Assembly (NCBI RefSeq): GCF_030815865.1
Contig: NZ_JAUSXI010000001.1
Location: 5,022,001 to 5,086,000 of the forward strand
DNA: 64,000 bases
Reading direction: 5' to 3'
Source: Arthrobacter globiformis
Lineage (GTDB): Bacteria; Actinomycetota; Actinomycetes; Actinomycetales; Micrococcaceae
How positions within the stretch are numbered: position 1 is the stretch's first letter; every line of letters starts with the position of its first letter. The translations under genes and the position numbers were made by a program. The notes under the pieces were generated by a model, which saw nothing but the letters and a program-made list of their open reading frames with translations, made no database searches and was not told the origin of the DNA. Below, in pieces: positions 1 through 64,000 of this stretch.

Positions 1-1309
<1,309 letters not shown>

Positions 1310-1311
<2 letters not shown>

Positions 1312-1337
1312 TTTACCCAGCACGGAATTTAAGTCAA
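1310..1337 (-). promoter_or_regulatory. dnaK promoter
   Basis: On the minus strand TTGACT and TAAAGT are separated by 16 bases and lie between the two HAIR operators, about 65 bases ahead of the dnaK start codon. This arrangement fits a vegetative promoter repressed by HspR and released on heat shock. Confidence 0.7.
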
Positions 1338-1343
1338 TCCAGA

Positions 1344-1364
1344 CTTGAGTCAGGTGCGCTCAAC
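1344..1364. promoter_or_regulatory. HAIR operator 2 (HspR site) of dnaK
   Basis: CTTGAGT-N7-GCTCAAC, a second HAIR copy 53 bases from the first and just upstream of the -35 element. Paired sites flanking a promoter suggest cooperative HspR binding. Confidence 0.85.
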
Positions 1365-1396
1365 TTTGCTCCAGCCCGAAGCCCTCTGGATGCAGG

Positions 1397-1440
1397 AAAC
1401 CCCCGGTACGCGGCGGAATTCCGCGGAGCACCGGGGGTTT
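1397..1440 (-). terminator. Intrinsic terminator after the GDYG-repeat gene
   Basis: AAACCCCCGGT pairs with ACCGGGGGTTT around an inner GCGG/CCGC stem. It lies 44 bases beyond the stop of the minus-strand gene at 1484. The ends are symmetrical, so it could also act on plus-strand transcripts. Confidence 0.7.
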
Positions 1441-1483
1441 GATGAGCTGAGGCAGCCTGATTTCGCCCAGCGTGAACGTGCGC

Positions 1484-1867
1484 CTAGCCCCCCGAGGAGG
1501 CGCCGCCGTCGTCCTCCTTCAGTTCTTCAGCGCCGCCTTCGGGGGCTGTTCCGGCAGCACCGTAGTCGCCCTCCGGGTACTCGCCCTCCTCATCCCCGGG
1601 CAGCTCCTGGCCGACGGCTCCGGCCCGGCCGTAGTCGCCTTTTGGATATTCGCCTTCGTCCCGCTCAACGGACGGCTCAACCACCCCTGCGTCGCCGTAA
1701 TCACCCACCGGATAGTCACCCTGGGGCTCGGTGGCTGCCTCATCCCCCGCCATTCCGGCATCGCCGTAGTCACCCTCAACGTACTGTCCGCTGTCCCCCT
1801 CGAGCGCCGGATTTTTGGAACCGGTGTGGGCCTTTCCTGCGGCGCCGGACTCACTGTTTTCGGTCAT
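1484..1867 (-). CDS. Small acidic protein with four GDYG repeats
   Basis: 127-residue acidic, glycine-rich protein without cysteine, tryptophan, signal peptide or membrane segment. It contains four copies of a unit with consensus G-[EQD]-Y-P-x-G-D-Y-G-x-A-G, ending near residues 38, 61, 83 and 106, a regular 22-23 residue period. The rest is Glu/Asp/Ser/Gly linker, so the chain is probably disordered. The gene looks real: the ATG follows AAGGAG at a spacing of 10, and a terminator hairpin follows the stop. I do not recognise a characterised family. Its position beside dnaK is suggestive of a stress role, but no function can be assigned from sequence. Confidence 0.75.
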   Translation of the reverse strand: MTENSESGAAGKAHTGSKNPALEGDSGQYVEGDYGDAGMAGDEAATEPQGDYPVGDYGDAGVVEPSVERDEGEYPKGDYGRAGAVGQELPGDEEGEYPEGDYGAAGTAPEGGAEELKEDDGGASSGG

Positions 1868-1874
1868 CGGTTGA

Positions 1875-2054
1875 TCACTCCTTCGAAAGGACTGGGCGCG
1901 CCTGGTCCGGGCGCAGTGGCAGTCTACTCAGCCGGCGCGGGCCGCAACAGGGGCCGGAGCAGCAACGCCCTCGCTGGAGACGGCCGCCCAGTTCATGGAC
2001 GCGATGATCGCGGCCACGGTCCAGGCCAGCCAAGAGGCCTCCGCCACGCCCTAG
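1875..2054 (+). pseudogene. Possible gene remnant (3' coding tail without a start)
   Basis: An open frame begins after a TGA at 1872 and ends at TAG 2052. Its codons end almost always in G or C, as in real genes here, and the tail reads SLETAAQFMDAMIAATVQAS, a plausible protein. The first ATG (1995) would leave only 19 residues and has no ribosome site. It may be the 3' scrap of a deleted gene; equally it may be chance in GC-rich spacer. Confidence 0.25.
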
Positions 2055-2107
2055 GCTGCGGGCTCCAGCCACCTACCCGAAATGCGGAGAAGGAGTAGCG
2101 TTTCCCT

Positions 2108-2920
2108 ATGAGCATGCAGCCGGAAGATGTCTACACTCACGGCCACCACGAGTCCGTGGTCCGGGCCCATGCCTCGCGAACAGCGGAAAATTCGGCCGCG
2201 TTCGTCATCCCGCACCTCACCCAGGGCGTATCAGCGCTCGACGTCGGGTGCGGGCCCGGCAGCATCACGTGTGACTTCGCGCTTCTGGTGGCGCCCGGGA
2301 CAGTGACAGGACTGGACCGCTCCCCCGACGTGATCACCCACGCCCGCGAGCTGGCAGCCGACCGCGGCGTGGAGAATGTGGAGTTCGTGGCGGGCAACAT
2401 CTACGACCTTGACTTCGAGGACGACACCTTCGATGTGGTCCACGCCCACCAGGTCCTGCAGCACCTGACCGATCCGGTGGAGGCGCTCCGGGAAATGCGG
2501 CGGGTGGCAAAGCCCGGCGGCATCGTGGCTGTCCGCGACGCGGATTTCCACGGCATGAGCTGGTATCCCGCCATTCCCGAGCTCGACGAGTGGATGGAGC
2601 TCTACCAGCGAATCGCGCGCCGGAACGGTGCCGAGCCCGATGCCGGCCGCCGGCTCGTCTCATGGGCCCAGGCCGCCGGCTTCACGGACGTTGCGCCCAC
2701 CAGCAGCAACTGGCTCTACGCCACCGGACAGCAGCGCCGCTGGCAGGCACGGGTGTGGGGCGAACGGGTACTGCATTCGGCATTCGCGGAGCAGGCCCTC
2801 GAGTACGGCTTCGCACAGGAGGCCGACCTCACGCGCATCTCAGCCGGATGGCACCGCTGGGGCTCCACCGACGACGGCTGGTTCCTCATTCCCAACGGAG
2901 AGATCATCGCCCGGGCCTAA
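2108..2920 (+). CDS. Class I SAM-dependent methyltransferase
   Basis: 270-residue soluble enzyme with a Rossmann methyltransferase fold. Motif I (ALDVGCGPGSIT, near residue 45) binds SAM; an acidic residue follows in GLDRSPD; VVHAHQVLQHL and the post-motif MRRVAKPGG complete the UbiE/Methyltransf_11 type core. The C-terminal half, rich in Trp and Arg, probably forms the substrate lid. AAGGAG lies 14 bases before the ATG. It stands alone between an acidic repeat protein and a LysE exporter and is followed by a terminator, so it is probably monocistronic. The substrate cannot be read from sequence; such enzymes methylate small molecules, quinones or lipids. Confidence 0.85.
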   Translation: MSMQPEDVYTHGHHESVVRAHASRTAENSAAFVIPHLTQGVSALDVGCGPGSITCDFALLVAPGTVTGLDRSPDVITHARELAADRGVENVEFVAGNIYDLDFEDDTFDVVHAHQVLQHLTDPVEALREMRRVAKPGGIVAVRDADFHGMSWYPAIPELDEWMELYQRIARRNGAEPDAGRRLVSWAQAAGFTDVAPTSSNWLYATGQQRRWQARVWGERVLHSAFAEQALEYGFAQEADLTRISAGWHRWGSTDDGWFLIPNGEIIARA

Positions 2921-2996
2921 GCAGCCCGGGCAAACGCGCCCTCGCCGCGCAAGGCGGGCACCGTCGTCGTCCTTGCACCAAGGCGTCATCCTTTAG

Positions 2997-3032
2997 CCAA
3001 TAGTGGCCATCCGCCCAAGCGGCCACTTTTGG
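2997..3032 (+). terminator. Intrinsic terminator after the methyltransferase gene
   Basis: GTGGCC and GGCCAC, extended by CCAA/TTGG at the outer ends, flank a 12-base loop, and a short T run follows the 3' arm. Confidence 0.6.
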
Positions 3033-3070
3033 TAAATCGCTGCGCGGCACAGCCCGCCCCGCAGACCGAC

Positions 3071-3082
3071 TAAACTTGATGG
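3071..3082 (+). promoter_or_regulatory. -10 element for a leaderless lysE-type mRNA
   Basis: TAAACT lies exactly six bases before the GTG start of the exporter gene, so transcription would begin at or next to the start codon. No ribosome site is present, which supports leaderless translation. Confidence 0.6.
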
Positions 3083-3706
3083 GTGCAATTCTCCCTTTGG
3101 CTGGCCCTCGCGGGCGCCGGCACCCTCATCAGCTTCACTCCGGGCGCAGGCGCCATCAACACCATGAGCAACTCGCTGACCGCCGGGTTCAAGCGCTCCA
3201 CCTGGGGCATCCTCGGGCAGCAGGCCGCCCTGATTCTGCACGTCATCGTTGTGGCCCTGGGCGTCGGCGTCCTGGTTGCCGGTTCCCCCGTGGCCTTCAA
3301 TGCCATCCGCTACGCCGGGGCCGCGTACCTTGTGTACCTCGGCATCAGGCAGTTCCTGCGGAAACCGGACCTGGACCAGGAGAAGGTCGCGGCACTCCGG
3401 AACGAGCCCGCCTGGTCCATGTTCCGCCGGGGCCTGTGGGTCAACCTGCTCAACCCCAAGGCCATCGTGTTCTTCCTGGCCTTCATGCCGCAGTTCATCC
3501 GGCCCGCCAGCCCCCTCCTGCCCCAGTACGCCGTGCTTGCGGCAACCGTGGTCCTCATTGACGTCCTCGTCATGTGGTTCTTCTTCGCAGCGGCGGCAAA
3601 ATCCTTCCAGCGCTTTACCCACAATGCCCACGGCCAAACCGTGCTCAACAGGATTTTCGGCATCCTGTTCGTCGCGGTGGGTGTGTTGCTGGCGCTCATC
3701 CATTAA
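3083..3706 (+). CDS. LysE/RhtB family amino-acid exporter
   Basis: 207-residue inner-membrane protein with the LysE fold: an N-terminal helix followed by the family signature FTPGAGAINTMSN, and about six hydrophobic segments ending near the C-terminus (FGILFVAVGVLLALI). Members export amino acids such as lysine, homoserine or threonine using the proton gradient. The length is standard. I chose the GTG at 3083, which keeps the whole first helix and lies six bases after a TAAACT -10 box. An ATG at 3076 is in another frame. The gene is apparently monocistronic, and the substrate is unknown. Confidence 0.9.
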   Translation: MQFSLWLALAGAGTLISFTPGAGAINTMSNSLTAGFKRSTWGILGQQAALILHVIVVALGVGVLVAGSPVAFNAIRYAGAAYLVYLGIRQFLRKPDLDQEKVAALRNEPAWSMFRRGLWVNLLNPKAIVFFLAFMPQFIRPASPLLPQYAVLAATVVLIDVLVMWFFFAAAAKSFQRFTHNAHGQTVLNRIFGILFVAVGVLLALIH

Positions 3707-3823
3707 GCCCCGCCCGGCTCCAGGGCCATTTTTGTGACAGTAAGACCGGCAAACTTTACGCGCCTTGTCGATAATAAGGTCACTTACTAGCCAAGTGGGG
3801 CTGGCATCCTCCATGCTTAGCCC

Positions 3824-4486
3824 ATGAACTCAACGACGAGCCCATACCGCGTCATCGCCGTCTGCACGGGCAACATCTGCCGTTCGCCCATGGCCGAGCT
3901 GATGCTGAGCGCCGCCTTCGCTGAAGCCGGGCTGGGCGACCTCGTGATCGTCGATTCCGCAGGCACCACGGCCTACGAGGCCGGACGCCCCATCGACCCG
4001 CGGGCGGCACGGAAACTCACCACCCACAACCTCTTGTCGGACCGGCATGTTGCACGGGAATGGCGCTCCGAATGGTACACCGAGCGGCACCTGATACTGG
4101 CGCTGGACGTGGACCACTACGGTTGGCTCCGGGCCTCCGCCCCCGATGACCAGACGCTGTCCCGGATCCGCATGCTCCGCAGCTTCGACCCCGCCCTGTC
4201 GGACGGCGATCCCCTGGAACAGGGCATCGAGGACCCCTGGTACGGCGGCCACGCGGACTTCGAGGCCGTGTGGGACCAGGTCCAGGCGGCCGTCCCGGGC
4301 ATCGTCCGCTACGTGCAGGACGCAATCGCGCAGGATGCGAACGCGAATGCCGGCAACGAGGCGGCCCCGGTCCGGATAGAAGAGCATCGGGCACGCAACG
4401 GCAAGCGTCACAGCCACCCGGCTGGCAGCAGCCCGCTTCACAACGTCCAGGTTCAGGACAGCCAGCAGGTACGCTCTATTTCATGA
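3824..4486 (+). CDS. Low-molecular-weight protein-tyrosine-phosphatase
   Basis: Cytoplasmic LMW-PTP that removes phosphate from protein tyrosine (or arginine). The CX5R loop is C14-T-G-N-I-C-R20 followed by S21, and the general-acid region is EDPWYGG near residue 136. At 220 residues it is about 50 longer than usual; the extra residues form a polar Ala/Arg/His-rich C-terminal tail of unknown role. The stop codon overlaps the start of the kinase-pabB gene (ATGA at 4483-4486), so the two are translationally coupled. CATGCT lies six bases before the ATG, a near-match to the leaderless pattern seen elsewhere in this window. Confidence 0.92.
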   Translation: MNSTTSPYRVIAVCTGNICRSPMAELMLSAAFAEAGLGDLVIVDSAGTTAYEAGRPIDPRAARKLTTHNLLSDRHVAREWRSEWYTERHLILALDVDHYGWLRASAPDDQTLSRIRMLRSFDPALSDGDPLEQGIEDPWYGGHADFEAVWDQVQAAVPGIVRYVQDAIAQDANANAGNEAAPVRIEEHRARNGKRHSHPAGSSPLHNVQVQDSQQVRSIS

Positions 4487-6558
4487 CCCCCGCACCTGTG
4501 ATCATCGCCATTGACGGGCGGTCGGGCGCAGGTAAAACCACATTGGCCATCGAGCTCGCGGCCACGCTGCGGAACCACCACAAGGTCTCGATGTTCCACC
4601 TGGAGGACATCTATCCCGGCTGGGACGGCCTGTCGGCCGGCATCGAACGCTACGTCACCACGGTGCTGGCGCCCCTGAGCCGCGGGGAAGCGGCCACGTG
4701 GGTCAGCTGGGACTGGAAAAACCATTGCGACGGTGACCCGCGGGTCACCCTTCCCGCCGAGATCGTGATCGTCGAGGGCGTTGGGGCCGCCGCGGCCGCG
4801 GCCAGGCCGCTTCTGGACGCCGTCATCTGGGCGGACTCCCCTGACGGCGAGCGCCGCACCCGCGCGCTGGCACGTGACGGCGAGACGTACGAGCCGTTCT
4901 GGGACCAGTGGGCCGGCCAGGAGGCGGAGCTCCTGGCCGCGGACGACATCCCACAGCATGCCCATGTCCGGGTCCTCAACCGCGCGGACGGCACCGCCCC
5001 CGCGGACGCCCTGCAGGCACTGACCTACCTCCCAGCACTCACCACGGCGTTGGTTCCCGAGCTCTCCTCGCGGCGCGGCCTGCGCCTGCTGTCCGAACGC
5101 ATCGAGGCCAGCCCCGATCCCGCCGTACTCTTCCGGGCGCTGTACGGCACGTCCGCCAATGCGGTCTGGCTGGACTCCTCCCTGCGTCCGGCCGGCGCGG
5201 ACGGTCCCGGCAGGGAAACTCATGCGGCGGAGCGAAGCCGCTTCAGTATTTTGGCGGACGACGGCGGCACCTTCGGCCAGTCGGTCCTGCACAGTTCCGG
5301 CGTCACCCGGGTTACTGCCGGGTGCGCCACGGCCAGCGTGTCCGGCCAGTTCTTCCGCTGGCTGGAGACGGTCTGGGGACGGAAGGCGGTGCGCTGCCCC
5401 GAGGATTACCCGTGCGAGTTTGCGCTGGGCTGGCTGGGCTACCTCGGCTATGAGCTGAAGCGTGAAACCGGCGGACGGGACGTCCGCTCGGACACACCTG
5501 ATGCGGGGCTGATCTTTGCCGGCCGGGGCGTGGTCCTGGACCACACGGACAACACGGTGTGGCTCCTTGCCCTCGACGCGCCGGACGCCACGGAGTGGCT
5601 TGCCCAAGCCCGTGATGCGGTGACCGCCGCACCGGAAGCCGGCGGCGGCAACGGCGTCGTACTTCCGGCGGCAACTGCCGCAATGCCAGCCGATGCCACT
5701 CCGCCGGCATTTGCCGGACGCGACAGTGAGGCGAGCTACAAGCGCAAGATCGCCGAAGCCCAGCACCAGATTGCCGAGGGTAACTCCTACGAGATCTGCC
5801 TCACCACCACCCTCTCTGCGGAGGCGCCGGCGCTCGAGCCGTGGGCGGCGTATCTTGCCCTGCGCCGGCGGAACCCGGCACCGTTCGCAAGCTACCTGCG
5901 GTTTGGCGGGCTCACGGTGGCCAGCACCTCGCCGGAGCGCTTCCTGCGAATAGCGTCCGACGGCGGCATGCGCGCCGAGCCGATCAAGGGCACCCGCCGC
6001 CGGGCTGCTGACCCGGACACCGACGCCGCCCTCCGCCACGATCTGGCCACGTCCCTCAAGGACCGGGCGGAGAACATCATGATCGTGGATCTGCTCCGGA
6101 ACGATCTCAGCCATTTTGCCGAGCCGGGCTCGGTCACCGTCAGCCGGCTGTGCGAGATCGAAAGCTACGCCACGGTGCACCAACTGGTGAGCACCATCGA
6201 CGCCGTTCTCCTGCCGGGATCGCCGCGGGCCGAGGCGGTGGCTGCCTGCTTCCCGGCCGGCTCGATGACCGGGGCGCCGAAAATCAGCACCATGGCCATT
6301 CTTGACCGGCTGGAGGAGGGACCGCGCGGCGTCTATTCCGGCGCGATCGGGTACTTCTCGCTGAACGGTGCCACCGATCTGGCCGTGGCCATCCGCACCC
6401 TGGTGGTGCAGGACGGCGGCCAAGGCGAAAACGTCCGGCTCAGTCTCGGTGTTGGCGGCGCCATCACCGCCGATTCCGTGCCGCAGGACGAGTACGAGGA
6501 GATCCGCACCAAGGCCTACGGCGTACTGTCCACCCTGGGTTCCACCTTCCCGGATTGA
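4483..6558 (+). CDS. pabB: P-loop kinase-like domain fused to aminodeoxychorismate synthase component I
   Basis: Fusion of about 691 residues. Residues 1-210 form a nucleoside/uridine-kinase-like P-loop domain (GRSGAGKTT at 12-20, then IVIVEGVGAAA). Residues 220-691 are a chorismate-binding enzyme: GNSYEICLTT, STSPERFLR, PIKGTRRR, VDLLRNDL, CFPAGSMTGAPK. The lysine of PIKGT (K502) is the PabB-type residue, where anthranilate synthase has alanine, so I assign 4-amino-4-deoxychorismate synthesis for folate. The ATG at 4483 overlaps the phosphatase stop; a longer in-frame upstream extension would run inside that gene and is rejected. No glutaminase (PabA) is in the window. pabC lies 1.6 kb downstream. 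What the kinase-like domain does is unknown. Confidence 0.9.
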   Translation: MTPAPVIIAIDGRSGAGKTTLAIELAATLRNHHKVSMFHLEDIYPGWDGLSAGIERYVTTVLAPLSRGEAATWVSWDWKNHCDGDPRVTLPAEIVIVEGVGAAAAAARPLLDAVIWADSPDGERRTRALARDGETYEPFWDQWAGQEAELLAADDIPQHAHVRVLNRADGTAPADALQALTYLPALTTALVPELSSRRGLRLLSERIEASPDPAVLFRALYGTSANAVWLDSSLRPAGADGPGRETHAAERSRFSILADDGGTFGQSVLHSSGVTRVTAGCATASVSGQFFRWLETVWGRKAVRCPEDYPCEFALGWLGYLGYELKRETGGRDVRSDTPDAGLIFAGRGVVLDHTDNTVWLLALDAPDATEWLAQARDAVTAAPEAGGGNGVVLPAATAAMPADATPPAFAGRDSEASYKRKIAEAQHQIAEGNSYEICLTTTLSAEAPALEPWAAYLALRRRNPAPFASYLRFGGLTVASTSPERFLRIASDGGMRAEPIKGTRRRAADPDTDAALRHDLATSLKDRAENIMIVDLLRNDLSHFAEPGSVTVSRLCEIESYATVHQLVSTIDAVLLPGSPRAEAVAACFPAGSMTGAPKISTMAILDRLEEGPRGVYSGAIGYFSLNGATDLAVAIRTLVVQDGGQGENVRLSLGVGGAITADSVPQDEYEEIRTKAYGVLSTLGSTFPD

Positions 6559-6564
6559 CCAGAC

Positions 6565-8040
6565 CTATTGGACGGTGGCCGTGAGGCGGGCGACGTTGTC
6601 CACGTACCTTGCCGCGAGAGGCCGGCGCATCCAGTCCCCGAGCCGGAGCTCGTGTGAGATGTCGCGATAGGTGTCCTCCACCGCGCGCATGCTGTTGACG
6701 GCGTCTGCACCCAGCAGCATCACCGAAACCTCCAGGTTGAGCGAGAAGGACCGCATGTCCATGTTGCTGGAGCCCAGGACCGCCACTTCGTCATCGATGG
6801 TGAAGTGCTTGGCATGGAGCACGAACGGCGCCTTGTAAAGGTAGATCCGCACGCCGGCCCGCAGCAAGGCCTCATAGTAGGACTGCTGGGCGTGGTGGAC
6901 CAGGAACTGGTCGCCCTTCTCGGAGACGAACAGTTCCACGTCCACCCCGCGCTGGGCCGCGGTGGTGATGGCGTAGAGCAGGGAATCGTCCGGCACGAAG
7001 TAGGGGCTGCAGACGGAAATCCGGTGCTGCGCCGAGTAGATCAGCGTGTTGAAGAGCCGGAGGTTGTTCTCGGTGGTGAAGCCGGGGCCGCTGGGAACCA
7101 CCTGGGCCGACACGCCGCCCGGCGAGGGCTCGGCAGTCAGCTGCAGCTGGTCCTCGAGTGACTCGTCGGTCTCGCTGAGCCAGTCGGTGGCAAAGACAAC
7201 ATTGAGCGTAGGAACGATCGGACCCCGCAGGCAGGCCATCAGCTCGATCCATTCCCGGCCGGCCTTGCGGTGCTTGGGGTTGTTGTAGGAGGGCTCGATC
7301 AGGTTCTGCGACCCCGTGAACGCGACTTCGCCGTCGATCACCATGATCTTGCGGTGGTTGCGCAGGTCCGGCCGGCGCCACTGGCCGTGGATGGGCAGCA
7401 GCGGCAGCATCCGTCGCCACTGGATGCGGCTCGCCTTGAGGCGTTTCAGCAGTTTGTTGTACCCCTTCACGCGCAGGGTTCCGATGTGGTCGAACAGCAC
7501 GCGGACCTGGACGCCGCGGTCCGCCGCCTCTTCGAGGGCCGTGAGGAGGTCGTCCGTGACATGGTCCGTGCTCATGATGTAGAACTCGGCGTTGACGAAG
7601 CGCTTGGCTTTCCGCACCGCCTCGGTCATGGCCCGGATGGAGTCCGGGTAGCCGGGTATCAGCTCCACATGGTTGCCGTCCACCAGCGGGATCGATCCGA
7701 GCCGGCGGTTGAGTTCGGCCGCGGACCGGACCCATTCGGGGCCGGAATACTCACTGGCGACGTCGGAAAGCACCGCGCTGCCGGCACGGACCCGCTCGTT
7801 GACCGCCTGCTGCTGCTCGGTGCGGCGGCGAGACAGCTTGAAGTTGCCGAAGAGCAGGAAGAGGATCAGTCCCAGTGCCGGCACGAAGAAGATGCCAAGC
7901 AGCCAGGCCATGGCGGTGGTGGGCCGCCGGTTGCCCGGGATAATGCCGACGGCCAGGACCCTGATGACAAGATCCACGCCGCTAAGCAGCAGGATCAGCC
8001 AGGCCGGCAGTGAGTCCGCCAGCGGAAACGGCCACAACAC
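6565..8040 (-). CDS. cls: Cardiolipin synthase (phospholipase D family)
   Basis: 491-residue membrane enzyme that condenses two phosphatidylglycerols (or a related pair) to cardiolipin and glycerol. Two N-terminal transmembrane segments (about residues 8-30 and 40-65) form the PLDc_N region. Two HKD motifs follow: NHRKIMVIDGEVAFTGSQN and LHAKHFTIDDEVAVLGSSN, each with the catalytic His and Lys. Length and order match bacterial Cls. The start is GTG at 8040, with GGGGGT upstream. It converges on the pabB gene, with six bases between the stops. Confidence 0.95.
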   Translation of the reverse strand: MLWPFPLADSLPAWLILLLSGVDLVIRVLAVGIIPGNRRPTTAMAWLLGIFFVPALGLILFLLFGNFKLSRRRTEQQQAVNERVRAGSAVLSDVASEYSGPEWVRSAAELNRRLGSIPLVDGNHVELIPGYPDSIRAMTEAVRKAKRFVNAEFYIMSTDHVTDDLLTALEEAADRGVQVRVLFDHIGTLRVKGYNKLLKRLKASRIQWRRMLPLLPIHGQWRRPDLRNHRKIMVIDGEVAFTGSQNLIEPSYNNPKHRKAGREWIELMACLRGPIVPTLNVVFATDWLSETDESLEDQLQLTAEPSPGGVSAQVVPSGPGFTTENNLRLFNTLIYSAQHRISVCSPYFVPDDSLLYAITTAAQRGVDVELFVSEKGDQFLVHHAQQSYYEALLRAGVRIYLYKAPFVLHAKHFTIDDEVAVLGSSNMDMRSFSLNLEVSVMLLGADAVNSMRAVEDTYRDISHELRLGDWMRRPLAARYVDNVARLTATVQ

Positions 8041-8121
8041 AGTTGAAACCCCCGTTATTTCTTACCATCGCAGCCATTCCGTATGGAGCGGTGAAGCCAG
8101 CCTATCGGGCACCGGCCGCAC

Positions 8122-8133
8122 TAAGCTTGAGGC
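8122..8133 (+). promoter_or_regulatory. -10 element for a leaderless pabC mRNA
   Basis: TAAGCT is followed by exactly six bases and then the pabC ATG. Confidence 0.55.
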
Positions 8134-9066
8134 ATGACGTCTCGTACCTCCCACACAGTGCTGGTTTTCCTGGATCCGGACTATGAGAACGGCCGGATTG
8201 CCGACCCCGAAAAGCCGCAGCTGATGGCCACGGATTTGGGCGCCACCCGCGGTGACGGGGTGTTTGAGTCCATGCTCGCCGTCGCCGGGCACACGCGGAA
8301 GATTCAGGCCCACCTGGACCGGCTGGCCCGCTCGGCGCAGGCACTGGACCTTGAGATTCCGGGGCCGGACGACTGGCGCCGTGCAGTCGGGACGGGCGTC
8401 GCGGCGTTCCGCTCCGACAACCCGGCACCCTCCCCGGAGCTGGACGAGGCCGTGGTCAAGCTTATTGTCACCCGCGGCGTCGAGGGCGCCGCCGCCCCCA
8501 CCTGCTGGGTTCAGGTCTCCCCCGTGGCCGTGGCCGGACGGCGCCAGCGCGAGACCGGCATCGACGTGATCCTCCTTGACCGCGGCTATGACAGCGACGC
8601 TGCCGAGCGCGCCCCGTGGCTGCTGCTCGGCGCCAAGACCCTGTCCTACGCGGTGAACATGGCCGCGCTGCGCCATGCCCACAAGCAAGGGGCGGATGAC
8701 GTCATCTTTACGTCCTCGGACGGCCGCGTACTGGAGGGCCCCACGTCCACCGTGCTGCTGGCGAACGTGGAGAAGAACGAGGCCGGAACAACAGTCAAGC
8801 GCCTCGTAACACCGCAGCTGGACAGCGGCATTCTCCCCGGAACGTCGCAGGGCGCCCTCTTCGCCGCCGCCAAGGCCGCCGGCTGGGAACTGGGCTACGG
8901 CCCGCTGAAGCCACAGGACCTGGCCGATGCCGACGCCGTCTGGCTGATTTCCAGCATCCGCCTCCTGGCCCCGGTCAATCACATCGACGGCCGCGAAATC
9001 GGCACGCCGGCACTCCGCAAGCAGCTGACAGCCGAGCTGAACGAACTGTTCGCCGGAATCGAGTAA
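8134..9066 (+). CDS. pabC: Aminodeoxychorismate lyase (class IV PLP enzyme)
   Basis: 310-residue PLP enzyme of the branched-chain-aminotransferase/ADC-lyase fold. It converts 4-amino-4-deoxychorismate to p-aminobenzoate and pyruvate for folate. Visible family marks are ATRGDGVFESM, the Schiff-base lysine K168 in LLLGAKTLSY, and SSDGRVLEGPTSTVLL followed by PGTSQGALF. A D-amino-acid transaminase role is possible for this fold, but the pabB-type gene just upstream favours ADC lyase. It is separated from pabB by the opposing cls gene and has its own promoter. Confidence 0.85.
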   Translation: MTSRTSHTVLVFLDPDYENGRIADPEKPQLMATDLGATRGDGVFESMLAVAGHTRKIQAHLDRLARSAQALDLEIPGPDDWRRAVGTGVAAFRSDNPAPSPELDEAVVKLIVTRGVEGAAAPTCWVQVSPVAVAGRRQRETGIDVILLDRGYDSDAAERAPWLLLGAKTLSYAVNMAALRHAHKQGADDVIFTSSDGRVLEGPTSTVLLANVEKNEAGTTVKRLVTPQLDSGILPGTSQGALFAAAKAAGWELGYGPLKPQDLADADAVWLISSIRLLAPVNHIDGREIGTPALRKQLTAELNELFAGIE

Positions 9067-9234
9067 CCCGGACGTCCCGCATAACGAAAAGGCACCGTTC
9101 GAAAAAATGTGGGACAAGCCGGTGCCCTGCGTTGTAGTCTTCTTCCACGGCCACTTGCCCACGCCCCGCGGCGGTGATGGCACATGGCTTGGTTCCGGGC
9201 TCAGCCGGAATGAGTACGTATAAAGGAATAGCCG

Positions 9235-10332
9235 ATGTCTTGGGATGACAACTCCCTGCACGCATTGACAAACTCACTACCCACGGGCTGGGGGGCCCAG
9301 GCAGCGCTGCCGGGGGACATGGGGGAAATTACTGTGCGCTGGCAAGCCCACCAGATCATTACCGAACTGCTCGCCGAAACAGATCAGGCCAGCGAATGGC
9401 CGCGAACCCAGTTGCGCGCCCTGTTCGAAGCCCATCCGGATAATCCCGAACACGTGCTGCTTGAGCACCTCACCGCCACCACGGAGCTGGCCAACGCCGA
9501 AAACGGCGCCATCCCGGTGAGCGTCTCCTCCCAGGACCTGGCCGCGCCCGAGCCCGTGCCCTTCACCCGGCGCAGCAGGAACCGGATTGAAGCCATCCTT
9601 GCCGACAAGATGCTGATGACCGCGTTCCAGCCGATCCGCCGGCTTCCGGAGGGGCACGTGATCGGTGTCGAGGCCCTGACCCGGTTCGTCACCGACGACG
9701 GTGCCAGCGCGGACCACTGGTTCAATGAGGCCGAATCCGTGGGGCTGGGCACCGAGCTTGAACTCGCGGCGCTGCACCGGGCCCTTGCTGCGGCGCAGGC
9801 CGTGCCCGATCACATGTTCATCGCCCTGAACCTGACTCCGGCAACGTGCGCGGACCCAAGGATCCCGGGGCTGCTGGAACATTCCCAGCTGGCCATGGAC
9901 CGGATCGTCATCGACCTGAATGGCCCCGTCCCCCTTGAGCAGTACGCGTCGCTAACTTCCGCCATCGCTCCGCTGCGGGGCCGTGGGCTGCGGATCGCCG
10001 TGAATGGTGCCGAGGTCGGCTTCACGTCGATGGACCAGGTCCTGGAACTGCACCCGGACATCATCAAGCTGGACCGGAGCTTCATCGCGGGCATCGAGGA
10101 CTCCCCGGGACAGCGCCTGAGGGCCGCCGCCATGGGTGAACTCGCCCGGCACATTGACGCCGTCATTGGCGCCCAGGGCGTCGAGACTCCCGAGGAACTC
10201 GAGGCCGTGACCGAACTTGGCATGACGGCTGCGCAGGGCTACCTGCTGGGCCGGCCCTCCGTCCACCCGCTGGACTGGAATGCCTGGATCCGTTCGGAGA
10301 GCGAGACGGCCGCCAGCGGCCCGGCCTCCTGA
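9235..10332 (+). CDS. EAL-domain protein, probably catalytically inactive
   Basis: 365-residue cytoplasmic protein. Residues about 1-110 show no recognised domain; residues 115-350 form an EAL domain (FQPIRRL, GVEALTRF, IALNLTPA, IIKLDRSFI, GVETPEEL, QGYLLGRPS). EAL enzymes hydrolyse cyclic di-GMP, but several metal ligands are changed here: the usual DDFG loop reads NGAEVG, the ExxE strand reads IDLNGP, and AEGVE reads AQGVE. The EAL glutamate and the KLDRSF lysine remain. I infer a c-di-GMP binder or protein-interaction domain, not a phosphodiesterase. AAAGGA precedes the ATG. No GGDEF protein is nearby. Confidence 0.85.
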   Translation: MSWDDNSLHALTNSLPTGWGAQAALPGDMGEITVRWQAHQIITELLAETDQASEWPRTQLRALFEAHPDNPEHVLLEHLTATTELANAENGAIPVSVSSQDLAAPEPVPFTRRSRNRIEAILADKMLMTAFQPIRRLPEGHVIGVEALTRFVTDDGASADHWFNEAESVGLGTELELAALHRALAAAQAVPDHMFIALNLTPATCADPRIPGLLEHSQLAMDRIVIDLNGPVPLEQYASLTSAIAPLRGRGLRIAVNGAEVGFTSMDQVLELHPDIIKLDRSFIAGIEDSPGQRLRAAAMGELARHIDAVIGAQGVETPEELEAVTELGMTAAQGYLLGRPSVHPLDWNAWIRSESETAASGPAS

Positions 10333-10384
10333 CGGGTTTCACTTCCTCACGGGTTTCCCGAAGGCGAGCTGGCAGTTTTTGGCG

Positions 10385-11434
10385 CTAGTCCTCCGCAAGG
10401 TCGGCGGCCAGGCGGATGTGGTTGTCCGCCAGCCACACCGGGTTGAAGGCCTTGCTCTGGTAGTTGCTGCCGGTGTCCGGGGCGATCGCCACCACCACTG
10501 ACCCGTGCGGAGCCGCCCTGGCCACCCGAACCGCTGCCGCCACCGTCAGTCCCGACGACGGCCCGAGGGACAGGCCTTCGTCGTTGAGCAGCCGGTGCAG
10601 CATGGTGTACACCTCGTCATTCGGAATCCGCAGGAACCGGTCCAGCAGTCCGCGGTCGAAGACCTTCGGCCAGTCGGGCTTGGGCCAGGAGTTGCCCACC
10701 CCGTCCACCAGGATCTGGCCTGGATGCCCGCCGCTGTAGACCGAACCGTACGGGTCCGCGCCGATCACCTCCACATGCCCGCCGGACTTCTCCTTGAGGT
10801 ACCGTCCGTTCCCGGTGATGGTGCCGCCGGTGCCCACGCCTGCGACGAAGTGCGTCACCCGGCCGGCCGTCTGCTCCCAGATTTCCGGCGCCGTCCCCTC
10901 GTAGTGCGCCCGTGGGTTGGCCGGGTTGTCGAACTGCAGCGGACGCCACGCGCCGGTAATTTCGGCCGTGATCCGGCCCGCGACCGCCCGCGCATTTTCC
11001 GGTGAATCCGAGGGCGCACTCCAGTCCGTAAACACCACCCGCGCCCCGTACCTGTTGAGGGCCTCCAGCTTTTCGGAGGAGATGGAATCACCGGTGACCA
11101 CCACCACCGGATGGCCGGTCAGCGCCCCGATCAGGGCGAGCCCGATGCCGGTGTTTCCGGAGGTGCTTTCCACGATGGTCCCGCCGGGCTGCAGCTCGCC
11201 GCTCCGTTCGGCCGCGCGGACCATGCTCAGCGCGGTCCGGTCCTTGATGGAACCGCCAGGGTTCTCCGATTCAAGCTTGACGAAGACGGTGCTCCCCAGC
11301 CCGCGGCTCAGCACGTTCAAGGGCACCAGCGGAGTGTTCCCCACCCGCGCCAGCACGGCGTCAGCGTCCACGCCCGCATCCACGATCGGCGCCACGTGCC
11401 TTGGCTGGCGGCCGCTTCCCGTCACCGTGGTCAT
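10385..11434 (-). CDS. Cysteine-synthase-like PLP enzyme
   Basis: 349-residue fold-type II PLP enzyme. The Schiff-base lysine is K64 in NPGGSIKDR, the substrate loop is STSGNTGIG, the phosphate-binding loop is GTGGTITG, and PSSGL lies near the C-terminus; there is no CBS domain. CysK/CysM relatives replace the beta group of O-acetyl- or O-phosphoserine with sulfide or another nucleophile, and some act on cystathionine. The ATG is preceded by GGAGGAG and overlaps the stop of the lyase gene by four bases, so it is the last gene of a coupled three-gene operon with a flavin monooxygenase and a MIO-family lyase. That company suggests use of a sulfur or amino-acid by-product of the operon; this is inference. 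Confidence 0.88.
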   Translation of the reverse strand: MTTVTGSGRQPRHVAPIVDAGVDADAVLARVGNTPLVPLNVLSRGLGSTVFVKLESENPGGSIKDRTALSMVRAAERSGELQPGGTIVESTSGNTGIGLALIGALTGHPVVVVTGDSISSEKLEALNRYGARVVFTDWSAPSDSPENARAVAGRITAEITGAWRPLQFDNPANPRAHYEGTAPEIWEQTAGRVTHFVAGVGTGGTITGNGRYLKEKSGGHVEVIGADPYGSVYSGGHPGQILVDGVGNSWPKPDWPKVFDRGLLDRFLRIPNDEVYTMLHRLLNDEGLSLGPSSGLTVAAAVRVARAAPHGSVVVAIAPDTGSNYQSKAFNPVWLADNHIRLAADLAED

Positions 11435-13137
11435 GATTCTCCTCCCCCATCGCCCCGACCGCCGCCATTGGGCCCCCCGTCATTCGGACCGTCGTCATTC
11501 GGACCGTCTGGGTCAGGTGTCCGTAATTCGGGCAGTCGTGCCAGCAGGTCCGCGAGCGCAGCACGAGCACTGTCAACCAGCACCGCTGCCGGCAGCTGCC
11601 CGGCCAGCAGCCCCGACAGCCGTGCCACGACGACGCCGGTGCCTGCTCCGGGCTCCCGGATTGCCGCATCCCGCAGATCCGTGTCCTGTGCCTCCGCTAA
11701 AAGGTAGGAGGCCGTCAGCGCCTCGATGGTGAGGAGTTTGGCTGCGGCCTCCACCGAGCGCTGCAGCTGCTGGAGGGCAAGGGGGGCCAGCGTGGAGTGG
11801 TCCTCCACGTCCGCGGACAGGGTGGGTGCACCCAACGTGGCAGGTGCCGCCAGGAACTTCAGCTCGGCCAGCAGGCCGGCGGCCGAGTACCAGAGCAGCC
11901 CCGGCAGGTCCTCGGACGCGAGCGGCGTGCCGGCCCGGGCCGCCTCGAGGTTGAGCTGCCGGATCAGGCGCTGCGGCGGATAGAGCTTGGCGATCCTCCG
12001 CTCGCTGCTGATTCCGACGTGGGCCAGTCCCAGCCGCAGTGCCTCGAACGCCATGGCCAGCTGCATGGGCTGGAAGTTTCCGCCGGACACCATCCGGCCC
12101 GAGGCCACATCCGTCAGGGGGTTGTCGCCCCGGCCGTTGAGTTCCACCTCGAGCGCCTCGGCCAGGGCTGTCACTTGGGCCCGGAACGCACCGTGCGTCT
12201 GCGGCGCGGCGCGGAAGGACAGCGCATCCTGGACAGACACCTGCCGCCGAGGGTCCTCCAGCCAGCCGCCCCGCACCAGGCGCCGGACATTGGCCGCGGA
12301 GATGCGCTGGCCGTCCACGGCCTTGGCCGACTGCACGGCCGGCGAAAACGGGCTGAGGTTCCCGCCGCCGTCGTACCTTGCTGTGGCCTCAAGCGAGAGC
12401 GCCAGCGCGGTGTCCGCCAAATCGGCGAGCCACTGGATGCGGCGGAGTTCCAGCGCGCCGGCCCCGATCGAATAGGAGTTGGCGCTGACCAGCGCCAGGG
12501 CCTCGCCCGGCGCCAGGACCAGCGGTTCCAGCCCGGCGGCGGCGAGCGCCTCCGCGCCGTCCTGCAGGCCGCCGTCGGGAGCAAGCGACTGGCCCTCCCC
12601 GATGGCGACGGCGGCAACCGCCGCCAGCTGGGTGAGGTCCGACGAGCCGACGGACCCGTCGGACGGAACAGCCGGCACCACACCCCTGTTGAGCAGTTCG
12701 GCATAAAAGCGGGCAGTTTCCGGGCGCACCCCCGAGCCGCCCCGCGTGAATCCGATGAGCCTGGCCAGGATCAGGGCCCGGACTTCATCCCGGTCAAGCA
12801 GCGCGCCGACGCCGCTGTGGTGGTAGCGCACCACCTGCAGCTGGAAGTCGAGGATGGATTCCTGCTCCACGGCGGTGTCCCGGCCGGAGCCGAGCAGGGT
12901 GTTCAGGCCGTAGACCCGGTGGCCGGAATCGATGGCCGCCTGCACCACCTCGCGGGACAGGCCCACGAGCTCGAGGGCGTCGGCGCTGAGGACCACCTCC
13001 ACTGCGGGATCGGCCGCCGCGGCAGCCACGTCGTCGGCACGGATGTGGGCCGTCCCGATCAGGAACGTGCCGCGCCCGACCCCCGGCATCAGTCCGTCGT
13101 GTCCCCCGGTCCCTGCCATTGCACCAGCCCCGGCCAT
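11431..13137 (-). CDS. Histidine/phenylalanine ammonia-lyase family protein with altered MIO triad
   Basis: About 568 residues, HAL/PAL superfamily. Family regions include VYGLNTLLGSGRD, VVRYHHSGVG, ARLIGFTRGGSGV, RGVVPAVPSDGSVG, NANSYSIGAG-like VSANSYSIGAG, and GRMVSGGNFQPMQLAMAFE. The cofactor motif, GSVGASGDLAPLA in classical enzymes, reads GSVGSSDLTQLA (about residues 161-172): one residue is missing and Ala-Ser-Gly is not present, so MIO may not form. The chemistry may differ, for example elimination without MIO. I start at ATG 13137, four bases after the monooxygenase stop; an upstream ATG at 13176 would overlap that gene by 35 bases. It is the middle gene of the operon. The substrate is unknown. 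Confidence 0.85.
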   Translation of the reverse strand: MAGAGAMAGTGGHDGLMPGVGRGTFLIGTAHIRADDVAAAAADPAVEVVLSADALELVGLSREVVQAAIDSGHRVYGLNTLLGSGRDTAVEQESILDFQLQVVRYHHSGVGALLDRDEVRALILARLIGFTRGGSGVRPETARFYAELLNRGVVPAVPSDGSVGSSDLTQLAAVAAVAIGEGQSLAPDGGLQDGAEALAAAGLEPLVLAPGEALALVSANSYSIGAGALELRRIQWLADLADTALALSLEATARYDGGGNLSPFSPAVQSAKAVDGQRISAANVRRLVRGGWLEDPRRQVSVQDALSFRAAPQTHGAFRAQVTALAEALEVELNGRGDNPLTDVASGRMVSGGNFQPMQLAMAFEALRLGLAHVGISSERRIAKLYPPQRLIRQLNLEAARAGTPLASEDLPGLLWYSAAGLLAELKFLAAPATLGAPTLSADVEDHSTLAPLALQQLQRSVEAAAKLLTIEALTASYLLAEAQDTDLRDAAIREPGAGTGVVVARLSGLLAGQLPAAVLVDSARAALADLLARLPELRTPDPDGPNDDGPNDGGPNGGGRGDGGGES

Positions 13138-13141
13138 GGCG

Positions 13142-14470
13142 TTAGAAGTCCAGCAGGTTCCGGCGGAAGCCGCCATCGCCGTAGCTCGTCCGCAGCAGCC
13201 CCCGCCTGCGGAGCACCGGCGCCAGCCTGTCCAGCACCCCGTGAATGGTCGCCGGGTCGACGAAGCCGGAGAAGAGGAACCCGTCTCCGCCCACTGCAGC
13301 TCCGGTTTCCTCGAAGTAGTCGGCGATCTCCTCGGCCGTGCCGATGATGCTGTCGCCGGCCCCGCCGCTCCGTGCCTGCAGGATCTGCCGCAGCGTGGAA
13401 CCCGGCGGCGCGGCCTTGGAGAAGTGCTCCAAGGTGCCCTGGTTGCTGTTGGTGCTTAGCTGCGGGAGCGGCGCGTCCAGGTCGAACTGCTTGAAGTCGA
13501 TGACGGACAGGTAGGAGATTGAGTTGAGCTGGCTGTCGATGTCCCGCTGGGTCAGCTCCCGGCGCGCGGCCCGCAGCTCCTCCGCTTCGGCCCTGGAACC
13601 GGTGACGGTGGGTTTGAGGACGAACAGCACCTTGACGTCGTCGGGGTTCCGGCCGGCCGCGGCGGCCTCGGCGCGGATGGAGTCCCGGTACGCCTTCATG
13701 CCGTCGGCGCCGCGGGCTAGGGCGATCGCAACATCCGCGTTCGCACCGGCGAAAGCCTTGCCCCGCGGGGACGCCCCCGCCTGCACCAGCACCGGCTCCT
13801 CCGGCAGCGGGGCCGTGTTCAGCGGTCCCCGGACCCTGAAGAACTCCCCCACGTGGTGGATCGGCCGGACCTTGGTGTGGTCCGCGAAGATCCCTGCCCG
13901 GGTGTCCTCCAGGATGGCGTCCGGTTCCCAGCTGCGCCAGAGCTTGCGCACGACGTCCACGAACTCCTCGGCCTTCTCGTAGCGGAGGTCGTGCTCAATC
14001 TGCTGGTCCAGTCCGTAGTTCTGTGCGGCAAGATCGCTGCCGGAGGTCACCACGTTCCAGCCCAGCTGCCCGTTGGAGAAGTGCTGCAGCGTGGCCAGCA
14101 GCCGGGCCGCGGTGAACGGCGGGTAGAAGGAGGCGCTGATGGTGGGCACAATGCCCATGTGCTCCGTGGCGGCGAGCAGGTACGGCACCAGTGCCAGCGG
14201 ATCGTGCTTCGGTGCAAAGGATGCCTGCGCCAGCGAGACCTCCGCGCTGCCGCCGTAGGTGTCGGGGACGGTGAGGGAGTCCTCGATGATGAACAGGTCC
14301 AGTCCCGCCCGCTCAAACTCACGGACCGCATGCTGGTAGGGGGCGGGCTTCCTCCAGTCATAGCCGATTCCGTAGCCGGGTGTCCCCCAGCCCTGGACCC
14401 CGAAGCCGTGGCCCACAAACCATCCAAAGTGCAGCATGGGAGTCACTGTATTCGGGGTCGAATCATTCAC
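13142..14470 (-). CDS. LLM-class flavin-dependent monooxygenase (NtaA/SnaA/DszA type)
   Basis: 442-residue FMNH2-dependent oxygenase of the luciferase-like superfamily, NtaA/SnaA/DszA branch. Typical marks are LHFGWFVGHGFGVQGWGTPG at the N-terminus, FIIEDSL, LGWNVVTSG (flavin region) and VLVQAGASPRGKAFA. Family members oxidise aminopolycarboxylates, sulfones, sulfonates or N-acetylated S-alkyl cysteines and need a separate flavin reductase, which is not present here. It is the first gene of the operon. The start is GTG 14470 or ATG 14437; neither has a strong ribosome site. Context points to oxidation of a sulfur- or nitrogen-containing amino-acid derivative; this is inference. Confidence 0.9.
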   Translation of the reverse strand: MNDSTPNTVTPMLHFGWFVGHGFGVQGWGTPGYGIGYDWRKPAPYQHAVREFERAGLDLFIIEDSLTVPDTYGGSAEVSLAQASFAPKHDPLALVPYLLAATEHMGIVPTISASFYPPFTAARLLATLQHFSNGQLGWNVVTSGSDLAAQNYGLDQQIEHDLRYEKAEEFVDVVRKLWRSWEPDAILEDTRAGIFADHTKVRPIHHVGEFFRVRGPLNTAPLPEEPVLVQAGASPRGKAFAGANADVAIALARGADGMKAYRDSIRAEAAAAGRNPDDVKVLFVLKPTVTGSRAEAEELRAARRELTQRDIDSQLNSISYLSVIDFKQFDLDAPLPQLSTNSNQGTLEHFSKAAPPGSTLRQILQARSGGAGDSIIGTAEEIADYFEETGAAVGGDGFLFSGFVDPATIHGVLDRLAPVLRRRGLLRTSYGDGGFRRNLLDF

Positions 14471-14502
14471 TGCGGCCTGGTTTCATCCGGCGTTACGGCG
14501 GT

Positions 14503-14639
14503 TCATCTTCCGTCATTATCCTCCCGGCCACCTGCTTTGTAACCGCAACGCGGGGTCACTCACGGCCGCTTCCGCAGCCCCGATTGGGCCGCAAGTGACC
14601 CTCCCCACCCGTTGCTGTTTGATGCGTTACGGAAGATGA
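14503..14639. repeat. Inverted repeat pair between the monooxygenase operon and the riboswitch
   Basis: TCATCTTCCGTCA (14503-14515) faces TTACGGAAGATGA (14627-14639), 12 of 13 bases complementary, 111 bases apart. Both arms adjoin a CGTTACGG sequence. They could be regulator half-sites for the divergent operons or the ends of a small element. Confidence 0.5.
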
Positions 14640-14668
14640 CGACGGCGGCGGTGCGCGCCGCCGTCGTC
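14638..14668. other. Perfect 13-bp hairpin upstream of the SAM-IV riboswitch
   Basis: GACGACGGCGGCG, a five-base loop, then the exact complement. A T-run starts nine bases after the stem, at 14678, so it is not a textbook terminator. It lies between the divergent operons and just before the riboswitch; it may block read-through or hold the promoter region. Confidence 0.5.
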
Positions 14669-14683
14669 AGTGTTACGTTTTTG

Positions 14684-14798
14684 GGGAGTAATGAGTACCG
14701 GCACTAAGCCCTGACTGGCCGGTCGGCAACCCTCCTTCCACGGCGGGGTGCCTCAGGTGAATACTCGGCATATCGACCACTTCGAGCTGCAAGCGTGA
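14684..14798 (+). promoter_or_regulatory. SAM-IV riboswitch controlling the metZ operon
   Basis: The stretch matches the SAM-IV aptamer in order: an ATGAGT-ACC start, GGCACTAAGCCCTGACTGGCC, the conserved CGGCAACCCTCC, GGCGGGGTGCC, and CAGGTGAA. P1 is closed by GAGTA (14686-14690) pairing with TACTC (14762-14766), and a 3' segment with GCAAGCG follows, as in the SAM-IV pseudoknot. It ends about 15 bases before the GTG of the DUF1737 gene. SAM-IV elements in actinobacteria turn off methionine and sulfur genes when S-adenosylmethionine is plentiful, which fits the metZ operon downstream. Confidence 0.87.
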
Positions 14799-14814
14799 GA
14801 AAAGGAGATCCGTC

Positions 14815-15123
14815 GTGTCAGACGCCCCCGCCGTTGCAACGCTGCCATCCCAGCAGGATAAACCCGAGGAAAAGCTGTTTTACCGCCTGATAACGGGCCC
14901 GGACGACCGTGCGTTCTGTGAGCGCATCTCGGCCGCCCTCGCCGAGGGGTACGTGCTGCACGGCAGCCCTGCCGCCACCTTCAACGGCACCGCCGTCATC
15001 GTGGCCCAGGCCCTGATCCTGCCCGCCGCCATCGCCACCGCTGACGCCGCCGTGGCCACCGCCGTGGACCGGCTGGACTCCGACGAGGACCTCGCCGAAG
15101 AAGCTTACGAGGGCCACGCATGA
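14815..15123 (+). CDS. DUF1737 domain protein
   Basis: 102-residue protein. The first 65 residues match the small DUF1737 fold: FYRLITGPDDRAFCERIS, ALAEGYVLHGSPAATF, then VIVAQALI. The second half is an Ala/Asp/Glu-rich helix. The start is GTG with AAAGGAGA upstream, directly after the SAM-IV riboswitch. The stop overlaps the rhodanese ATG by four bases. DUF1737 has no defined biochemical role; its place at the head of a SAM-controlled operon with a rhodanese and metZ suggests a role in sulfur assimilation, by context only. Confidence 0.85.
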   Translation: MSDAPAVATLPSQQDKPEEKLFYRLITGPDDRAFCERISAALAEGYVLHGSPAATFNGTAVIVAQALILPAAIATADAAVATAVDRLDSDEDLAEEAYEGHA

Positions 15124-15530
15124 GCTACGCCGGAGACCTCACCCCGCAGGACGCCTGGGCCAAGCTCGAAGAGGGCGCCATCCTGGTGGATGTCCGCACC
15201 GAGGGCGAATGGGCGCACATCGGCGTTCCGGACACAAAGGCGACGGACAACGATCCCCTGTTCATTCAGTGGACCTTCCCCGGCGGCATTCCCAACCCCG
15301 ACTTCGTCGAGCAGCTGAAGCAGCAGGCGCCGGAGGACACCGGCGTGGAGCTGATTTTCCTGTGCCGCTCCGGCCAGCGCTCCATCGCGGCGGCAATAGC
15401 CGCCACCCAGGCGGGTTTCACCGCCTACAACGTGCTCGAAGGCTTCGAGGGCGAACCCGACCGCTACGGTGAGCGCACCGTGAACGGCTGGAAGAACCGC
15501 GGCCTGCCGACCAACCTGGGAAAGAACTAA
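15120..15530 (+). CDS. Rhodanese-like sulfurtransferase
   Basis: 136-residue single-domain rhodanese. ILVDVRTEGEW is the CH2A motif and C82 in IFLCRSGQRS heads the active-site loop that carries a persulfide. The C-terminus ends GWKNRGLP, as in many single-domain rhodaneses. Start and stop overlap with the DUF1737 gene (ATGA), and metZ begins one base after the stop, so the three are one translation-coupled unit under the SAM-IV riboswitch. The likely role is to deliver or handle sulfane sulfur for homocysteine synthesis; the direct partner is not known. Confidence 0.92.
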   Translation: MSYAGDLTPQDAWAKLEEGAILVDVRTEGEWAHIGVPDTKATDNDPLFIQWTFPGGIPNPDFVEQLKQQAPEDTGVELIFLCRSGQRSIAAAIAATQAGFTAYNVLEGFEGEPDRYGERTVNGWKNRGLPTNLGKN

Positions 15531-15531
15531 G

Positions 15532-16740
15532 TTGACCTTTAATCACGACGCCGCCGGCTGGAGCCCCGACACCCAGGCCGTCCGCGGCGGGCTTGACCGC
15601 ACCAATTTCCAAGAGACCACCGAGCCCGTCTTCCTGAACTCCGGGTTTGTCTACGAGTCCGCCGCAGCCGCGGAGCGCGCCTTCACCGGCGAGGACGAAC
15701 GCTTCGTCTACTCGCGCTACGGCAACCCGTCGGTGGCCACCTTCCAGGAACGGCTCCGCCTCCTCGAAGGCACTGAGGCGTGCTTTGCGACGGCGTCCGG
15801 AATGTCCGCCGTGTTCACCGCCCTGGGCGCCCTGCTCGGGGCCGGGGACCGGGTGGTCGCCAGTCGTTCCTTGTTCGGCTCCTGCTTCGTGATCCTCAAC
15901 GAAATCCTGCCGCGCTGGGGTGTGGAGACGGTGTTCGTGGACGGTCCGGACCTCGAGCAGTGGCGCGCGGCCCTCTCTGTGCCCACCACGGCCGTCTTCT
16001 TCGAATCCCCGTCCAATCCCATGCAGGAAATCGTGGACATCGCGGCGGTCAGCGAACTCGCCCACGCCGCCGGCGCCAAGGTTGTGGCGGACAACGTCTT
16101 CGCCACCCCGCTGCTGCAGCGCTGCGGAGACCTCGGCGCGGACGTGGTGGTCTACTCCGGCACCAAGCACATCGACGGCCAGGGCCGGGTGATGGGCGGA
16201 GCCATCCTGGGCACCAAGGAATTCATCGACGGCCCGGTCAAGCAGCTCATGCGCCACACTGGTCCGGCGCTCTCCTCATTCAATGCCTGGGTCCTCACCA
16301 AGGGCCTGGAGACCATGGCGCTGCGCGTGAACCACTCGTCCGCCACGGCGCTGCGCCTGGCCGGATGGCTGGAGGCCCAGCCCGCCGTCAACTGGGTGAA
16401 GTACCCCCTGCTCAAGTCGCACCCGCAGTTCGAACTGGCGGCCAAGCAGATGAAGGCCGGCGGCACCGTCCTCACGCTGGAGCTTGCGACGACGGCCGGC
16501 CAGTCGGGCAAGGAAGCCGCCTTCGCCCTGCTGGACGCCCTGAAGATCATCGACATCTCCAACAATTTGGGCGACGCCAAGTCGCTGATCACCCATCCCG
16601 CCACCACGACGCACCGGGCCATGGGGCCGGAAGGACGCGCCGCGATCGGGCTGACCGATGGAGTGGTGCGGCTGTCCGTAGGCCTGGAGGATGCGGATGA
16701 CCTCGTCGCGGACCTGGAGCAGGCGCTCAAGCAGATCTGA
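15532..16740 (+). CDS. metZ: O-succinylhomoserine sulfhydrylase
   Basis: 402-residue Cys/Met-metabolism PLP enzyme. It makes homocysteine from O-succinyl- (or O-acetyl-) homoserine and sulfide. The Schiff-base lysine is K212 in YSGTKHIDGQGR; other marks are SRYGNPSVATF, ATASGMSAV and FESPSNPMQEI. The GGLDRTNFQET N-terminus is typical of MetZ in Micrococcaceae. The start is TTG at 15532, two bases after the rhodanese stop, and probably relies on coupling. The operon is governed by the SAM-IV riboswitch, consistent with methionine synthesis. Cystathionine gamma-synthase is an alternative within the family, but sequence and context favour MetZ. Confidence 0.93.
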   Translation: MTFNHDAAGWSPDTQAVRGGLDRTNFQETTEPVFLNSGFVYESAAAAERAFTGEDERFVYSRYGNPSVATFQERLRLLEGTEACFATASGMSAVFTALGALLGAGDRVVASRSLFGSCFVILNEILPRWGVETVFVDGPDLEQWRAALSVPTTAVFFESPSNPMQEIVDIAAVSELAHAAGAKVVADNVFATPLLQRCGDLGADVVVYSGTKHIDGQGRVMGGAILGTKEFIDGPVKQLMRHTGPALSSFNAWVLTKGLETMALRVNHSSATALRLAGWLEAQPAVNWVKYPLLKSHPQFELAAKQMKAGGTVLTLELATTAGQSGKEAAFALLDALKIIDISNNLGDAKSLITHPATTTHRAMGPEGRAAIGLTDGVVRLSVGLEDADDLVADLEQALKQI

Positions 16741-16763
16741 GCCGCAGGCGGCAGGATGTGGAT

Positions 16764-17945
16764 ATGCCAATTGACGTTAAAGCGGTGCGCAGCCAGACCC
16801 GCGGGGTCCTGAACGTCGCCCATTTCAATAACGCGGGAAGTTCCCTCATGTCCCGCCCTGTGGCGGACACGGTGACGGGCCATTTACGCCGTGAAGAGGA
16901 AATCGGCGGCTATGAAGCGGCCGAGGAGGCTGCTGATCGACTGGAAAATGTCTACTCCTCGGTGGCCCGGCTGATCGGAGCGCAGCCGAATGAGGTAGCC
17001 CTGGCAGAGAACGGCAGCCGGGCCTGGGCGGCGGCGGTGTACAGCTTTCCCTTTCTTCCCCGGATGCGGCTGCTGATCGGCCGCACCGAATACGGAGGCA
17101 ATGTCATCGCGCTGCGCCAGCTTGCGCAGCGCAACTACCTTCAGATTGTGGTTCTCGACGACGACCCCCACGGGCAGGTTGACGTGGAGCATCTGCAGGC
17201 CGAGCTGGAGCGTGGAAACGTCGCCATGGTCGCCCTGACTCATGTGCCGATGGCCAATGGCCTGGTCAATCCGGCGGCCGAGATCGGCAGGCGCTGCCGT
17301 GCCGCCGGGGTGCCGTTTGTGCTCGACGCATGCCAGTCGGTGGGCCAGATGCCCTTGGACGTGCAGGCATTGGGCTGCGACGTGCTGGCGGGCACGGGAC
17401 GCAAATTTCTGCGCGGGCCCCGGGGCACCGCGTTCCTCTACGTGCGCGCATCCGTCCTGGAACGGCTTGAACCGGCCATGCTGGACGGGCATTCCGCCGT
17501 TCCGGCCGGCACTGAAGGCTTTGAAGTCCGCGGCGATGCCCGGCGCTTCGAAAGCTGGGAGAGCAGTGCCGCGGGAAGGCTGGGTTTGGGCCGGGCAGTC
17601 GACTACGCCCTGGCCCTGGGGCTGGACGCTGTGCAGGATCGGGTGGCAGGGCTCGCGGAGCAGCTGCGGAGGGAGCTGGCGGCGGTTCCGGGAGTGGCTG
17701 TCCATGACCGCGGGATCACCCGCTGCGGCATCGTGACGTTTTCGGTTGCCGGACGCGAGCCCGGCAGCATAAGGTCCCGGCTGGCGGATCACCGGATCAA
17801 CGTCTCGGTGGCCCCCGGGCCCTTTACAGACGCCCACGCCGTCCTCTCCCAGACAGCGCAAGGTCCGGACATGGTGGTGCGCGCCTCCGTTCACTACTAC
17901 AACACCGAGGCCGAGATCCGGCGGCTGGTCGGTCTCCTTCGGTGA
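16764..17945 (+). CDS. egtE: Class V PLP enzyme, probable ergothioneine C-S lyase EgtE
   Basis: 393-residue class V aminotransferase-fold enzyme. The Schiff-base lysine is near K214 in GTGRKFLRGPRG; the N-terminal AHFNNAGSSLMSRPV and HVPMANGLVNPAAEIG are typical. In mycobacteria EgtE cleaves the C-S bond of the hercynyl-cysteine sulfoxide to give ergothioneine. Here the gene converges on egtD with 56 bases between them, completing egtABCDE. The start is ATG 16764; a GTG two codons earlier (16758) is possible. It lies 23 bases after metZ and may also read from the SAM-IV operon, which would tie ergothioneine to sulfur status. Another cysteine-desulfurase-like role is possible. Confidence 0.82.
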   Translation: MPIDVKAVRSQTRGVLNVAHFNNAGSSLMSRPVADTVTGHLRREEEIGGYEAAEEAADRLENVYSSVARLIGAQPNEVALAENGSRAWAAAVYSFPFLPRMRLLIGRTEYGGNVIALRQLAQRNYLQIVVLDDDPHGQVDVEHLQAELERGNVAMVALTHVPMANGLVNPAAEIGRRCRAAGVPFVLDACQSVGQMPLDVQALGCDVLAGTGRKFLRGPRGTAFLYVRASVLERLEPAMLDGHSAVPAGTEGFEVRGDARRFESWESSAAGRLGLGRAVDYALALGLDAVQDRVAGLAEQLRRELAAVPGVAVHDRGITRCGIVTFSVAGREPGSIRSRLADHRINVSVAPGPFTDAHAVLSQTAQGPDMVVRASVHYYNTEAEIRRLVGLLR

Positions 17946-18001
17946 ACGTCCTGCGATATGGCGGGTGTACGCCTGGCAGGCAGCCCATCTCGGCAGTCGA
18001 G

Positions 18002-18988
18002 CTAATTGGCTTCCGCCAGGGTCATCGCGAAGCGCTTCTGCCCATCGGTCCACTGCCCTGCCACGGAGAACCCGGCCGCTTCCAGCTCGCTGGCCACGCC
18101 TTCGAGGCGGAACTTGGCGGAAATTTCGGTGCGCAGTTCCTCGCCTTCGTGGAACCGGACATCCATGCCCACGCCCGGCAGACGCACCAGCATCGGTCTG
18201 GTGGCGCGGAGCCGCATTTCGATCCACTCTTCCTGGGGCATCCACACCGCCACATGTTCGAAGGCCATCACGTCAAAGTCGGCGCCCAGCTGCGTATTGA
18301 GAACCCGGAGCACGTTCCGGTTGAAGTCGGCAGTGACCCCCTCGGCGTCGTCGTATGCGGGAACAAGGACGCTTGGCGACTTCACCAGATCCGTGCCAAG
18401 AAGCAGCGAGCCACCGTCGCTGCCGAGCAGCTCACGGACGGCGGAGAGGAAACGGGCCCTGGCCGCCGGCTCGAAATTGCCGATCGTGCCGCCTAGGAAC
18501 GCCACCATCCGGCGTCCCGCCCGCGGTAGCACATGCAGCTGGGTTTCGAAATCTGCAGCCACAGCCTCCAGCTCAAGGCCGGGAAAGTCTGGCGCCAGTT
18601 CGTTACGCGCGTCCAGCAGTGCGCTGTCGCTGACGTCCACGGCAACGTAACGGCGAAGGGATCCCGCCTCGCCCAATGCATTCAGCAGCAGCGGGGTCTT
18701 CCTGGAGGATCCGGACCCTAGCTCAATAAGCGTCTGAGCCGGGCAGGCGGCAGCCATCTCTCCGGCAAAAAGTTCAAGCACCTCACGTTCAGCCCGGGTC
18801 GGGTAGTACTCCGGCAGGCCCGTGATGCGCTCAAAAAGTTCGCTGCCCAGCTTGTCGTAGAACCACTTGGGCGGCAGTGTTTTGGGCGACCCGCCGAGCC
18901 CCGCAAGCACGTCCCTGTGCAGGCTTCGCTCCAAGTGGTCCGGGGGCAAATGATGAATGATGTCGGAGCGATCTGCAGAGAGGCTCAA
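18002..18988 (-). CDS. egtD: L-histidine N-alpha-methyltransferase EgtD
   Basis: 328-residue SAM-dependent enzyme that trimethylates the alpha-amino group of histidine to hercynine, the first committed intermediate of ergothioneine. Marks of the Methyltransf_33/EgtD family are LPPKWFYDKLGSELFERIT, LPEYYPTRAE, the SAM loop ELGSGSSRKT, and FLGGTIGNF. Length matches characterised EgtD. The TTG start overlaps the egtC stop (18985-18988), so it is the last gene of a coupled egtABCD operon. Confidence 0.97.
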   Translation of the reverse strand: MSLSADRSDIIHHLPPDHLERSLHRDVLAGLGGSPKTLPPKWFYDKLGSELFERITGLPEYYPTRAEREVLELFAGEMAAACPAQTLIELGSGSSRKTPLLLNALGEAGSLRRYVAVDVSDSALLDARNELAPDFPGLELEAVAADFETQLHVLPRAGRRMVAFLGGTIGNFEPAARARFLSAVRELLGSDGGSLLLGTDLVKSPSVLVPAYDDAEGVTADFNRNVLRVLNTQLGADFDVMAFEHVAVWMPQEEWIEMRLRATRPMLVRLPGVGMDVRFHEGEELRTEISAKFRLEGVASELEAAGFSVAGQWTDGQKRFAMTLAEAN

Positions 18989-19749
18989 GGGGCTACCTGT
19001 TCCTTCGTGAGGTTGGACATCGGACGTACGGCGACGCGGCTGGCGGTGGCGGTCAGAAGGCAGTTATCCGGTACTTCCTGCCAGCCGGGATCGTCGTCGA
19101 TTGGTTCACTTGCCACCACCACACTTCCGGGGCCGGACCGCCAGAAGAGGGTGTCCCCGGCGGCCGTGGCCGCAATGGCCGTCCCGTCGGTGAGCAGAAA
19201 GTTCAACCGGCCAGGGGTCACGGCGGAGACATCCTGGACCACCCGCACCAGAGCATCGCCGGCAGAGTCCCCGGCGGCGAGCCGTTCCAGGACGAGGGCC
19301 CAGAGCAGCGCAGAGTCGGCCTGGGCTTCAAGTGCCAGCAGACGTGACGCCGGAAGTGAGGCAGCCAGCGCCTCCACTGCATGCGGCCAGCCCTCCACAC
19401 GTCCGTTGTGGCTAAAGAGCCATGGCCCGTGCGCATAGGGTGCGGCAGCTGACTCCTCTGGCGACATCCCCGGGGTCGCTGACCGTACGGCCGCCAGCAC
19501 GGCCCCGCTGGAGGTAACCCGGGCGACGTCGGCGAAGGTCCTGTCGGCCCACATCGGCATGGAACGGCGGTAGCGTGCAGGTACCGGATCCCCGGGCGCG
19601 TACCACCCGACGCCGAAACCATCGGCGTTGACAGTCCCGTACCGCTGGCGCCGTGGCGCCCAGGACTGTGTCAGGAGTCCGTTGCCGGGGGTGAGCAGCA
19701 GCTCCGCCAGCGGCATCGCCAGTCCGAGGTAAGCCAGGTGACGGCACAT
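18985..19749 (-). CDS. egtC: Gamma-glutamyl hercynylcysteine sulfoxide hydrolase EgtC
   Basis: 254-residue class II (Ntn) amidohydrolase. The chain begins MCRHLAYLG, so Cys2 is the nucleophile after removal of Met. FSHNGRVEGW and DSALLWALVLERL are typical of the glutamine-amidotransferase type 2 fold. EgtC removes the glutamyl group from the EgtB product. It lies three bases after egtB and overlaps egtD, within the egt operon. Confidence 0.96.
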   Translation of the reverse strand: MCRHLAYLGLAMPLAELLLTPGNGLLTQSWAPRRQRYGTVNADGFGVGWYAPGDPVPARYRRSMPMWADRTFADVARVTSSGAVLAAVRSATPGMSPEESAAAPYAHGPWLFSHNGRVEGWPHAVEALAASLPASRLLALEAQADSALLWALVLERLAAGDSAGDALVRVVQDVSAVTPGRLNFLLTDGTAIAATAAGDTLFWRSGPGSVVVASEPIDDDPGWQEVPDNCLLTATASRVAVRPMSNLTKEQVAP

Positions 19750-19752
19750 GGG

Positions 19753-21102
19753 CTAGCGCTCCTCCGCCAGGGTTGCATCGCGCGCCGTGCGGAAACCGGC
19801 AAAGATCTGGCGCCGGATCGGGTAGTCCCAATTCCGGAACGTCCCCCGGCAGGCGGCAGGATCCACCGCCCAGGAGCCGCCCCGGAGAACCTTGTAGTCG
19901 GAGCCGAAAAACACTTCGCTGTATTCCGGATAGGGGAACGCGGTGAAGCCCGGATGCGGCCGGAAGTCGCTGGCGACCCATTCCCAGACATCGCCGATGA
20001 GCTGGCGCACCCCCAGCGGCGAGGCACCTGCCGGAAAGGAGCCGGCCGGAGCCGGGCGGAGGGCCGCTCCGCCAAGGTTCGCGTGATGCGGTGCAGGGTC
20101 TTCATCACCCCACGGGTAGCGCCGGGAGCGGCCGGACGCGGGATCATGGCGCGCCGCCTTTTCCCATTCAGCTTCGGTTGGAAGCCGGCGCCCGGCCCAG
20201 CGGGCATAGGCGTCCGCTTCGAACCAGCACACATGCTGCACCGGCTCATCGTCGGGTACGGGTTCAACGACGCCAAACCGCGTCCTGGCCCACCCGCCGC
20301 CATCGCGTTCCCAGTACTTGGGAGCCACCAGTCCGGCTTCCCTGCAATGGTCCCAGCCTTTCCCGGTCCACCAGCGGGGGTCCCGGTAGCCGCCGTCGTC
20401 GATGAAACACCGGTAGGCGCCGTTGGTCACCGGAACCGTGTCAATCCAGAAGCCGGGGACGTCCACGGTATGGGCCGGGCGTTCGTTGTCCAGCGCCCAC
20501 GGCTCCACCGAGGTCCCCATGGTGAACGGGCCAGCAGGAACCAGCACTTCCTTCGGCAGCGCATTCAGGTCCCTGGGCAGGACGCTGGCCGCCAACGGTT
20601 TTCCGTGCAGGACCGGCGTTCCGATCCTCAGCTGGTGCGTGGCCAGCATCGTTTCGTCGTGCTGCTGCTCGTGCTGGATGATCATTCCGAAGGCAAAGCC
20701 GCGCTCCACCAGCGGTGAGCCTTCCAAAGGGGTACGTTCCAGGATATCGAGCGCCTTGTCGCGCACCTCGGCGATGTACTTTCGGGACTCCTCCGGCGAG
20801 AGCAAGGGCAGCGAAGTCCGGCGGCTGCGCGGATGCTGGAAGGCGTCGTACATCTGGTCGATGTCGCACCGCAACGGCTCCATTTTGCCCACGTCGCGGA
20901 CCAGCCAGAGTTCCTCCTGGCTGCCAACATGAGCCAGGTCCCAGACCAGTGGTGACATCAGTGGCGAGTGCTGCTTCAGCAGATCTTCCTCGTCGCATTC
21001 GGTCAGCGCATGCGTGCGCTTCCTGGCCCTTTCCAGACCGTTGGCGATGAAGGTCCTGAGTGCTTCGGAGTCGGCCGGGGTCCCGGGAAGGTCAGTACGC
21101 AT
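19753..21102 (-). CDS. egtB: Hercynine oxygenase (sulfoxide synthase) EgtB
   Basis: 449-residue non-haem iron enzyme that joins gamma-glutamylcysteine to hercynine with O2, forming the C-S bond and sulfoxide. The N-terminal DinB-like bundle carries the three iron histidines: H58 (DLAHVGSQEE) and H144/H148 (HEQQHDE). The C-terminal half is the formylglycine-enzyme (FGE-sulfatase) fold: PFTMGT, GFWIDTVPVTN, RRLPTEAEWEKAAR, GDVWEW, LRGGSWA. The ATG at 21102 overlaps the egtA stop by 11 bases and has GAGG nine bases upstream; an in-frame ATG at 21111 is the alternative. Confidence 0.96.
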   Translation of the reverse strand: MRTDLPGTPADSEALRTFIANGLERARKRTHALTECDEEDLLKQHSPLMSPLVWDLAHVGSQEELWLVRDVGKMEPLRCDIDQMYDAFQHPRSRRTSLPLLSPEESRKYIAEVRDKALDILERTPLEGSPLVERGFAFGMIIQHEQQHDETMLATHQLRIGTPVLHGKPLAASVLPRDLNALPKEVLVPAGPFTMGTSVEPWALDNERPAHTVDVPGFWIDTVPVTNGAYRCFIDDGGYRDPRWWTGKGWDHCREAGLVAPKYWERDGGGWARTRFGVVEPVPDDEPVQHVCWFEADAYARWAGRRLPTEAEWEKAARHDPASGRSRRYPWGDEDPAPHHANLGGAALRPAPAGSFPAGASPLGVRQLIGDVWEWVASDFRPHPGFTAFPYPEYSEVFFGSDYKVLRGGSWAVDPAACRGTFRNWDYPIRRQIFAGFRTARDATLAEER

Positions 21103-22399
21103 GATCGGCATCCTCTTCGTGCTCCGGCCGGGCAAACCAACTGCCGGTTCTCTGCCAAAGGTCCAGCCGTTCGTCCGCCGGGCACCGGCCCCGCGCCGCA
21201 TAGCGCTCCACAAAGTCTTCGGTCCGGGCCCGCGTGGCTGCGTCCGCTCCCAACCGCGGCAGAGCCGTCAGCGCGGCTTCAGCGCAGCCCAGTGCGGCCG
21301 CGGCAAGCACCGGGTTCGTCAGCCCGTCACGCGCAGCGGTCCTGATCGGGTCGGGCACGGACGCGGCCGGGGCGCAGGCGTCTGCGGCCAGATCGGCGGC
21401 CAGTTCATCATCCATGAGCGCAGTGACCATCGCCGTGACCGGCTCCCAGTCATGCCCCGCCTGCGCATCGATCACCCTGATTTCCATGAATCCGCGCGGC
21501 CTGACAGGCGGGAAAAGAGTGGTCAGGTGGTAATTCAGGTCGCTCAGGGTCGCAGGCCTGGGGCCCATCCCGCGCAGCCAGTCCCGCATGGTCAGCCCCT
21601 GCGGCGAGTCCCAGCAGGCTTCCGCTGAAGGGATGCACAGGACCAGTGCGTCGAGCGCGTACCGAGCCCAGGCCAGGCGGGGATCCTCAGAACGAGCATC
21701 CTTCGAACGCGGGACGGCGGCGGTCCGGGTGGGGTCAATGGTCAGCCAGGTGCGCTGCCGGCTGCTGAGCCATCCGCTGGGCAGGCCGTGAACGAAAGGC
21801 GAATTAGCGAACATGGCGACGAGGACCGGCAGAAGATTGTGCAATCGCGCCCAGCGCTCCACTGCGCCGTTGGTTGCAGGACCGTCGAATCCGGCTTCCA
21901 GGGAGATCTGGAGTGATGCCGTGGAACACATCATTGTTCGTCCAGCGGGGCCGCAGCCGGCGAAGTGCCTCTCCATGGACGCATACCGCGGATGTTCCAG
22001 GGACCGTACAGCCGGCCGGTCCGGGTCCAGGGCCACCTGGCCGAAGCAGAGGCCTGCGTCCTCAAGCCGGGTCTCCACAGCCGCAAGGTCTGCCCTGGTT
22101 GCCTCCACGAGAGCGGGAAGACCGGGCGCGCACGCGGAGCTCACCTCCAGTTGGCCGCCCGGCTCAAAGGTGATCACGCCGTCGCCGGGCAACTGCCCCG
22201 CGGATGCCGCCATCGCCCCTCTGACCCGTGCAACCGTAACCGGGATCTGTGGATTTAGGACGTCGTAGACCAGTCGCTCCACCTCCACCCCGGCGGCACC
22301 CGGCGGCCCCGTCTTAAAGCACACGGAGGCCACGTACATCTCGGCCTCGGACTCGGAAAGCGGGCGGAGGTCACGCCCGGCCTGCGCTGCGGAGTTCAC
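21092..22399 (-). CDS. egtA: Glutamate-cysteine ligase EgtA
   Basis: About 435 residues, GCS2-type ATP-dependent ligase that makes gamma-glutamylcysteine for EgtB. Visible features are ITFEPGGQLEVSS (a conserved glutamate-binding strand), GRTMMCSTASLQISLEAG, and LPVLVAMFANSPF. I place the start at GTG 22399, which has GGAAGGGA seven bases upstream; a longer reading from 22468 would add a Cys/Arg-rich stretch unlike the family. It is the first gene of egtABCD. The region to 22538 should hold its promoter, back to back with the iron-regulated gene at 22570. Confidence 0.93.
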   Translation of the reverse strand: MNSAAQAGRDLRPLSESEAEMYVASVCFKTGPPGAAGVEVERLVYDVLNPQIPVTVARVRGAMAASAGQLPGDGVITFEPGGQLEVSSACAPGLPALVEATRADLAAVETRLEDAGLCFGQVALDPDRPAVRSLEHPRYASMERHFAGCGPAGRTMMCSTASLQISLEAGFDGPATNGAVERWARLHNLLPVLVAMFANSPFVHGLPSGWLSSRQRTWLTIDPTRTAAVPRSKDARSEDPRLAWARYALDALVLCIPSAEACWDSPQGLTMRDWLRGMGPRPATLSDLNYHLTTLFPPVRPRGFMEIRVIDAQAGHDWEPVTAMVTALMDDELAADLAADACAPAASVPDPIRTAARDGLTNPVLAAAALGCAEAALTALPRLGADAATRARTEDFVERYAARGRCPADERLDLWQRTGSWFARPEHEEDADHAY

Positions 22400-22538
22400 G
22401 CGACACTCCCTTCCGACGGCGGTTGTCTTCAGGCGGCAAGCTAAACAGCACCTTTTCGGCCTTGTCAACGGCCCGGCCCGTAGCGATCAGTTCTATGACG
22501 CCGGAATCCGAAATGTCATGTGCGGCGAAAAACTTTAC

Positions 22539-22557
22539 TTAGGTAAGCCTTAACTAA
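22539..22557. promoter_or_regulatory. Iron box (DtxR/IdeR-type operator)
   Basis: TTAGGTAAGCCTTAACTAA matches the DtxR/IdeR consensus TTAGGTTAGGCTAACCTAA at 15 of 19 positions. It touches a TAATAT -10-like box (22555-22560) nine bases before the GTG at 22570, a position where iron-loaded regulator would repress. The divergent egtA start lies 140 bases away and is less likely to be its target. Confidence 0.75.
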
Positions 22558-22569
22558 TATCCTCTTCGG

Positions 22570-25128
22570 GTGACCACGCAGCTTGATTTCGCGCGGGTGC
22601 CCTTCGCCGCCGATCTGGCGGGTCACGGGGACAGGCCCGCCATTCTCACCGACAATTTCACTCTCACCTACCGGGACTTGGCACGCAGGGTTGATGCCCT
22701 CGCCCTCCGGTTGGGCAGCCAGCGGCGCCTTGTGGCACTGGCTGCGGCGAACGACGTCGACTCTCTGGTCGCGTATCTCGCTGCCCTGGTCGGCGGCCAC
22801 CCGCTGATCCTGCTGCCGGAGGACAAGCCGGCGGCGCTCGAGTCCCTGGTGGCCGCTTACGACCCCGACGTCGTGCTGCGCTCTGCCAACGGAGAGACGG
22901 TGTTTGAGGAGCGCAGGCCCGGAACCAAGCACGAACTCCATCCGGACCTCGCGCTGCTGCTCAGCACGTCCGGTTCCACGGGTTCGCCCAAGCTGGTGCG
23001 CCTGTCCTCCGCCAATCTGCAGGCCAACGCGGAGTCGATTGCCGAGTACCTGGACATCGGCCCTGCTGACCGTGCCGCAACCACCCTGCCGATGTCCTAC
23101 TGCTACGGGCTGTCCGTGATCAACAGCCACCTGCTGCGGGGCGCCAGCCTGGTGCTCACCGACCTGTCCGTCGTTGACCCGTGCTTCTGGGACCTTTTCC
23201 GTGCCGGCGGGGCGACGTCGTTCGCGGCGGTGCCGTACACCTTCGAACTGCTGGAACGGGTGGGCTTTGCCGGCATGGACCTCCCCGGCCTGCGCTATGT
23301 CACGCAGGCGGGTGGCCGGCTCGCCCCCGAACGTGTGCAGAGCTACGCCGAGCTCGGCCGCCGGAAGGGCTGGGAGCTGTTCGTGATGTACGGCCAGACA
23401 GAAGCCACAGCCCGGATGGCCTACCTTCCGCCCGCGCTGGCCGCCGAACACCCCGGCGCCATTGGCATCCCGGTGCCGGGCGGCGCCTTCCGCATCGAGC
23501 CGGTGCCGGGCCTCGAGCACGGCGAACTCGTCTACACCGGGCCCAACGTCATGCTCGGCTACGCGGAGACACCGGAAGATCTCGGCGCCGGCCGCACAGT
23601 CCACGAACTCCGCACCGGCGATCTGGCCAGGAAACACCCGGCCGGCGTCTATGAAGTCGTGGGGCGGCGCAGCCGGTTCGTCAAGATCGTTGGCCTCCGG
23701 GTTGACCTCGGCCAGGTGGAGCGCATCCTGGCCGACCTCGGCGTTGAAGCGGCGAGCGCAGGCACCGACCAGGGACTCGTGGTCGCCGTCGAGGGCAGCC
23801 ACGACACCCAGCTGCTGGCCAAGGTCCTCGCCCAGGGCATCGGACTGCCCCGTGCGGCCCTGGAGCTGCACGCCGTCGAGCATCTCCCCCGCCTGGCCAC
23901 CGGGAAAGTGGACTATCCGGCGGTCCTTGCGCTCTCAACCCCGGCGCCCGCAGAATCCGCGCCGTCAGGAGCCGGGCCGGACCGGCCGGGACCGGAAACC
24001 GTTCGGCGGATCTTCCGCGACACCCTGGAGCGCACCGACATCGGCGACGGCGACACGTTCGTCTCGCTCGGCGGCGACTCGCTGTCCTATGTGGCCACGT
24101 CCGTCCGCCTGGAGCAGTTGCTGGGCCATCTCCCGTCGGATTGGCACGTGCGGCCGATCTGCGACCTGGAGCAGCACCCGGGGACAAAGCCTGCCGGAAA
24201 GATGCGGCGGTTCTTTGCTCCGATCGAGACCAGCATCGTGCTGAGGGTCGTGGCCATTGTGCTCATCGTCAGCACCCACGTGGGGCTGATGAAATGGCCG
24301 GGGATGGCCCACGTGCTTATGGCGGTGGCCGGCTACAACTTCGCCCGGTTCCAGCTCAGCGGGGAACGGCTTCCCCGGCTCAGGCGCCAGCTCACCAGCG
24401 TCGCCAGGGTGGCGCTGCCCAGCATGGCGTTCATCGGAGTGGCCTACCTGATCACCGACCGGTATACGCCGGCCAATGTCCTGCTCCTGAACTCCGTGGT
24501 CGGCCCTGAAGCTGTGACCACGCAGTGGCACTTCTGGTTCATCGAGGTGCTGGTCTACATCCTTCTGGGCCTGACGGCCCTATTGGCCATACCCTGGGCG
24601 GACCGCACCGAGCGGCGGTTCCCGCTGCTCTTTCCGCTTGCCCTTACCGGCCTCGCGCTGCTCTCGCGCTACGACATTGTGGATCCCGGCATTCCCCACC
24701 CGTCGCCGACCCTGTGGCTGTTCGTCCTGGGCTGGGCCATTGCCCGGACCCGGACGGTGATACAGCGGTGTGCGGTGTCAGTCCTCGCGATCCTCACGGT
24801 CCCCGGGTGCTTCTTCGGGGATTCGAATCGTGAGCTGACGCTTGTTGCCGGAATCCTGCTGCTCACCTGGCTGCCCACCCTCCCCGTGCCCAGAGGGCTG
24901 CAGCGCCTGACGGTGCTTCTGGCCAGCGCTTCCCTCTACGCGTACCTGGTGCACTGGCTGGTCTATCCGCTACTGGCCGCAACCAGCCCGGCCCTTGCTG
25001 TGGCGGCGTCCCTGGCGGCCGGGATTGCTTACTGGGCGCTGTGCACACGCGTCATGGGGCTGTTGAGCCGGAGCAGCTTGGGCACGCTCCGCCGCCGGCT
25101 CAACATGCCCAAGACCCACAACGCCTGA
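22570..25128 (+). CDS. Adenylation domain - carrier protein - membrane acyltransferase fusion, iron-regulated
   Basis: 852-residue three-part protein. Residues 1-460 are an AMP-forming adenylation domain (STSGSTGSPKLVRLS, MYGQTEATARMAY, ELRTGDLARK, RFVKIVGLRVDLGQVE, and ATGKVDY with the late lysine). Residues 475-540 are a carrier protein; S504 in LGGDSLS is the phosphopantetheine site. Residues 545-852 are an acyltransferase-3-like membrane domain with about nine or ten helices. It probably activates an acyl or amino-acyl acid, loads it on its own carrier, and passes it to a membrane or exported acceptor, comparable in logic to DltA-DltC-DltB. An iron box overlaps its promoter, so it may build or modify a siderophore or an iron-stress envelope component. 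The substrate is unknown. Start GTG, no ribosome site. Confidence 0.85.
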   Translation: MTTQLDFARVPFAADLAGHGDRPAILTDNFTLTYRDLARRVDALALRLGSQRRLVALAAANDVDSLVAYLAALVGGHPLILLPEDKPAALESLVAAYDPDVVLRSANGETVFEERRPGTKHELHPDLALLLSTSGSTGSPKLVRLSSANLQANAESIAEYLDIGPADRAATTLPMSYCYGLSVINSHLLRGASLVLTDLSVVDPCFWDLFRAGGATSFAAVPYTFELLERVGFAGMDLPGLRYVTQAGGRLAPERVQSYAELGRRKGWELFVMYGQTEATARMAYLPPALAAEHPGAIGIPVPGGAFRIEPVPGLEHGELVYTGPNVMLGYAETPEDLGAGRTVHELRTGDLARKHPAGVYEVVGRRSRFVKIVGLRVDLGQVERILADLGVEAASAGTDQGLVVAVEGSHDTQLLAKVLAQGIGLPRAALELHAVEHLPRLATGKVDYPAVLALSTPAPAESAPSGAGPDRPGPETVRRIFRDTLERTDIGDGDTFVSLGGDSLSYVATSVRLEQLLGHLPSDWHVRPICDLEQHPGTKPAGKMRRFFAPIETSIVLRVVAIVLIVSTHVGLMKWPGMAHVLMAVAGYNFARFQLSGERLPRLRRQLTSVARVALPSMAFIGVAYLITDRYTPANVLLLNSVVGPEAVTTQWHFWFIEVLVYILLGLTALLAIPWADRTERRFPLLFPLALTGLALLSRYDIVDPGIPHPSPTLWLFVLGWAIARTRTVIQRCAVSVLAILTVPGCFFGDSNRELTLVAGILLLTWLPTLPVPRGLQRLTVLLASASLYAYLVHWLVYPLLAATSPALAVAASLAAGIAYWALCTRVMGLLSRSSLGTLRRRLNMPKTHNA

Positions 25129-25159
25129 ATCTGACCGCCTAAGCTCAAACCGCCTGGGC

Positions 25160-25813
25160 TCACACGGCCTGAAGCTCGCGCGAGGCCACGGCGGAGACAA
25201 GCATGGAGCCAGCGGCCATGACGGGGTCGATGACCGGAAGTCCCAGTCTGCGCCGGAGGACGTCCGCCATGCCGATGCTCGTCAGGCCCGTACTGGCCTC
25301 CAGGATCACGTCCGCTCCGGCGTCCACCAGCATGTGGGCGGCTGCGAGCGCGTCGAAGATGCCGGTGGGAAGCAGGAAGCCGTCGGGCGTCTCCACGCTT
25401 TCGGGCCCGTCGATCAGGAGCATGCGGTCACCCAGGGCGTCTGAAATGGGACCGGGCACCGAGTGTTTGAGGCCAAGCACTCCCACCCGGCCACCGAACG
25501 AGAGGGCTGCCGCGGCCGCTGCGGAGCCAGCACCGATCACCGGGATATCCAGCAGGGCCCGCACCTCCGGCAATCCGGGGTCGGCAGCGCAGCTGATGAC
25601 CAGCGCGTCGACGTCCGGCGCCATGTCCCGCGCGAGTTCCACCACCTTGGGCACCGCACGCTGCAACGACTCGGCGTCATAAACCCCGGAGGGCTGGTCC
25701 GGAACGCACCGCGTTGTCACGTCGAAGCCGAAGGTCTCCCGGAGCAGCTTTCCGTGCGAGTTAAGCAGGCGCCGGTCGGTGGTGGTCAAAGCCCTGATGA
25801 TTCCTACGCGCAT
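25160..25813 (-). CDS. Aspartate/glutamate/hydantoin racemase family protein
   Basis: 217-residue Asp/Glu racemase fold, closest in layout to hydantoin racemases (MRVGIIRALTTTD, VISCAADPGL, GVLGL). The first catalytic cysteine is present in SCAADPGL, but the second (usually GCAGM) is replaced by LEASTGL, so two-base racemisation is unlikely as written. It could be a one-cysteine relative, such as a decarboxylase- or isomerase-like member of the superfamily. GGAAGGAACGG precedes the ATG. It converges on the acyltransferase-fusion gene and has no close operon partner. Function not assignable further. Confidence 0.75.
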   Translation of the reverse strand: MRVGIIRALTTTDRRLLNSHGKLLRETFGFDVTTRCVPDQPSGVYDAESLQRAVPKVVELARDMAPDVDALVISCAADPGLPEVRALLDIPVIGAGSAAAAAALSFGGRVGVLGLKHSVPGPISDALGDRMLLIDGPESVETPDGFLLPTGIFDALAAAHMLVDAGADVILEASTGLTSIGMADVLRRRLGLPVIDPVMAAGSMLVSAVASRELQAV

Positions 25814-25922
25814 GGTCCGTTCCTTCCCCTGGCGGGTCTTGTGCTTCCACCCTAGCCACCCGACATTTCAGGCGGTTTACCGGAAAATGACCACCGGAAA
25901 CATCCCCGCCCCACCAGCGCGA

Positions 25923-25947
25923 GGGGCTTAACTGTCCGTTCGCGCTT
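25923..25947. repeat. Dispersed intergenic repeat, copy 1
   Basis: GGGGCTTAACTGTCCGTTCGCGCTT differs at two positions from the copy at 27298-27322. It lies between a racemase-family gene and the GCS2 gene. Confidence 0.6.
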
Positions 25948-25973
25948 GGTATGCGCGGGGTTAGAGTGTGGGG

Positions 25974-27209
25974 TCAGAGTTGGCGGACGCGCAGCAGTTC
26001 CGGAGCGGGCTCGGCGTCGGGGCCGACGTACCCGTCGGTTCCCTTATGGGTGGCGCGCACGGCGTGCGCAACGACGGCACCCAGCCCGCCGTCGTCGGGC
26101 TCTGCCTTGTCCAGAACCACCTGCCGGACATTGCGCTGCTCAGCAGCGCCGGTGCCGCGCGCGAAGATCTCCTCGACGCCCCGCCGGGCCAGCTCCAGCT
26201 CACCGTTCTCGGCCAGCACCGGCTCCAGGAAGTCGATCAGCGAATGCACCACATCCCCGGCGGGCACTGGCCGGAAACTGCCGAAATCCAGCAGTTCGCC
26301 GCGCAGGCCGAAGTTGCTGGCCTGCCATGCTGCCATGCGCAGCAGCACCGTTGGCACGGGCGCGGGCTCCACACCCTCACGCCATTCCCGGCATGCCGAT
26401 TCCACGAGCGCACGGACCAGGACGGCGATCAGCGCTGCGTCCTCGGCGCGGAGGCAGACGTCCGCCACCCGCACCTCCACGGTGGGATGGTTCCGGGACA
26501 GGCGTGCGTCGAAGTAGATCATGCCCTCGTCCAGCACCACGCCGCTGTCCAGCAGCCGGGTCACCACGCGCCGGTAGGAGGACAGGCTGCCGTAGATGGC
26601 AGACGGGCCCGACGACGGCCAGCGGTTCCACGCCTGCGTCCGGTAGCTCTCGAACCCGGTTTCCACGCCGTTCCAGAACGGGGAGTTGGCGCTGAGCGCG
26701 ATCAGGACGGCCAGCTTGTCCCTGATCCTGTCCAGCACGGCCACGCCCTCGTCCGGAGATTCGATGTAGGTGTGGACGTGGAAGCCGCAGGTGAGCTGCT
26801 CCTGGGCGGTCAGGCCGAACCGTTCCAGCATCCTGGCGTAGCGCGGATCCGGCGTGGTGTGGCTGGACAGGGCCAGCGGCGAGGTGGCCAGGGCGGCAAT
26901 CCGTGCACCGTGGCCCTGTGCGGCTTCGTCGGCCAGGTCACGGCCGGCGCGGATCTGGCGCAGCAGTTCCGCATGGTCCAGGCACGGACGGGTCTGCGTC
27001 TCGATCTGCTCAAGCTTGAGTTCGGCGCTCAGGCCCATTTCGTCGTCGTCGCACTTGGTTTCGGCCTTTTTCTTCAGCAGCCGGGGCCTGCCCGGAGCGT
27101 CGTCGGCGGCGAGTTTGCGGCCGGCCAGAAGCGCATCGGCGAGCGCCAGCGGCTCCCCGCTGACCGGATCAACGATCAGGAGCTCTTCCTCCACGCCAAA
27201 AGTCCGCAT
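25974..27209 (-). CDS. Carboxylate-amine ligase, GCS2/YbdK family
   Basis: 411-residue ATP-dependent ligase of the glutamate-cysteine ligase 2 family. The N-terminus [12 protein letters not shown] is the signature; [30 protein letters not shown], and VEVRVADVC follow. Such enzymes show weak glutamate-cysteine ligase activity or join other carboxylate/amine pairs; the true substrate is often unknown. It is a second GCS2-fold protein besides EgtA. CACAAT lies six bases before the ATG, a near-match to the leaderless promoter pattern. Flanked on both sides by copies of the same repeat. Confidence 0.88.
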
Positions 27210-27254
27210 GCCTACATTGTGCGCCAGACCAGCGTAATCGTCCCCGACATGACG

Positions 27255-27322
27255 AAGCGCGAACGGACACTTGTGGCCCCAAACCGGCGGGTCAACAGGG
27301 GCTTAAGTGTCCGCTCGCGCTT
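27255..27322. repeat. Dispersed intergenic repeat, copies 2 and 3 as an inverted pair
   Basis: AAGCGCGAACGGACACTT (27255-27272) faces AAGTGTCCGCTCGCGCTT (27305-27322): 17 of 18 bases pair, with a further GGCCCC/GGGGC match inside. The hairpin lies downstream of the XRE-MurA gene and ahead of the GCS2 gene; there is no T-tract, so terminator function is uncertain. Confidence 0.7.
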
Positions 27323-27330
27323 AGTTAACG

Positions 27331-28854
27331 TCAGTCCTGAAAGTACTCGATCTTGGCGCCGATGGTGTTGAGCCGCTCCGCGAGGTCCTCGTAGCCGCGC
27401 TCGATGACGTAGATGTTGCGCAGCTCGGAAACTCCGCGGGCCGCCAGCATCGCCAGCAGGAGGCAGGCAGCGGGACGCAGCGCGGGCGGGCAGCCCACTT
27501 CCGCGGCACGCCAGCGCGTGGGGCCGTTGACGTAGATGCGGTGCGGGTCCAGCAACTGGATCCGGGCGCCCAGCTTGTTCAGCTCCGTCAAGTAGATCGC
27601 GCGGTTCTCGTACACCCAGTCGTGGATCATGGTCTGGCCCTCGGCATTGCCCGCGATCACCGCGAAGAACGGAAGGTTATCGATGTTCAGCCCGGGGAAC
27701 GGCATCGGGTGGATCTTGTCCTCCGGCGCGCGCAGCTCCGAGGGCTTCGTGGTCACGTCCACCAGCCGGGTGCGCCCGTTGCGGGCCGTGTACTCGCCGG
27801 AGACCTCCAGCTGCTGGCCCATCTGTTCCAGGGTGGCCAGCTCTATCTCCATGAATTCGATGGGCACCCTGCGGATGGTCACCTCTGAGTTGGTGACAAT
27901 GCCGGCGGTGATGAGGCTCATCGCCTCGATGGGGTCCTCCGAGGGGAAGTACTCGATGTCGACGTCGATGGTCGGTTTGCCGGTGATCTTTAGCGTGGTG
28001 GTTCCAACGCCGTCGATCTCCACGCCCAGCCGCTGCAGGTAGAAGCAGAGGTCCTGGACCATGTAGTTGGGGCTGGCGTTGCGGATGACCGTGGTGCCGC
28101 AGCGGTGGGCCGCGGCCATGATGGCGTTCTCCGTAACGGTGTCGCCGCGCTCGGTCAGCACGAAGGACCTGTCCAGTTCGTCGGTGGGAGGTGCCTGCAC
28201 GCTGTAGAAGCCTGAACTGGCCTCCACGGACAGACCGAACTGCCGAAGTGCCTGCATGTGCGGCTCCACGGTGCGGATGCCCAGGTCGCAGCCCCCGGCG
28301 TAGGGCAGCCGGTATTCATCGGTCACATCAAGCAGCGGACCCAGCAGCATGATGACGCTGCGGGTCCGGCGCGCAGCCTCGGCGTCCATGGACGCCAGGT
28401 CAAGGTCCGCAGGCCGGCGGAGGCGGAGATCGTTGTCGTTGAGCCAGGTGCATTCGACGCCGATGCTGCTCAGAACCTCGACGATGCGGTTGACCTCCTC
28501 GATCCGGGCCAGCCGGCGCAGCGTCGTGGTGCCACGGTTGATGAGGCTGGCGCATAGAAGAGCGACCCCGGCGTTCTTGCTGGTGTTGACGTCAACGGAG
28601 CCCGAAAGCGTCCTGCCGCCCTCTACGCGGAGGTGGGTCATCTGCGATTTGCCGAGCTGGACGAAGCTGCGGCCGAAGATAGCCTCCAGGCGCTGGATCA
28701 TTTTCAGGCTCATGTTCTGCTTGCCCTGTTCCATGCGGGCCACGGCACTTTGGCTGGTGCCGAGTTCCGCGGCCAACTGGCCCTGGGTCCACCCCTTCTG
28801 GCCGCGGGCGTCGCGGAGCAGAAGACCAACATGTTCAACAGTCTGTTGTGTCAT
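27331..28854 (-). CDS. XRE helix-turn-helix fused to a MurA-like enolpyruvyltransferase
   Basis: 507 residues. Residues 1-65 are an XRE/Cro DNA-binding domain (LLLRDARGQKGWTQGQLA, TSQSAVARMEQGK). Residues 75-507 have the MurA/EPSP-synthase inside-out barrel: GSVDVNTSKNAGVALLCASL, PYAGGCDLGIRTVEPH, ENAIMAAA, PFPGLNIDNLPFF, LTELNKLGARI. The catalytic-loop cysteine (GGCDLG, Cys115 of E. coli MurA) and the late aspartate are kept, but several substrate-binding stretches differ. It may sense a UDP-sugar or phosphoenolpyruvate and regulate transcription, or still act on the first step of peptidoglycan synthesis. TATATT lies six bases before the ATG, and a palindrome overlaps it, suggesting autoregulation. 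Confidence 0.9.
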   Translation of the reverse strand: MTQQTVEHVGLLLRDARGQKGWTQGQLAAELGTSQSAVARMEQGKQNMSLKMIQRLEAIFGRSFVQLGKSQMTHLRVEGGRTLSGSVDVNTSKNAGVALLCASLINRGTTTLRRLARIEEVNRIVEVLSSIGVECTWLNDNDLRLRRPADLDLASMDAEAARRTRSVIMLLGPLLDVTDEYRLPYAGGCDLGIRTVEPHMQALRQFGLSVEASSGFYSVQAPPTDELDRSFVLTERGDTVTENAIMAAAHRCGTTVIRNASPNYMVQDLCFYLQRLGVEIDGVGTTTLKITGKPTIDVDIEYFPSEDPIEAMSLITAGIVTNSEVTIRRVPIEFMEIELATLEQMGQQLEVSGEYTARNGRTRLVDVTTKPSELRAPEDKIHPMPFPGLNIDNLPFFAVIAGNAEGQTMIHDWVYENRAIYLTELNKLGARIQLLDPHRIYVNGPTRWRAAEVGCPPALRPAACLLLAMLAARGVSELRNIYVIERGYEDLAERLNTIGAKIEYFQD

Positions 28855-28874
28855 GGGAAAAATATATCAGATAT
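28855..28874 (-). promoter_or_regulatory. Leaderless promoter and palindrome at the XRE-MurA gene
   Basis: On the minus strand TATATT (28866-28861) is followed by six bases and the ATG. The palindrome ATATC-A-GATAT (28864-28874) overlaps it and is a good candidate operator for the protein's own helix-turn-helix. Confidence 0.6.
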
Positions 28875-28928
28875 GAGTTATTCCGTCGCATCTGTCACCT
28901 ACAGGAGGGGCGCCCAGCCCGTAATATA

Positions 28929-28959
28929 CCCGTTATACGCATAAGCATTCAATAACGGG
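28929..28959. repeat. Inverted repeat in the XRE-MurA / exported-hydrolase divergent region
   Basis: CCCGTTAT (28929-28936) faces ATAACGGG (28952-28959), 15 bases apart, next to the AT-rich TAATATA sequence. It lies 11 bases before the GTG of the exported protein and may be a regulator site shared by the divergent pair. Confidence 0.45.
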
Positions 28960-28969
28960 CGACAGTAGT

Positions 28970-30064
28970 GTGACAGAACCTGTGACGGCCTCCGCAGCCT
29001 CAGTCAAGGACCGTGCACTGGCCTTGACCGGCCGCGCATCCGGGAGCAAGCTAGCGGTACCTGTTGCGGCCACAAGGGAATGGGAGGCCGCCGTGTCCAT
29101 TTTCAGCTCCGCCGTGCTGGGCAGGAAGTACCCTCTTGGGCGTCCGGCTTCAGCGCTGCTGTCCTTCGTGGTGGCTACAGCCGTGGGCTTCATTCCGGGA
29201 CCAAGGCTGGACGACGGCGCGCCCCCGGCACCCGAATCAACCGTCACCCAGGCGTCGCCCAAGGCTTCTGCCACTTCCAGCAGCGCCGCGCAGGCGCAGC
29301 CGCCCGCGTCCCCGCAATCCCCGCGGCCGGTGGCCCGTCAGCCCGTACAGCCGCCAGAGTCCGGCAGGGTCCCATTGGGCAACGATGCTTCGTGGCCGCA
29401 GTGCAGCGGCGGCCTGCCCGACGACCCTGCGTTCGCGATTATCGGAGTCAACAACGGGCGCGCCAACACTACCAACCCCTGCCTCCACCAGCAGCTTGAC
29501 TGGGGGGAGGACGCAGCTGGCGGGACCGGCCAGCCCCGCCTTGCGCTCTATGTGAACACCGCGAATCCCGGGCTGCGCGGCTCCTGGTGGCCGGTGAACA
29601 ACGAGTACGGCGGCAAGGCAGTGGCCAACCCGTACGGCACCTGCCAGGGCAAGGAGGACGCGGCGTGCGCCTACATGTACGGGTACGCAAAAGCCTTCGA
29701 CGACGCATACCTTCGCACCATCTCCGACCCTGAGACGTACCTCTGGTGGCTGGATGTCGAGACGGGCAACAGTTGGTCAGGCGACAGGACGGCCAACCGG
29801 GCGGACCTAGAAGGCATGACCGACTTTTTCCACAGCATAGGGGCCAGGGTGGGCATCTACTCCGCGGCGCGGCAGTGGGGACAGATCGTCGGCGAGATCG
29901 GTTCAGCCAGCAGCCTCTACTCCCTGCCAAGCTGGCTTGCCGGGGCGCACACTGCCGCCGATGCCAGGAGCATGTGCTCCGCGGCGCCCCTCACCGCAGG
30001 CGGCAAAGTGGTCCTCACCCAGTTTGTGGCCGGAGGCTTCGACTACAACCACTCCTGCGTCTGA
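28970..30064 (+). CDS. Exported protein with GH25/DUF1906-like hydrolase domain
   Basis: 364 residues. A hydrophobic segment near residues 63-78 (ALLSFVVATAVGFIPG) follows a 60-residue cytoplasmic start, then a Pro/Ser/Ala-rich linker (residues 82-130), then a barrel-like domain: GNDASWPQCSG, FAIIGVNNGRA, YVNTANPG, WWLDVETGNSW, GARVGIYSAARQW, LTQFVAGGFDYNHSC. The DVE motif and repeated Trp/Tyr strands resemble GH25 muramidases and DUF1906 glycosidase-like proteins. It is probably membrane-anchored outside the cell and may cut cell-wall glycan. The start at GTG 28970 is uncertain; a later start nearer the hydrophobic segment is possible. It is divergent from the XRE-MurA gene. Confidence 0.7.
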   Translation: MTEPVTASAASVKDRALALTGRASGSKLAVPVAATREWEAAVSIFSSAVLGRKYPLGRPASALLSFVVATAVGFIPGPRLDDGAPPAPESTVTQASPKASATSSSAAQAQPPASPQSPRPVARQPVQPPESGRVPLGNDASWPQCSGGLPDDPAFAIIGVNNGRANTTNPCLHQQLDWGEDAAGGTGQPRLALYVNTANPGLRGSWWPVNNEYGGKAVANPYGTCQGKEDAACAYMYGYAKAFDDAYLRTISDPETYLWWLDVETGNSWSGDRTANRADLEGMTDFFHSIGARVGIYSAARQWGQIVGEIGSASSLYSLPSWLAGAHTAADARSMCSAAPLTAGGKVVLTQFVAGGFDYNHSCV

Positions 30065-30081
30065 CGCACACCGCGAACATT

Positions 30082-30093
30082 TAGACTCGGCCC
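30082..30093 (+). promoter_or_regulatory. -10 element for a leaderless GNAT mRNA
   Basis: TAGACT, six bases, then ATG 30094. Confidence 0.55.
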
Positions 30094-30606
30094 ATGGATC
30101 ACACCTGCAGCGTCCGCAAGGCCGCCCCCGAAGACGCCGAGGCCCTGGCCCGACTCCACTTGGAATGCTGGCGCGAAACCTACACGCACCTGCTTTCAGC
30201 GGGCTTCATGGCCAGGCAAGGCGTGGAAGAGCGGCTGACCATGTGGCGGCACCTTCTGAACGGCCCATACGCGGCCCGTCAGTTCGTAGCGGACGACGCC
30301 GGGAAGCTGGTGGGGTTTGCCGGCTCGCTTCCGACCGAGGAAGGGCTGAGGGAGCAGACCGAGCTCTGGGGCATCTACCTCCTGGCCTCCCACCATGGCA
30401 GGGGGCTCGGCCGGGCGCTGCTCGAGGCTGCGATCGGGAGCGAGGCGGCTGCGCTGTGGGTCGCCGAGGACAACCCCCGCGCCCAGGCCTTCTATCAGCG
30501 CAACGGCTTCGTCTTCACCGGCGCCAGGGACACGATCGAAGACTGGGAAGGGCTGGCCGAGATCCGGATGGCGCGGCCGGCAGGGTTGGCACACCCGGCG
30601 GGTTAG
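30094..30606 (+). CDS. GNAT family N-acetyltransferase
   Basis: 170-residue GCN5-related acetyltransferase. The acetyl-CoA loop is ASHHGRGLGRALLEAA (near residue 100), followed by LWVAEDNPRAQAFYQRNGF, the usual beta-bulge and substrate strand. The N-terminus (RKAAPEDAEALARLHLECWRETY) is typical of this group. The acceptor amine is unknown. Its stop overlaps the stop of the convergent EcfT gene by four bases. No operon partner. Confidence 0.9.
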   Translation: MDHTCSVRKAAPEDAEALARLHLECWRETYTHLLSAGFMARQGVEERLTMWRHLLNGPYAARQFVADDAGKLVGFAGSLPTEEGLREQTELWGIYLLASHHGRGLGRALLEAAIGSEAAALWVAEDNPRAQAFYQRNGFVFTGARDTIEDWEGLAEIRMARPAGLAHPAG

Positions 30607-31406
30607 GAGCCCTGCAGCCACACCATGTTCCACGTGCCGGCCCACAGCGCGGCAGCCACGGCGCCGGCAGCGACCAGCACTCCGCCGAGCACCACCCAGA
30701 CGTCCAGCACACTGTAGGTGGACACGCGCGCCCAGGTCCGGCTGGCGCCGCCGAACCCGCGGGCCTCCATCGTCACGGCAAGCCGGGTGGCGCGGCGGAT
30801 GGCCTGGACCAGGAGGCCGAAGCTCTGCCCCAGGGTGGCCCGCATCCGTTGCCACGGGTTGCCGCGCGATCCGACGCCTCGGGCGCGCCTGGCCATGCCG
30901 ATGGTCTGCCATTCCTCGGCCATCAGGCCGACCAGCCTCATCGCGGCCAGGGTCCCGAGCACGAAGCGGTGGGGCAGCCGCGCCTTTTGCGCCAGGGCGT
31001 CCGCCAGGTCGGTGGGATCGGTGCAGCTCATCAGCAGCACCGCAGGCAGGGCAATGGCCAGGCCCCGCAGCAGAAAACCCAGCCCCAGCTGAAGGGAACC
31101 TTCGCTCATGGACCAGAGGCCGACGTCGAGCAGTATTCTCCCGCTGTCCGGCGACAGGATGGAGGTGCTCCAGCCGCCGACGGCGGCCGCGAGGATCAGG
31201 GGCCAGCCGCGCTGCCACAGCAGCGAGAAAGTCAGGCCGGCCAAGGGGAAGACCAGCAGCTCACACACCAGAGCAACCGACGCCGACATCCAGTCGATGG
31301 ACAGCGCCAGGACGAGGGTGATGAGGAAGACCGCCGCAAATTTGGCCAGCGGATTGGCGCGCGTCAGTACCGCCCGGTTTCCGACAAGTATCAGCGCTTC
31401 CCTCAT
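30603..31406 (-). CDS. ykoC: ECF transporter T component (YkoC type)
   Basis: 267-residue inner-membrane protein, CbiQ/EcfT family: N-terminal helices, then the two coupling helices with Ala-Arg-Gly signatures (MARRARGVG and MEARGFGG) that dock on the ATPases. It overlaps the ATPase gene by four bases and is the last gene of the TPP-riboswitch-controlled operon, so it serves uptake of a thiamine precursor (hydroxymethylpyrimidine in YkoEDC systems). Length and topology are normal. Confidence 0.9.
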   Translation of the reverse strand: MREALILVGNRAVLTRANPLAKFAAVFLITLVLALSIDWMSASVALVCELLVFPLAGLTFSLLWQRGWPLILAAAVGGWSTSILSPDSGRILLDVGLWSMSEGSLQLGLGFLLRGLAIALPAVLLMSCTDPTDLADALAQKARLPHRFVLGTLAAMRLVGLMAEEWQTIGMARRARGVGSRGNPWQRMRATLGQSFGLLVQAIRRATRLAVTMEARGFGGASRTWARVSTYSVLDVWVVLGGVLVAAGAVAAALWAGTWNMVWLQGS

Positions 31407-33037
31407 GTCACCGTCTGTTCTGACGTTGGTTCAGCGGGTCTGGGCTCGGGCCGGCCGCCGGGGCCCAACCGCAGCTCGGTGCCGCCGAGCACATGGGTGA
31501 ACTCCTCGTCATGGGTTACGGACACCACGGCTGTGCCGGCGTCAAGCAGTTCGGAAAGGAATGAGGCAAGCTCCGCCCAGGTGTTGGCGTCCTGGCCGAA
31601 GGTCGGCTCGTCCAGCACCAGCACCTGGGGGTGCGCCGCCAGGACGGTGGCCACGGACAGCCTGCGTTTCTCCCCGCCGGAGAGGGTGTAAGGGTTGGCG
31701 TCCACGAGATGCGTGAGGCGCAGCCGCTCCAGCAGCTCATCGACTCGCTCTTCGCCGTGGCCCAGATGGCGGGGGCCGAACTGCAGCTCGTCCAGGACGC
31801 GGCCGGTGACGAACTGGTGCTCGGGCTCCTGGAACACCGTACCGATCCGGGCGATCAGCTGCTCCGCCCTCCACTTGTAGGGGTCAATTCCGGCTCCGCC
31901 GCTCAACTCAACAGTCGCGGACACCTTGCCGGCCACCGGCGGGAGCAGCCCGGCGAGAGTCAGCGCAAACGTGGATTTGCCCGCGCCGTTGGGACCTGTG
32001 ACGGTGAGCGCTTCGCCTGCCCGGACCTGTGCCGTTACGTCCCGCAGCACCGGTTCCGGAGGCACCGAACGGAAGCCGCGGCGGCGTGGACGTTCCCGCG
32101 ACACGGCGAGCTTTTCGGCCGCCAGCAGCAGCTGGCCGGTGTTATGTCCGGAGGAGGTCGGAACGCTGGCACTTGAACGGCGCCGGGTTTCGGGAACGTA
32201 GCCGGGGACCCAGACGCCGGCGGCGGTGAGCATCCCGCGGGCCTGTTCGAGTACCTCGTCCGGGGTCCCGTCGATCAGCACCGCTCCGTCCGCGGCGGAC
32301 CCCGGCTGCAGGACCACGATCCGGTCCACCAGGTCTTTCCAGGCCGCGACCCGGTGCTCCACCACCACCAGGGTGGCCCCGGTCTTGTCGAGGCAGCGAC
32401 CCACGGCGTCGCGGACTTCCAGGACGCCGGCGGGGTCGAGGTTCGCTGTCGGCTCGTCCAGCAGGATGAGTCCCGGCCGCATCGCCAGGATGCCGGCAAG
32501 CGCGAGGCGCTGCTTCTGGCCGCCGGACAGGGACGACGTCGGGTGGTTCAGCGGAAGGTGCGCCAGCCCGACGTCCTCCAGCGCTTCATGCACGCGGCGC
32601 CAGATCTCGTCGCGGGGCACGGACAGGTTCTCGGCACCGAAGGCGACGTCGTCACCGAGGCGCGACAGCACAACCTGGGTTTCCGGGTCCTGCTGCATGA
32701 GCCCGGCGCGGCCGCGCCGGGAACGGGGCGGCGCGCCGTCGATGAGCAGCTCTCCGCTCTCGTCCGCGTCGTCACGGCCGGGAGTCCCGGCGTCGTCCGC
32801 GGAACTCCCCGCAGCGGAACTACCGCCCGCGTCGCTGTCCCCCAGCACACCCGCCAGGGCGTGAAGCAGCGTGGACTTGCCGGCTCCGGAAGGGCCCAAC
32901 AGCAGGACCCGCTCGCCGGGGCGGATGTCCAGGTCGAGGGCATGGACCGCGGGTTTGGTGCGGCCGGCGTGGCGCCAGCCCCAGCCGCGGGCGGTGACCG
33001 CGGCGGGGCGGACACCTCCGTCGTGTTGTCCGGGCAT
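31403..33037 (-). CDS. ykoD: ECF transporter tandem ATPase (YkoD type)
   Basis: 544-residue double ATP-binding-cassette protein, both halves complete: Walker A GPSGAGKST and GPNGAGKST, signatures LSGGQKQR and LSGGEKRR, Walker B LILLDEPTANLD and VLVLDEPTFGQD. It powers the ECF transporter with the T and S components. A Ser/Gly/Asp-rich insert (about residues 70-105) lies after the first Walker A. The ATG at 33037 overlaps the S-component stop (TAATG); a longer open frame upstream is the other frame of the S gene and is not used. Fused EcfA1-EcfA2 is usual in YkoEDC systems. Confidence 0.95.
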   Translation of the reverse strand: MPGQHDGGVRPAAVTARGWGWRHAGRTKPAVHALDLDIRPGERVLLLGPSGAGKSTLLHALAGVLGDSDAGGSSAAGSSADDAGTPGRDDADESGELLIDGAPPRSRRGRAGLMQQDPETQVVLSRLGDDVAFGAENLSVPRDEIWRRVHEALEDVGLAHLPLNHPTSSLSGGQKQRLALAGILAMRPGLILLDEPTANLDPAGVLEVRDAVGRCLDKTGATLVVVEHRVAAWKDLVDRIVVLQPGSAADGAVLIDGTPDEVLEQARGMLTAAGVWVPGYVPETRRRSSASVPTSSGHNTGQLLLAAEKLAVSRERPRRRGFRSVPPEPVLRDVTAQVRAGEALTVTGPNGAGKSTFALTLAGLLPPVAGKVSATVELSGGAGIDPYKWRAEQLIARIGTVFQEPEHQFVTGRVLDELQFGPRHLGHGEERVDELLERLRLTHLVDANPYTLSGGEKRRLSVATVLAAHPQVLVLDEPTFGQDANTWAELASFLSELLDAGTAVVSVTHDEEFTHVLGGTELRLGPGGRPEPRPAEPTSEQTVT

Positions 33038-33659
33038 TAGGAGAAGACGGGCTCCGTGGCTGCCTTGCGGGACGCGAAGGAGCTCAGCACACCTGTCCTG
33101 GCCAGGCCGCGCGTGGCGATCCAGGACAGCGCGCCGGCAATGACCGCGCCGGAAATGGCGCAGAACACGATGTACGCGAGCTTGTCGCCTGCTGCGTAGG
33201 CGATGTTCCAGCCCCAGGGGGCGAAGGAGTCGTTGAGCCCGCAGAACAGTCCGGCACCGGCCCCCGCAAGCAGCGAGGCGGGCAGGTTGAACTTCCGGTA
33301 CGCGAAGGCGGCGAACACGAGCTCCGCCCCCAGGCCCTGCAGAACGCCGGAAATGAGCACCGTGGTGCCGTACTGCGAGCCCATGAGCAGCTCGCCGGTA
33401 GCAGCCACACCCTCGCAGAACAGGGCCGCGCCGGGCTTGCGGATGATGAGCATCCCCAGGACCGCCGGAATCATCCAGCCGCCGGCGTAGAGGCCGGTCA
33501 GGGGCGCGGGTAGATGGCGTTGATGGGGGTGGAGATGAGGTTGGCGCCCTGGGACCAGGCCCAGAAGATGACGCCGCCGGCAACGGCGATGAGCGCCGCC
33601 ACGACGATGTCCGCCACGCGCCAGCTGTAGCTGGTCTTCTTGATTGCTGCAGTTGTCAT
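33037..33659 (-). pseudogene. ykoE: ECF S component (YkoE type) split by a frameshift
   Basis: The membrane substrate-binding subunit is present in two frames. The N-terminal part begins at ATG 33659 after AGGAGGACC (residues TTAAIKKTSYSWRV, then two helices to NAIYP) and hits a stop at 33500. The C-terminal part (PLTGLYAGGWMIPAVLGML onward) continues in another frame to 33037. The break is at CGCG (33505-33508): dropping one CG would restore ...AIYPPLTGLYAGG.... Everything else, including the TPP riboswitch, ribosome site and coupled ATPase gene, is intact. Either the transporter has recently lost its S component or this is a sequencing error. Confidence 0.85.
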
Positions 33660-33744
33660 GATGGTCCTCCTGAGGAACAGGAGGGGAAAGCGTTCCCCCG
33701 GCTGCCGATGGCTGAGCCACCTGCTGCCGGGCACTCTGAGAACT

Positions 33745-33869
33745 CGACTCCCTTGCGCCGGTACTAGCCGGATCAGGTTCGAGGGTCTGCGGCGGTCCGC
33801 ACTCTCAGCGCCCATCCGCGGTTGCGCTGGCAGTTGCCTTTGCATCCCGACGGCGGCGCTCCCCTGTCG
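33745..33869 (-). promoter_or_regulatory. TPP (thiamine pyrophosphate) riboswitch
   Basis: Read on the minus strand it has the conserved blocks in order: ACAGGGGAGCGCC, an extended P3 arm, GGGCGCTGAGAGTGCGGACC, CAGACCCTCGAACCTGATC, GGCTAGTACCGGCGCAAGGG. CTGAGA and the ACCTGAT/GCTAGTACC/GCAAGGGA blocks are hallmarks of the THI element. It lies 85 bases ahead of the ykoE-type start and should repress the transporter operon when thiamine pyrophosphate is plentiful. Confidence 0.96.
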
Positions 33870-33981
33870 TGATAAATCTGCCCTTGTGGGCTGATCCAGT
33901 TTACACCTCGCCCCGCCCGGAAACCGGGGGCCGCTGTCACAATGCGGAAGTTTTCATGCGGCGTCAGGACAGCGGCCCGAG

Positions 33982-33993
33982 TAGATTGAGGCC
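33982..33993 (+). promoter_or_regulatory. -10 element for a leaderless UPF0303 mRNA
   Basis: TAGATT, six bases (GAGGCC), then ATG 33994. The GAGG could also act as a ribosome site if transcription starts further upstream. Confidence 0.5.
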
Positions 33994-34545
33994 ATGACGC
34001 AACAGGACTCCGGCAGCGCTCCCGTGCCCGCCTTTGACCCCGACTCCTCCGAGGAACAGCCGGCGGGAGCCTTGGACGCCCTGATTGGGCAGATCGAAGG
34101 GGAGATCGCTGAACTGCAGTTTCCGAGGTTCAGCAAGGACGATGCCCTGGCGCTGGGCCTGGAACTGGTGGAACGGGGCAAGGAGGACAACCTGCCCATC
34201 GCCATCGACATCACCAAGGGGGAGCAGGTGCTCTTCCATGTGGCGCTTGAGGGTGCCACCCCGGACAACGAAGGCTGGGTGCGGGCCAAGCAGCGGACTG
34301 CTGAGCGCTACGAGGAACCGTCGTTGCTGGTGGGCCTGCGCGGCAGGGTCGGCGGCGGACGGATCGAGGACAACGCCTGGTTCGACCAGTCCACCTACGC
34401 TGCCCACGGCGGAGCCTTCCCCGTTTATGTGCGGGATGTGGGTGTGGTGGCTGTGGTCACCGTGTCCGGGCTGCCGCAGAAGGCGGACCACGACCTCGTG
34501 GTGCAGGCGTTGCGGGAGATCCACCGGTCCATACGGCTAGGCTAA
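33994..34545 (+). CDS. UPF0303 / haem-degrading-domain (HbpS-like) protein
   Basis: 183 residues. After a 40-residue acidic N-terminus, the chain matches the UPF0303 fold: FSKDDALALGLELVERG, LPIAIDITKGEQVLFH, WVRAKQRTAERYEEPS, and GGAFPVYVRDVGVVAVVTVSGLPQKADHDLV. The fold is shared with HbpS-like haem-binding proteins and with yeast YBR137W; the biochemical role in bacteria is unclear. No signal peptide, so cytoplasmic. It is followed 36 bases later by a small membrane protein gene on the same strand. Confidence 0.85.
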   Translation: MTQQDSGSAPVPAFDPDSSEEQPAGALDALIGQIEGEIAELQFPRFSKDDALALGLELVERGKEDNLPIAIDITKGEQVLFHVALEGATPDNEGWVRAKQRTAERYEEPSLLVGLRGRVGGGRIEDNAWFDQSTYAAHGGAFPVYVRDVGVVAVVTVSGLPQKADHDLVVQALREIHRSIRLG

Positions 34546-34581
34546 GGACAGACCAGTGTTCATCACGCGAGGAGTTCCGCA

Positions 34582-34845
34582 ATGAGTTTCTTCATCAAAC
34601 TGCTTGGCACAGGCATCAGCCTGCTGGCAGGGTTCGCCGGCACCAAGGCCGTCGACACCATCTGGGAAAAAATCACGGGCCGGAAGCCCCCCAAGGGTGA
34701 CAAGGACGACGTGCCCACCACGCTGCGCACGGCCCTCACGTTCGCCCTCGTCTCCGCCTCCGTAAGCGCGGTCATCCAGGTGCTGGCCAACCGCGGCACC
34801 CAGCGGGCCATCACCCGCTTCGCCAAGACCCAGGACATCGTCTAG
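34582..34845 (+). CDS. DUF4235 small membrane protein
   Basis: 87 residues with two hydrophobic stretches (LLGTGISLLAGFAGTKAVDT and TALTFALVSASVSAVIQVLA) and a short basic loop (GRKPPKGDKDD), as in the actinobacterial DUF4235 family. GAGGAG lies 8 bases before the ATG. Likely membrane-located; function unknown. It probably shares a transcript with the upstream UPF0303 gene and is followed by a hairpin. Confidence 0.85.
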   Translation: MSFFIKLLGTGISLLAGFAGTKAVDTIWEKITGRKPPKGDKDDVPTTLRTALTFALVSASVSAVIQVLANRGTQRAITRFAKTQDIV

Positions 34846-34875
34846 GCCTCCCTGCTGGTCGCGCCTGTCGAGACC

Positions 34876-34910
34876 AACCACCCCTGCAGTCCCCCCACAC
34901 GGGGTGGGTT
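34876..34910 (+). terminator. Terminator-like hairpin after the DUF4235 gene
   Basis: AACCACCCC pairs with GGGGTGGGTT around a C-rich loop, 31 bases after the stop. There is only a short T pair afterwards, so the call is moderate. Confidence 0.5.
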
Positions 34911-35249
34911 GCCCGCAGCCCCTTCCGGGCCGAGACCGGGTTTCCCCAAGCACGGCAGGCCATACTGCTTCCGTTCTGAACCTGGCAGTGCTGATGACCT
35001 CGGCCGGGCTCACAACAGCCGGACCCGGCGCCGCAACCTGCGGTGCCGGGTCCGTTCGCATTCTGCCCCGGCGGCCCACCTCATGTCGCTTGGAGGCCAT
35101 GAGCATGGCTTGGCGTGAGCAGCGCGAGTCCCCCCACGCCGCCGTAAAAAGCCTTGCATGCCAAGGTTTTTCCAACCTGGAGCCCGAACGTTTTTCCAAC
35201 CCCCACGACTTTTAGTGGATGCCATCAGCGTCTTTACGAGGAGACAAAA
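34911..35249 (+). other. Long untranslated region ahead of the secreted-protein gene
   Basis: About 340 bases without a convincing gene. It contains a strong hairpin (CGGACCCGGC 35020-35029 with GCCGGGTCCG 35045-35054, plus an inner CCGC/GCGG stem) and two direct repeats GTTTTTCCAAC (35166-35176 and 35190-35200) 24 bases apart. It ends in the GAGGAG ribosome site of the next gene. A regulated 5' leader or promoter with tandem regulator sites is likely; I do not recognise a known riboswitch. Confidence 0.5.
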
Positions 35250-37235
35250 ATGGTACCCACACCACCTTTCCTGTCAGCCCAACGCCTGACCCTCCGACAT
35301 CGCGGCCCGAGCCCTGCGTCCCGTCGCCGCGGCATTGCTGCCGCAACAGCCGTCCTGCTTGCGGCGACAGGAGCAGGAGCCTCCTTGGCGGCAACCCTGG
35401 TAACCCAGACGAACCCGAACAAGCTGACCGCCGTCGGACCCGTCAACACCGAGTACGGCTTTCCGTCCTGGTACGAGGACAGCAACAAAACGCGCGTCGA
35501 GCTGTGCCTGGACGCGGAGAACCCGCTCTGCGGTTTCCTGCCCGGGGACATCCCGGACGAGACTGCACCCATTTCATTCCCGGGAAACTTCCCGGAAGAG
35601 GCGTTCTACATGCTCGCCGGCTCCGAGCTGGCCCTTCCCGGCGGCGGAAGGGCCGTCCTGGTCCTGGGCCTGGAGGCGGCCTTCGCCAACACGGTCACCG
35701 AAGGCGACCAGGTGGTCTTCGGCCGCCAGCGCATCGTCGTCAAAGGCGCCCCCGCCAACACCACCCTGACCTTCCAGCACCCCTACGGCACCATCACCAT
35801 CGACACCGACGGCACGGGGGCCGGCAAGCTCGTCGAAGACATCTCGCCCGCAGCGGGCAACTTCACCACCGCCCTGAAGAGCAACATCGGCCCCTTCCTG
35901 AAATGGGACCCCGCCACCGCACCGGCAGCCCCCGAAGGTTACCTCGGAGATCCGGGTCAAGACCACACCGTCACCGGAAGCCCCACCGGCTACAACAAGT
36001 TCTCCGTCAACGGCGGCGGCCTCACCCTCGAAACCGACCAGTTCACCGTGCAGGGCAAAATCTCCACCAACCAGGGCGTCAACGGCGACAGCGCCGTCCT
36101 GAACGGCAACATGATCGACGTGTTCGCCAGCAGTGGCAACGACGCCCAGCTCCAGATCGACGGGCAGGCCGGGGCCTTCGAAACCACCCCCATGCTCAGC
36201 GACCCGGACACCGGCCGCTACTACGCCCGGATCCAGTTCACCGGAACCGCACCGGCCACCGTGAAGATCACCAACATCGGCGACAAGCCCGCCAGCAGCA
36301 GCCAGATCAGCGTCACCAAACCCAGCGGCATCAGCATCACCAAGGCCATCTACGACGGAACGAACCTGACCGTCGGAGCCCTCTCCACTGTCGGCTACCC
36401 GCTGACCGTCACCGGCGTGGGCACGCTGGATGAGCCGGCAGCCGGAACCCCATCCGAAAAATCCTGGCCAGTGAAGGCCCCACCGGCAACCGTCACGGTG
36501 AAAACCGCAGCCGGCGGCACCGCCACCCTGCCGGTGACCGTTTCCGGCGGCGCGGCAACCCCGGTCGGACTGGACCCGGTCACCCCCGCCCCGGACCCCG
36601 GACCCGTCGTCGACACCGGCAGCGGCTCCGTCCCCGGCGAAACACAGCCCGCGACGGCGGTAGCCACCGCCGCCTCAACCGCCATCACCCGCGGCGGAAC
36701 CGCCCAGCTGGACGGCAGCGCCTCCACCGGCGCCGCCACCTACAAATGGACCCAAGTCAGCGGACCCACCGTCACCTTCTCCAGCGACACCGCCGCCAAG
36801 CCCACTGTTACCGTCCCGTACTACGCCAAGACCACGGACACGGCACCCCTCACGGCCAAGTCCAACGACCCGATCCAGCTCCAGCTGATCGTCACGGACA
36901 AGAACGGCATCGGCAGCGCCCCGGCAACAGTAAGCCTCACAGTCCAGACGGACACGGTCGCCGTCGCCGGCTCCCGCCACCGGCTCGGCACCGAGCTGCG
37001 GATTACCGGCACGTCGACACTGGCCGGCAACACCGCCGTCTTGGTCCCGGCCACCACGGTGGTCATCTACGACACCACCCCCGGCCGGGCCGTCACCAAG
37101 ATCGGCACCGCACAGGTCGACACCCTCGGCGCCTGGTCCTACCGGGCCAAGCCCGGACCGAACCGGCAGATCACCAGTGTGCTGGTCCAGTCCAGCCGCG
37201 GCGGCACCGCAACCGGAGTGCTCGCCACCCGGTAG
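35250..37235 (+). CDS. Large secreted protein with Ig/PKD-like domain
   Basis: 661 residues. A signal peptide is visible (SRRRGIAAATAVLLAATGAGASLAA, about residues 25-48; the Arg triplet hints at but does not prove Tat export). The mature chain is Thr/Gly/Asn-rich beta sequence without cysteine pairs beyond two near the N-terminus. Near residues 490-590 a PKD/REJ-like Ig domain is suggested (TRGGTAQLDGSASTGAATYKW, then VTDKNGIGSAPATVSLTV). It lacks an LPXTG motif and a C-terminal membrane anchor, so it should be released or held non-covalently. No catalytic motif recognised. GAGGAG precedes ATG 35250, and a strong terminator follows. Confidence 0.8.
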   Translation: MVPTPPFLSAQRLTLRHRGPSPASRRRGIAAATAVLLAATGAGASLAATLVTQTNPNKLTAVGPVNTEYGFPSWYEDSNKTRVELCLDAENPLCGFLPGDIPDETAPISFPGNFPEEAFYMLAGSELALPGGGRAVLVLGLEAAFANTVTEGDQVVFGRQRIVVKGAPANTTLTFQHPYGTITIDTDGTGAGKLVEDISPAAGNFTTALKSNIGPFLKWDPATAPAAPEGYLGDPGQDHTVTGSPTGYNKFSVNGGGLTLETDQFTVQGKISTNQGVNGDSAVLNGNMIDVFASSGNDAQLQIDGQAGAFETTPMLSDPDTGRYYARIQFTGTAPATVKITNIGDKPASSSQISVTKPSGISITKAIYDGTNLTVGALSTVGYPLTVTGVGTLDEPAAGTPSEKSWPVKAPPATVTVKTAAGGTATLPVTVSGGAATPVGLDPVTPAPDPGPVVDTGSGSVPGETQPATAVATAASTAITRGGTAQLDGSASTGAATYKWTQVSGPTVTFSSDTAAKPTVTVPYYAKTTDTAPLTAKSNDPIQLQLIVTDKNGIGSAPATVSLTVQTDTVAVAGSRHRLGTELRITGTSTLAGNTAVLVPATTVVIYDTTPGRAVTKIGTAQVDTLGAWSYRAKPGPNRQITSVLVQSSRGGTATGVLATR

Positions 37236-37255
37236 ATCCAGCGATCCGCCACTAC

Positions 37256-37299
37256 GGGTCAGGCCCCGTCTGCACAGCAGACGGGGCCTGACCCTTTTA
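37256..37299 (+). terminator. Strong intrinsic terminator after the secreted-protein gene
   Basis: A perfect 18-bp stem (GGGTCAGGCCCCGTCTGC and its complement) with a three-base loop, followed by TTTTAA, 21 bases after the stop. Confidence 0.95.
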
Positions 37300-37365
37300 A
37301 GGATGTTGTTCAGTCCTCGACACACTCGAGCAGGTCGCCGGGCTGGCAGCCGAGACATCTCAGGC

Positions 37366-37779
37366 TCAGCCAGCGGTGCGGTTGCCGCCGTCGGACTCTG
37401 ATTCACGGGCGGCCTTGGCGGCCTTCACCACCACGGCCTCCAGCTCGTCGGTGCTGAGCAGCTCCCTGTGGAGGTGCTTGGTGCGGTAGCCGGCGCGGCC
37501 CACCATGTGGGCGGATACCGGCACAGTGAGCAGCTGGAAGATCCAGGCCACGAGCAGCACCGGCCACACCCACCATGTACGCAGTTGCAGCCCCACCGCG
37601 GCGAGCAGGAGGAACAGCCCGAGCACCTGGGGCTTGGTGGCGGCGTGCATGCGGCTCATCAGGTCGGGAAAGCGCAGCAGGCCTATGGCGGCGGCGAGGG
37701 ACATCAGGGCGCCTACCACCATGAACACTGCCGAAACTGCATCGATTACCGTGTCCACGGCATTCTGTTCAGGACTCAC
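37366..37779 (-). CDS. mrpG: Na+/H+ antiporter subunit MrpG
   Basis: 137-residue membrane protein, PhaG/MnhG family: three helices with RFPDLMSRMHAATKPQVLGL, the family signature, and a polar Glu/Lys/Ala-rich C-terminal tail. Last gene of the mrp operon; it overlaps mrpF by 11 bases. MrpG is needed for assembly of the multi-subunit antiporter. Start GTG. Confidence 0.95.
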   Translation of the reverse strand: MSPEQNAVDTVIDAVSAVFMVVGALMSLAAAIGLLRFPDLMSRMHAATKPQVLGLFLLLAAVGLQLRTWWVWPVLLVAWIFQLLTVPVSAHMVGRAGYRTKHLHRELLSTDELEAVVVKAAKAARESESDGGNRTAG

Positions 37780-38047
37780 TGGGCTGCTCCCGCCTGTCGG
37801 CCACGAAGCGGGCCACCGTCACCGAGCCGATAAACCCGATGACGGACACAGCCGCCACCAGCATCAGGTTGTTCAGGTGCCGGTTCACTGCCATGTCGAT
37901 GCACAGCGCCGCGCCGAGGATAGCCAGCAGCACGTCCGCCGCGAGGACCCGGTCCAGGAGAGACGGGCCGCGGGCGATGCGGATGATCGCGCCCGCGGCG
38001 GCGAGGGCCAGCGCCACAGCCGTGACGGCGAGGACAAGCTCCATCAT
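37769..38047 (-). CDS. mrpF: Na+/H+ antiporter subunit MrpF
   Basis: 92-residue, three-helix membrane protein of the MrpF/PhaF family (RIARGPSLLDRVLAADVLL is the signature). It overlaps mrpE by four bases. A structural subunit of the Mrp complex. Confidence 0.95.
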   Translation of the reverse strand: MMELVLAVTAVALALAAAGAIIRIARGPSLLDRVLAADVLLAILGAALCIDMAVNRHLNNLMLVAAVSVIGFIGSVTVARFVADRREQPSES

Positions 38048-38589
38048 GCGCCATCCTCCTGCTTCAGGGCGGCAAGCTCTTCCTTCGTTCCCATGATCCG
38101 GATGAGCTCCGCCTCGGTGTCGCGGACTTCCTTGCGCAGTTTGAGGACGTCCTCACCGTTCCGTACGTTCAGTCCGTGGATGTAGAGCGTGGAGGTGGAC
38201 CTGTCCACCTCCACCACCAGTGACCCCGGAATCAGGGAGATCACGTGGCCGGTCGCCGTCACCATCAGGTCCGAATGGCTGCGCAACGGAACCGCGACGA
38301 CGGCGTTGGTCACCTTGGGTCCCTGGGCCACCGCCAGGTAAAACACCTGGCAGCTGGCGGCCACCACCCGGCCGAGGAACACCACCGCGAACGGAACGGC
38401 CCTCAGCACGCTGAAGCGTCCGCTCAGCTCCACCGGCGGCAGGTAGAACAGGCGCGCCACCGCAACCGCCAGCAGGGCGCCGAAGAGCAGGTTCCCGGGC
38501 CTGAAGTCCTGCCAAAGTGCTCCCCAGACGATGACCAGCCAGATCAGCAGCGGCAGTTCCTGCCGCAGGGACACCCTTCGCCGGCTCAC
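38044..38589 (-). CDS. mrpE: Na+/H+ antiporter subunit MrpE
   Basis: 181-residue MrpE family protein: two N-terminal helices (LPLLIWLVIVWGALW and LLFGALLAVAVARLFYLPP) and a soluble domain with SHSDLMVTATGHVISLIPGS and the IHGLNV segment. Start GTG; four-base overlaps on both sides. Assembly subunit of the Mrp antiporter. Confidence 0.95.
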   Translation of the reverse strand: MSRRRVSLRQELPLLIWLVIVWGALWQDFRPGNLLFGALLAVAVARLFYLPPVELSGRFSVLRAVPFAVVFLGRVVAASCQVFYLAVAQGPKVTNAVVAVPLRSHSDLMVTATGHVISLIPGSLVVEVDRSTSTLYIHGLNVRNGEDVLKLRKEVRDTEAELIRIMGTKEELAALKQEDGA

Positions 38590-40175
38590 TTTCCGCCTCC
38601 GCTCAGCGCCGCAGCCGGCACGGTCGTGCCGTCACCGAGCACCGCCTGGATGTAGGCAGACCTGTCCAGCATGGCTGTGGCGGACTGGTCCGCCACGCGG
38701 AAGAGCGGCCCGGCGAAGACGGTGAGCGCCACACCCAGCACCACGAGGCCCAGCGTGGACCCCACCATGGTCCGCGGCAGCAGGCGCACCGCCGTCGCGC
38801 CGCCCACCGGGCCGGGCACCGCCAGCAGCACCGGGTCTGGGTGCTCCGCGTCCTCGGCCTTGCGCCAGAACGCGCGGTTCCACACCCTGGCGACGGCCAG
38901 GAGGGTCAGGAGGCTCGTCAGCACGCCGCCGATCACCAGGGCGTAGGCCAGCGGGGTTCCCAGGCCGATGCCGGCCTGCATCAGGCCGAGCTTGCCCAGG
39001 AAGCCCGAGAACGGCGGGATGCCGGCCAGGTTCATGGCGGGAACGAAGAACAGGAGGGCCAGCAGCGGGGACAGTTTGGCCAGCCCGGCCAGCCGGTCCA
39101 CCGAGGAGCTGCCGCCGCGGCGCTCAATCAGCCCGGTGACCAGGAAAAGGCTGGTCTGGATGGTGATGTGGTGCGCCACGTAGAACACGGCCGCCGCCAG
39201 GCCGGCCACGGAGGACATGGCCAGGCCGAACACCATGTAGCCGATGTGGCTGACCAGGGTGAAGGACAGCAGACGCTTGATGTCGCTCTGGGCCAGGGCA
39301 CCCAGGATGCCGACCACCATGGTCAGCAGCGCCACCACCATCAGGGGCGTGTTGAGGCTGTCCCCGGGGAACAGCAGGGTTTCCGTGCGGACCATGGCGT
39401 ACACGCCCACCTTGGTCAGCAGGCCGGCGAACACGGCCGTCACCGGGGCCGGCGCGGTGGGGTACGAGTCCGGCAGCCAAAAGGACAGGGGGAACACGGC
39501 GGCCTTGATACCGAAAGCCACCAGCAGCATGACGTGCAGGAGCGTCTTGGTTCCCTGGTCCAGCTCCGAGAGCTTGATGGCCAGGTCCGCCATGTTGATG
39601 GTGCCCGTTGCGCCGTAGACCATTGCGATGGCAATCAGGAACAGCACCGACGACACCACCGAGACCACCACGTACGTGACGCCTGCCCGGATGCGCGGGC
39701 CCGTGCCGCCGAGGGTCATCAGCACATAGCTGGCCGTCAGCAGGATCTCGAAGCCGACATACAGGTTGAACAGGTCCCCGGAGAGGAACGCGTTGGAGAC
39801 GCCGGCCACGAGGATCAGGTACGTGGGGTGGAAGATCGAGACCGGGGCGTCCTGGTCGCCGTCGGCCATGCCCTGCCCGGTGGCATACACGAGGACGGCA
39901 AGGCTCACCGCGGAGGACACCACGAGCATGAGCGAAGAGAACTGGTCCACCACCAGGACAATCCCCCACGGCGGCACCCAGCCGCCGATGTTCACCGCTG
40001 CAGTGCCGCCGTTCCAGACGGACGCCAGCAGCAGGCACTCCAGCAGCAGGGTGAGCGAGAGCAGGGCAATGCTCACCGCGCGCTGCGCGCGGGAATGCCG
40101 GATCAGTACGAACGTCAGCGCCGCCCCCAGGATGGGAAGTACGACGGCGAGCGGGGCAAGGCTTGCGAGGTTCAC
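38586..40175 (-). CDS. mrpD: Na+/H+ antiporter subunit MrpD
   Basis: 529-residue antiporter-like membrane subunit homologous to complex I NuoM/NuoN: about 14 helices, with the conserved motif FEILLTASYVLMTL, GIKAAVFPLSFWLPDSYPTAPAPVTAVFAGLLTKVGVYAM (lysines and the proline-rich SYPTAPAPVTA block) and FTLVSHIGYMVFG. It forms one of the two ion channels of Mrp. Start GTG; overlaps mrpC and mrpE. Confidence 0.96.
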   Translation of the reverse strand: MNLASLAPLAVVLPILGAALTFVLIRHSRAQRAVSIALLSLTLLLECLLLASVWNGGTAAVNIGGWVPPWGIVLVVDQFSSLMLVVSSAVSLAVLVYATGQGMADGDQDAPVSIFHPTYLILVAGVSNAFLSGDLFNLYVGFEILLTASYVLMTLGGTGPRIRAGVTYVVVSVVSSVLFLIAIAMVYGATGTINMADLAIKLSELDQGTKTLLHVMLLVAFGIKAAVFPLSFWLPDSYPTAPAPVTAVFAGLLTKVGVYAMVRTETLLFPGDSLNTPLMVVALLTMVVGILGALAQSDIKRLLSFTLVSHIGYMVFGLAMSSVAGLAAAVFYVAHHITIQTSLFLVTGLIERRGGSSSVDRLAGLAKLSPLLALLFFVPAMNLAGIPPFSGFLGKLGLMQAGIGLGTPLAYALVIGGVLTSLLTLLAVARVWNRAFWRKAEDAEHPDPVLLAVPGPVGGATAVRLLPRTMVGSTLGLVVLGVALTVFAGPLFRVADQSATAMLDRSAYIQAVLGDGTTVPAAALSGGGK

Positions 40176-40771
40176 TTCGCCCCTCCATCCGTGTCCGTGC
40201 CTTTTTCTGTGTTTACGTCTGTGTCTGTGACAGGGGCGATCTTGCCGGATCCCGGCTTCTCCTCCAGGGCGGCATGCTCCGCCAGAAGGGTCCGGCCGCC
40301 CGCCTCGACAGTCGCCGTCGACTCCGCCGCAGTGGAACTGTCCGATCCCCGCATGGGCAACGGGAACTCGGAGGTTTCCACGGGGATGACGGCGTCGTCC
40401 TCCGCGTCGAAGCTGGGGGTTTCGGCCACGCGGCGGTCCTCGATGTCGTCCTGGATGTCGTCCTGCCGGGCAAGCAGCCAGGTCCGGTAGATGATGCCAA
40501 GCATGAAGGCCGTGACAGCGAAGGAAATAACGATGGACGTCAGAATAAGTGCCTGCGGCAGGGGGTCGTTGTAGGACGCGGGGTCCGTATCCTTGCTGAA
40601 GAAGGGAGCCCGGCCGGCGTAGCCCCCGGTGGCAAGGATCAGCAGGTTGGTGGCGTTGGCCAGCAGCATCAGCCCCAGCAGCACGCGCGTGAGGCTGCGT
40701 TCCAGGATCAGGTAGATGCCGCAGGCGTAGAGGGCGCCCATGACGGTCAGCAGGGTCAGGTTAACGGTCAT
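40172..40771 (-). CDS. mrpC: Na+/H+ antiporter subunit MrpC with a long acidic tail
   Basis: 199 residues. The first 115 form the NuoK-like three-helix MrpC core (GIYLILERSLTRVLLGLML, DPLPQALILTSIVISFAVTAF). The remaining 85 are an acidic, Ser/Thr/Glu/Asp-rich tail on the cytoplasmic side, much longer than typical MrpC and of unknown role. Four-base overlaps with mrpA and mrpD. Confidence 0.93.
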   Translation of the reverse strand: MTVNLTLLTVMGALYACGIYLILERSLTRVLLGLMLLANATNLLILATGGYAGRAPFFSKDTDPASYNDPLPQALILTSIVISFAVTAFMLGIIYRTWLLARQDDIQDDIEDRRVAETPSFDAEDDAVIPVETSEFPLPMRGSDSSTAAESTATVEAGGRTLLAEHAALEEKPGSGKIAPVTDTDVNTEKGTDTDGGAK

Positions 40772-43700
40772 GACGTGCCGCCTTGGGTTGATCCGGCCGG
40801 AATGCCGGCGGGCACCTGATCGCTGCCCTCGATGCCCTCCTGCTCGCCGTCCTCCTGCGCGTCCAGCTGCAGGGGACGTTCTTCAAAATGTTCGTCGATC
40901 TCGGCGCCAAGGCTGCGGAGCACATCCAGCACCAGACCCACAACGACGATGTACACGCCGGTGTCGAAAATCGTGGACGTGACGAACTTGATGTCGCCAA
41001 AGACCGGCAGCCAGAACTCAATAATGGCGCTCTGGAACACCTGGCCGCCCAGCAGCACTGGCGCGGCGCCGGACAACGCGGCGGTGGCCAGGCCGATCCC
41101 GAGCAGGGTGCCGGCGCTGATGGGGGTGGCCTCGTGCAGTTCGAAGCGGCCGCCCGCCAGGTAGCGCAGTGTGAGGGCCAGCCCGGCCATGAGTCCGCCT
41201 GCGAAGCCCCCGCCGGGGAGGTTGTGCCCGGCCAGCAACAGGTAGAGCGAGAAAATGATCATTGAGTGGAAGACCAGGCGAGTGACCACTTCGAAGATGA
41301 TGGAGCGGCGTTCCGGTGCCAGCGTGCGCCCGGCAACGAGCCACGGGTCCCGCGCGGCGGCCGCAAACTTGCGGGTCAGCGCCAGGGCGGCACCGTCCCG
41401 CGATGATTTGTCCACGCCGTGGCGGCGGCCGACGGTCCCCTCAGCCACGGCGGACGCTGTGCGCAGCCGGTCCCCGCGGCCCCGGACGAAGATGAGGCTC
41501 GCCACGCCGGTCGCGGCCAGCGCCAGCACGGAGATCTCACCGAAGGTGTCCCACGCGCGGATGTCCACCAGGGTGACGTTGACGATGTTGAGCCCGCCGC
41601 CGCCCTCGTAGGCCAGCTTGGGGAACTCGAGGGAGACGGGCGTGGCGATCCGGGCACCCATGGCGTGGATGGCGGCGAAGACCATAGTGGCGCCGAAGGA
41701 CAGGCCGATGATCACGCGGACCACCCGGTACTTGCCCCCGGTGCGGTCGCGCAGCTCCGCCGGGAGGCTGCGCATGGCCAGCACGAACGCCACAAGGATG
41801 ATCGTTTCCACGAGCATCTGCGTCAGGGCCAGGTCCGGGGCGCCCTGCAGCGCGAACATCAGGGCGATGCCGTAGCCGGTGACGGAAACCATGAGCACGG
41901 CAAGGAACCGCTTGTTGGCCCGGACAGCGGCGAGCGCCCCGATCAAGATCCCCGCGCCTGCCACCAGTTGCAGGGGCGAGTTGGGGTCGACGAAATACAG
42001 CCCTTCGGGAAGCGGCTTGTTCGCAGCGATCAGGGCGGACAGGGGCAGGACAAAGGCGACGCTGAGGATCACAGCCAAGTAGAAATACAGCGAACCGCGC
42101 TGCGTGCGTCCGGTGATCCACACGGCGACGTCGTCCAGGGCACCAATGGTCAGCTGGTAGCCGCGGTCGGCGTCGAACCAGGGCGGAATGGCGCTCTGGA
42201 TCCGGTCCACCAGCCCCCGCCCGTAGAACATGGCCGCGCCGGCGGCGAACGTGATGGCAGTCAGTCCCAAGGCTGGGGTCAGTCCGTGCCACAGCGCCAG
42301 GTGCCCGGCGGCACCGGCCGCGCTGCCGGCGTCGGACGTTCCTTCCGTGAGCTGCGATCCCTCGGTAAAGAGGGCCGCGTACGGCTGAATCCAAGCGTCC
42401 ACAGGCGCCGGCCACAGGCCGTACACGATGGTGAGGACGCTCAGGGCGGCCGGGGCTGCCAGGAAGGAGGGGCGAATGGCCTCGAACGGGGTGCGGGCGA
42501 CGCCCGGCTTCACCGCAAAGGCACCCCACATGAAGCGCGCGCTGTAGGCGAAGGTCAACACGGAGCCGAGCACCATGCCCGTCAGGACCACTGCGCCCCA
42601 GGGGCCGTGACCGGGCGCTGCAGTGAAGTGCACGAACGCCTCGAGTACCGATTCCTTAGCGACGAAGCCGCCCAGCAGCGGGATGCCGGCCATGGAGGCG
42701 GCGCCGATGCCGGCAACGATGCCGAGGGCACGGGAGGAGAGGAAAACGCCCGAGAGCTTGCGGATGTCGCGCGTGCCGGACTGGTGGTCGATGATGCCAA
42801 CTACGAGGAAGAGCGTCGCCTTGAAGAGCCCGTGCGCGAGCAGCATGGCGAGGCCGGCGAGGGCGGCGTCAGGTTTTCCGAGTCCCACCACCATGGTGAT
42901 GAACCCGAGCTGGCTTACGGTGCCGTAGGCCAGGATGAGCTTGATGTCCGTCTGTCGCAGGGCCCGGTAGCCGCCCACCAGCATGGTGGCCAGGCCGAGC
43001 CCGAGGACGATCGGCAGCCAGTAGGCAGTGTCGGTGAAGCCCGGGGCGAGGCGCGCCACGATGTACACGCCGGCCTTTACCATGGCGGCGGCGTGCAGGT
43101 ACGCGCTCACGGGAGTTGGCGCTGCCATGGCGCCCGGAAGCCAGAAGTGGAACGGGACAAGCGCGGATTTGGTCACCGCACCGACCAGGATGAGGACGAC
43201 GGCGGCGGCCACGGCTCCCGCTGCCGGACCGGAAACCAGCCCTGGTGCCTGTTCGAGAATGGCGGAGATCCGGTACGTGCCGGCGCTGGCACCGAGCATA
43301 ATCAGGCCAACGAGCATGGCCAGGCCGCCGGCGGTGGTGACCACGAGGGCCTGCAGCGCCGAGCGGCGGGCCGCGAGCCGTGTCCGTGCATAACCGATCA
43401 GGAGGTAAGACAGGACCGTGGTGAGTTCCCAGAAAATGAACATCATGAGCAGGTCATCCGCGGTGACCAGGCCGAACATGGCCCCGGCGAACGCCAGCAG
43501 CTGGGCGCCGAACCCGCCCAGGTAGCTGTCTTTGTCCTTGAAATATCGTGCGCAGTAGACCAGCACCAGGGCGCCCACACCGAGGACCAGCAGCGACATG
43601 ACCCACGCCAGGGCGTCCATGCGGAAGGCGAATTCGATGCCGAGGCTTGGAATCCACGGGACGGTTTCAGCGGGTGCGCCGGTTTCTGTGTAGGCGTTGG

Positions 43701-43851
43701 CGCCATAGACCGCGGCATGCTGGAACAACAGCCACACAAACGAACCGGCCGGCACCGCGGCCAGCGCATAAAACGAGTTGCGGCCGAACCTCCGGAAGAC
43801 GAACGGCGCCACAGCGGCCACCGCGAAGTGCACGGCAAGGACTGGGATCAC
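40768..43851 (-). CDS. mrpA: Na+/H+ antiporter fused subunits MrpA-MrpB
   Basis: 1027 residues. The N-terminal 750 are MrpA (NuoL-like): LLMMFIFWELTTVLSYLLIGY, SALVPFHFWLPGAMAAPTPVSAYLHAAAMVKAGVY, and AHGLFKATLFLVVGIIDHQ, with about 20 helices. Near residue 830 a cytoplasmic linker leads to an MrpB domain (RSIIFEVVTRLVFHSMI, GHNLPGGGFAGGLMAG) that is a separate gene in many bacteria. The protein forms the main ion path of the Mrp antiporter, used for Na+ and alkali tolerance. Start GTG 43851 with GGAG upstream; it heads the six-gene minus-strand operon. Confidence 0.96.
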   Translation of the reverse strand: MIPVLAVHFAVAAVAPFVFRRFGRNSFYALAAVPAGSFVWLLFQHAAVYGANAYTETGAPAETVPWIPSLGIEFAFRMDALAWVMSLLVLGVGALVLVYCARYFKDKDSYLGGFGAQLLAFAGAMFGLVTADDLLMMFIFWELTTVLSYLLIGYARTRLAARRSALQALVVTTAGGLAMLVGLIMLGASAGTYRISAILEQAPGLVSGPAAGAVAAAVVLILVGAVTKSALVPFHFWLPGAMAAPTPVSAYLHAAAMVKAGVYIVARLAPGFTDTAYWLPIVLGLGLATMLVGGYRALRQTDIKLILAYGTVSQLGFITMVVGLGKPDAALAGLAMLLAHGLFKATLFLVVGIIDHQSGTRDIRKLSGVFLSSRALGIVAGIGAASMAGIPLLGGFVAKESVLEAFVHFTAAPGHGPWGAVVLTGMVLGSVLTFAYSARFMWGAFAVKPGVARTPFEAIRPSFLAAPAALSVLTIVYGLWPAPVDAWIQPYAALFTEGSQLTEGTSDAGSAAGAAGHLALWHGLTPALGLTAITFAAGAAMFYGRGLVDRIQSAIPPWFDADRGYQLTIGALDDVAVWITGRTQRGSLYFYLAVILSVAFVLPLSALIAANKPLPEGLYFVDPNSPLQLVAGAGILIGALAAVRANKRFLAVLMVSVTGYGIALMFALQGAPDLALTQMLVETIILVAFVLAMRSLPAELRDRTGGKYRVVRVIIGLSFGATMVFAAIHAMGARIATPVSLEFPKLAYEGGGGLNIVNVTLVDIRAWDTFGEISVLALAATGVASLIFVRGRGDRLRTASAVAEGTVGRRHGVDKSSRDGAALALTRKFAAAARDPWLVAGRTLAPERRSIIFEVVTRLVFHSMIIFSLYLLLAGHNLPGGGFAGGLMAGLALTLRYLAGGRFELHEATPISAGTLLGIGLATAALSGAAPVLLGGQVFQSAIIEFWLPVFGDIKFVTSTIFDTGVYIVVVGLVLDVLRSLGAEIDEHFEERPLQLDAQEDGEQEGIEGSDQVPAGIPAGSTQGGTS

Positions 43852-44029
43852 TGGTATCTCCGCAAAGTCAGAATTCGGTTATCAAAAGTTGGAGCTGGCG
43901 GTCATTCGTTGGGTTCGGTTCCGCCAGTTTATCAACGGGGCACTGACAGTTTTTCCCGCGGAGCCGGGCCCAGGGTAAGTTTCGCCAGTTCGCAGGAGGG
44001 TTGCTGGGTCCCCGTTCGCCACGGGCGGA

Positions 44030-44041
44030 TAGCATCGGCCT
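44030..44041 (+). promoter_or_regulatory. -10 element for a leaderless MFS mRNA
   Basis: TAGCAT, six bases, then ATG 44042; no ribosome site. Confidence 0.55.
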
Positions 44042-45445
44042 ATGAACTCCGCAGCCGCATCCGAGGCAACGCAGCCGTCGTCGGAACTTGAAGCAGGGCC
44101 GCAGGCGTCCAGCAAGGGCCGCGTTCTGGCCTGGGCAGCCTGGGACTGGGGGTCCGCGGCGTTCAACGCGGTCATGACGACGTTCGTCTTCACCGTCTAC
44201 CTCACGTCCCAGGCATTCGGCGGTGAAGACCGTGCCTCGGCCGTGCTGGGTGGAGCCCTGGCCATTGCGGGCGCGGCCATTGCCCTGCTCGCGCCCGTCA
44301 CGGGTCAGCGGTCCGATACCGGGGGCCGCCGCAAGCTCTGGCTGGGAGTTAACACGGGCGCCGTCGCAATCCTGACAGCACTGTGCTTCTTCGTCTTTCC
44401 GCGGCCCGAATTCCTCCTGCTCGGGGTGTCCCTGATCGCCCTGGCCAACGTGTTCTTCGAGTTCGCGGGCGTGAACTACAACGCCATGCTGGCGCAGATT
44501 TCGACGCCCCGGAACATCGGCAAGGTCAGCGGGTTCGGCTGGGGCATGGGCTACCTGGGCGGCATCGTGGCCCTGCTCATCGTGCTCCAACTCTTCGTGC
44601 AGCCGCGCTTCGAGTGGTTCGGCGCCTCCACGCAGGACAGCCTCAACATCCGGCTGGTGGCCGTGTTCTCAGCGCTGTGGTTCGTCATCTTCGCGCTGCC
44701 GGTCATGTTCGCGGTCCCGGAGCTGCCCAAGCCGAAGCGGGCCGCAACCCTCGGCTTCCTGGCCTCGTACGGGCTGCTGGCGCGCAGGGTCAAGGCGATC
44801 TACCGGACCAGCCCGCACACCATCTTCTTCCTGCTGGCCAGCGCCATCTTCCGGGACGGGCTGGCGGCGGTCTTCACCTTCGGCGGGATCATCGCGGCCG
44901 GCACCTTCGGCTTCGAACTGCCGCAGGTCATCTTCTTCGCCATTTTCGGCAACGTCGTGGCGGCCGTAGGCGCGGTCATCGGCGGTTTCCTGGACGACAG
45001 GGTGGGGCCCAAGGCCGTGATCATCGCCTCCCTCACCGGGCTGCTGGTCGCCGGAACGGTCATCCTGGTGCTGGGCAATGACAACCACATGCTCTTCGGG
45101 ATGCCATGGTCAGGGGCCACGACGTTCTGGGTTTTCGGCCTGTTCCTCTGCCTGTTTGTTGGGCCGGCGCAGTCCTCGTCCCGTGCATATCTGGCCCGGC
45201 TGGCCCCGCAGGGCGAATCCGGTGAGCTCTTCGGCCTGTACGCGACCACCGGCCGCGCCGTCAGCTTCCTCGCCCCGGCCCTGTTCACGCTGTGCATCAC
45301 CGTTGCCACTCCCTTGGTGGCTGAGGGGGACGCGCAGCGCTGGGGCATTTTGGGCATCATGGTGGTGCTGCTCGCCGGACTGCTGGTCCTCCTGCCGGTC
45401 AAGGCCCCGAGCGACGCCGAGATCGCCGTCGTCCCCCAGTCCTAG
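44042..45445 (+). CDS. MFS transporter, UMF1 (Atg22-like) family
   Basis: 467-residue membrane protein with about 12 helices. The early WAAWDWGSAAFNAVMTTFVFTVY is the UMF1 family start; GQRSDTGGRRKLWLG is the MFS loop 2-3 motif, and NYNAMLAQISTPRNIGKVSGFGWGMGYLGG follows. Members are related to Atg22 of fungi; bacterial substrates are not established. Divergent from the mrp operon, with a 190-base shared upstream region that holds only promoters. Monocistronic. Confidence 0.88.
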   Translation: MNSAAASEATQPSSELEAGPQASSKGRVLAWAAWDWGSAAFNAVMTTFVFTVYLTSQAFGGEDRASAVLGGALAIAGAAIALLAPVTGQRSDTGGRRKLWLGVNTGAVAILTALCFFVFPRPEFLLLGVSLIALANVFFEFAGVNYNAMLAQISTPRNIGKVSGFGWGMGYLGGIVALLIVLQLFVQPRFEWFGASTQDSLNIRLVAVFSALWFVIFALPVMFAVPELPKPKRAATLGFLASYGLLARRVKAIYRTSPHTIFFLLASAIFRDGLAAVFTFGGIIAAGTFGFELPQVIFFAIFGNVVAAVGAVIGGFLDDRVGPKAVIIASLTGLLVAGTVILVLGNDNHMLFGMPWSGATTFWVFGLFLCLFVGPAQSSSRAYLARLAPQGESGELFGLYATTGRAVSFLAPALFTLCITVATPLVAEGDAQRWGILGIMVVLLAGLLVLLPVKAPSDAEIAVVPQS

Positions 45446-45462
45446 CCTGCCCCCGGGCAGCG

Positions 45463-45483
45463 AGCGCGCACGGACATTTAGGC
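45463..45483. repeat. Dispersed intergenic repeat, diverged copy 4
   Basis: AGCGCGCACGGACATTTAGGC resembles the 27255 copy (AAGCGCGAACGGACACTT). It lies in the spacer between the MFS and KhtT-like genes. Confidence 0.45.
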
Positions 45484-45529
45484 ATTCCGCAGGGCGCACA
45501 GTTTCAGCCGAAATCACGAGTTCGCAGAC

Positions 45530-45541
45530 TAGGCTGATGTT
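45530..45541 (+). promoter_or_regulatory. -10 element for a leaderless khtTU mRNA
   Basis: TAGGCT, six bases, then ATG 45542. Confidence 0.55.
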
Positions 45542-46024
45542 ATGAACGTGGAAGAGACGGATCTCCCGGGTTTGGGCCGGCGCAAGGACTTCATGACGGC
45601 ATCCGGCCGGCGTATTGGGGTGGTGGAACTCCGCGAGGGCCAGACCGAACTGTTCGTCTCCACCTGGGATGACCCGGACACCTGCCAGGCCTCGATACCG
45701 CTGACCGGCGATGAGGCGGCAACGCTGGGGAATCTGCTCGGCGGCCAGCACCTCGCGATGAAGCTGACGGAGGCGCACAGGGAAGTTCCGGGGATCACCA
45801 CGAGGCAGTTCTCCATCGCCGCGGATTCCCCGTTCCAGAACCAGCCCATGGGCAAGGCCTGCATCCGCACCCGGTGCGGTGTTTCGATTGTGGCGATCAT
45901 GCGTGAAGGTGAGGTGGTTCCCTCACCAGGTCCCGACGTCCTCCTTCACCCCGGCGACCTGCTGGTCGCTGTCGGCACGCAAGAAGGCCTGGACGCTGCG
46001 GCCGACATCCTGCGCAACGGCTAA
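45542..46024 (+). CDS. KhtT-like regulatory subunit of a K+/H+ antiporter (TrkA-C domain)
   Basis: 160 residues, cytoplasmic. Residues about 10-75 form a small N-terminal domain (FMTASGRRIGVVEL, CQASIPLTGDEAATLGNLLG); residues 85-160 are a TrkA-C/RCK_C domain (GKACIRTRCGVSIVAIMREGEVVPSPGPDVLLHPGDLLVAVG type). In B. subtilis KhtT controls the KhtU antiporter in response to nucleotides. The antiporter gene follows five bases after the stop. Likely role: gating of K+ efflux. Confidence 0.9.
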   Translation: MNVEETDLPGLGRRKDFMTASGRRIGVVELREGQTELFVSTWDDPDTCQASIPLTGDEAATLGNLLGGQHLAMKLTEAHREVPGITTRQFSIAADSPFQNQPMGKACIRTRCGVSIVAIMREGEVVPSPGPDVLLHPGDLLVAVGTQEGLDAAADILRNG

Positions 46025-46029
46025 CGGTC

Positions 46030-47214
46030 ATGGACCGCGTGGCCCTGACGCTCATCGAACTGGGGGCAGTCGTGTTCTGCCTGGGCCTGCTGGCGAGGCT
46101 GGCCGGGCGGATCGGGATGTCCCCAATCCCGCTGTATCTTGTGGGTGGGCTGTGCTTCGGCGCGGGCGGGCTGGTGGAGCTGAGCGGCATGAAGGAGTTC
46201 TCCCACCTGGCGGGCGAGATCGGTGTGATCCTGCTGCTGCTTATGCTCGGTCTGGAATATACGGCGACGGAACTGGTGACGGGTCTGCGCAGATCGTGGA
46301 AGGCCGGAATCCTCGACTTTGTCCTGAATTTCGTCCCCGGGGCTGCCTTGGCTGCCCTGCTCGGCTGGGGAGTTGTCGGCGCCATGGTTATGGGTGGCGT
46401 TACGTATATATCGTCATCGGGCATTGCGGCCAAGGTCATCACGGACCTTGGCCGTATCGGTAACAGGGAAACCCCGGTAGTGCTCTCGATCCTGGTTTTC
46501 GAGGACCTGGCGATGGCTGTCTACCTGCCGATCCTCACCGCCACGCTCGCTGGGGTCAGCTTCCTCGGCGGCCTGCAGACCGTGGGCGTCTCGCTGGCTG
46601 TTGTCACCGTGGTGCTGCTGGTCGCCCTGCGGCACGGACACCACGTCTCCAAGGCCGTGCACAGCGAGAATTCCGAGGTCTTCCTGCTCAACCTGCTCGG
46701 CGCAGCCCTGCTCGTGTCCGGCCTGGCGGCAGCACTGCAGGTGTCCGCCGCGGTGGGCGCCTTCATGCTCGGCATCGCCATCTCCGGCGCCACGGCCCAC
46801 AGCGCAACGCGGATCCTCGAGCCGCTGCGTGACCTCTTCGCCGCCATCTTCTTCGTGGCGTTCGGGCTCAACACCGACCCCGCCTCCATCCCGCCGGTGC
46901 TGGCGTGGGCGCTTGTCCTTGCGGTTCTCACCGCCGCCACCAAGATCATCACCGGAGCCTGGGCCGCGAAGCGCGCAGGCATCGCACGTCCGGGTCGCTT
47001 CCGCGCCGGAGCCGCGCTGATCGCCCGCGGCGAGTTCTCCATTGTCATCGCCGGCCTCGCCGTGACCTCCGGGGTGGTCCAGGCCGAGCTCGCCGCCCTG
47101 GCCACGGCCTACGTCCTAATCATGGCGGTCATCGGCCCGTTGGCTGCCCGCTACATCGAGCCACTCGTCAAGAAGTTCTCCCGCCCGGCGCGGCCGGAGC
47201 CGGTCCCGGCCTGA
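46030..47214 (+). CDS. CPA2 cation:proton antiporter (KhtU/KefB type)
   Basis: 394-residue membrane protein with about 12-13 helices of the monovalent cation:proton antiporter-2 fold: GMSPIPLYLVGGLCFGAGG, LLLLMLGLEYTATEL, TYISSSGIAAKVITDLG, ILVFEDLAMAVYLPIL (the Glu-Asp pair of CPA2) and RAGAALIARGEFSIVIAGLA. Without its own nucleotide-binding domain it relies on the upstream KhtT-like protein. Likely exports K+ (or Na+) in exchange for H+. Together with the adjacent mrp operon this part of the chromosome is rich in cation/proton exchange. Confidence 0.93.
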   Translation: MDRVALTLIELGAVVFCLGLLARLAGRIGMSPIPLYLVGGLCFGAGGLVELSGMKEFSHLAGEIGVILLLLMLGLEYTATELVTGLRRSWKAGILDFVLNFVPGAALAALLGWGVVGAMVMGGVTYISSSGIAAKVITDLGRIGNRETPVVLSILVFEDLAMAVYLPILTATLAGVSFLGGLQTVGVSLAVVTVVLLVALRHGHHVSKAVHSENSEVFLLNLLGAALLVSGLAAALQVSAAVGAFMLGIAISGATAHSATRILEPLRDLFAAIFFVAFGLNTDPASIPPVLAWALVLAVLTAATKIITGAWAAKRAGIARPGRFRAGAALIARGEFSIVIAGLAVTSGVVQAELAALATAYVLIMAVIGPLAARYIEPLVKKFSRPARPEPVPA

Positions 47215-47243
47215 GATCCTGCGCAGGCGGACGGAAAACCGCG

Positions 47244-47819
47244 CTAGATGTCAGTGCGGTGGAAGTTCAGGTGGCTGCGGCTTGCGGTGGGCCCGCGCTG
47301 GCCCTGGTAGCGGTTGCCGTACTCGCCGGAACCGTAGGGGTACTCGGCAGCGGACGTCAGCCGGAAGAAGCAGAGCTGGCCGATTTTCATGCCGGGCCAG
47401 AGCTTGATGGGCAGCGTGGCCATGTTGGACAGCTCCAGCGTGACGTGTCCGGAAAAGCCGGGGTCGATGAAGCCGGCCGTGGAGTGGGTCAGCAGGCCGA
47501 GGCGGCCCAGCGAGGACTTGCCCTCGAGGCGCGCGGCGATGTCGTCCGGCAGCGTAACGGTCTCGTACGTGGAGCCGAGCACGAATTCGCCTGGGTGCAG
47601 GATGAACGCTTCACCCTCCTCCACCTCCACCAGCCGGGTCAGGTCGGGCTGATCCTCGGCGGGGTCGATGTGGGCGTATTTGTGGTTGTCGAAGAGGCGG
47701 AAAAAGCGGTCGATCCGGACGTCCACCGAGGACGGCTGGACCATCGCGGCATCGTACGGATCGAGGACGATCCGTTCGGAATCAATTTCGGCACGAATGT
47801 CGCGGTCAGAGATCAGCAC
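47244..47819 (-). CDS. dcd: dCTP deaminase
   Basis: 191-residue nucleotide deaminase: dCTP to dUTP (and possibly on to dUMP, as the mycobacterial homologue is bifunctional). Marks are [58 protein letters not shown] (split here) and [10 protein letters not shown], with [11 protein letters not shown] at the C-terminus. Start GTG 47819; TATTTT lies seven bases before it on the minus strand, again a leaderless layout. Converges on the antiporter gene. Confidence 0.97.
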
Positions 47820-47958
47820 ACCCTCAAAAATACCATTGCCTCCGCTCTGCCCTGCCGCTGTGCTGCGTGAACAATCAGGCCGACGGTCTCACATCACACG
47901 GCCAGAAATAGAGCCGGGGATATTTTGAACAGGTCTCCAGGCAAATCCGAGCGGGGTC

Positions 47959-48405
47959 TCAGTCCGCCGTCGTCCGTCCTTCGATAACGTGGGGCAGCTT
48001 CTCAAGCTGCCGCACCGCCGCCCTGAGCCGGCCCCGATATGCCGGGCGGACAAAGCTCCAGAAACTCTTGGACGGTGCCTCCAGCGCGAACCGCACCCGG
48101 GTTCCGGCGCTCTCGGTGCTGAGGTAGAAACCGCCGCGCAGGAGGGACGGACCAGCCACCACCTGGAACTGGATTTCCGCGCCGGGCCGCGCCTGGGTGA
48201 TCTCGTAATCGCGCGCCACCGGACGGCCTCGGGGACTGTCCATGGTCACCTGGTACCTGGCCCCCACGCTACCGGCGCTGCCCGAGCTGAGCCCCACGCT
48301 CCGGATGTCGGTCTGCCATCTCGGTAGATTCGCGCCGTCCAGGAGGAATGAGTAGACCGTCATGGCGTCGCGCGCAACGAGGACCTCGTGTTCTGCACCT
48401 GCCAT
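47959..48405 (-). CDS. SRPBCC (START-like) family protein
   Basis: 148 residues with the helix-grip fold used for binding lipids or other hydrophobic ligands: HEVLVARDAMTVYSFLLDGANLPRW, then strands ending ARYQVTMDS, EITQARPGAEIQFQVVAG, GGFYLSTESAGTRVRFALE, and a long C-terminal helix. AAAGGATC precedes the ATG. Function unknown; monocistronic. Confidence 0.85.
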   Translation of the reverse strand: MAGAEHEVLVARDAMTVYSFLLDGANLPRWQTDIRSVGLSSGSAGSVGARYQVTMDSPRGRPVARDYEITQARPGAEIQFQVVAGPSLLRGGFYLSTESAGTRVRFALEAPSKSFWSFVRPAYRGRLRAAVRQLEKLPHVIEGRTTAD

Positions 48406-48647
48406 GGGGATCCTTTTCCGACGTCGGGCCTGCCTTGCGTAGCCCGTTCCCCTGTACTGCAGCTAACGAGATTCAGGATAGTCACCTGCGCCGGTGCGCG
48501 GCCGCGCACCGCCCGGGCCTTTACCGAACAGTTACGGGAGCCTTCCCGGCCCGGTTTACCGACGCGATGACTCGGGATCCAGATGGCCGGCGTCGCCACA
48601 CAACTGCGCTAAGCTAGGTTCTGCCCCGGGCAGTTTCCGGTGCGACT

Positions 48648-48721
48648 GCGGCTGTAGCTCAATGGTAGAGCGCTAGCTTCCCAAGCTTGATACGCGGGTT
48701 CGATTCCCGTCAGCCGCTCCA
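48648..48721 (+). tRNA. tRNA-Gly (anticodon CCC)
   Basis: Cloverleaf: acceptor stem GCGGCTG/CAGCCGC, D arm GCTC-AATGGTA-GAGC, anticodon loop TTCCCAA giving CCC, T arm with TTCGATT loop, discriminator T and encoded CCA (48719-48721). The second anticodon-stem pair appears to be T-T. It reads GGG glycine codons. Confidence 0.93.
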
Positions 48722-48749
48722 CACCACCCTCATTGCGCGGCCCCCGGCG

Positions 48750-50078
48750 TCACACCGCCCGGCGCACCACCCGCAGCAGTCCCCGCCGGTTCCGCAGGTC
48801 CACCTTCAGCGTCAGCTCACCTTTGCGGGCAAGCACGACGGCGACAGTCGCGGCCGCGAGCGCCGGCACCCCTCCCGCCACCAGCAACCCGGCGTGCGGA
48901 TCCACATGCTCGGCGATGAACCCGATCATGGGTCCGCCGAGGGCCTGGCCGCCGATCAGCACCATGATGTACAGGCTCATCACGCGGCCGCGGATGCTCA
49001 TGTTGGAGCTGGTCTGCACCAGCTGGTTGGACGCGGTGAGGAACATCAGGCACCAGAACCCGGACAACACCAGGGCGGCGCCGAACAGCGGCAAGGTTGG
49101 GACGGCGGCGGAAAAGCACAGCATCAGCCCGTACATGCCGGCCGCCAGGACCACCGACCGCAGCCGGAGCTGCCGCCGCCGGGTAGAGGCGACCGCCCCG
49201 GTCAGCGCCCCGAGTGCCACGAGCGCATTCAGCATCCCGTAGCCGCCCGCGCCGATTCCGTACACGCGGTCCGCGAACGCGGCGAGCAGCACCGGCAGGC
49301 TCATGGCGAACACGGAGATGAAGCCCACCATAAGCCACGGCCAATAGATGGTGGGCTTGCTCAGCGCGTACCGCAGCCCCTCGCGCAGCATGCCCTTGGA
49401 CCTGGGCGCCGGCGGGCTGACGAACAACTCGTCGCGGCGCAGCAGCAGGAGCATGGCCACGGTGGAGCAGCAGGCCGCGGCGTTGGCAGCGAAGGCCCAG
49501 CCGGCGCCGACGGCGGTCAGTAGCACCCCGGCGGTCGCCGGACCGATGAGGCCGCCCAGCTGGAACGTCGTCGAGTTCACGCTGATGGCGTTGCGCAGAT
49601 ACCGGGGCCCGACAAGCTCATGGACGAACACCTGCCTGGCCGGCTGGTCCAGCACGGTGACCAGGCCAAGTACCAGCGCGATGACGTAAACGTGAAAGAC
49701 CTCGATCCTCCCGCTGAGCGCCAGGGCGGCAAGCGCAGCGGCGAGGACAGCCGCGGCCGACTGGCACAAAATGAGGATTTTGCGCTTGGAGAACCGGTCC
49801 GCGACCATTCCGCCCCACGGTCCCAGCAGAAGTGATGGCAGGAACTGCAGCGCCACTGTGAAGCCGACGGCGGTGACTGAGCCGGAAAGCTGGAGCACCA
49901 GCCAGTCCTGGGTGATCCGCTGCATCCAGATGGCGATGACGGCAATGAAGTGGCCCGTGGCGAAGAGCCGGAAGTTGGGAACCCGCAGCGAGATGAAGGT
50001 GTGCCGCCACGGAAGGCGTTCACTGACGACGGCGACGGGCTGGGTGACGGTGGCCAGTGGCGGCGGTGGGGGTGTCAC
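48750..50078 (-). CDS. MFS transporter (DHA3/EntS-like exporter)
   Basis: 442-residue, 12-helix exporter: FRLFATGHFIAVIAIWMQRITQDWLV, GGMVADRFSKRKILI (loop 2-3 motif), LVTVLDQPARQVFVHELV and FQLGGLIGPATAGVL are typical of the EntS/DHA3 group that pumps out drugs or siderophores. GTG start with GAGG upstream. Divergently transcribed from the LysR gene at 50210, which probably controls it. The substrate is unknown. Confidence 0.9.
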   Translation of the reverse strand: MTPPPPPLATVTQPVAVVSERLPWRHTFISLRVPNFRLFATGHFIAVIAIWMQRITQDWLVLQLSGSVTAVGFTVALQFLPSLLLGPWGGMVADRFSKRKILILCQSAAAVLAAALAALALSGRIEVFHVYVIALVLGLVTVLDQPARQVFVHELVGPRYLRNAISVNSTTFQLGGLIGPATAGVLLTAVGAGWAFAANAAACCSTVAMLLLLRRDELFVSPPAPRSKGMLREGLRYALSKPTIYWPWLMVGFISVFAMSLPVLLAAFADRVYGIGAGGYGMLNALVALGALTGAVASTRRRQLRLRSVVLAAGMYGLMLCFSAAVPTLPLFGAALVLSGFWCLMFLTASNQLVQTSSNMSIRGRVMSLYIMVLIGGQALGGPMIGFIAEHVDPHAGLLVAGGVPALAAATVAVVLARKGELTLKVDLRNRRGLLRVVRRAV

Positions 50079-50167
50079 AGGGGTTCCTCAGGTGAGCGGG
50101 CCGGCGGGGACGTCCTCAACGCTATGGCGCGCACCTTCAATTGTGGAAGACTATTGCTCCTATAACT

Positions 50168-50188
50168 ATCATTGCCGAACGTAATGAT
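50168..50188. promoter_or_regulatory. Candidate LysR operator between the MFS and LysR genes
   Basis: Perfect inverted repeat ATCATT-N9-AATGAT in the 131-base divergent spacer. It lies 22 bases before the LysR ATG and next to a TATAAC box (50160-50165), the expected position for autoregulation. Confidence 0.6.
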
Positions 50189-50209
50189 GGCCCGGTGGAA
50201 GGAAGTCGC

Positions 50210-51064
50210 ATGTTCGAACCGGCCCAGCTCAGATCCTTCGTGGCCGTTGCCGAAACGCTGAGCTTCACCAAGGCAGCAGAACGCTTGGGCCTGGCTCAGC
50301 CGACGGTCAGCCAGCACGTGCGCAAGCTTGAGGTCGCGGCGAAGCGAACGCTCATCAGCCGTGACACGAGGGACGTCAGGCTGACGGACAACGGCGATGC
50401 CATGGCCGGCTTCGCACGGAGCATTCTTGCGGCCCACGACGCCGCGGCCCGCTATTTTTCAGGCTCGGCCATGCGCGGGCGCCTGCGCTTCGGTACCGCC
50501 GACGACCTCGCCATCACCGGCCTGCCACGCATCCTGCGCGAGTTCCGGCAGATCTACCCGCAGATCAACCTCGAGCTCACGGTCGGCCAGAGCGACCAGC
50601 TGTACAAGCGCCTGAATTCCGGTCAGCTCGACCTCGTCTTCGTGAAGTGGGTGGCCGGCGCCAAGGACGGCACGGTGGTCCAGCACGACACCTTTTCCTG
50701 GGTGGGCCTCGAACAGACTGCGCTGGAACCCGGCCATCCGGTGCCGCTGATCGCCTATCCCGCGCCCAGCCTGAGCCGCAAGCTTGCCATCGACGCGCTC
50801 GAGTCCGTGGGCCGGACCTGGCGCATCACATGCACCACCAGGCAGATCAGCGGCGTGCTGGCGGCAGTCCGCGCCGGCATCGGGGTGGCCGTGATGCCGT
50901 CCTCGCTGGTTCCCGAGGACCTGAAAATCATCACCCGCCGCTTCGAGCTGCCGCCTGTGGGGGATGTGGATTTCACGCTGATCAGGAACCCACTGGCAAA
51001 CGCCGAGGTGATCGACGCCCTGACCCAGGCCATCATGGGAAGAACCCTCAAGAAGCCTGTCTGA
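50210..51064 (+). CDS. LysR-family transcriptional regulator
   Basis: 284 residues: N-terminal winged helix (LRSFVAVAETLSFTKAAERLGLAQPTVSQHVRKLE) and a C-terminal periplasmic-binding-like effector domain (GRLRFGTADDLAITGLPRILREF, IGVAVMPSSLV). I use ATG 50210, which has GGAAGGA upstream and begins at the helix-turn-helix; an in-frame GTG at 50141 would add an unrelated 23 residues over the operator. It probably controls the divergent MFS exporter. Confidence 0.93.
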   Translation: MFEPAQLRSFVAVAETLSFTKAAERLGLAQPTVSQHVRKLEVAAKRTLISRDTRDVRLTDNGDAMAGFARSILAAHDAAARYFSGSAMRGRLRFGTADDLAITGLPRILREFRQIYPQINLELTVGQSDQLYKRLNSGQLDLVFVKWVAGAKDGTVVQHDTFSWVGLEQTALEPGHPVPLIAYPAPSLSRKLAIDALESVGRTWRITCTTRQISGVLAAVRAGIGVAVMPSSLVPEDLKIITRRFELPPVGDVDFTLIRNPLANAEVIDALTQAIMGRTLKKPV

Positions 51065-51097
51065 GCCGGCCGGGACCGGGGTAAGGCAGCAAAATGA

Positions 51098-51126
51098 TTG
51101 ATAACGGTTCGCAGCTGGCCTATGCT
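51098..51126 (+). promoter_or_regulatory. Promoter of the zinc-ribbon gene
   Basis: TTGATA and TATGCT separated by exactly 17 bases, giving a leader of about 90 bases before GTG 51224. Confidence 0.75.
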
Positions 51127-51223
51127 GTGACTGTTGCGGTCATGCAGCGGCCGCAAAATATGCACAGGTTTCGATAACGAACATGCTTGGTAATGACGCC
51201 CGTGTGTTCGGGATAGGTACGCC

Positions 51224-51478
51224 GTGACCACAGCCGCAAACCCCCGCTATACCCGCCACTCCATGACCGTGGACGCCGAATACGTCGGCCAGCCCAACTG
51301 CGAAAAATGCGGAACAGACGAGTTCATCTACCTTGAGTCCTTCGTGCCGCCCAAGCACCGCCAGGACGGCACCGTCCGGAAACTGGGCGAAGTCGCGTAT
51401 ACCTGCACGCGCTGCGAGGACTTTTCCGCACACAGCGTTCCGGCGTCGTGGGCTCCACCTGGCTGGTATCTGGGCTAA
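51224..51478 (+). CDS. Small protein with two CxxC pairs (zinc ribbon)
   Basis: 84 residues. CEKC and CTRC pairs about 35 residues apart should bind one zinc; VPPKHRQDGTVRKLGEVAYTC lies before the second pair. It is cytoplasmic, with no signal or membrane segment. A strong promoter and a perfect terminator frame it as a single-gene unit, so it is well expressed. The start is GTG 51224. Not recognised further; a nucleic-acid or protein adaptor is possible. Confidence 0.8.
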   Translation: MTTAANPRYTRHSMTVDAEYVGQPNCEKCGTDEFIYLESFVPPKHRQDGTVRKLGEVAYTCTRCEDFSAHSVPASWAPPGWYLG

Positions 51479-51493
51479 GCAGCATCCGGAAAC

Positions 51494-51530
51494 AGAACGG
51501 GCGGGCACCTTGTGGGTGCCCGCCCGTTCT
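51494..51530 (+). terminator. Strong bidirectional terminator
   Basis: Perfect 16-bp stem (AGAACGGGCGGGCACC and its complement) with a five-base loop; T-rich bases follow on both strands. It lies between the zinc-ribbon gene (plus) and putA (minus) and can serve both. Confidence 0.93.
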
Positions 51531-51565
51531 ATTGCCCAATAAGTCTCGCTGGATCAGCGAGCCCC

Positions 51566-54500
51566 CTAGATCAGCGAGTCGGAGAGGTGGTTGGGCGTGC
51601 CGAACCGGTGCGCCGTGATGCTGACGGCCTGCTCGTGCAGGAACGGCAGCATTTCAATACGGCCGGCCTCGGTCACCTCGTGGGCGTAGATGGCCAGGTC
51701 CGGACGGCCGCCGGTCGCTTCGGCCAGGTCAGCTGCGGAGCCGCCGATCAGGCGGATGCGTCCGCCGGACAGCTTGTCCGCCGCGGCGAGACGCCCCGCG
51801 GATGCCAGCCACTCGGCGTCGTTCTCCACCGTCACGGGGATGTCCAGCCCGGTGAGCACGGAACGCAGCTGGGCGGGAAGTTCGACGCCGGAGGAGACGG
51901 TGAGCGGGGCAGCGGCTAGTACGCCGGCGGCTACTGTCCGGACGAGCGCCCGGAGGGATCCGCCGTCGGACAGCCGGACGGTGACCGGCAGAGCACGGTA
52001 GCGGAAAATGTTCCGCTCGGCGCTCAGGCCCGAGACATCCTTGGCGGTGCCGAATTCGTCCGCCCAGGCGAGGGCGTCGGAGCCGAGCGACCGCTGCAGG
52101 GCCTCCAGGCCGGCAGCGCCGAGTTCGCCCTTCACTGCGTCCACAAGCCGCTGCACCCTGCGGTTGGCGATGCCCGCCGAAGCGCCCTGGGTGCTCTCGG
52201 TGCTGGTCCAGCCGCCAAGACCGGCGAGGTAGTTGGGGCCGCCCGCCTTGGTGCCGGCGCCAACCGCCGACTTCTTCCAGCCGCCGAACGGCTGGCGCTG
52301 CACGATGGCACCGGTGATGCCGCGGTTGATGTAGAGGTTGCCTGCCTGGATGGTGTCCAGCCACAGCCCCAGCTCGTCGGTGTTGAGGGAGTGCAGGCCG
52401 GCGGTGAGGCCGTACTCGATCTGGTTCTGGATGGCGATGGCCTCTTCCAGGGTGTCCGCGGTCATGACACCGAGGACGGGACCAAAGAACTCGGTCAGGT
52501 GGAAGTAGGATCCGCGCTTGACGCCGTAACGCACGCCCGGGCTCCAGAGCCGGCCCGTCTCGTCCAACTTGCGGGGCTCAACGGCCCAGTTCTCACCGGC
52601 GCCGAGGGTGGTCAGCGCGTTGAGGAGCTTGCCGTTGGCGGGCTCGATGATCGGGCCCATCTGGCTGGTGGGGTCTTCCGGGTAACCGACCTTCAGCGAC
52701 GTGACGGCGTCGATCAGCTGGTTGTGGAAGCGCTTGGACTTGGCCACGGAGCCCACCAGGATCACCAGCGAGGCGGCGGAGCACTTCTGTCCGGCGTGGC
52801 CGAAGGCCGAGTAGGCAACGTCCTTCGCGGCGAGGTCCAGGTCTGCGCTGGGGGTGACGATGATGGCATTCTTGCCGCTGGTCTCCGCGAGCAGTGGCAA
52901 ATCCTTGCGGAAGGAGCGGAACAGCTCGGCGGTTTCGTAGCCGCCGGTCAGGATAACGCGGTCCACGGCGGGGTGCGAGATCAGCTGCTGGCCGAGCTCG
53001 CGTTCGCCCAGCTGCACCATGGTGAGCACGTCGCGAGGCACGCCGGCCTCCCAGAGTGCCTCGATCATCACGGCGCCGCTGCGGCGGGCCTGCTTGGCGG
53101 GCTTGATCAGGACGGCGGAGCCCGCGGCGAGTGCCGCGAGCGTGGAACCGGCGGGGATGGCCACCGGGAAGTTCCACGGCGGGGTGACCACGGTGAGCTT
53201 CGCCGGAACGAAGGTGGCGCCGTCGACCTGGTCCAGCTTGCGGGCAGACTCGGCGTAGTAGTGGGCGAAGTCAACGGCCTCGCTGACTTCGGGGTCGCCC
53301 TGGTCGATGGTCTTGCCGGTCTCGCTGGCCATAACCTCAAGCAGGTCAGCGCGGCGGGCCTCGAGGACGTCACCGGCGCGGTGCAGGATTTCGGCACGCT
53401 CCGCGCCGGACAGCGCACCCCAGGCCTTGCCCTTCTCGACAGCCGTTGCAATAACGGAGTTGAGGGTGTCCGCGTCGGCGATGGTGGCAGCGTCAACGGA
53501 GGCGTTGCCCAGGGTCGACGTCGGGACGCGGTCCAGGATGGCCCGGCCCCAGTCGCGGTTCGCGGGCAGGGACGGGTCCGTGTCCGGGGTGTTCTGGAAG
53601 CCGGTGCGGGGCATCGGCTCTGCCGGGAGGCTGCGGTTCTGCAGGCGGTTGGGCGGCGGGACCTCGTCGTCGAGCTCTTCCAGGGAGGACAGGAAGCGCT
53701 GCTTTTCGCGCTCGAACAGTTCCTCGTTTTCGCTGAGTTCGAAGACGGCGGACATGAAGTTTTCCTGGCTGGCGCCCTCTTCGAGGCGGCGGATCAGGTA
53801 GGCGATGGCGACGTCGAATTCGGCCGGATGCACCACCGGTGTGTAGAGCAGCAGGGAGCCGACGTCCTTCTTGACAGCCTCGGCCTGGCCCTGCGCCATG
53901 CCGAGCAGCATCTCGAATTCGACGCCGGACTCGACGCCGCGCTGCTTGGCCAGCAGCCAGGCGAAGGCGATGTCGAACAGGTTGTGGCCGGCCACGCCGA
54001 TGCGGATGTTGCCGATCCGGTCAGGGTGCAGCGCGTAGTTGATGACGCGCTTGTAGTTGATGTCGGAGTCGAGCTTGGTGCCCCACGTGGCCAGCGGCCA
54101 GTCGTGCAGCGAGGACTCCACCTGCTCCATGGGAAGGTTGGCGCCCTTGACCACGCGGACCTTGATGGCGGCGCCGCCGTCAGCACGACGGGCGGCTGCC
54201 CATTCCTGCAGCCGGACCATGGCGGCGAGCGCGTCCGGGAGGTAGGCCTGGAGCACGATGCCGGCTTCCAGGTTCTTGAACTCGGGCTTATCCAGGATCC
54301 GGGTGAAGACCGCGATGGTCATGTCCAGGTCCTTGTACTCCTCCATGTCCAGGTTGATGAACTTGGCCTTCGGGAAGGAGGCGGCGCGGGCGAACAACGG
54401 GGTGAGCTTCTCGACGACGTGCTCCACGGCCTCATCGAAGGCCCAGGCCGAGTGCGGGGCCACGGTGGAGGACACCTTGATGGAAACGTAGTCCACATCC

Positions 54501-55090
54501 GGGCGGGCCAGCAGCGTGTGGGTTCCCTCGAGCCTGCGGGAGGCCTCGTGCTCGCCCAACACAGCTTCACCGAGCAGGTTCACGTTGAGCTTGATGCCGT
54601 CCTTGCGGATCTTGGCGATGGCCGGGCCCAGCTTGGAGTCGGTGGCGTCAACGATGAGATGGCCCACCATCTCGCGGAGGACCTTGCGGGCCACGGGAAT
54701 GACGACCTGCGGCAGAACCGGGGCCATGATGCCGCCCATCTGGACAGCGCTGCGCATGTACCAGGGCAGGAAGGCGGGAACCTTCGGGGCGAGGGCTGCG
54801 AGGTTGCGGGCAGCGACGTGCAGGTCCTCGGGACGGACCACGCCGTCCACGAAGCCCACGGTGAAGTCCAGCCCGTTCGGGTCCTTGAGGACGCCGGCGA
54901 GCTGCTCGGCGGAGGCATCCACGGGAACCTTGCTGGCTTCGGTCAGCCAGCGGCGCACGAGGGCGATTGCGTCGGTGGCGAGGGCCGTCGCTTCGGCGAC
55001 GTCGGACCCTGCCGAGGGGGTGGCGACGGCGCCGGCTACAGCGGCGTCCTTGCCTGCCTGCACGCGGTGATCCGTTGCGGTGTTGGTCAT
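51566..55090 (-). CDS. putA: Bifunctional proline dehydrogenase / glutamate-semialdehyde dehydrogenase
   Basis: 1174-residue enzyme that oxidises proline to glutamate in two steps. Residues about 120-480 form the FAD-dependent proline dehydrogenase barrel (DYVSIKVSS, FINLDMEEYKDLDMT, RVVKGANLPMEQVE, RRLEEGASQENFMS); residues 560-1010 are the NAD-dependent dehydrogenase (TPPWNFPVAIPAG, LAETSGKNA with the general base, GHAGQKCSAAS with the catalytic cysteine, PFGGWKKSAVGAGTKAGGP). No N-terminal ribbon-helix-helix DNA-binding domain is present, so it is not self-regulating. GAGGAAA precedes the ATG. An 18-bp palindrome upstream is shared with the permease/LysR region. Confidence 0.97.
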   Translation of the reverse strand: MTNTATDHRVQAGKDAAVAGAVATPSAGSDVAEATALATDAIALVRRWLTEASKVPVDASAEQLAGVLKDPNGLDFTVGFVDGVVRPEDLHVAARNLAALAPKVPAFLPWYMRSAVQMGGIMAPVLPQVVIPVARKVLREMVGHLIVDATDSKLGPAIAKIRKDGIKLNVNLLGEAVLGEHEASRRLEGTHTLLARPDVDYVSIKVSSTVAPHSAWAFDEAVEHVVEKLTPLFARAASFPKAKFINLDMEEYKDLDMTIAVFTRILDKPEFKNLEAGIVLQAYLPDALAAMVRLQEWAAARRADGGAAIKVRVVKGANLPMEQVESSLHDWPLATWGTKLDSDINYKRVINYALHPDRIGNIRIGVAGHNLFDIAFAWLLAKQRGVESGVEFEMLLGMAQGQAEAVKKDVGSLLLYTPVVHPAEFDVAIAYLIRRLEEGASQENFMSAVFELSENEELFEREKQRFLSSLEELDDEVPPPNRLQNRSLPAEPMPRTGFQNTPDTDPSLPANRDWGRAILDRVPTSTLGNASVDAATIADADTLNSVIATAVEKGKAWGALSGAERAEILHRAGDVLEARRADLLEVMASETGKTIDQGDPEVSEAVDFAHYYAESARKLDQVDGATFVPAKLTVVTPPWNFPVAIPAGSTLAALAAGSAVLIKPAKQARRSGAVMIEALWEAGVPRDVLTMVQLGERELGQQLISHPAVDRVILTGGYETAELFRSFRKDLPLLAETSGKNAIIVTPSADLDLAAKDVAYSAFGHAGQKCSAASLVILVGSVAKSKRFHNQLIDAVTSLKVGYPEDPTSQMGPIIEPANGKLLNALTTLGAGENWAVEPRKLDETGRLWSPGVRYGVKRGSYFHLTEFFGPVLGVMTADTLEEAIAIQNQIEYGLTAGLHSLNTDELGLWLDTIQAGNLYINRGITGAIVQRQPFGGWKKSAVGAGTKAGGPNYLAGLGGWTSTESTQGASAGIANRRVQRLVDAVKGELGAAGLEALQRSLGSDALAWADEFGTAKDVSGLSAERNIFRYRALPVTVRLSDGGSLRALVRTVAAGVLAAAPLTVSSGVELPAQLRSVLTGLDIPVTVENDAEWLASAGRLAAADKLSGGRIRLIGGSAADLAEATGGRPDLAIYAHEVTEAGRIEMLPFLHEQAVSITAHRFGTPNHLSDSLI

Positions 55091-55173
55091 GGCTTTCCTC
55101 GTTCTTTCAGTGCGATGTGATCGTCTTATTTATCAGTATGAGCCTCACGTCTATTAAGATAAAGCGATCCTTC

Positions 55174-55191
55174 CTAAGCAGTACACGTTAG
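55174..55191. promoter_or_regulatory. Shared palindrome upstream of putA (candidate operator)
   Basis: CTAAGCAGTACACGTTAG, 84 bases before the putA ATG. It matches the site at 57004-57021 at 15 of 18 positions, with CTAA and TTAG arms. Probably bound by the same regulator, most simply the LysR protein encoded at 57058. Confidence 0.65.
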
Positions 55192-55261
55192 AAATACCGA
55201 TCGTTCTTAAAGTCCGCCAGGGGCCCGATAACGACGCCCCTCGGGGCCGCGACCAGAGGGG

Positions 55262-55329
55262 TGAGGAAGCGTCGCAGACATCCCTGCAGGACCTGAGGAA
55301 GCGACGCGGAAACCCAAACGCTTCCTCAG
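55262..55329. repeat. GAGGAAGCG repeat cluster
   Basis: TGAGGAAGCG occurs at 55262 and 55294 in direct order, and its complement CGCTTCCTCA ends the block at 55319-55328. The second copy and the complement form an 11-bp hairpin (CTGAGGAAGCG / CGCTTCCTCAG). It is a compact intergenic repeat block between putA and the permease gene. Confidence 0.6.
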
Positions 55330-55388
55330 CTTTCGTCGCTAAAAGATGAACCCTCCATCAGCTTTCGTCGCTAAAAGATGAACCCTCC
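55326..55388. repeat. Tandem 31-bp repeat including half of a terminator
   Basis: A 31-base unit beginning TCAGCTTTCGTCGCTAAAAG and ending GATGAACCCTCC occurs at 55326-55356 and 55358-55388, period 32. The unit contains the 3' arm and T-tract region of the permease terminator on the minus strand, so the duplication copied part of that terminator. Confidence 0.85.
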
Positions 55389-55415
55389 CGCACCAGAGGT
55401 GCGGGAGGGTTCATC
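55377..55415 (-). terminator. Strong intrinsic terminator after the permease gene
   Basis: Perfect 18-bp stem (GATGAACCCTCCCGCACC and complement), three-base loop, and TTTTAG immediately after it on the minus strand; 25 bases beyond the permease stop. Confidence 0.95.
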
Positions 55416-55439
55416 GGTAACGCGTCAGAAGAGAATGGG

Positions 55440-56900
55440 CTACACCTGCGTGTGCATTTCCACTGCCTCGTCGTGCCGCGGGCTGTTCGGGTTCATCAGC
55501 GAGTGCCGTTTGCCGTAGCCGAAGTAAATCACCAGGCCGATTACGAGCCAGATACCGAAGCGCAGCCAGGTCTCCCAGTGCAGCTGGAACATGAGGAAGG
55601 CGGAGGCCAGGACGCCGAATGCGGGGACCACCGGCATCAGCGGCAGGCGGAAGGTTCGGGGCGCCTCCGGCTTGGTGTAGCGGAAGATGATCACGGAAAC
55701 GCACACCACCACGAACGCGGCGAGGATGCCGATGTTGGTGAGGTCGGCGACGGCCTTGATGGGGAACACGCCGGCCAGCAGCGCCGAGGCAATGCCACCG
55801 ATCCAGGTCACGCGCTGCGGCGTACCGTGCCGGTCCGTCTTCGAGAACCAGCCGGGGAGAAGGCCGTCGCGGCTCATGGAGAACCACACGCGGGTGACAC
55901 CGAGGAGGAACGTGAGCATCACGGTGAGGATGGACAGCACCGCGAAAACGGAGATGATGGTGGCGATGACGGGAAGGCCCACGCCCTGGAACGCTGACGC
56001 AAAGCCAGCGGCGGGATCGATGTCCCTGTAGTTCTGCATGCCTGTGAGCACGAGGGTGGCGGCAACGTAGAGCAGCATGGCGATGATGAGGGACAGGATG
56101 ATCGCCTTGGGCATGTGCTTCTTGCCATCGGTCGCCTCTTCGGCCGCGGTACTCATGGCGTCGTACCCAAACACCGCGAAGAACACCGTGGCCGAGCCGG
56201 CCAGGACGGGTCCAAACCCGCTGGGCATGAACGGGTTGAAGTTTTGGGTATTGATGTAGAAGACGCCCAACCCGATGATGAACAGGATCAGGACAACCTT
56301 GATGGCAACGGCAATCAGTTCGAACCGGCCGAAAGTCTTGGTGCCGCGCGAGAGGATCCAGGTAACCAGCAGGCAGACAAGGATGGCGGGAAGGTTGATA
56401 ATGCCCCCCTTGCCCTCGTCCGGCGTCGACGTCATCCAAACCGGCATATGAATCCCGATGCCGGACAGGAAGGCGTCGAAGTAGCCCGAAATGCCAATGG
56501 CTACCACGGCCACGATGGCGATGTACTCCAGCAGCAGGTCCCAGCCGATGAACCAGCCAATGATTTCGCCCAGGGCCACGTAGCCGTAGGTGTACGCCGA
56601 GCCGGCGCGCGGGATCATGCCGGCGAACTCCGCATAGGAGAGCGCAGCGGCAGCCGAGGCTAGGCCTGCGATCAGGAAGGAAAACAACACCGCAGGCCCG
56701 ACGCCGGGCGTGTCGGCACTACCGTGCGCCACAAGTCCGGCCAGCGAGAAGATGCCGACGCCGATGATGCCGCCGACGCCGATCGCGGTCAACTGCCACA
56801 GTCCGAGGGACTTAAACAGTCCGCTGTGCTTGTTCTCTACTTCGATGTCGTCAATGGGCTTCCGCCTCAAGATTGACTGCGATGGATCTGTTGTACTCAT
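55440..56900 (-). CDS. APC-family amino-acid permease
   Basis: 486-residue, 12-helix transporter: GLWQLTAIGVGGIIGVGIFSLAG (the first helix with its unwound glycine motif), SYAEFAGMIPRAGSAYTYGYVALGEIIGW, and FGYDAMSTAAEEATDGKKHMPKAI. It resembles the cationic-amino-acid-transporter branch (YfnA/CAT type). ATG 56900 follows CAGGAG; a longer upstream reading to 56957 covers the operator region and is not used. Neighbouring putA and a shared operator suggest proline or a proline-related amino acid as substrate; the sequence alone does not prove this. Confidence 0.92.
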   Translation of the reverse strand: MSTTDPSQSILRRKPIDDIEVENKHSGLFKSLGLWQLTAIGVGGIIGVGIFSLAGLVAHGSADTPGVGPAVLFSFLIAGLASAAAALSYAEFAGMIPRAGSAYTYGYVALGEIIGWFIGWDLLLEYIAIVAVVAIGISGYFDAFLSGIGIHMPVWMTSTPDEGKGGIINLPAILVCLLVTWILSRGTKTFGRFELIAVAIKVVLILFIIGLGVFYINTQNFNPFMPSGFGPVLAGSATVFFAVFGYDAMSTAAEEATDGKKHMPKAIILSLIIAMLLYVAATLVLTGMQNYRDIDPAAGFASAFQGVGLPVIATIISVFAVLSILTVMLTFLLGVTRVWFSMSRDGLLPGWFSKTDRHGTPQRVTWIGGIASALLAGVFPIKAVADLTNIGILAAFVVVCVSVIIFRYTKPEAPRTFRLPLMPVVPAFGVLASAFLMFQLHWETWLRFGIWLVIGLVIYFGYGKRHSLMNPNSPRHDEAVEMHTQV

Positions 56901-56967
56901 CGGGACTCCTGCGTAGGTGCGGCCCCACCATTTCGCCCTGTGATGGGGATAACTCAATCTGTTTAGT

Positions 56968-56989
56968 ATGCAAGCAGTATTGCATTAGA
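56968..56989. promoter_or_regulatory. Palindrome A in the permease/LysR divergent region
   Basis: ATGCAA-GCAGTA-TTGCAT, a perfect inverted repeat, extended by TAG. It contains the AGCAGTA core and final TTAG seen in the 55174 and 57004 sites, and has the LysR-type inverted layout. Confidence 0.6.
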
Positions 56990-57003
56990 TAAAGTGCATA
57001 CTT

Positions 57004-57021
57004 CTAACCAGTATTCGTTAG
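57004..57021. promoter_or_regulatory. Palindrome B in the permease/LysR divergent region (matches the putA site)
   Basis: CTAACCAGTATTCGTTAG: CTAAC and GTTAG arms around an eight-base centre, 15 of 18 identical to the putA-upstream site. It lies 36 bases before the LysR ATG. Confidence 0.68.
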
Positions 57022-57057
57022 TCCAACTATTCATTTCTGCAACCCGAGGAACAACCC

Positions 57058-58086
57058 ATGCTTGACGTCCGCCGGTTGAGGCTGCTCCGCGAGCTGAAGA
57101 TCCGGGGCACGCTCGCCGAGGTGGCAGCAGCCCTGCAGTACAGTCCATCCTCAGTCTCCCAACAATTGGCCCTGCTTGAGAAGGAAGTGGGCGTGGAACT
57201 GTTGAGAAAAACAGGTCGCCGCGTGCAGCTGACCCCGCAGGCTGAGGTTCTGGTGGCGCATACAGCGCACTTGCTGGAAACCTTGGAGCAGGCCGAGGCT
57301 GACCTGGCCGCGTCCCTGACCACTGTCTCGGGCACCGTGCGGATCGCCGTCTTCCAGTCCGCGGCACTGGCGCTCATGCCGGACGCGCTGACCCGCCTCG
57401 CCGCGACCTATCCCGAGGTCCGGATCGAAATGACACAGCGCGAGCCCGAGACGGCGCTGCATGAGACATGGGCCCGTGACTTCGACCTGGTCATCGCCGA
57501 GCAGTACCCCGGCCACGCCGCGCCCCGCTACCCGGAGTTGGACCGCGTGCGCCTCACGAGTGACGCCATCCGACTCGCGGTCCCGCCGGCCGCCGAGGGC
57601 AGGCCGAAAGTGGACTCGCTCGCGGACACGGCAGAGATGCCCTGGGTGATGGAACCGCGCGGCGCGGCCTCACGCCACTGGGCAGAGCAGGCCTGCCGGA
57701 GCGCAGGCTTCGAGCCCGACGTGCGCTTTGAAACAGCCGATCTCCAGGCCCAGATCCGCCTGATCGAGTCGGGGAACGCCGTCGCTCTGATGCCGGACCT
57801 GGTGTGGACCGGCCGGGGCACAACGGCCCAACTGCTGGACCTTCCCGGCAAGCCCAGGCGGACGGTCTTCACATCCGTGCGGCGTTCCGGCGCGCAGCGG
57901 CCCGCCATCCTCGCCGCCCGCGAAATCCTTGCCTCCACTGCCGCCTCCATTGCGGCCGCCCAGGAAATCGACACCGGAGCGGACGCCTCCGGCGCCCCCA
58001 CAACGGCCACGACAACGGCGACGGCATCCGAAGGAACGGCAGCCGAGGGCACAGAAGGAACCGCACGAGGCGGAAAAGCGGTGTAA
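57058..58086 (+). CDS. LysR-family regulator, candidate controller of putA and the permease
   Basis: 342 residues. Residues 1-60 hold the winged helix (RRLRLLRELKIRGTLAEVAAAL, SPSSVSQQLALLEKE); residues 90-290 are the effector-binding domain (GTVRIAVFQSAALALMPDALTRL, RLIESGNAVALMPDLV). The last 45 residues are an Ala/Thr/Gly/Glu-rich low-complexity tail. GAGGA precedes the ATG. It is divergent from the permease gene across two palindromes, one of which recurs at putA, so it is the best candidate to sense proline. Inference from context. Confidence 0.9.
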   Translation: MLDVRRLRLLRELKIRGTLAEVAAALQYSPSSVSQQLALLEKEVGVELLRKTGRRVQLTPQAEVLVAHTAHLLETLEQAEADLAASLTTVSGTVRIAVFQSAALALMPDALTRLAATYPEVRIEMTQREPETALHETWARDFDLVIAEQYPGHAAPRYPELDRVRLTSDAIRLAVPPAAEGRPKVDSLADTAEMPWVMEPRGAASRHWAEQACRSAGFEPDVRFETADLQAQIRLIESGNAVALMPDLVWTGRGTTAQLLDLPGKPRRTVFTSVRRSGAQRPAILAAREILASTAASIAAAQEIDTGADASGAPTTATTTATASEGTAAEGTEGTARGGKAV

Positions 58087-58142
58087 CGGATGTTCCCTGG
58101 CTCACAGCCAAGCGTTGACCCCGGCGTTAGACTGTTGACGTT

Positions 58143-58571
58143 ATGAATCGCACAATGTTTAAGTCCAAGATCCACCGGGCCACCGTCACGCACGCGGACC
58201 TGCACTACGTGGGTTCCGTCACCGTTGACCTGGACCTGCTCGATGCTGCCGACATCCTGCCCGGTGAGCTCGTGGCCATCGTGGACGTCACCAACGGCGC
58301 CCGTCTCGAGACCTACACCATCGCCGGCGAGCGCGGTTCCGGCGTCATCGGGATCAACGGCCCCGCAGCCCACCTGGTGCAGGAGAACGACACCGTCATT
58401 CTGATCACGTACGCGCAGATGACCACCGACGAAGCCAAGGCCTACCAACCCAAGGTTGTCCACGTGGACAAGGACAACCGCATCATCCAGTTGGGCAACG
58501 ACCCCGCCGAAGGCCTCACCCCGGGTCTGCTGCGGCCCCCGTTCGCACTCAACAACGCCGCGCTGAGCTAG
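58143..58571 (+). CDS. panD: Aspartate 1-decarboxylase
   Basis: 142-residue pro-enzyme that makes beta-alanine for pantothenate and CoA. Self-cleavage between G24 and S25 (HYVGSVTVD) forms the pyruvoyl group. Other conserved parts are [34 protein letters not shown] and [11 protein letters not shown]. Length is normal. TAGACT lies nine bases before the ATG and there is no ribosome site, so translation may be leaderless or nearly so. No other pan genes are nearby. Confidence 0.98.
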
Positions 58572-58710
58572 CACCGGCGCCTTCGGGTACCGGGTAAGAC
58601 AACACAACAGCGAGATCCCTGCCACAACGTGAACCGCGGCTGAATAAATCTGATTAGGCTGGGATGGTGGATGCTGCCCCCTGCCTCAGCCTGCCCTTGG
58701 CGGCAACCCC

Positions 58711-59637
58711 GTGCTAGGCGTCCTCGCAGGCTTTTTCGTGGTCTGGTCCATCATTCTGGTGGGCATGTTCGTGGGCAGGCGCGACATCCTCGGCGAGAAC
58801 GCGCGCCAGGTCCTCAGCGGGCTGACCTTCTTCGTTGCCAGCCCCGCGCTGCTCTTCGAGACGCTGAGCCGGGCGAGCCTGCGCGACGTGTTCGCCGCGC
58901 CGCTGCTCGTGGCTGCAGTCGGCGCCGCCACCACAGCCGCACTGTTCTTTGTCATCGTCAGGTTCCTGCTCAAACGCACCGTGCCGGAATCACTGATGTC
59001 GTCCATGAGCGCCTCACTGGCCAACTCCGCCAACCTGGGCATCCCCATTGCCGTGTACGTCCTCGGCGATGCCAGCCATGTCGCTCCCCTGCTGATCTTC
59101 CAGCTGGCGTTTTTCACGCCGATGTTCCTCATGGCCCTCGATGCCACCACCAGCTCGCACCGGACCACGCCGCCCCGGTTCATCATGCTGGTCCTGAAGA
59201 ACCCCATGATTGTGGGTTCGGCCCTTGGGCTGCTGGTCGCCGGAACGGGCTGGCAGCTCCCGCCGCTGCTTCTGGAGCCCATCCACCTGATCGGCGGCGC
59301 CGCAATTCCGGCCATGCTGATGGCCTTCGGCATGAGCCTGAACGGCTCCAAGCCGCTGCAGGCGGCCGCCGGCCGGAGAACCGATGCCCTGCTGGCCAGC
59401 GGCTTCAAGCTGTTCGTGCACCCGGCCATCGCCTACCTCTTCGCGCGGTTCGCCCTCGGACTGGACGGGCCGGCGCTGTTCGCTGTGGTGGTCACGTCCG
59501 CCCTGCCCACCGCGCAGAATGTGTTCGTTGCCGCCAGCAGGTACAAGGCCGGGCTCACGGTCGCGAAGGACACCGTCCTGGTCACCACGATCGTGGCCGT
59601 GCCTGCGATGATCGGTGTGGCCCTGCTTCTGGCATAA
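58711..59637 (+). CDS. AEC family transporter (auxin-efflux-carrier-like permease)
   Basis: 308-residue membrane protein with 10 helices of the AEC/bile-acid-symporter fold: GVLAGFFVVWSIILVGMFVG, FFVASPALLFETLSRA, ASLANSANLGIPIAVYVLGD, and ALPTAQNVFVAASRYK near the C-terminus. Bacterial members move organic acids such as malate or malonate, or other small anions. Start GTG 58711 without a clear ribosome site. The next gene, a flavin-dependent amine oxidase, lies 53 bases downstream on the same strand and may be co-transcribed. Confidence 0.9.
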   Translation: MLGVLAGFFVVWSIILVGMFVGRRDILGENARQVLSGLTFFVASPALLFETLSRASLRDVFAAPLLVAAVGAATTAALFFVIVRFLLKRTVPESLMSSMSASLANSANLGIPIAVYVLGDASHVAPLLIFQLAFFTPMFLMALDATTSSHRTTPPRFIMLVLKNPMIVGSALGLLVAGTGWQLPPLLLEPIHLIGGAAIPAMLMAFGMSLNGSKPLQAAAGRRTDALLASGFKLFVHPAIAYLFARFALGLDGPALFAVVVTSALPTAQNVFVAASRYKAGLTVAKDTVLVTTIVAVPAMIGVALLLA

Positions 59638-59690
59638 CTGCCGCCCCATCCCCGACCGCTCCGCGGCTGCCGCCCCGACTTGGAGGAACC

Positions 59691-60812
59691 TTGAACACCA
59701 CCCTGGACACCGTGATCATCGGAGGCGGAGCCATGGGTTCCGCTGCAGCCTGGGCGCTGGCCGCCCGGGGGCGCGACGTGACCCTGCTCGAGCAGTTCAC
59801 GCCCGGCCACCTTAAAGGTGCATCGCACGGCGCCACCCGGAACCTGAGCCTTGCCTACGCTGAACCCGAGTACGTGGCCATGCTCGCGGAAACGCTGAGG
59901 CTCTGGAGTGAGCTCGAGGACGAGACCGGCGAACGGCTGCTGGTGCGCACCGGCGTCGTGAACCACGGCCCCGACCCGCGCCTCGGCGAGATCCACGCAG
60001 CTCTGAACAGCGCCGGCCTCCGGGCGGACTTCGTTCCGCTGGCTGAAGCCGGCGAGCGCTGGCGCGGCATTCGCTTTGACCAGCAGGTTCTCCACATGCC
60101 CGACGGCGGCCAGCTCAACCCGGAGGCCGCCCTTCCGGCGTTCCAGCGGCTCGCGGCACGGAACGGCGCGGCCGTCCGGCACGGCGTGAAGGTTGTGGGG
60201 CTGGAAATACTCGACGACGGCGTCCGGCTGACCGTGGACGACGGGGGCCGGACGGAGGTGCTCACCGCCCGGCAGGCGGTGGTCACCGCGGGCGGCTGGA
60301 CCTCCAAGCTGCTGGCAGGATCGATCGCCACGCCGCGCCTGACCGTCACGCAGGAGCAGCCGGCACATTTCGGCATCACCGACGACGGCGCCGCCTGGCC
60401 CGGGTTCAACCACTTCCCCGGCGAGGGCGGGGATTACGCCGGCTGGTACTCCCCCGTGTACGGCATGCTGACCCCCGGAGAGGGCGTCAAGGCGGGCTGG
60501 CACGGTGTGGGGCCCGTGGTGGACCCGGACCGGAGATCCTACCTGCCCGAACCGCGCCAGCGCGCAGCGCTGCAGCAGTACGCGAGGGACTGGCTGCCCG
60601 GCGTGGACGCCGACGCCATGACCGACATCAGCTGCACCTACACCACCGCCCCGGACCACAACTTCGTGCTGGACCGGATCGGGCCCGTGGTCATCGGGGC
60701 GGGCTTCGCCGGCCACGGCTTCAAGTTCACTCCGGTGGTGGGCCGGATCCTCGCGGACCTTGCCACCGGAGAGGGCCCCGCGCCGGAGATCTTCGCTGCC
60801 TCCCGGGCTTAG
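59691..60812 (+). CDS. FAD-dependent amine oxidase, monomeric sarcosine oxidase / N-methyltryptophan oxidase type
   Basis: 373-residue DAO-fold flavoenzyme. The Rossmann motif is TVIIGGGAMGSAAAWALAARG; the family's covalent flavin cysteine appears conserved in ISCTYTTAPDHNFVLDR, and GAGFAGHGFKFTPVVG ends the FAD domain. It should oxidise an N-methylated or secondary amino acid (sarcosine, N-methyltryptophan or similar) with O2, giving H2O2. Start TTG 59691 with GGAGG five bases upstream; the longer open frame to the left overlaps the AEC gene and is rejected. Possibly works with the upstream permease. Confidence 0.88.
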   Translation: MNTTLDTVIIGGGAMGSAAAWALAARGRDVTLLEQFTPGHLKGASHGATRNLSLAYAEPEYVAMLAETLRLWSELEDETGERLLVRTGVVNHGPDPRLGEIHAALNSAGLRADFVPLAEAGERWRGIRFDQQVLHMPDGGQLNPEAALPAFQRLAARNGAAVRHGVKVVGLEILDDGVRLTVDDGGRTEVLTARQAVVTAGGWTSKLLAGSIATPRLTVTQEQPAHFGITDDGAAWPGFNHFPGEGGDYAGWYSPVYGMLTPGEGVKAGWHGVGPVVDPDRRSYLPEPRQRAALQQYARDWLPGVDADAMTDISCTYTTAPDHNFVLDRIGPVVIGAGFAGHGFKFTPVVGRILADLATGEGPAPEIFAASRA

Positions 60813-60842
60813 ACGCTAGCTTCCGGATAACTCCCGCCCCGG

Positions 60843-63470
60843 CTAACCGCGCTGGTGCCGGTCCAGGAGCCGGGCGCAGCGGATGAACCCAAGGTGCGAG
60901 TACGCCTGCGGATGGTTCCCCAGATGAGTCTCGGTGCCCGGATCGTACTCCTCCGGGAGCAGCCCGGTGGGTCCGAACAGATTCACCAGCTGGTCGAAGA
61001 GGTCCCAGGCGTCGGCGATCCGGCCTACCGCCACGTACGCCTCGATCAGCCAGGTGGTGCAGATGTGGAAGCCGCCCTCCAGGCCCGGCAGACCGTCGTC
61101 GTACTTGTACCGGAAGACCGTGGGTCCCACCCGCAGTTCCCGCTCCACGGCCGTGACGGTGTCCAGGAACCGCTGGTCGTTGACGTCGAGCAGGCCGGAC
61201 AGCCCGATGTGCAGCACCGCGGCGTCGAGGTCGGGGCTGTCGTAGGCGACGGTGTAGGACGCGGCGCTATGGTCCCATCCCTCGCGGAGCACCTCGTCCC
61301 GGATGGTGGCGGCCGTGTCAGCCCAGGCCGGCTGGGGGCTTCGGCCGTGGCGGGCAGCGGTGCGGAGGGCCCGGTCCAGGGTAACCCAGCACATCACTTT
61401 GGTGTAAATGTGGTGCCGCGGCGCGCGGCGCGCCTCCCAGATGCCGTGGTCCGCCTCATGCCACCGAGCCAGCACGGCGCTGGCCATCTGGACCAGCAGC
61501 TCCCAGTGCCCGTCCGCCAGAGATCCCCGGGACTCACTCAGCCCGTGGATCAGCTCCGCAATCGGGCCAAACACATCCAGCTGGACCTGGTGGTCCGCGG
61601 CGTTGCCGATCCGCACGGGACGCGATCCCGCATATCCGGGGAGGCTCTCGATGATGGCCTCCGTTGACAGCGGCGCGCCCGTCACGGAATACAGCGGATG
61701 CAGCCACTCCGGCCCCGGGGCGTTCGCCAGGATGCCGGTCAGCCACCTGAGGAATCCGTCCGCCTCCACTGTTGACCCCAGGTCCACCAGGGCGTTGACA
61801 GTCATGGAACCGTCACGCAGCCAGCAGTAGCGGTAATCCCAGTTGCGGGTGCCGCCGATGCCCTCCGGAAGGGACGTGGTGGGAGCCGCGAGCACGGCGC
61901 CGGTGGGCTCATGGACCAGTGCGCGCAGCACGAGGGCCGAACGCCGAACTAGGGACGGTTTGACGGACGGCAGCGTCAGGCCCTTCACCCAGCGGTTGGA
62001 ATGATGCGCGACGGCGGCCCTGCGGTCCGCTTCGTCCGTCCCGTCCGGGTGCTGGGGTTCCGTATCGCCGCACCGGAGGTTGAGGACAACCGGTCCGTGC
62101 CGCAGGTTAACCTCGGCGGTGGCTGTTGCGTGCCGCCCGTCCGAGGTGATGGCGAAGCTAACGTCCGGCGCCAGCAGAATGATGGGGTCGGAGGTGCCGA
62201 CGACGTGAAGCTCGCCGCCGCGGGCCTCCATGCTGAACGGCGCATTGGCGTAGTCCGGCCGGGGCGCGAAAACGATCCGGGCCGCCCCGGTTCCGGACAG
62301 CACCCGGACCAGGCTGGTGATGCCGTCCGGGGCCGGTTCAAGATAGTCCGTCACGGTGACGTCCGCCCACCGCGTTTCCACGATCATGGTGCTGTCCACG
62401 TACCGCTGCCCCAGCACCCGCGACGCCTTGACCGGTTCCACGGAGAAGTGACCGGCGGCGTCGCCGCCCAGGATATGGGCAAAGAGGGAGCCAGAATCCG
62501 GCAAGGGGTGGCTCATCCAGCAGATCTTTGCCTCGGGCGTCACCAGCGCGGTGGAGGAGCCGTTCCCGATCATGGAGTGCCTCTCCAGGCCCACGGCGTC
62601 CTCGCCGAAAAGCCAGGCACGGCGCAGTTCGAAGAGGATTCCGAGCACGCGCGCGAAGGACTCCGGATCCTTCAGCCGGTGTTGGGCCGACGCGGGCAGG
62701 TCCCCCACCCACAGGCCCATGTCCGGGCCGCGGAGCGTGGTCATGGCCAGTTCGTCGCTCATGGCATCGCCCGCGTACAGCGCGGCGCTCACACCCAGCC
62801 GCGCGCGCAGGTGGTCCAGGGCATCGGCCTTGGAGGGCTGCACCACGGACAGGTCCAGGACGGAGCCGTCCACAATGAAGAACAGTCCGAGGGCCCGGGC
62901 AACCTCCTCCGCCTTCGTGGCAGACTTGGCCACGACGTCCGGGGCGGCGGACCTGGTGTGGACAGAGACCGCGACGGGCTTCCGTTCGATGCTGATTCCC
63001 TTGTAGGCACCCACCGCTTCGAGCAGCGCCTGGTTTGCCTGCTGCAGCACCGACTCGGTGGCCAGGGACAGTCCGTGGGCGAATCCCATGTCGAACTCCG
63101 CGCCGTGCGAGCCCACCAGGTGGACCTCTGCGGGAAGCCTGGAAACCGCAGCCAGGTCGCGCAGGGACCGTCCGGAGATGACGGCGGCATGCGTGTTTGG
63201 CAGGGCCGCCAAGGCCCGGAGGGCGATGGCCGCGCCGCCGAGGGGCAGTGTTTCCGTGGAGATGCCTTCGGCGGCACACAGGGTTCCGCCGTAATTGCAG
63301 GCGACGAGCAGTCCCGGCGTCCGCGCCAAGATCTTCAGTTCGCCGAGCAGTTGGGGTGTCAGTCCGTCGTCGCCCGCCTCGGACTGGACGAAGGCCCGCA
63401 GCAGGCCCAGCGGAAGGGATTTGGTCAGCAGTGCGGAATCGGCCACCGTCTGGTTAAGCGGAGTGGGCAT
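60843..63470 (-). CDS. Degenerate trehalose-phosphatase domain fused to a GH15 glycosidase
   Basis: About 875 residues. Residues 1-265 have the HAD trehalose-6-phosphate phosphatase layout (VISGRSLRDL, VGSHGAEFDMG, YAGDAMSDELAM), but the catalytic DxDGT motif reads CNYGGTL near residues 58-64: both aspartates are gone, so phosphatase activity is not expected. Residues 285-875 are a GH15 (glucoamylase/trehalase-like) domain: IGNGSSTALV, WMSHPLPDSGSLFAHILGG, GTRNWDYRYCWLRDGSMT, and LPEEYDPGTETHLGNHPQAYSHLGFI with the catalytic glutamate. Trehalose hydrolysis is likely, as in mycobacterial GH15 trehalase. I use ATG 63470 (AAGGA upstream); TTG 63479 is possible. Confidence 0.88.
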   Translation of the reverse strand: MPTPLNQTVADSALLTKSLPLGLLRAFVQSEAGDDGLTPQLLGELKILARTPGLLVACNYGGTLCAAEGISTETLPLGGAAIALRALAALPNTHAAVISGRSLRDLAAVSRLPAEVHLVGSHGAEFDMGFAHGLSLATESVLQQANQALLEAVGAYKGISIERKPVAVSVHTRSAAPDVVAKSATKAEEVARALGLFFIVDGSVLDLSVVQPSKADALDHLRARLGVSAALYAGDAMSDELAMTTLRGPDMGLWVGDLPASAQHRLKDPESFARVLGILFELRRAWLFGEDAVGLERHSMIGNGSSTALVTPEAKICWMSHPLPDSGSLFAHILGGDAAGHFSVEPVKASRVLGQRYVDSTMIVETRWADVTVTDYLEPAPDGITSLVRVLSGTGAARIVFAPRPDYANAPFSMEARGGELHVVGTSDPIILLAPDVSFAITSDGRHATATAEVNLRHGPVVLNLRCGDTEPQHPDGTDEADRRAAVAHHSNRWVKGLTLPSVKPSLVRRSALVLRALVHEPTGAVLAAPTTSLPEGIGGTRNWDYRYCWLRDGSMTVNALVDLGSTVEADGFLRWLTGILANAPGPEWLHPLYSVTGAPLSTEAIIESLPGYAGSRPVRIGNAADHQVQLDVFGPIAELIHGLSESRGSLADGHWELLVQMASAVLARWHEADHGIWEARRAPRHHIYTKVMCWVTLDRALRTAARHGRSPQPAWADTAATIRDEVLREGWDHSAASYTVAYDSPDLDAAVLHIGLSGLLDVNDQRFLDTVTAVERELRVGPTVFRYKYDDGLPGLEGGFHICTTWLIEAYVAVGRIADAWDLFDQLVNLFGPTGLLPEEYDPGTETHLGNHPQAYSHLGFIRCARLLDRHQRG

Positions 63471-63504
63471 GCGCGGCAATCCTTCGGATCATCCCCAAGC
63501 GGTC

Positions 63505-63530
63505 TTGGACACTTAAAGTGTCCGCCGCGG
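63505..63530. repeat. Possible fifth copy of the GGACACTTA repeat
   Basis: GGACACTTAAAGTGTCC is a perfect palindrome sharing GGACACTT with the repeat at 27255, ahead of the GH15 gene. It may instead be an independent operator. Confidence 0.35.
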
Positions 63531-63678
63531 CCGTTTCCCCTGAATATCCCGGTTATTGCGTTCGTGTAACTTCGTGGCCTCCGGTCCTGTCAAGCATCAG
63601 CAGGTGGGCGAATCGACCTGCGGGTTTAGTCAAGGGCAGCCCCGGACAGGGCCGGCAAATGTTTCGTTGCCGCAGAGC

Positions 63679-64000
63679 TCAGACGCTCACCAGTCCGGCC
63701 GCCTCCGCCAGGAGCTCCACCGAGCGCAGCCGCTCTGCGGTGCCGGTGCTCTGGTGCGCCACGATGAGCTCGTCGGCATCGGCGTGCCGGGCGAAGCCCT
63801 CCAGGTAGTCCAGCACGACGTCCGCGGTGCCCACAGCCGAGTACTTCATCATCTGCGAGACGTGCTGTCCCTGCGGCGAGTCCAGGATCATGTCCGCTTC
63901 GTCGTCGGTGAATTGCCGCCCGCCACCGAAGAACAGCGAGACGCGGGCCCGCATCGTGGCGCGCAGCATCTCCTGGGCGTCCGAGGCAGCATCGGCGGCC
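63679..64000 (-). CDS. LLM-class flavin-dependent oxidoreductase, C-terminal part
   Basis: The last 107 codons of a luciferase-like monooxygenase that begins beyond the window. The segment has LFFGGGRQFTDDEADMIL, SPQGQHVSQMMKYSAVGTADVVLDYLEGFARHADADELIVAHQ (split), typical of the YhbW-type group whose C-terminus reads GTPDxVxxxLxxxxxxxGxDELM. It is in the same direction as the GH15 gene. Nothing can be said about its start or substrate. Confidence 0.88.
   Translation of the reverse strand, partial: AADAASDAQEMLRATMRARVSLFFGGGRQFTDDEADMILDSPQGQHVSQMMKYSAVGTADVVLDYLEGFARHADADELIVAHQSTGTAERLRSVELLAEAAGLVSV

Follow-up and report, generated by a model that had tools for sequence, protein, structure and literature searches.

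It is asked here what a single protein that carries an adenylation domain, a carrier domain and a membrane acyltransferase may do behind an operator of apparently iron-responsive type. The gene lies in a stretch of 64,000 nucleotides, which was analysed as a whole and is called the window below. FbpABC importers are common, and it is often unclear how FbpA is supplied with ferric iron in bacteria other than pathogens. In our opinion, which is held with moderate confidence, the protein is an enzyme of iron starvation that works together with FbpABC; it would be charged with a small, anionic non-amino acid and move this acid to the other side of the membrane. The features of the locus are collected in Table 1.

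Table 1. Features of the gene and its upstream region (positions in the window).
Feature	Position	Strand	Basis
DtxR/IdeR-type operator TTAGGTAAGCCTTAACTAA	22539..22557	.	Pattern scans; comparable boxes upstream of most relatives
Possible -10 element TAATAT overlapping the operator end	22555..22560	+	Read by eye
Adenylation / carrier / AT3 protein, 852 aa, GTG start	22570..25128	+	ORF call, Pfam, model
Adenylation domain, residues 5-457	22582..23940	+	Pfam, structure matches
Pocket residues C178-Y179 (GrsA 235-236, VinN D230-F231), without the amino-reading Asp	23101..23106	+	
R282, invariant in 83/83, at the place of the carboxylate-reading Arg331 in VinN	23413..23415	+	Sequence alignment
K446, GK of motif A10, invariant	23905..23907	+	Alignment
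Carrier domain, residues 476-519	23995..24126	+	Pfam
Phosphopantetheine attachment serine S504	24079..24081	+	Pfam, alignment
Acyl_transf_3 (AT3) membrane domain, residues 557-812	24238..25005	+	Pfam, helices in model
R559-X10-H570, AT3 motif, invariant in 83/83	24244..24279	+	Alignment; motif from excerpts of PMC9833829

An earlier note on this DNA had described one 852-residue chain made of an adenylation domain, a carrier with S504 and an AT3 domain, and this description was borne out by the open reading frame, Pfam and alignment. The start given there, 22539, marks the beginning of the operator box; the reading frame itself starts at 22570. In the Pfam scan, AMP-binding (residues 14-331, 3.3e-44), PP-binding (residues 476-519, 4.6e-05) and Acyl_transf_3 (PF01757, residues 557-812, 1e-08, 35.1 bits at a gathering score of 31) follow each other in this order, all over the gathering cut-offs, and no condensation, thioesterase or MBOAT domain was found in the 852-residue protein by the same scan. 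Three domains in one chain support the fused activate-load-transfer architecture that the note had proposed. The search for this tri-domain architecture, for which it had also called, revealed that the three domains commonly occur together in full-length relatives, so that the fusion is no assembly artefact. Among the matches listed, the homologues are named in general terms only, for instance as AMP-binding protein or acyl-CoA synthetase. An AlphaFold2 model of the full protein, built with 83 homologues, has a mean pLDDT of 89.6 and a pTM of 0.61. Its structure matches include oxalate-CoA ligase, MenE, VinN and MatB; all of the 50 matches listed per full-length fold search are adenylation-type chains, with no AT3 chain among them. 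The genome also codes for two phosphopantetheinyl transferases of the ACPS family.

The residues needed for such a machine are conserved in the alignment, in which 316 sequences were thinned at 80% identity to 83 rows. S504, situated in LGGDSL, is invariant in all 83 homologues, as are the adenylation residues R282 and K446, the latter being the adenylation catalytic lysine, and, on the AT3 side, R559, H570, R593, W656, F657, E659, Y792 and H795. S504, R559 and H570 are kept in 42 of 42 proteobacterial rows. AT3 proteins are expected to have an RXXR motif at the cytoplasmic side of helix 3. The window protein has R600-L-P-R603 as a candidate, R603 being present in 41 and R600 in 36 of the 41 actinobacterial rows; in the same register, R603 occurs in only 8 of the 42 proteobacterial rows.

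With the AT3 acyltransferases OafB, OatA and Oac the protein shares the R-X10-H motif in the first membrane helix and a PF01757 match over the cut-off, and it differs from them by the additional N-terminal adenylation and carrier domains and by the lack of an SGNH domain. Because of these N-terminal domains, the acyl group probably comes from a tethered carrier instead of acyl-CoA; this would be a case of AT3 transfer supplied by a carrier protein and not by a CoA ester. In excerpts of a paper on AT3 proteins (PMC9833829), R-X10-H is said to be conserved in AT3 domains without exception, and AT3 proteins fused to SGNH or alanine-racemase domains are mentioned; the term AMP-binding does not occur in its main text.

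By sequence, the nearest solved stand-alone adenylation enzyme is VinN, which acts on 3-methylaspartate. MYGQTE and the carboxylate-reading Arg are aligned in both proteins, whereas the window enzyme has a loop one residue longer, a fused carrier and AT3 domain, and Cys/Ser in place of Asp230. This replacement at pocket position 235 was found in 83 of 83 homologues. Arg331 of VinN is the carboxylate-reading residue according to excerpts of PMC2912261 and PMC4941405. The adenylation pocket therefore appears to resemble that of VinN with the carboxylate-reading Arg kept and the amino-reading Asp gone. The substrate is probably a small carboxylic acid without an alpha-amino group and likely with a second carboxylate, i.e., a hydroxy-, keto- or dicarboxylic acid, an assignment which, like that of the acceptor, is based on a few pocket residues and the AT3 class.

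Iron-type regulation is suggested by the box TTAGGTAAGCCTTAACTAA, whose last base is located 12 bp upstream of the GTG-started gene. All DtxR-type boxes were scored against the DtxR consensus. The match of 15 of 19 positions claimed earlier was confirmed on the + strand, and 16 of 19 positions agree on the - strand. Within the window, no site other than the box at 22539-22557 has three mismatches or fewer, and 100 shuffles gave none. Throughout the genome (5.11 Mb), the degenerate DtxR pattern with at most three mismatches has four sites, one of which could be due to chance, since the reversed-pattern control also gives one; the box before our gene has the fewest mismatches of the four. The other three precede genes of FbpABC (L075), of Peripla_BP_2/FecCD uptake (L076) and, directly, of a siderophore-interacting protein (L077). 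Two DtxR-family (PF02742) proteins are encoded in the genome. The putative -10 element TAATAT would imply a near-leaderless mRNA; a sigma-70 consensus scan gave no promoter at this site.

Similar boxes recur among relatives. A set of 81 loci, consisting of the best 80 of 405 and the window's own locus, was searched within -150..+60 of the gene at a threshold of 14/19. Outside the commonest fbp operon, a box of at least 14/19 was found in 57 of 66 loci, and the remaining nine have best scores of 9-13; among neighbouring genes taken as a control, which may include true iron genes, the count was 22 of 1299. The end of the box lies 11-14 bp upstream of the called start in 41 of the 57 loci. In the 15 loci belonging to the commonest fbp operon, the box stands before fbpA and reaches at least 14/19 in 13 of them and the 13/19 level in 14. 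On plasmids of Rhodococcus and Mycolicibacterium, the first gene is preceded by weaker boxes, the best of which score 13-15 of 19.

Homologues of about 37% identity were found in Rhizobium, Sinorhizobium, Mesorhizobium, Leisingera and Paracoccus, and precomputed Pfam data show AT3 in only part of the alphaproteobacterial homologues. The site of RirA is the IRO box TGA-N9-TCA, as stated in excerpts of PMC6386902. Twelve loci, which include the near relatives L171/L184 and L172/L181, were chosen for diversity out of 84 matching plasmid records, and an exact IRO box is present within 130 bp upstream of the gene in eight of them (at -121 in L172) compared with 107 of 2850 background windows, taken over the same loci and mostly coding; TTGAC in the matches may belong to a -35 element. 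Four of the loci have no exact box, including L180, where an IRO-like box with N8 spacing was scored as a miss. The gene starts of L180 and L184 were set from the homology match. Taken with the iron-uptake genes that accompany the gene, the DtxR-type and IRO boxes raise the single motif to a regulatory pattern, and the recurrence of operator-like sequences upstream supports an operator of iron type.

The homologue of Sinorhizobium meliloti is situated three genes before ndk, which is SMc00595 in excerpts of PMC11253843 and PMC7756342, and is therefore, given consecutive numbering, probably SMc00592. In Table 2 of PMC2848241, SMc00592 is entered as 'Hypothetical, transmembrane protein' with the profile -0.44, 1.47, 1.30, -0.23, which resembles that of genes for heme and siderophore uptake and is close to the profiles of hmuV, hmuT, fhuF, fhuP and exbB in the same table; the section containing the table does not itself call SMc00592 an iron gene. 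Excerpts of the RirA papers PMC8822346, PMC12815270 and PMC6386902 contain no mention of such a gene.

The genomic company of the gene points in the same direction. An FbpA-like gene was found within 10 kb in 19 of the 81 loci (best 80 of 405 and the window), always as gene -3 or -1, so that the transporter set directly adjoins our gene in all 19; L155, where permease and ATPase genes lie at a contig end, was left out of this number. In the other 62 loci, including the window and some with short flanks, there is no FbpA within 10 kb. The earlier statement that the gene stands alone thus holds for the window locus, which has no adjacent iron gene, and fails for the family, which is repeatedly found beside FbpABC genes. 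The order fbpA-fbpB-fbpC-gene was observed in 16 Micrococcaceae loci, in Actinotalea and also on Mycolicibacterium plasmids, and the order gene-fbpA-fbpB-fbpC on Rhodococcus plasmids. A divergent arrangement was met in one Micromonospora, in one Streptomyces and, in another phylum, in Pararhizobium. FbpABC adjoins the gene in all seven plasmid records that were fetched, namely four of the seven Rhodococcus and all three Mycolicibacterium records that had matched. Among ten annotated alphaproteobacterial loci, only that of Pararhizobium has FbpABC beside the gene, and the nine others lack it there; L180 and L184, whose records have no annotation, are outside these ten.

The linked FbpA proteins belong to four groups with 26-35% identity between groups. 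Their solved relatives are ferric-binding proteins: 7li0 and FutA-like proteins for Kocuria and SfuA/YfuA-like proteins for Mycolicibacterium and for the FbpA of the window's own genome. A FastTree tree was built from 67 proteins, which represent each of the 19 linked loci, 29 of the remaining 62 with the window among them, 17 plasmid loci and 2 phylum loci. In this tree, which contains the long and unsure rows L166 and L167, the former with an intervening gene between our gene and FbpA, the label 'linked' must change at least eight times, five of these changes being forced by well-supported branches. Such a recurrence beside the genes of ferric-iron pumps suggests an undescribed route of iron gathering.

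An association was also found in the gene content of whole genomes, with p-values that are overstated because the sequences are related and not independent. In a sample of 59 related genomes, every one of the 29 that carry the gene has an FbpA match, compared with 14 of the 30 that lack it (p=1.3e-6); a Kocuria-type FbpA as the second query marked the identical 43 of 59 genomes. Outside the genus, the counts are 5 of 5 and 3 of 17 (p=0.002), and in a phylum sample of 296 genomes they are 13 of 16 and 90 of 280 (p=1.3e-4). Among the 13 genomes of this sample that have both, the listed FbpA is located 0.2-2.7 kb from the gene in four (G127, G095, G165 and G088); in the other nine the two are not close together. 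The three phylum-sample genomes of 16 with the gene and without an FbpA match (G224, G295 and G332) are assemblies of 50, 270 and 440 contigs.

In the mechanism that we propose, scarcity of iron would cause a repressor of the DtxR/IdeR type, or RirA in Alphaproteobacteria, to leave the operator, and the gene would be expressed. The adenylation domain would then activate the small carboxylic acid discussed above, which would be loaded onto S504, and the fused AT3 domain would take it off the carrier arm and attach it to an acceptor at the outer membrane face. The resulting ligand, either tethered to an envelope component or small and secreted, would bring ferric iron to FbpA, and at loci without a nearby FbpA the FbpABC partner would act in trans. 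More tentatively, it is possible that we are dealing with a minimal, siderophore-free form of iron gathering in two phyla, in which an iron-binding dicarboxylate (hydroxy- or keto-) is fixed to an outer-face acceptor by a single polypeptide, through AT3 transfer from its own carrier arm, and FbpABC collects Fe(III) from it. If true, this would answer the question of what feeds FbpA-type importers in bacteria without a matching siderophore.

A rather unlikely alternative, although the best of the rival ones, is a surface modifier similar to Dlt, which would acylate a wall or lipid component under iron limitation, and so alter its charge or permeability, without any binding of iron, FbpABC being merely co-regulated. 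It agrees with the typical activity of AT3 enzymes, the acylation of envelope carbohydrates (excerpts of PMC9833829), and with the fact that no neighbour is conserved across most of the 81 loci (best 80 of 405 and the window), because of which both the acid and its acceptor probably come from ordinary metabolism or the envelope. However, co-regulation would need nothing beyond a shared box, and both the repeated adjacency with divergent FbpA groups and the co-occurrence outside the genus exceed it.

Acylation of a siderophore made elsewhere in the genome, an acceptor considered in the earlier note, is improbable in our opinion. The window's genome does have a probable NIS (desferrioxamine-like) cluster at C1:607788-613277, whose hydroxamate could serve as the acceptor. 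IucA/IucC synthetases, the only synthetase type sought, were found in 13 of the 29 related genomes that carry the gene and in 9 of the 30 that lack it (p=0.29), so that the NIS siderophore was set aside as the acceptor; their absence from 16 of the 29 weakens the whole idea. Moreover, those adjoining importers that were tested belong to the FbpA class for ferric ions and not to the Peripla_BP_2/FecCD class. Still less probable is a fusion of a metabolic acyl-CoA ligase with its iron box and FbpABC neighbours belonging to a general stress regulon, which would fit the generic names of the listed homologues and the predicted structural nearness of the adenylation domain to CoA ligases, but not the invariance of S504, R559 and H570 in 83 of 83 homologues or the occurrence, in two phyla, of boxes for iron regulators that are unrelated to each other.

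Returning to the proposed iron-starvation enzyme, its best mechanical comparison is the Dlt system, in which DltA adenylates, DltC is loaded as the carrier and the membrane acyltransferase DltB, an MBOAT protein, transfers towards the outer face, all as separate chains. The analogy drawn in the earlier note may stand in the sense of similar working, i.e., activation, loading and outward transfer, and not as membership: the window enzyme is one chain, its transferase class is AT3 instead of MBOAT and the amino-reading Asp is absent, which places it outside Dlt, and it has an iron-type operator and, in its relatives, FbpABC neighbours. NRPS siderophore synthetases such as EntF, DhbF and MxcG likewise combine adenylation and carrier domains under iron control; the window enzyme differs from them by the lack of condensation and thioesterase domains in the Pfam scan and by the presence of a membrane acyltransferase. 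The repeated genomic partner of the family is the FbpABC / SfuABC / FutABC type of ferric importer.

No description of this architecture or of its pairing with FbpABC was found in the open text of PubMed Central, which holds no preprints and few subscription-only papers. The recurrence of the box, the FbpABC adjacency, the IRO boxes, the co-occurrence with FbpA and the apparently VinN-like pocket are new here. In soil Actinomycetota the enzyme seems to be co-regulated with FbpABC, and its gene often lies beside the importer genes; in Rhizobiales, its homologues stand under RirA-type boxes. It would provide a one-gene, one-product handle on FbpA supply.

Several other neighbours were considered. 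Downstream genes in the window, coding for an Asp/Glu racemase family protein, a YbdK-type ligase and an HTH-MurA fusion, were rejected as partners, being common to only 8 of 81 loci. Divergent neighbours in the window include egtA, egtB and egtC, and a link with ergothioneine was dropped because the close relatives L078-L080 have different divergent genes at the egt position. Near the Micromonosporaceae loci, a CE1758/CE1759 flavin pair was observed.

In Rhodococcus and Mycolicibacterium, a module consisting of the homologue of the adenylation/carrier/AT3 gene and the adjoining genes of the ferric-iron importer FbpABC is plasmid-borne (seven loci, L173-L175 and L185-L188). Because of this location and because five of the seven plasmids were typed as mobilizable, the module may spread horizontally.

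The ergothioneine genes divergent from the target (Table) look like a lineage-specific insertion or loss, since other genes occupy the corresponding place in the close relatives L078-L080, as found by comparing neighbouring genes. Elsewhere in the window's genome, there is a probable desferrioxamine-type NIS siderophore cluster.

Features in the window, its genome (G000) and a related locus
Feature	Position	Remarks
egtA, egtB, egtC (ergothioneine)	within window 16785-22468	divergent from target; NCBIfam equivalogs
egtD-like, egtE-like candidates	within window 16785-22468	divergent from target; judged by eye only
Helix-turn-helix domain fused to MurA/EPSP-synthase-type carboxyvinyltransferase, one gene	window 27331-28854	
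Lys/Orn monooxygenase, IucA/IucC synthetase	in G000:C1:607788-613277 (= L074 5789-11278)	NIS cluster
Decarboxylase-like, acetyltransferase-like candidates	in G000:C1:607788-613277	NIS cluster; judged by eye
CE1758/CE1759 monooxygenase and FMN reductase pair	L154:537-2263	near target homologue, Micromonosporaceae

Neighbour-gene clustering of 81 loci (the window's own and the best 80 of 405 homologous ones) showed that the gene clusters of the flavin pair in L154 recur in five other loci, and this pair is a possible additional iron-related partner of the target family. The HTH-MurA fusion gene is common to 8 of the 81 loci.

In two relatives, the target homologue is broken across different open frames (L035 of genome G030, and contig G009:C57), which suggests gene decay or sequencing errors; G009 also carries two full-length copies. 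The match in L029 and L031 is listed piecewise, yet the open frame is intact (890-891 aa).
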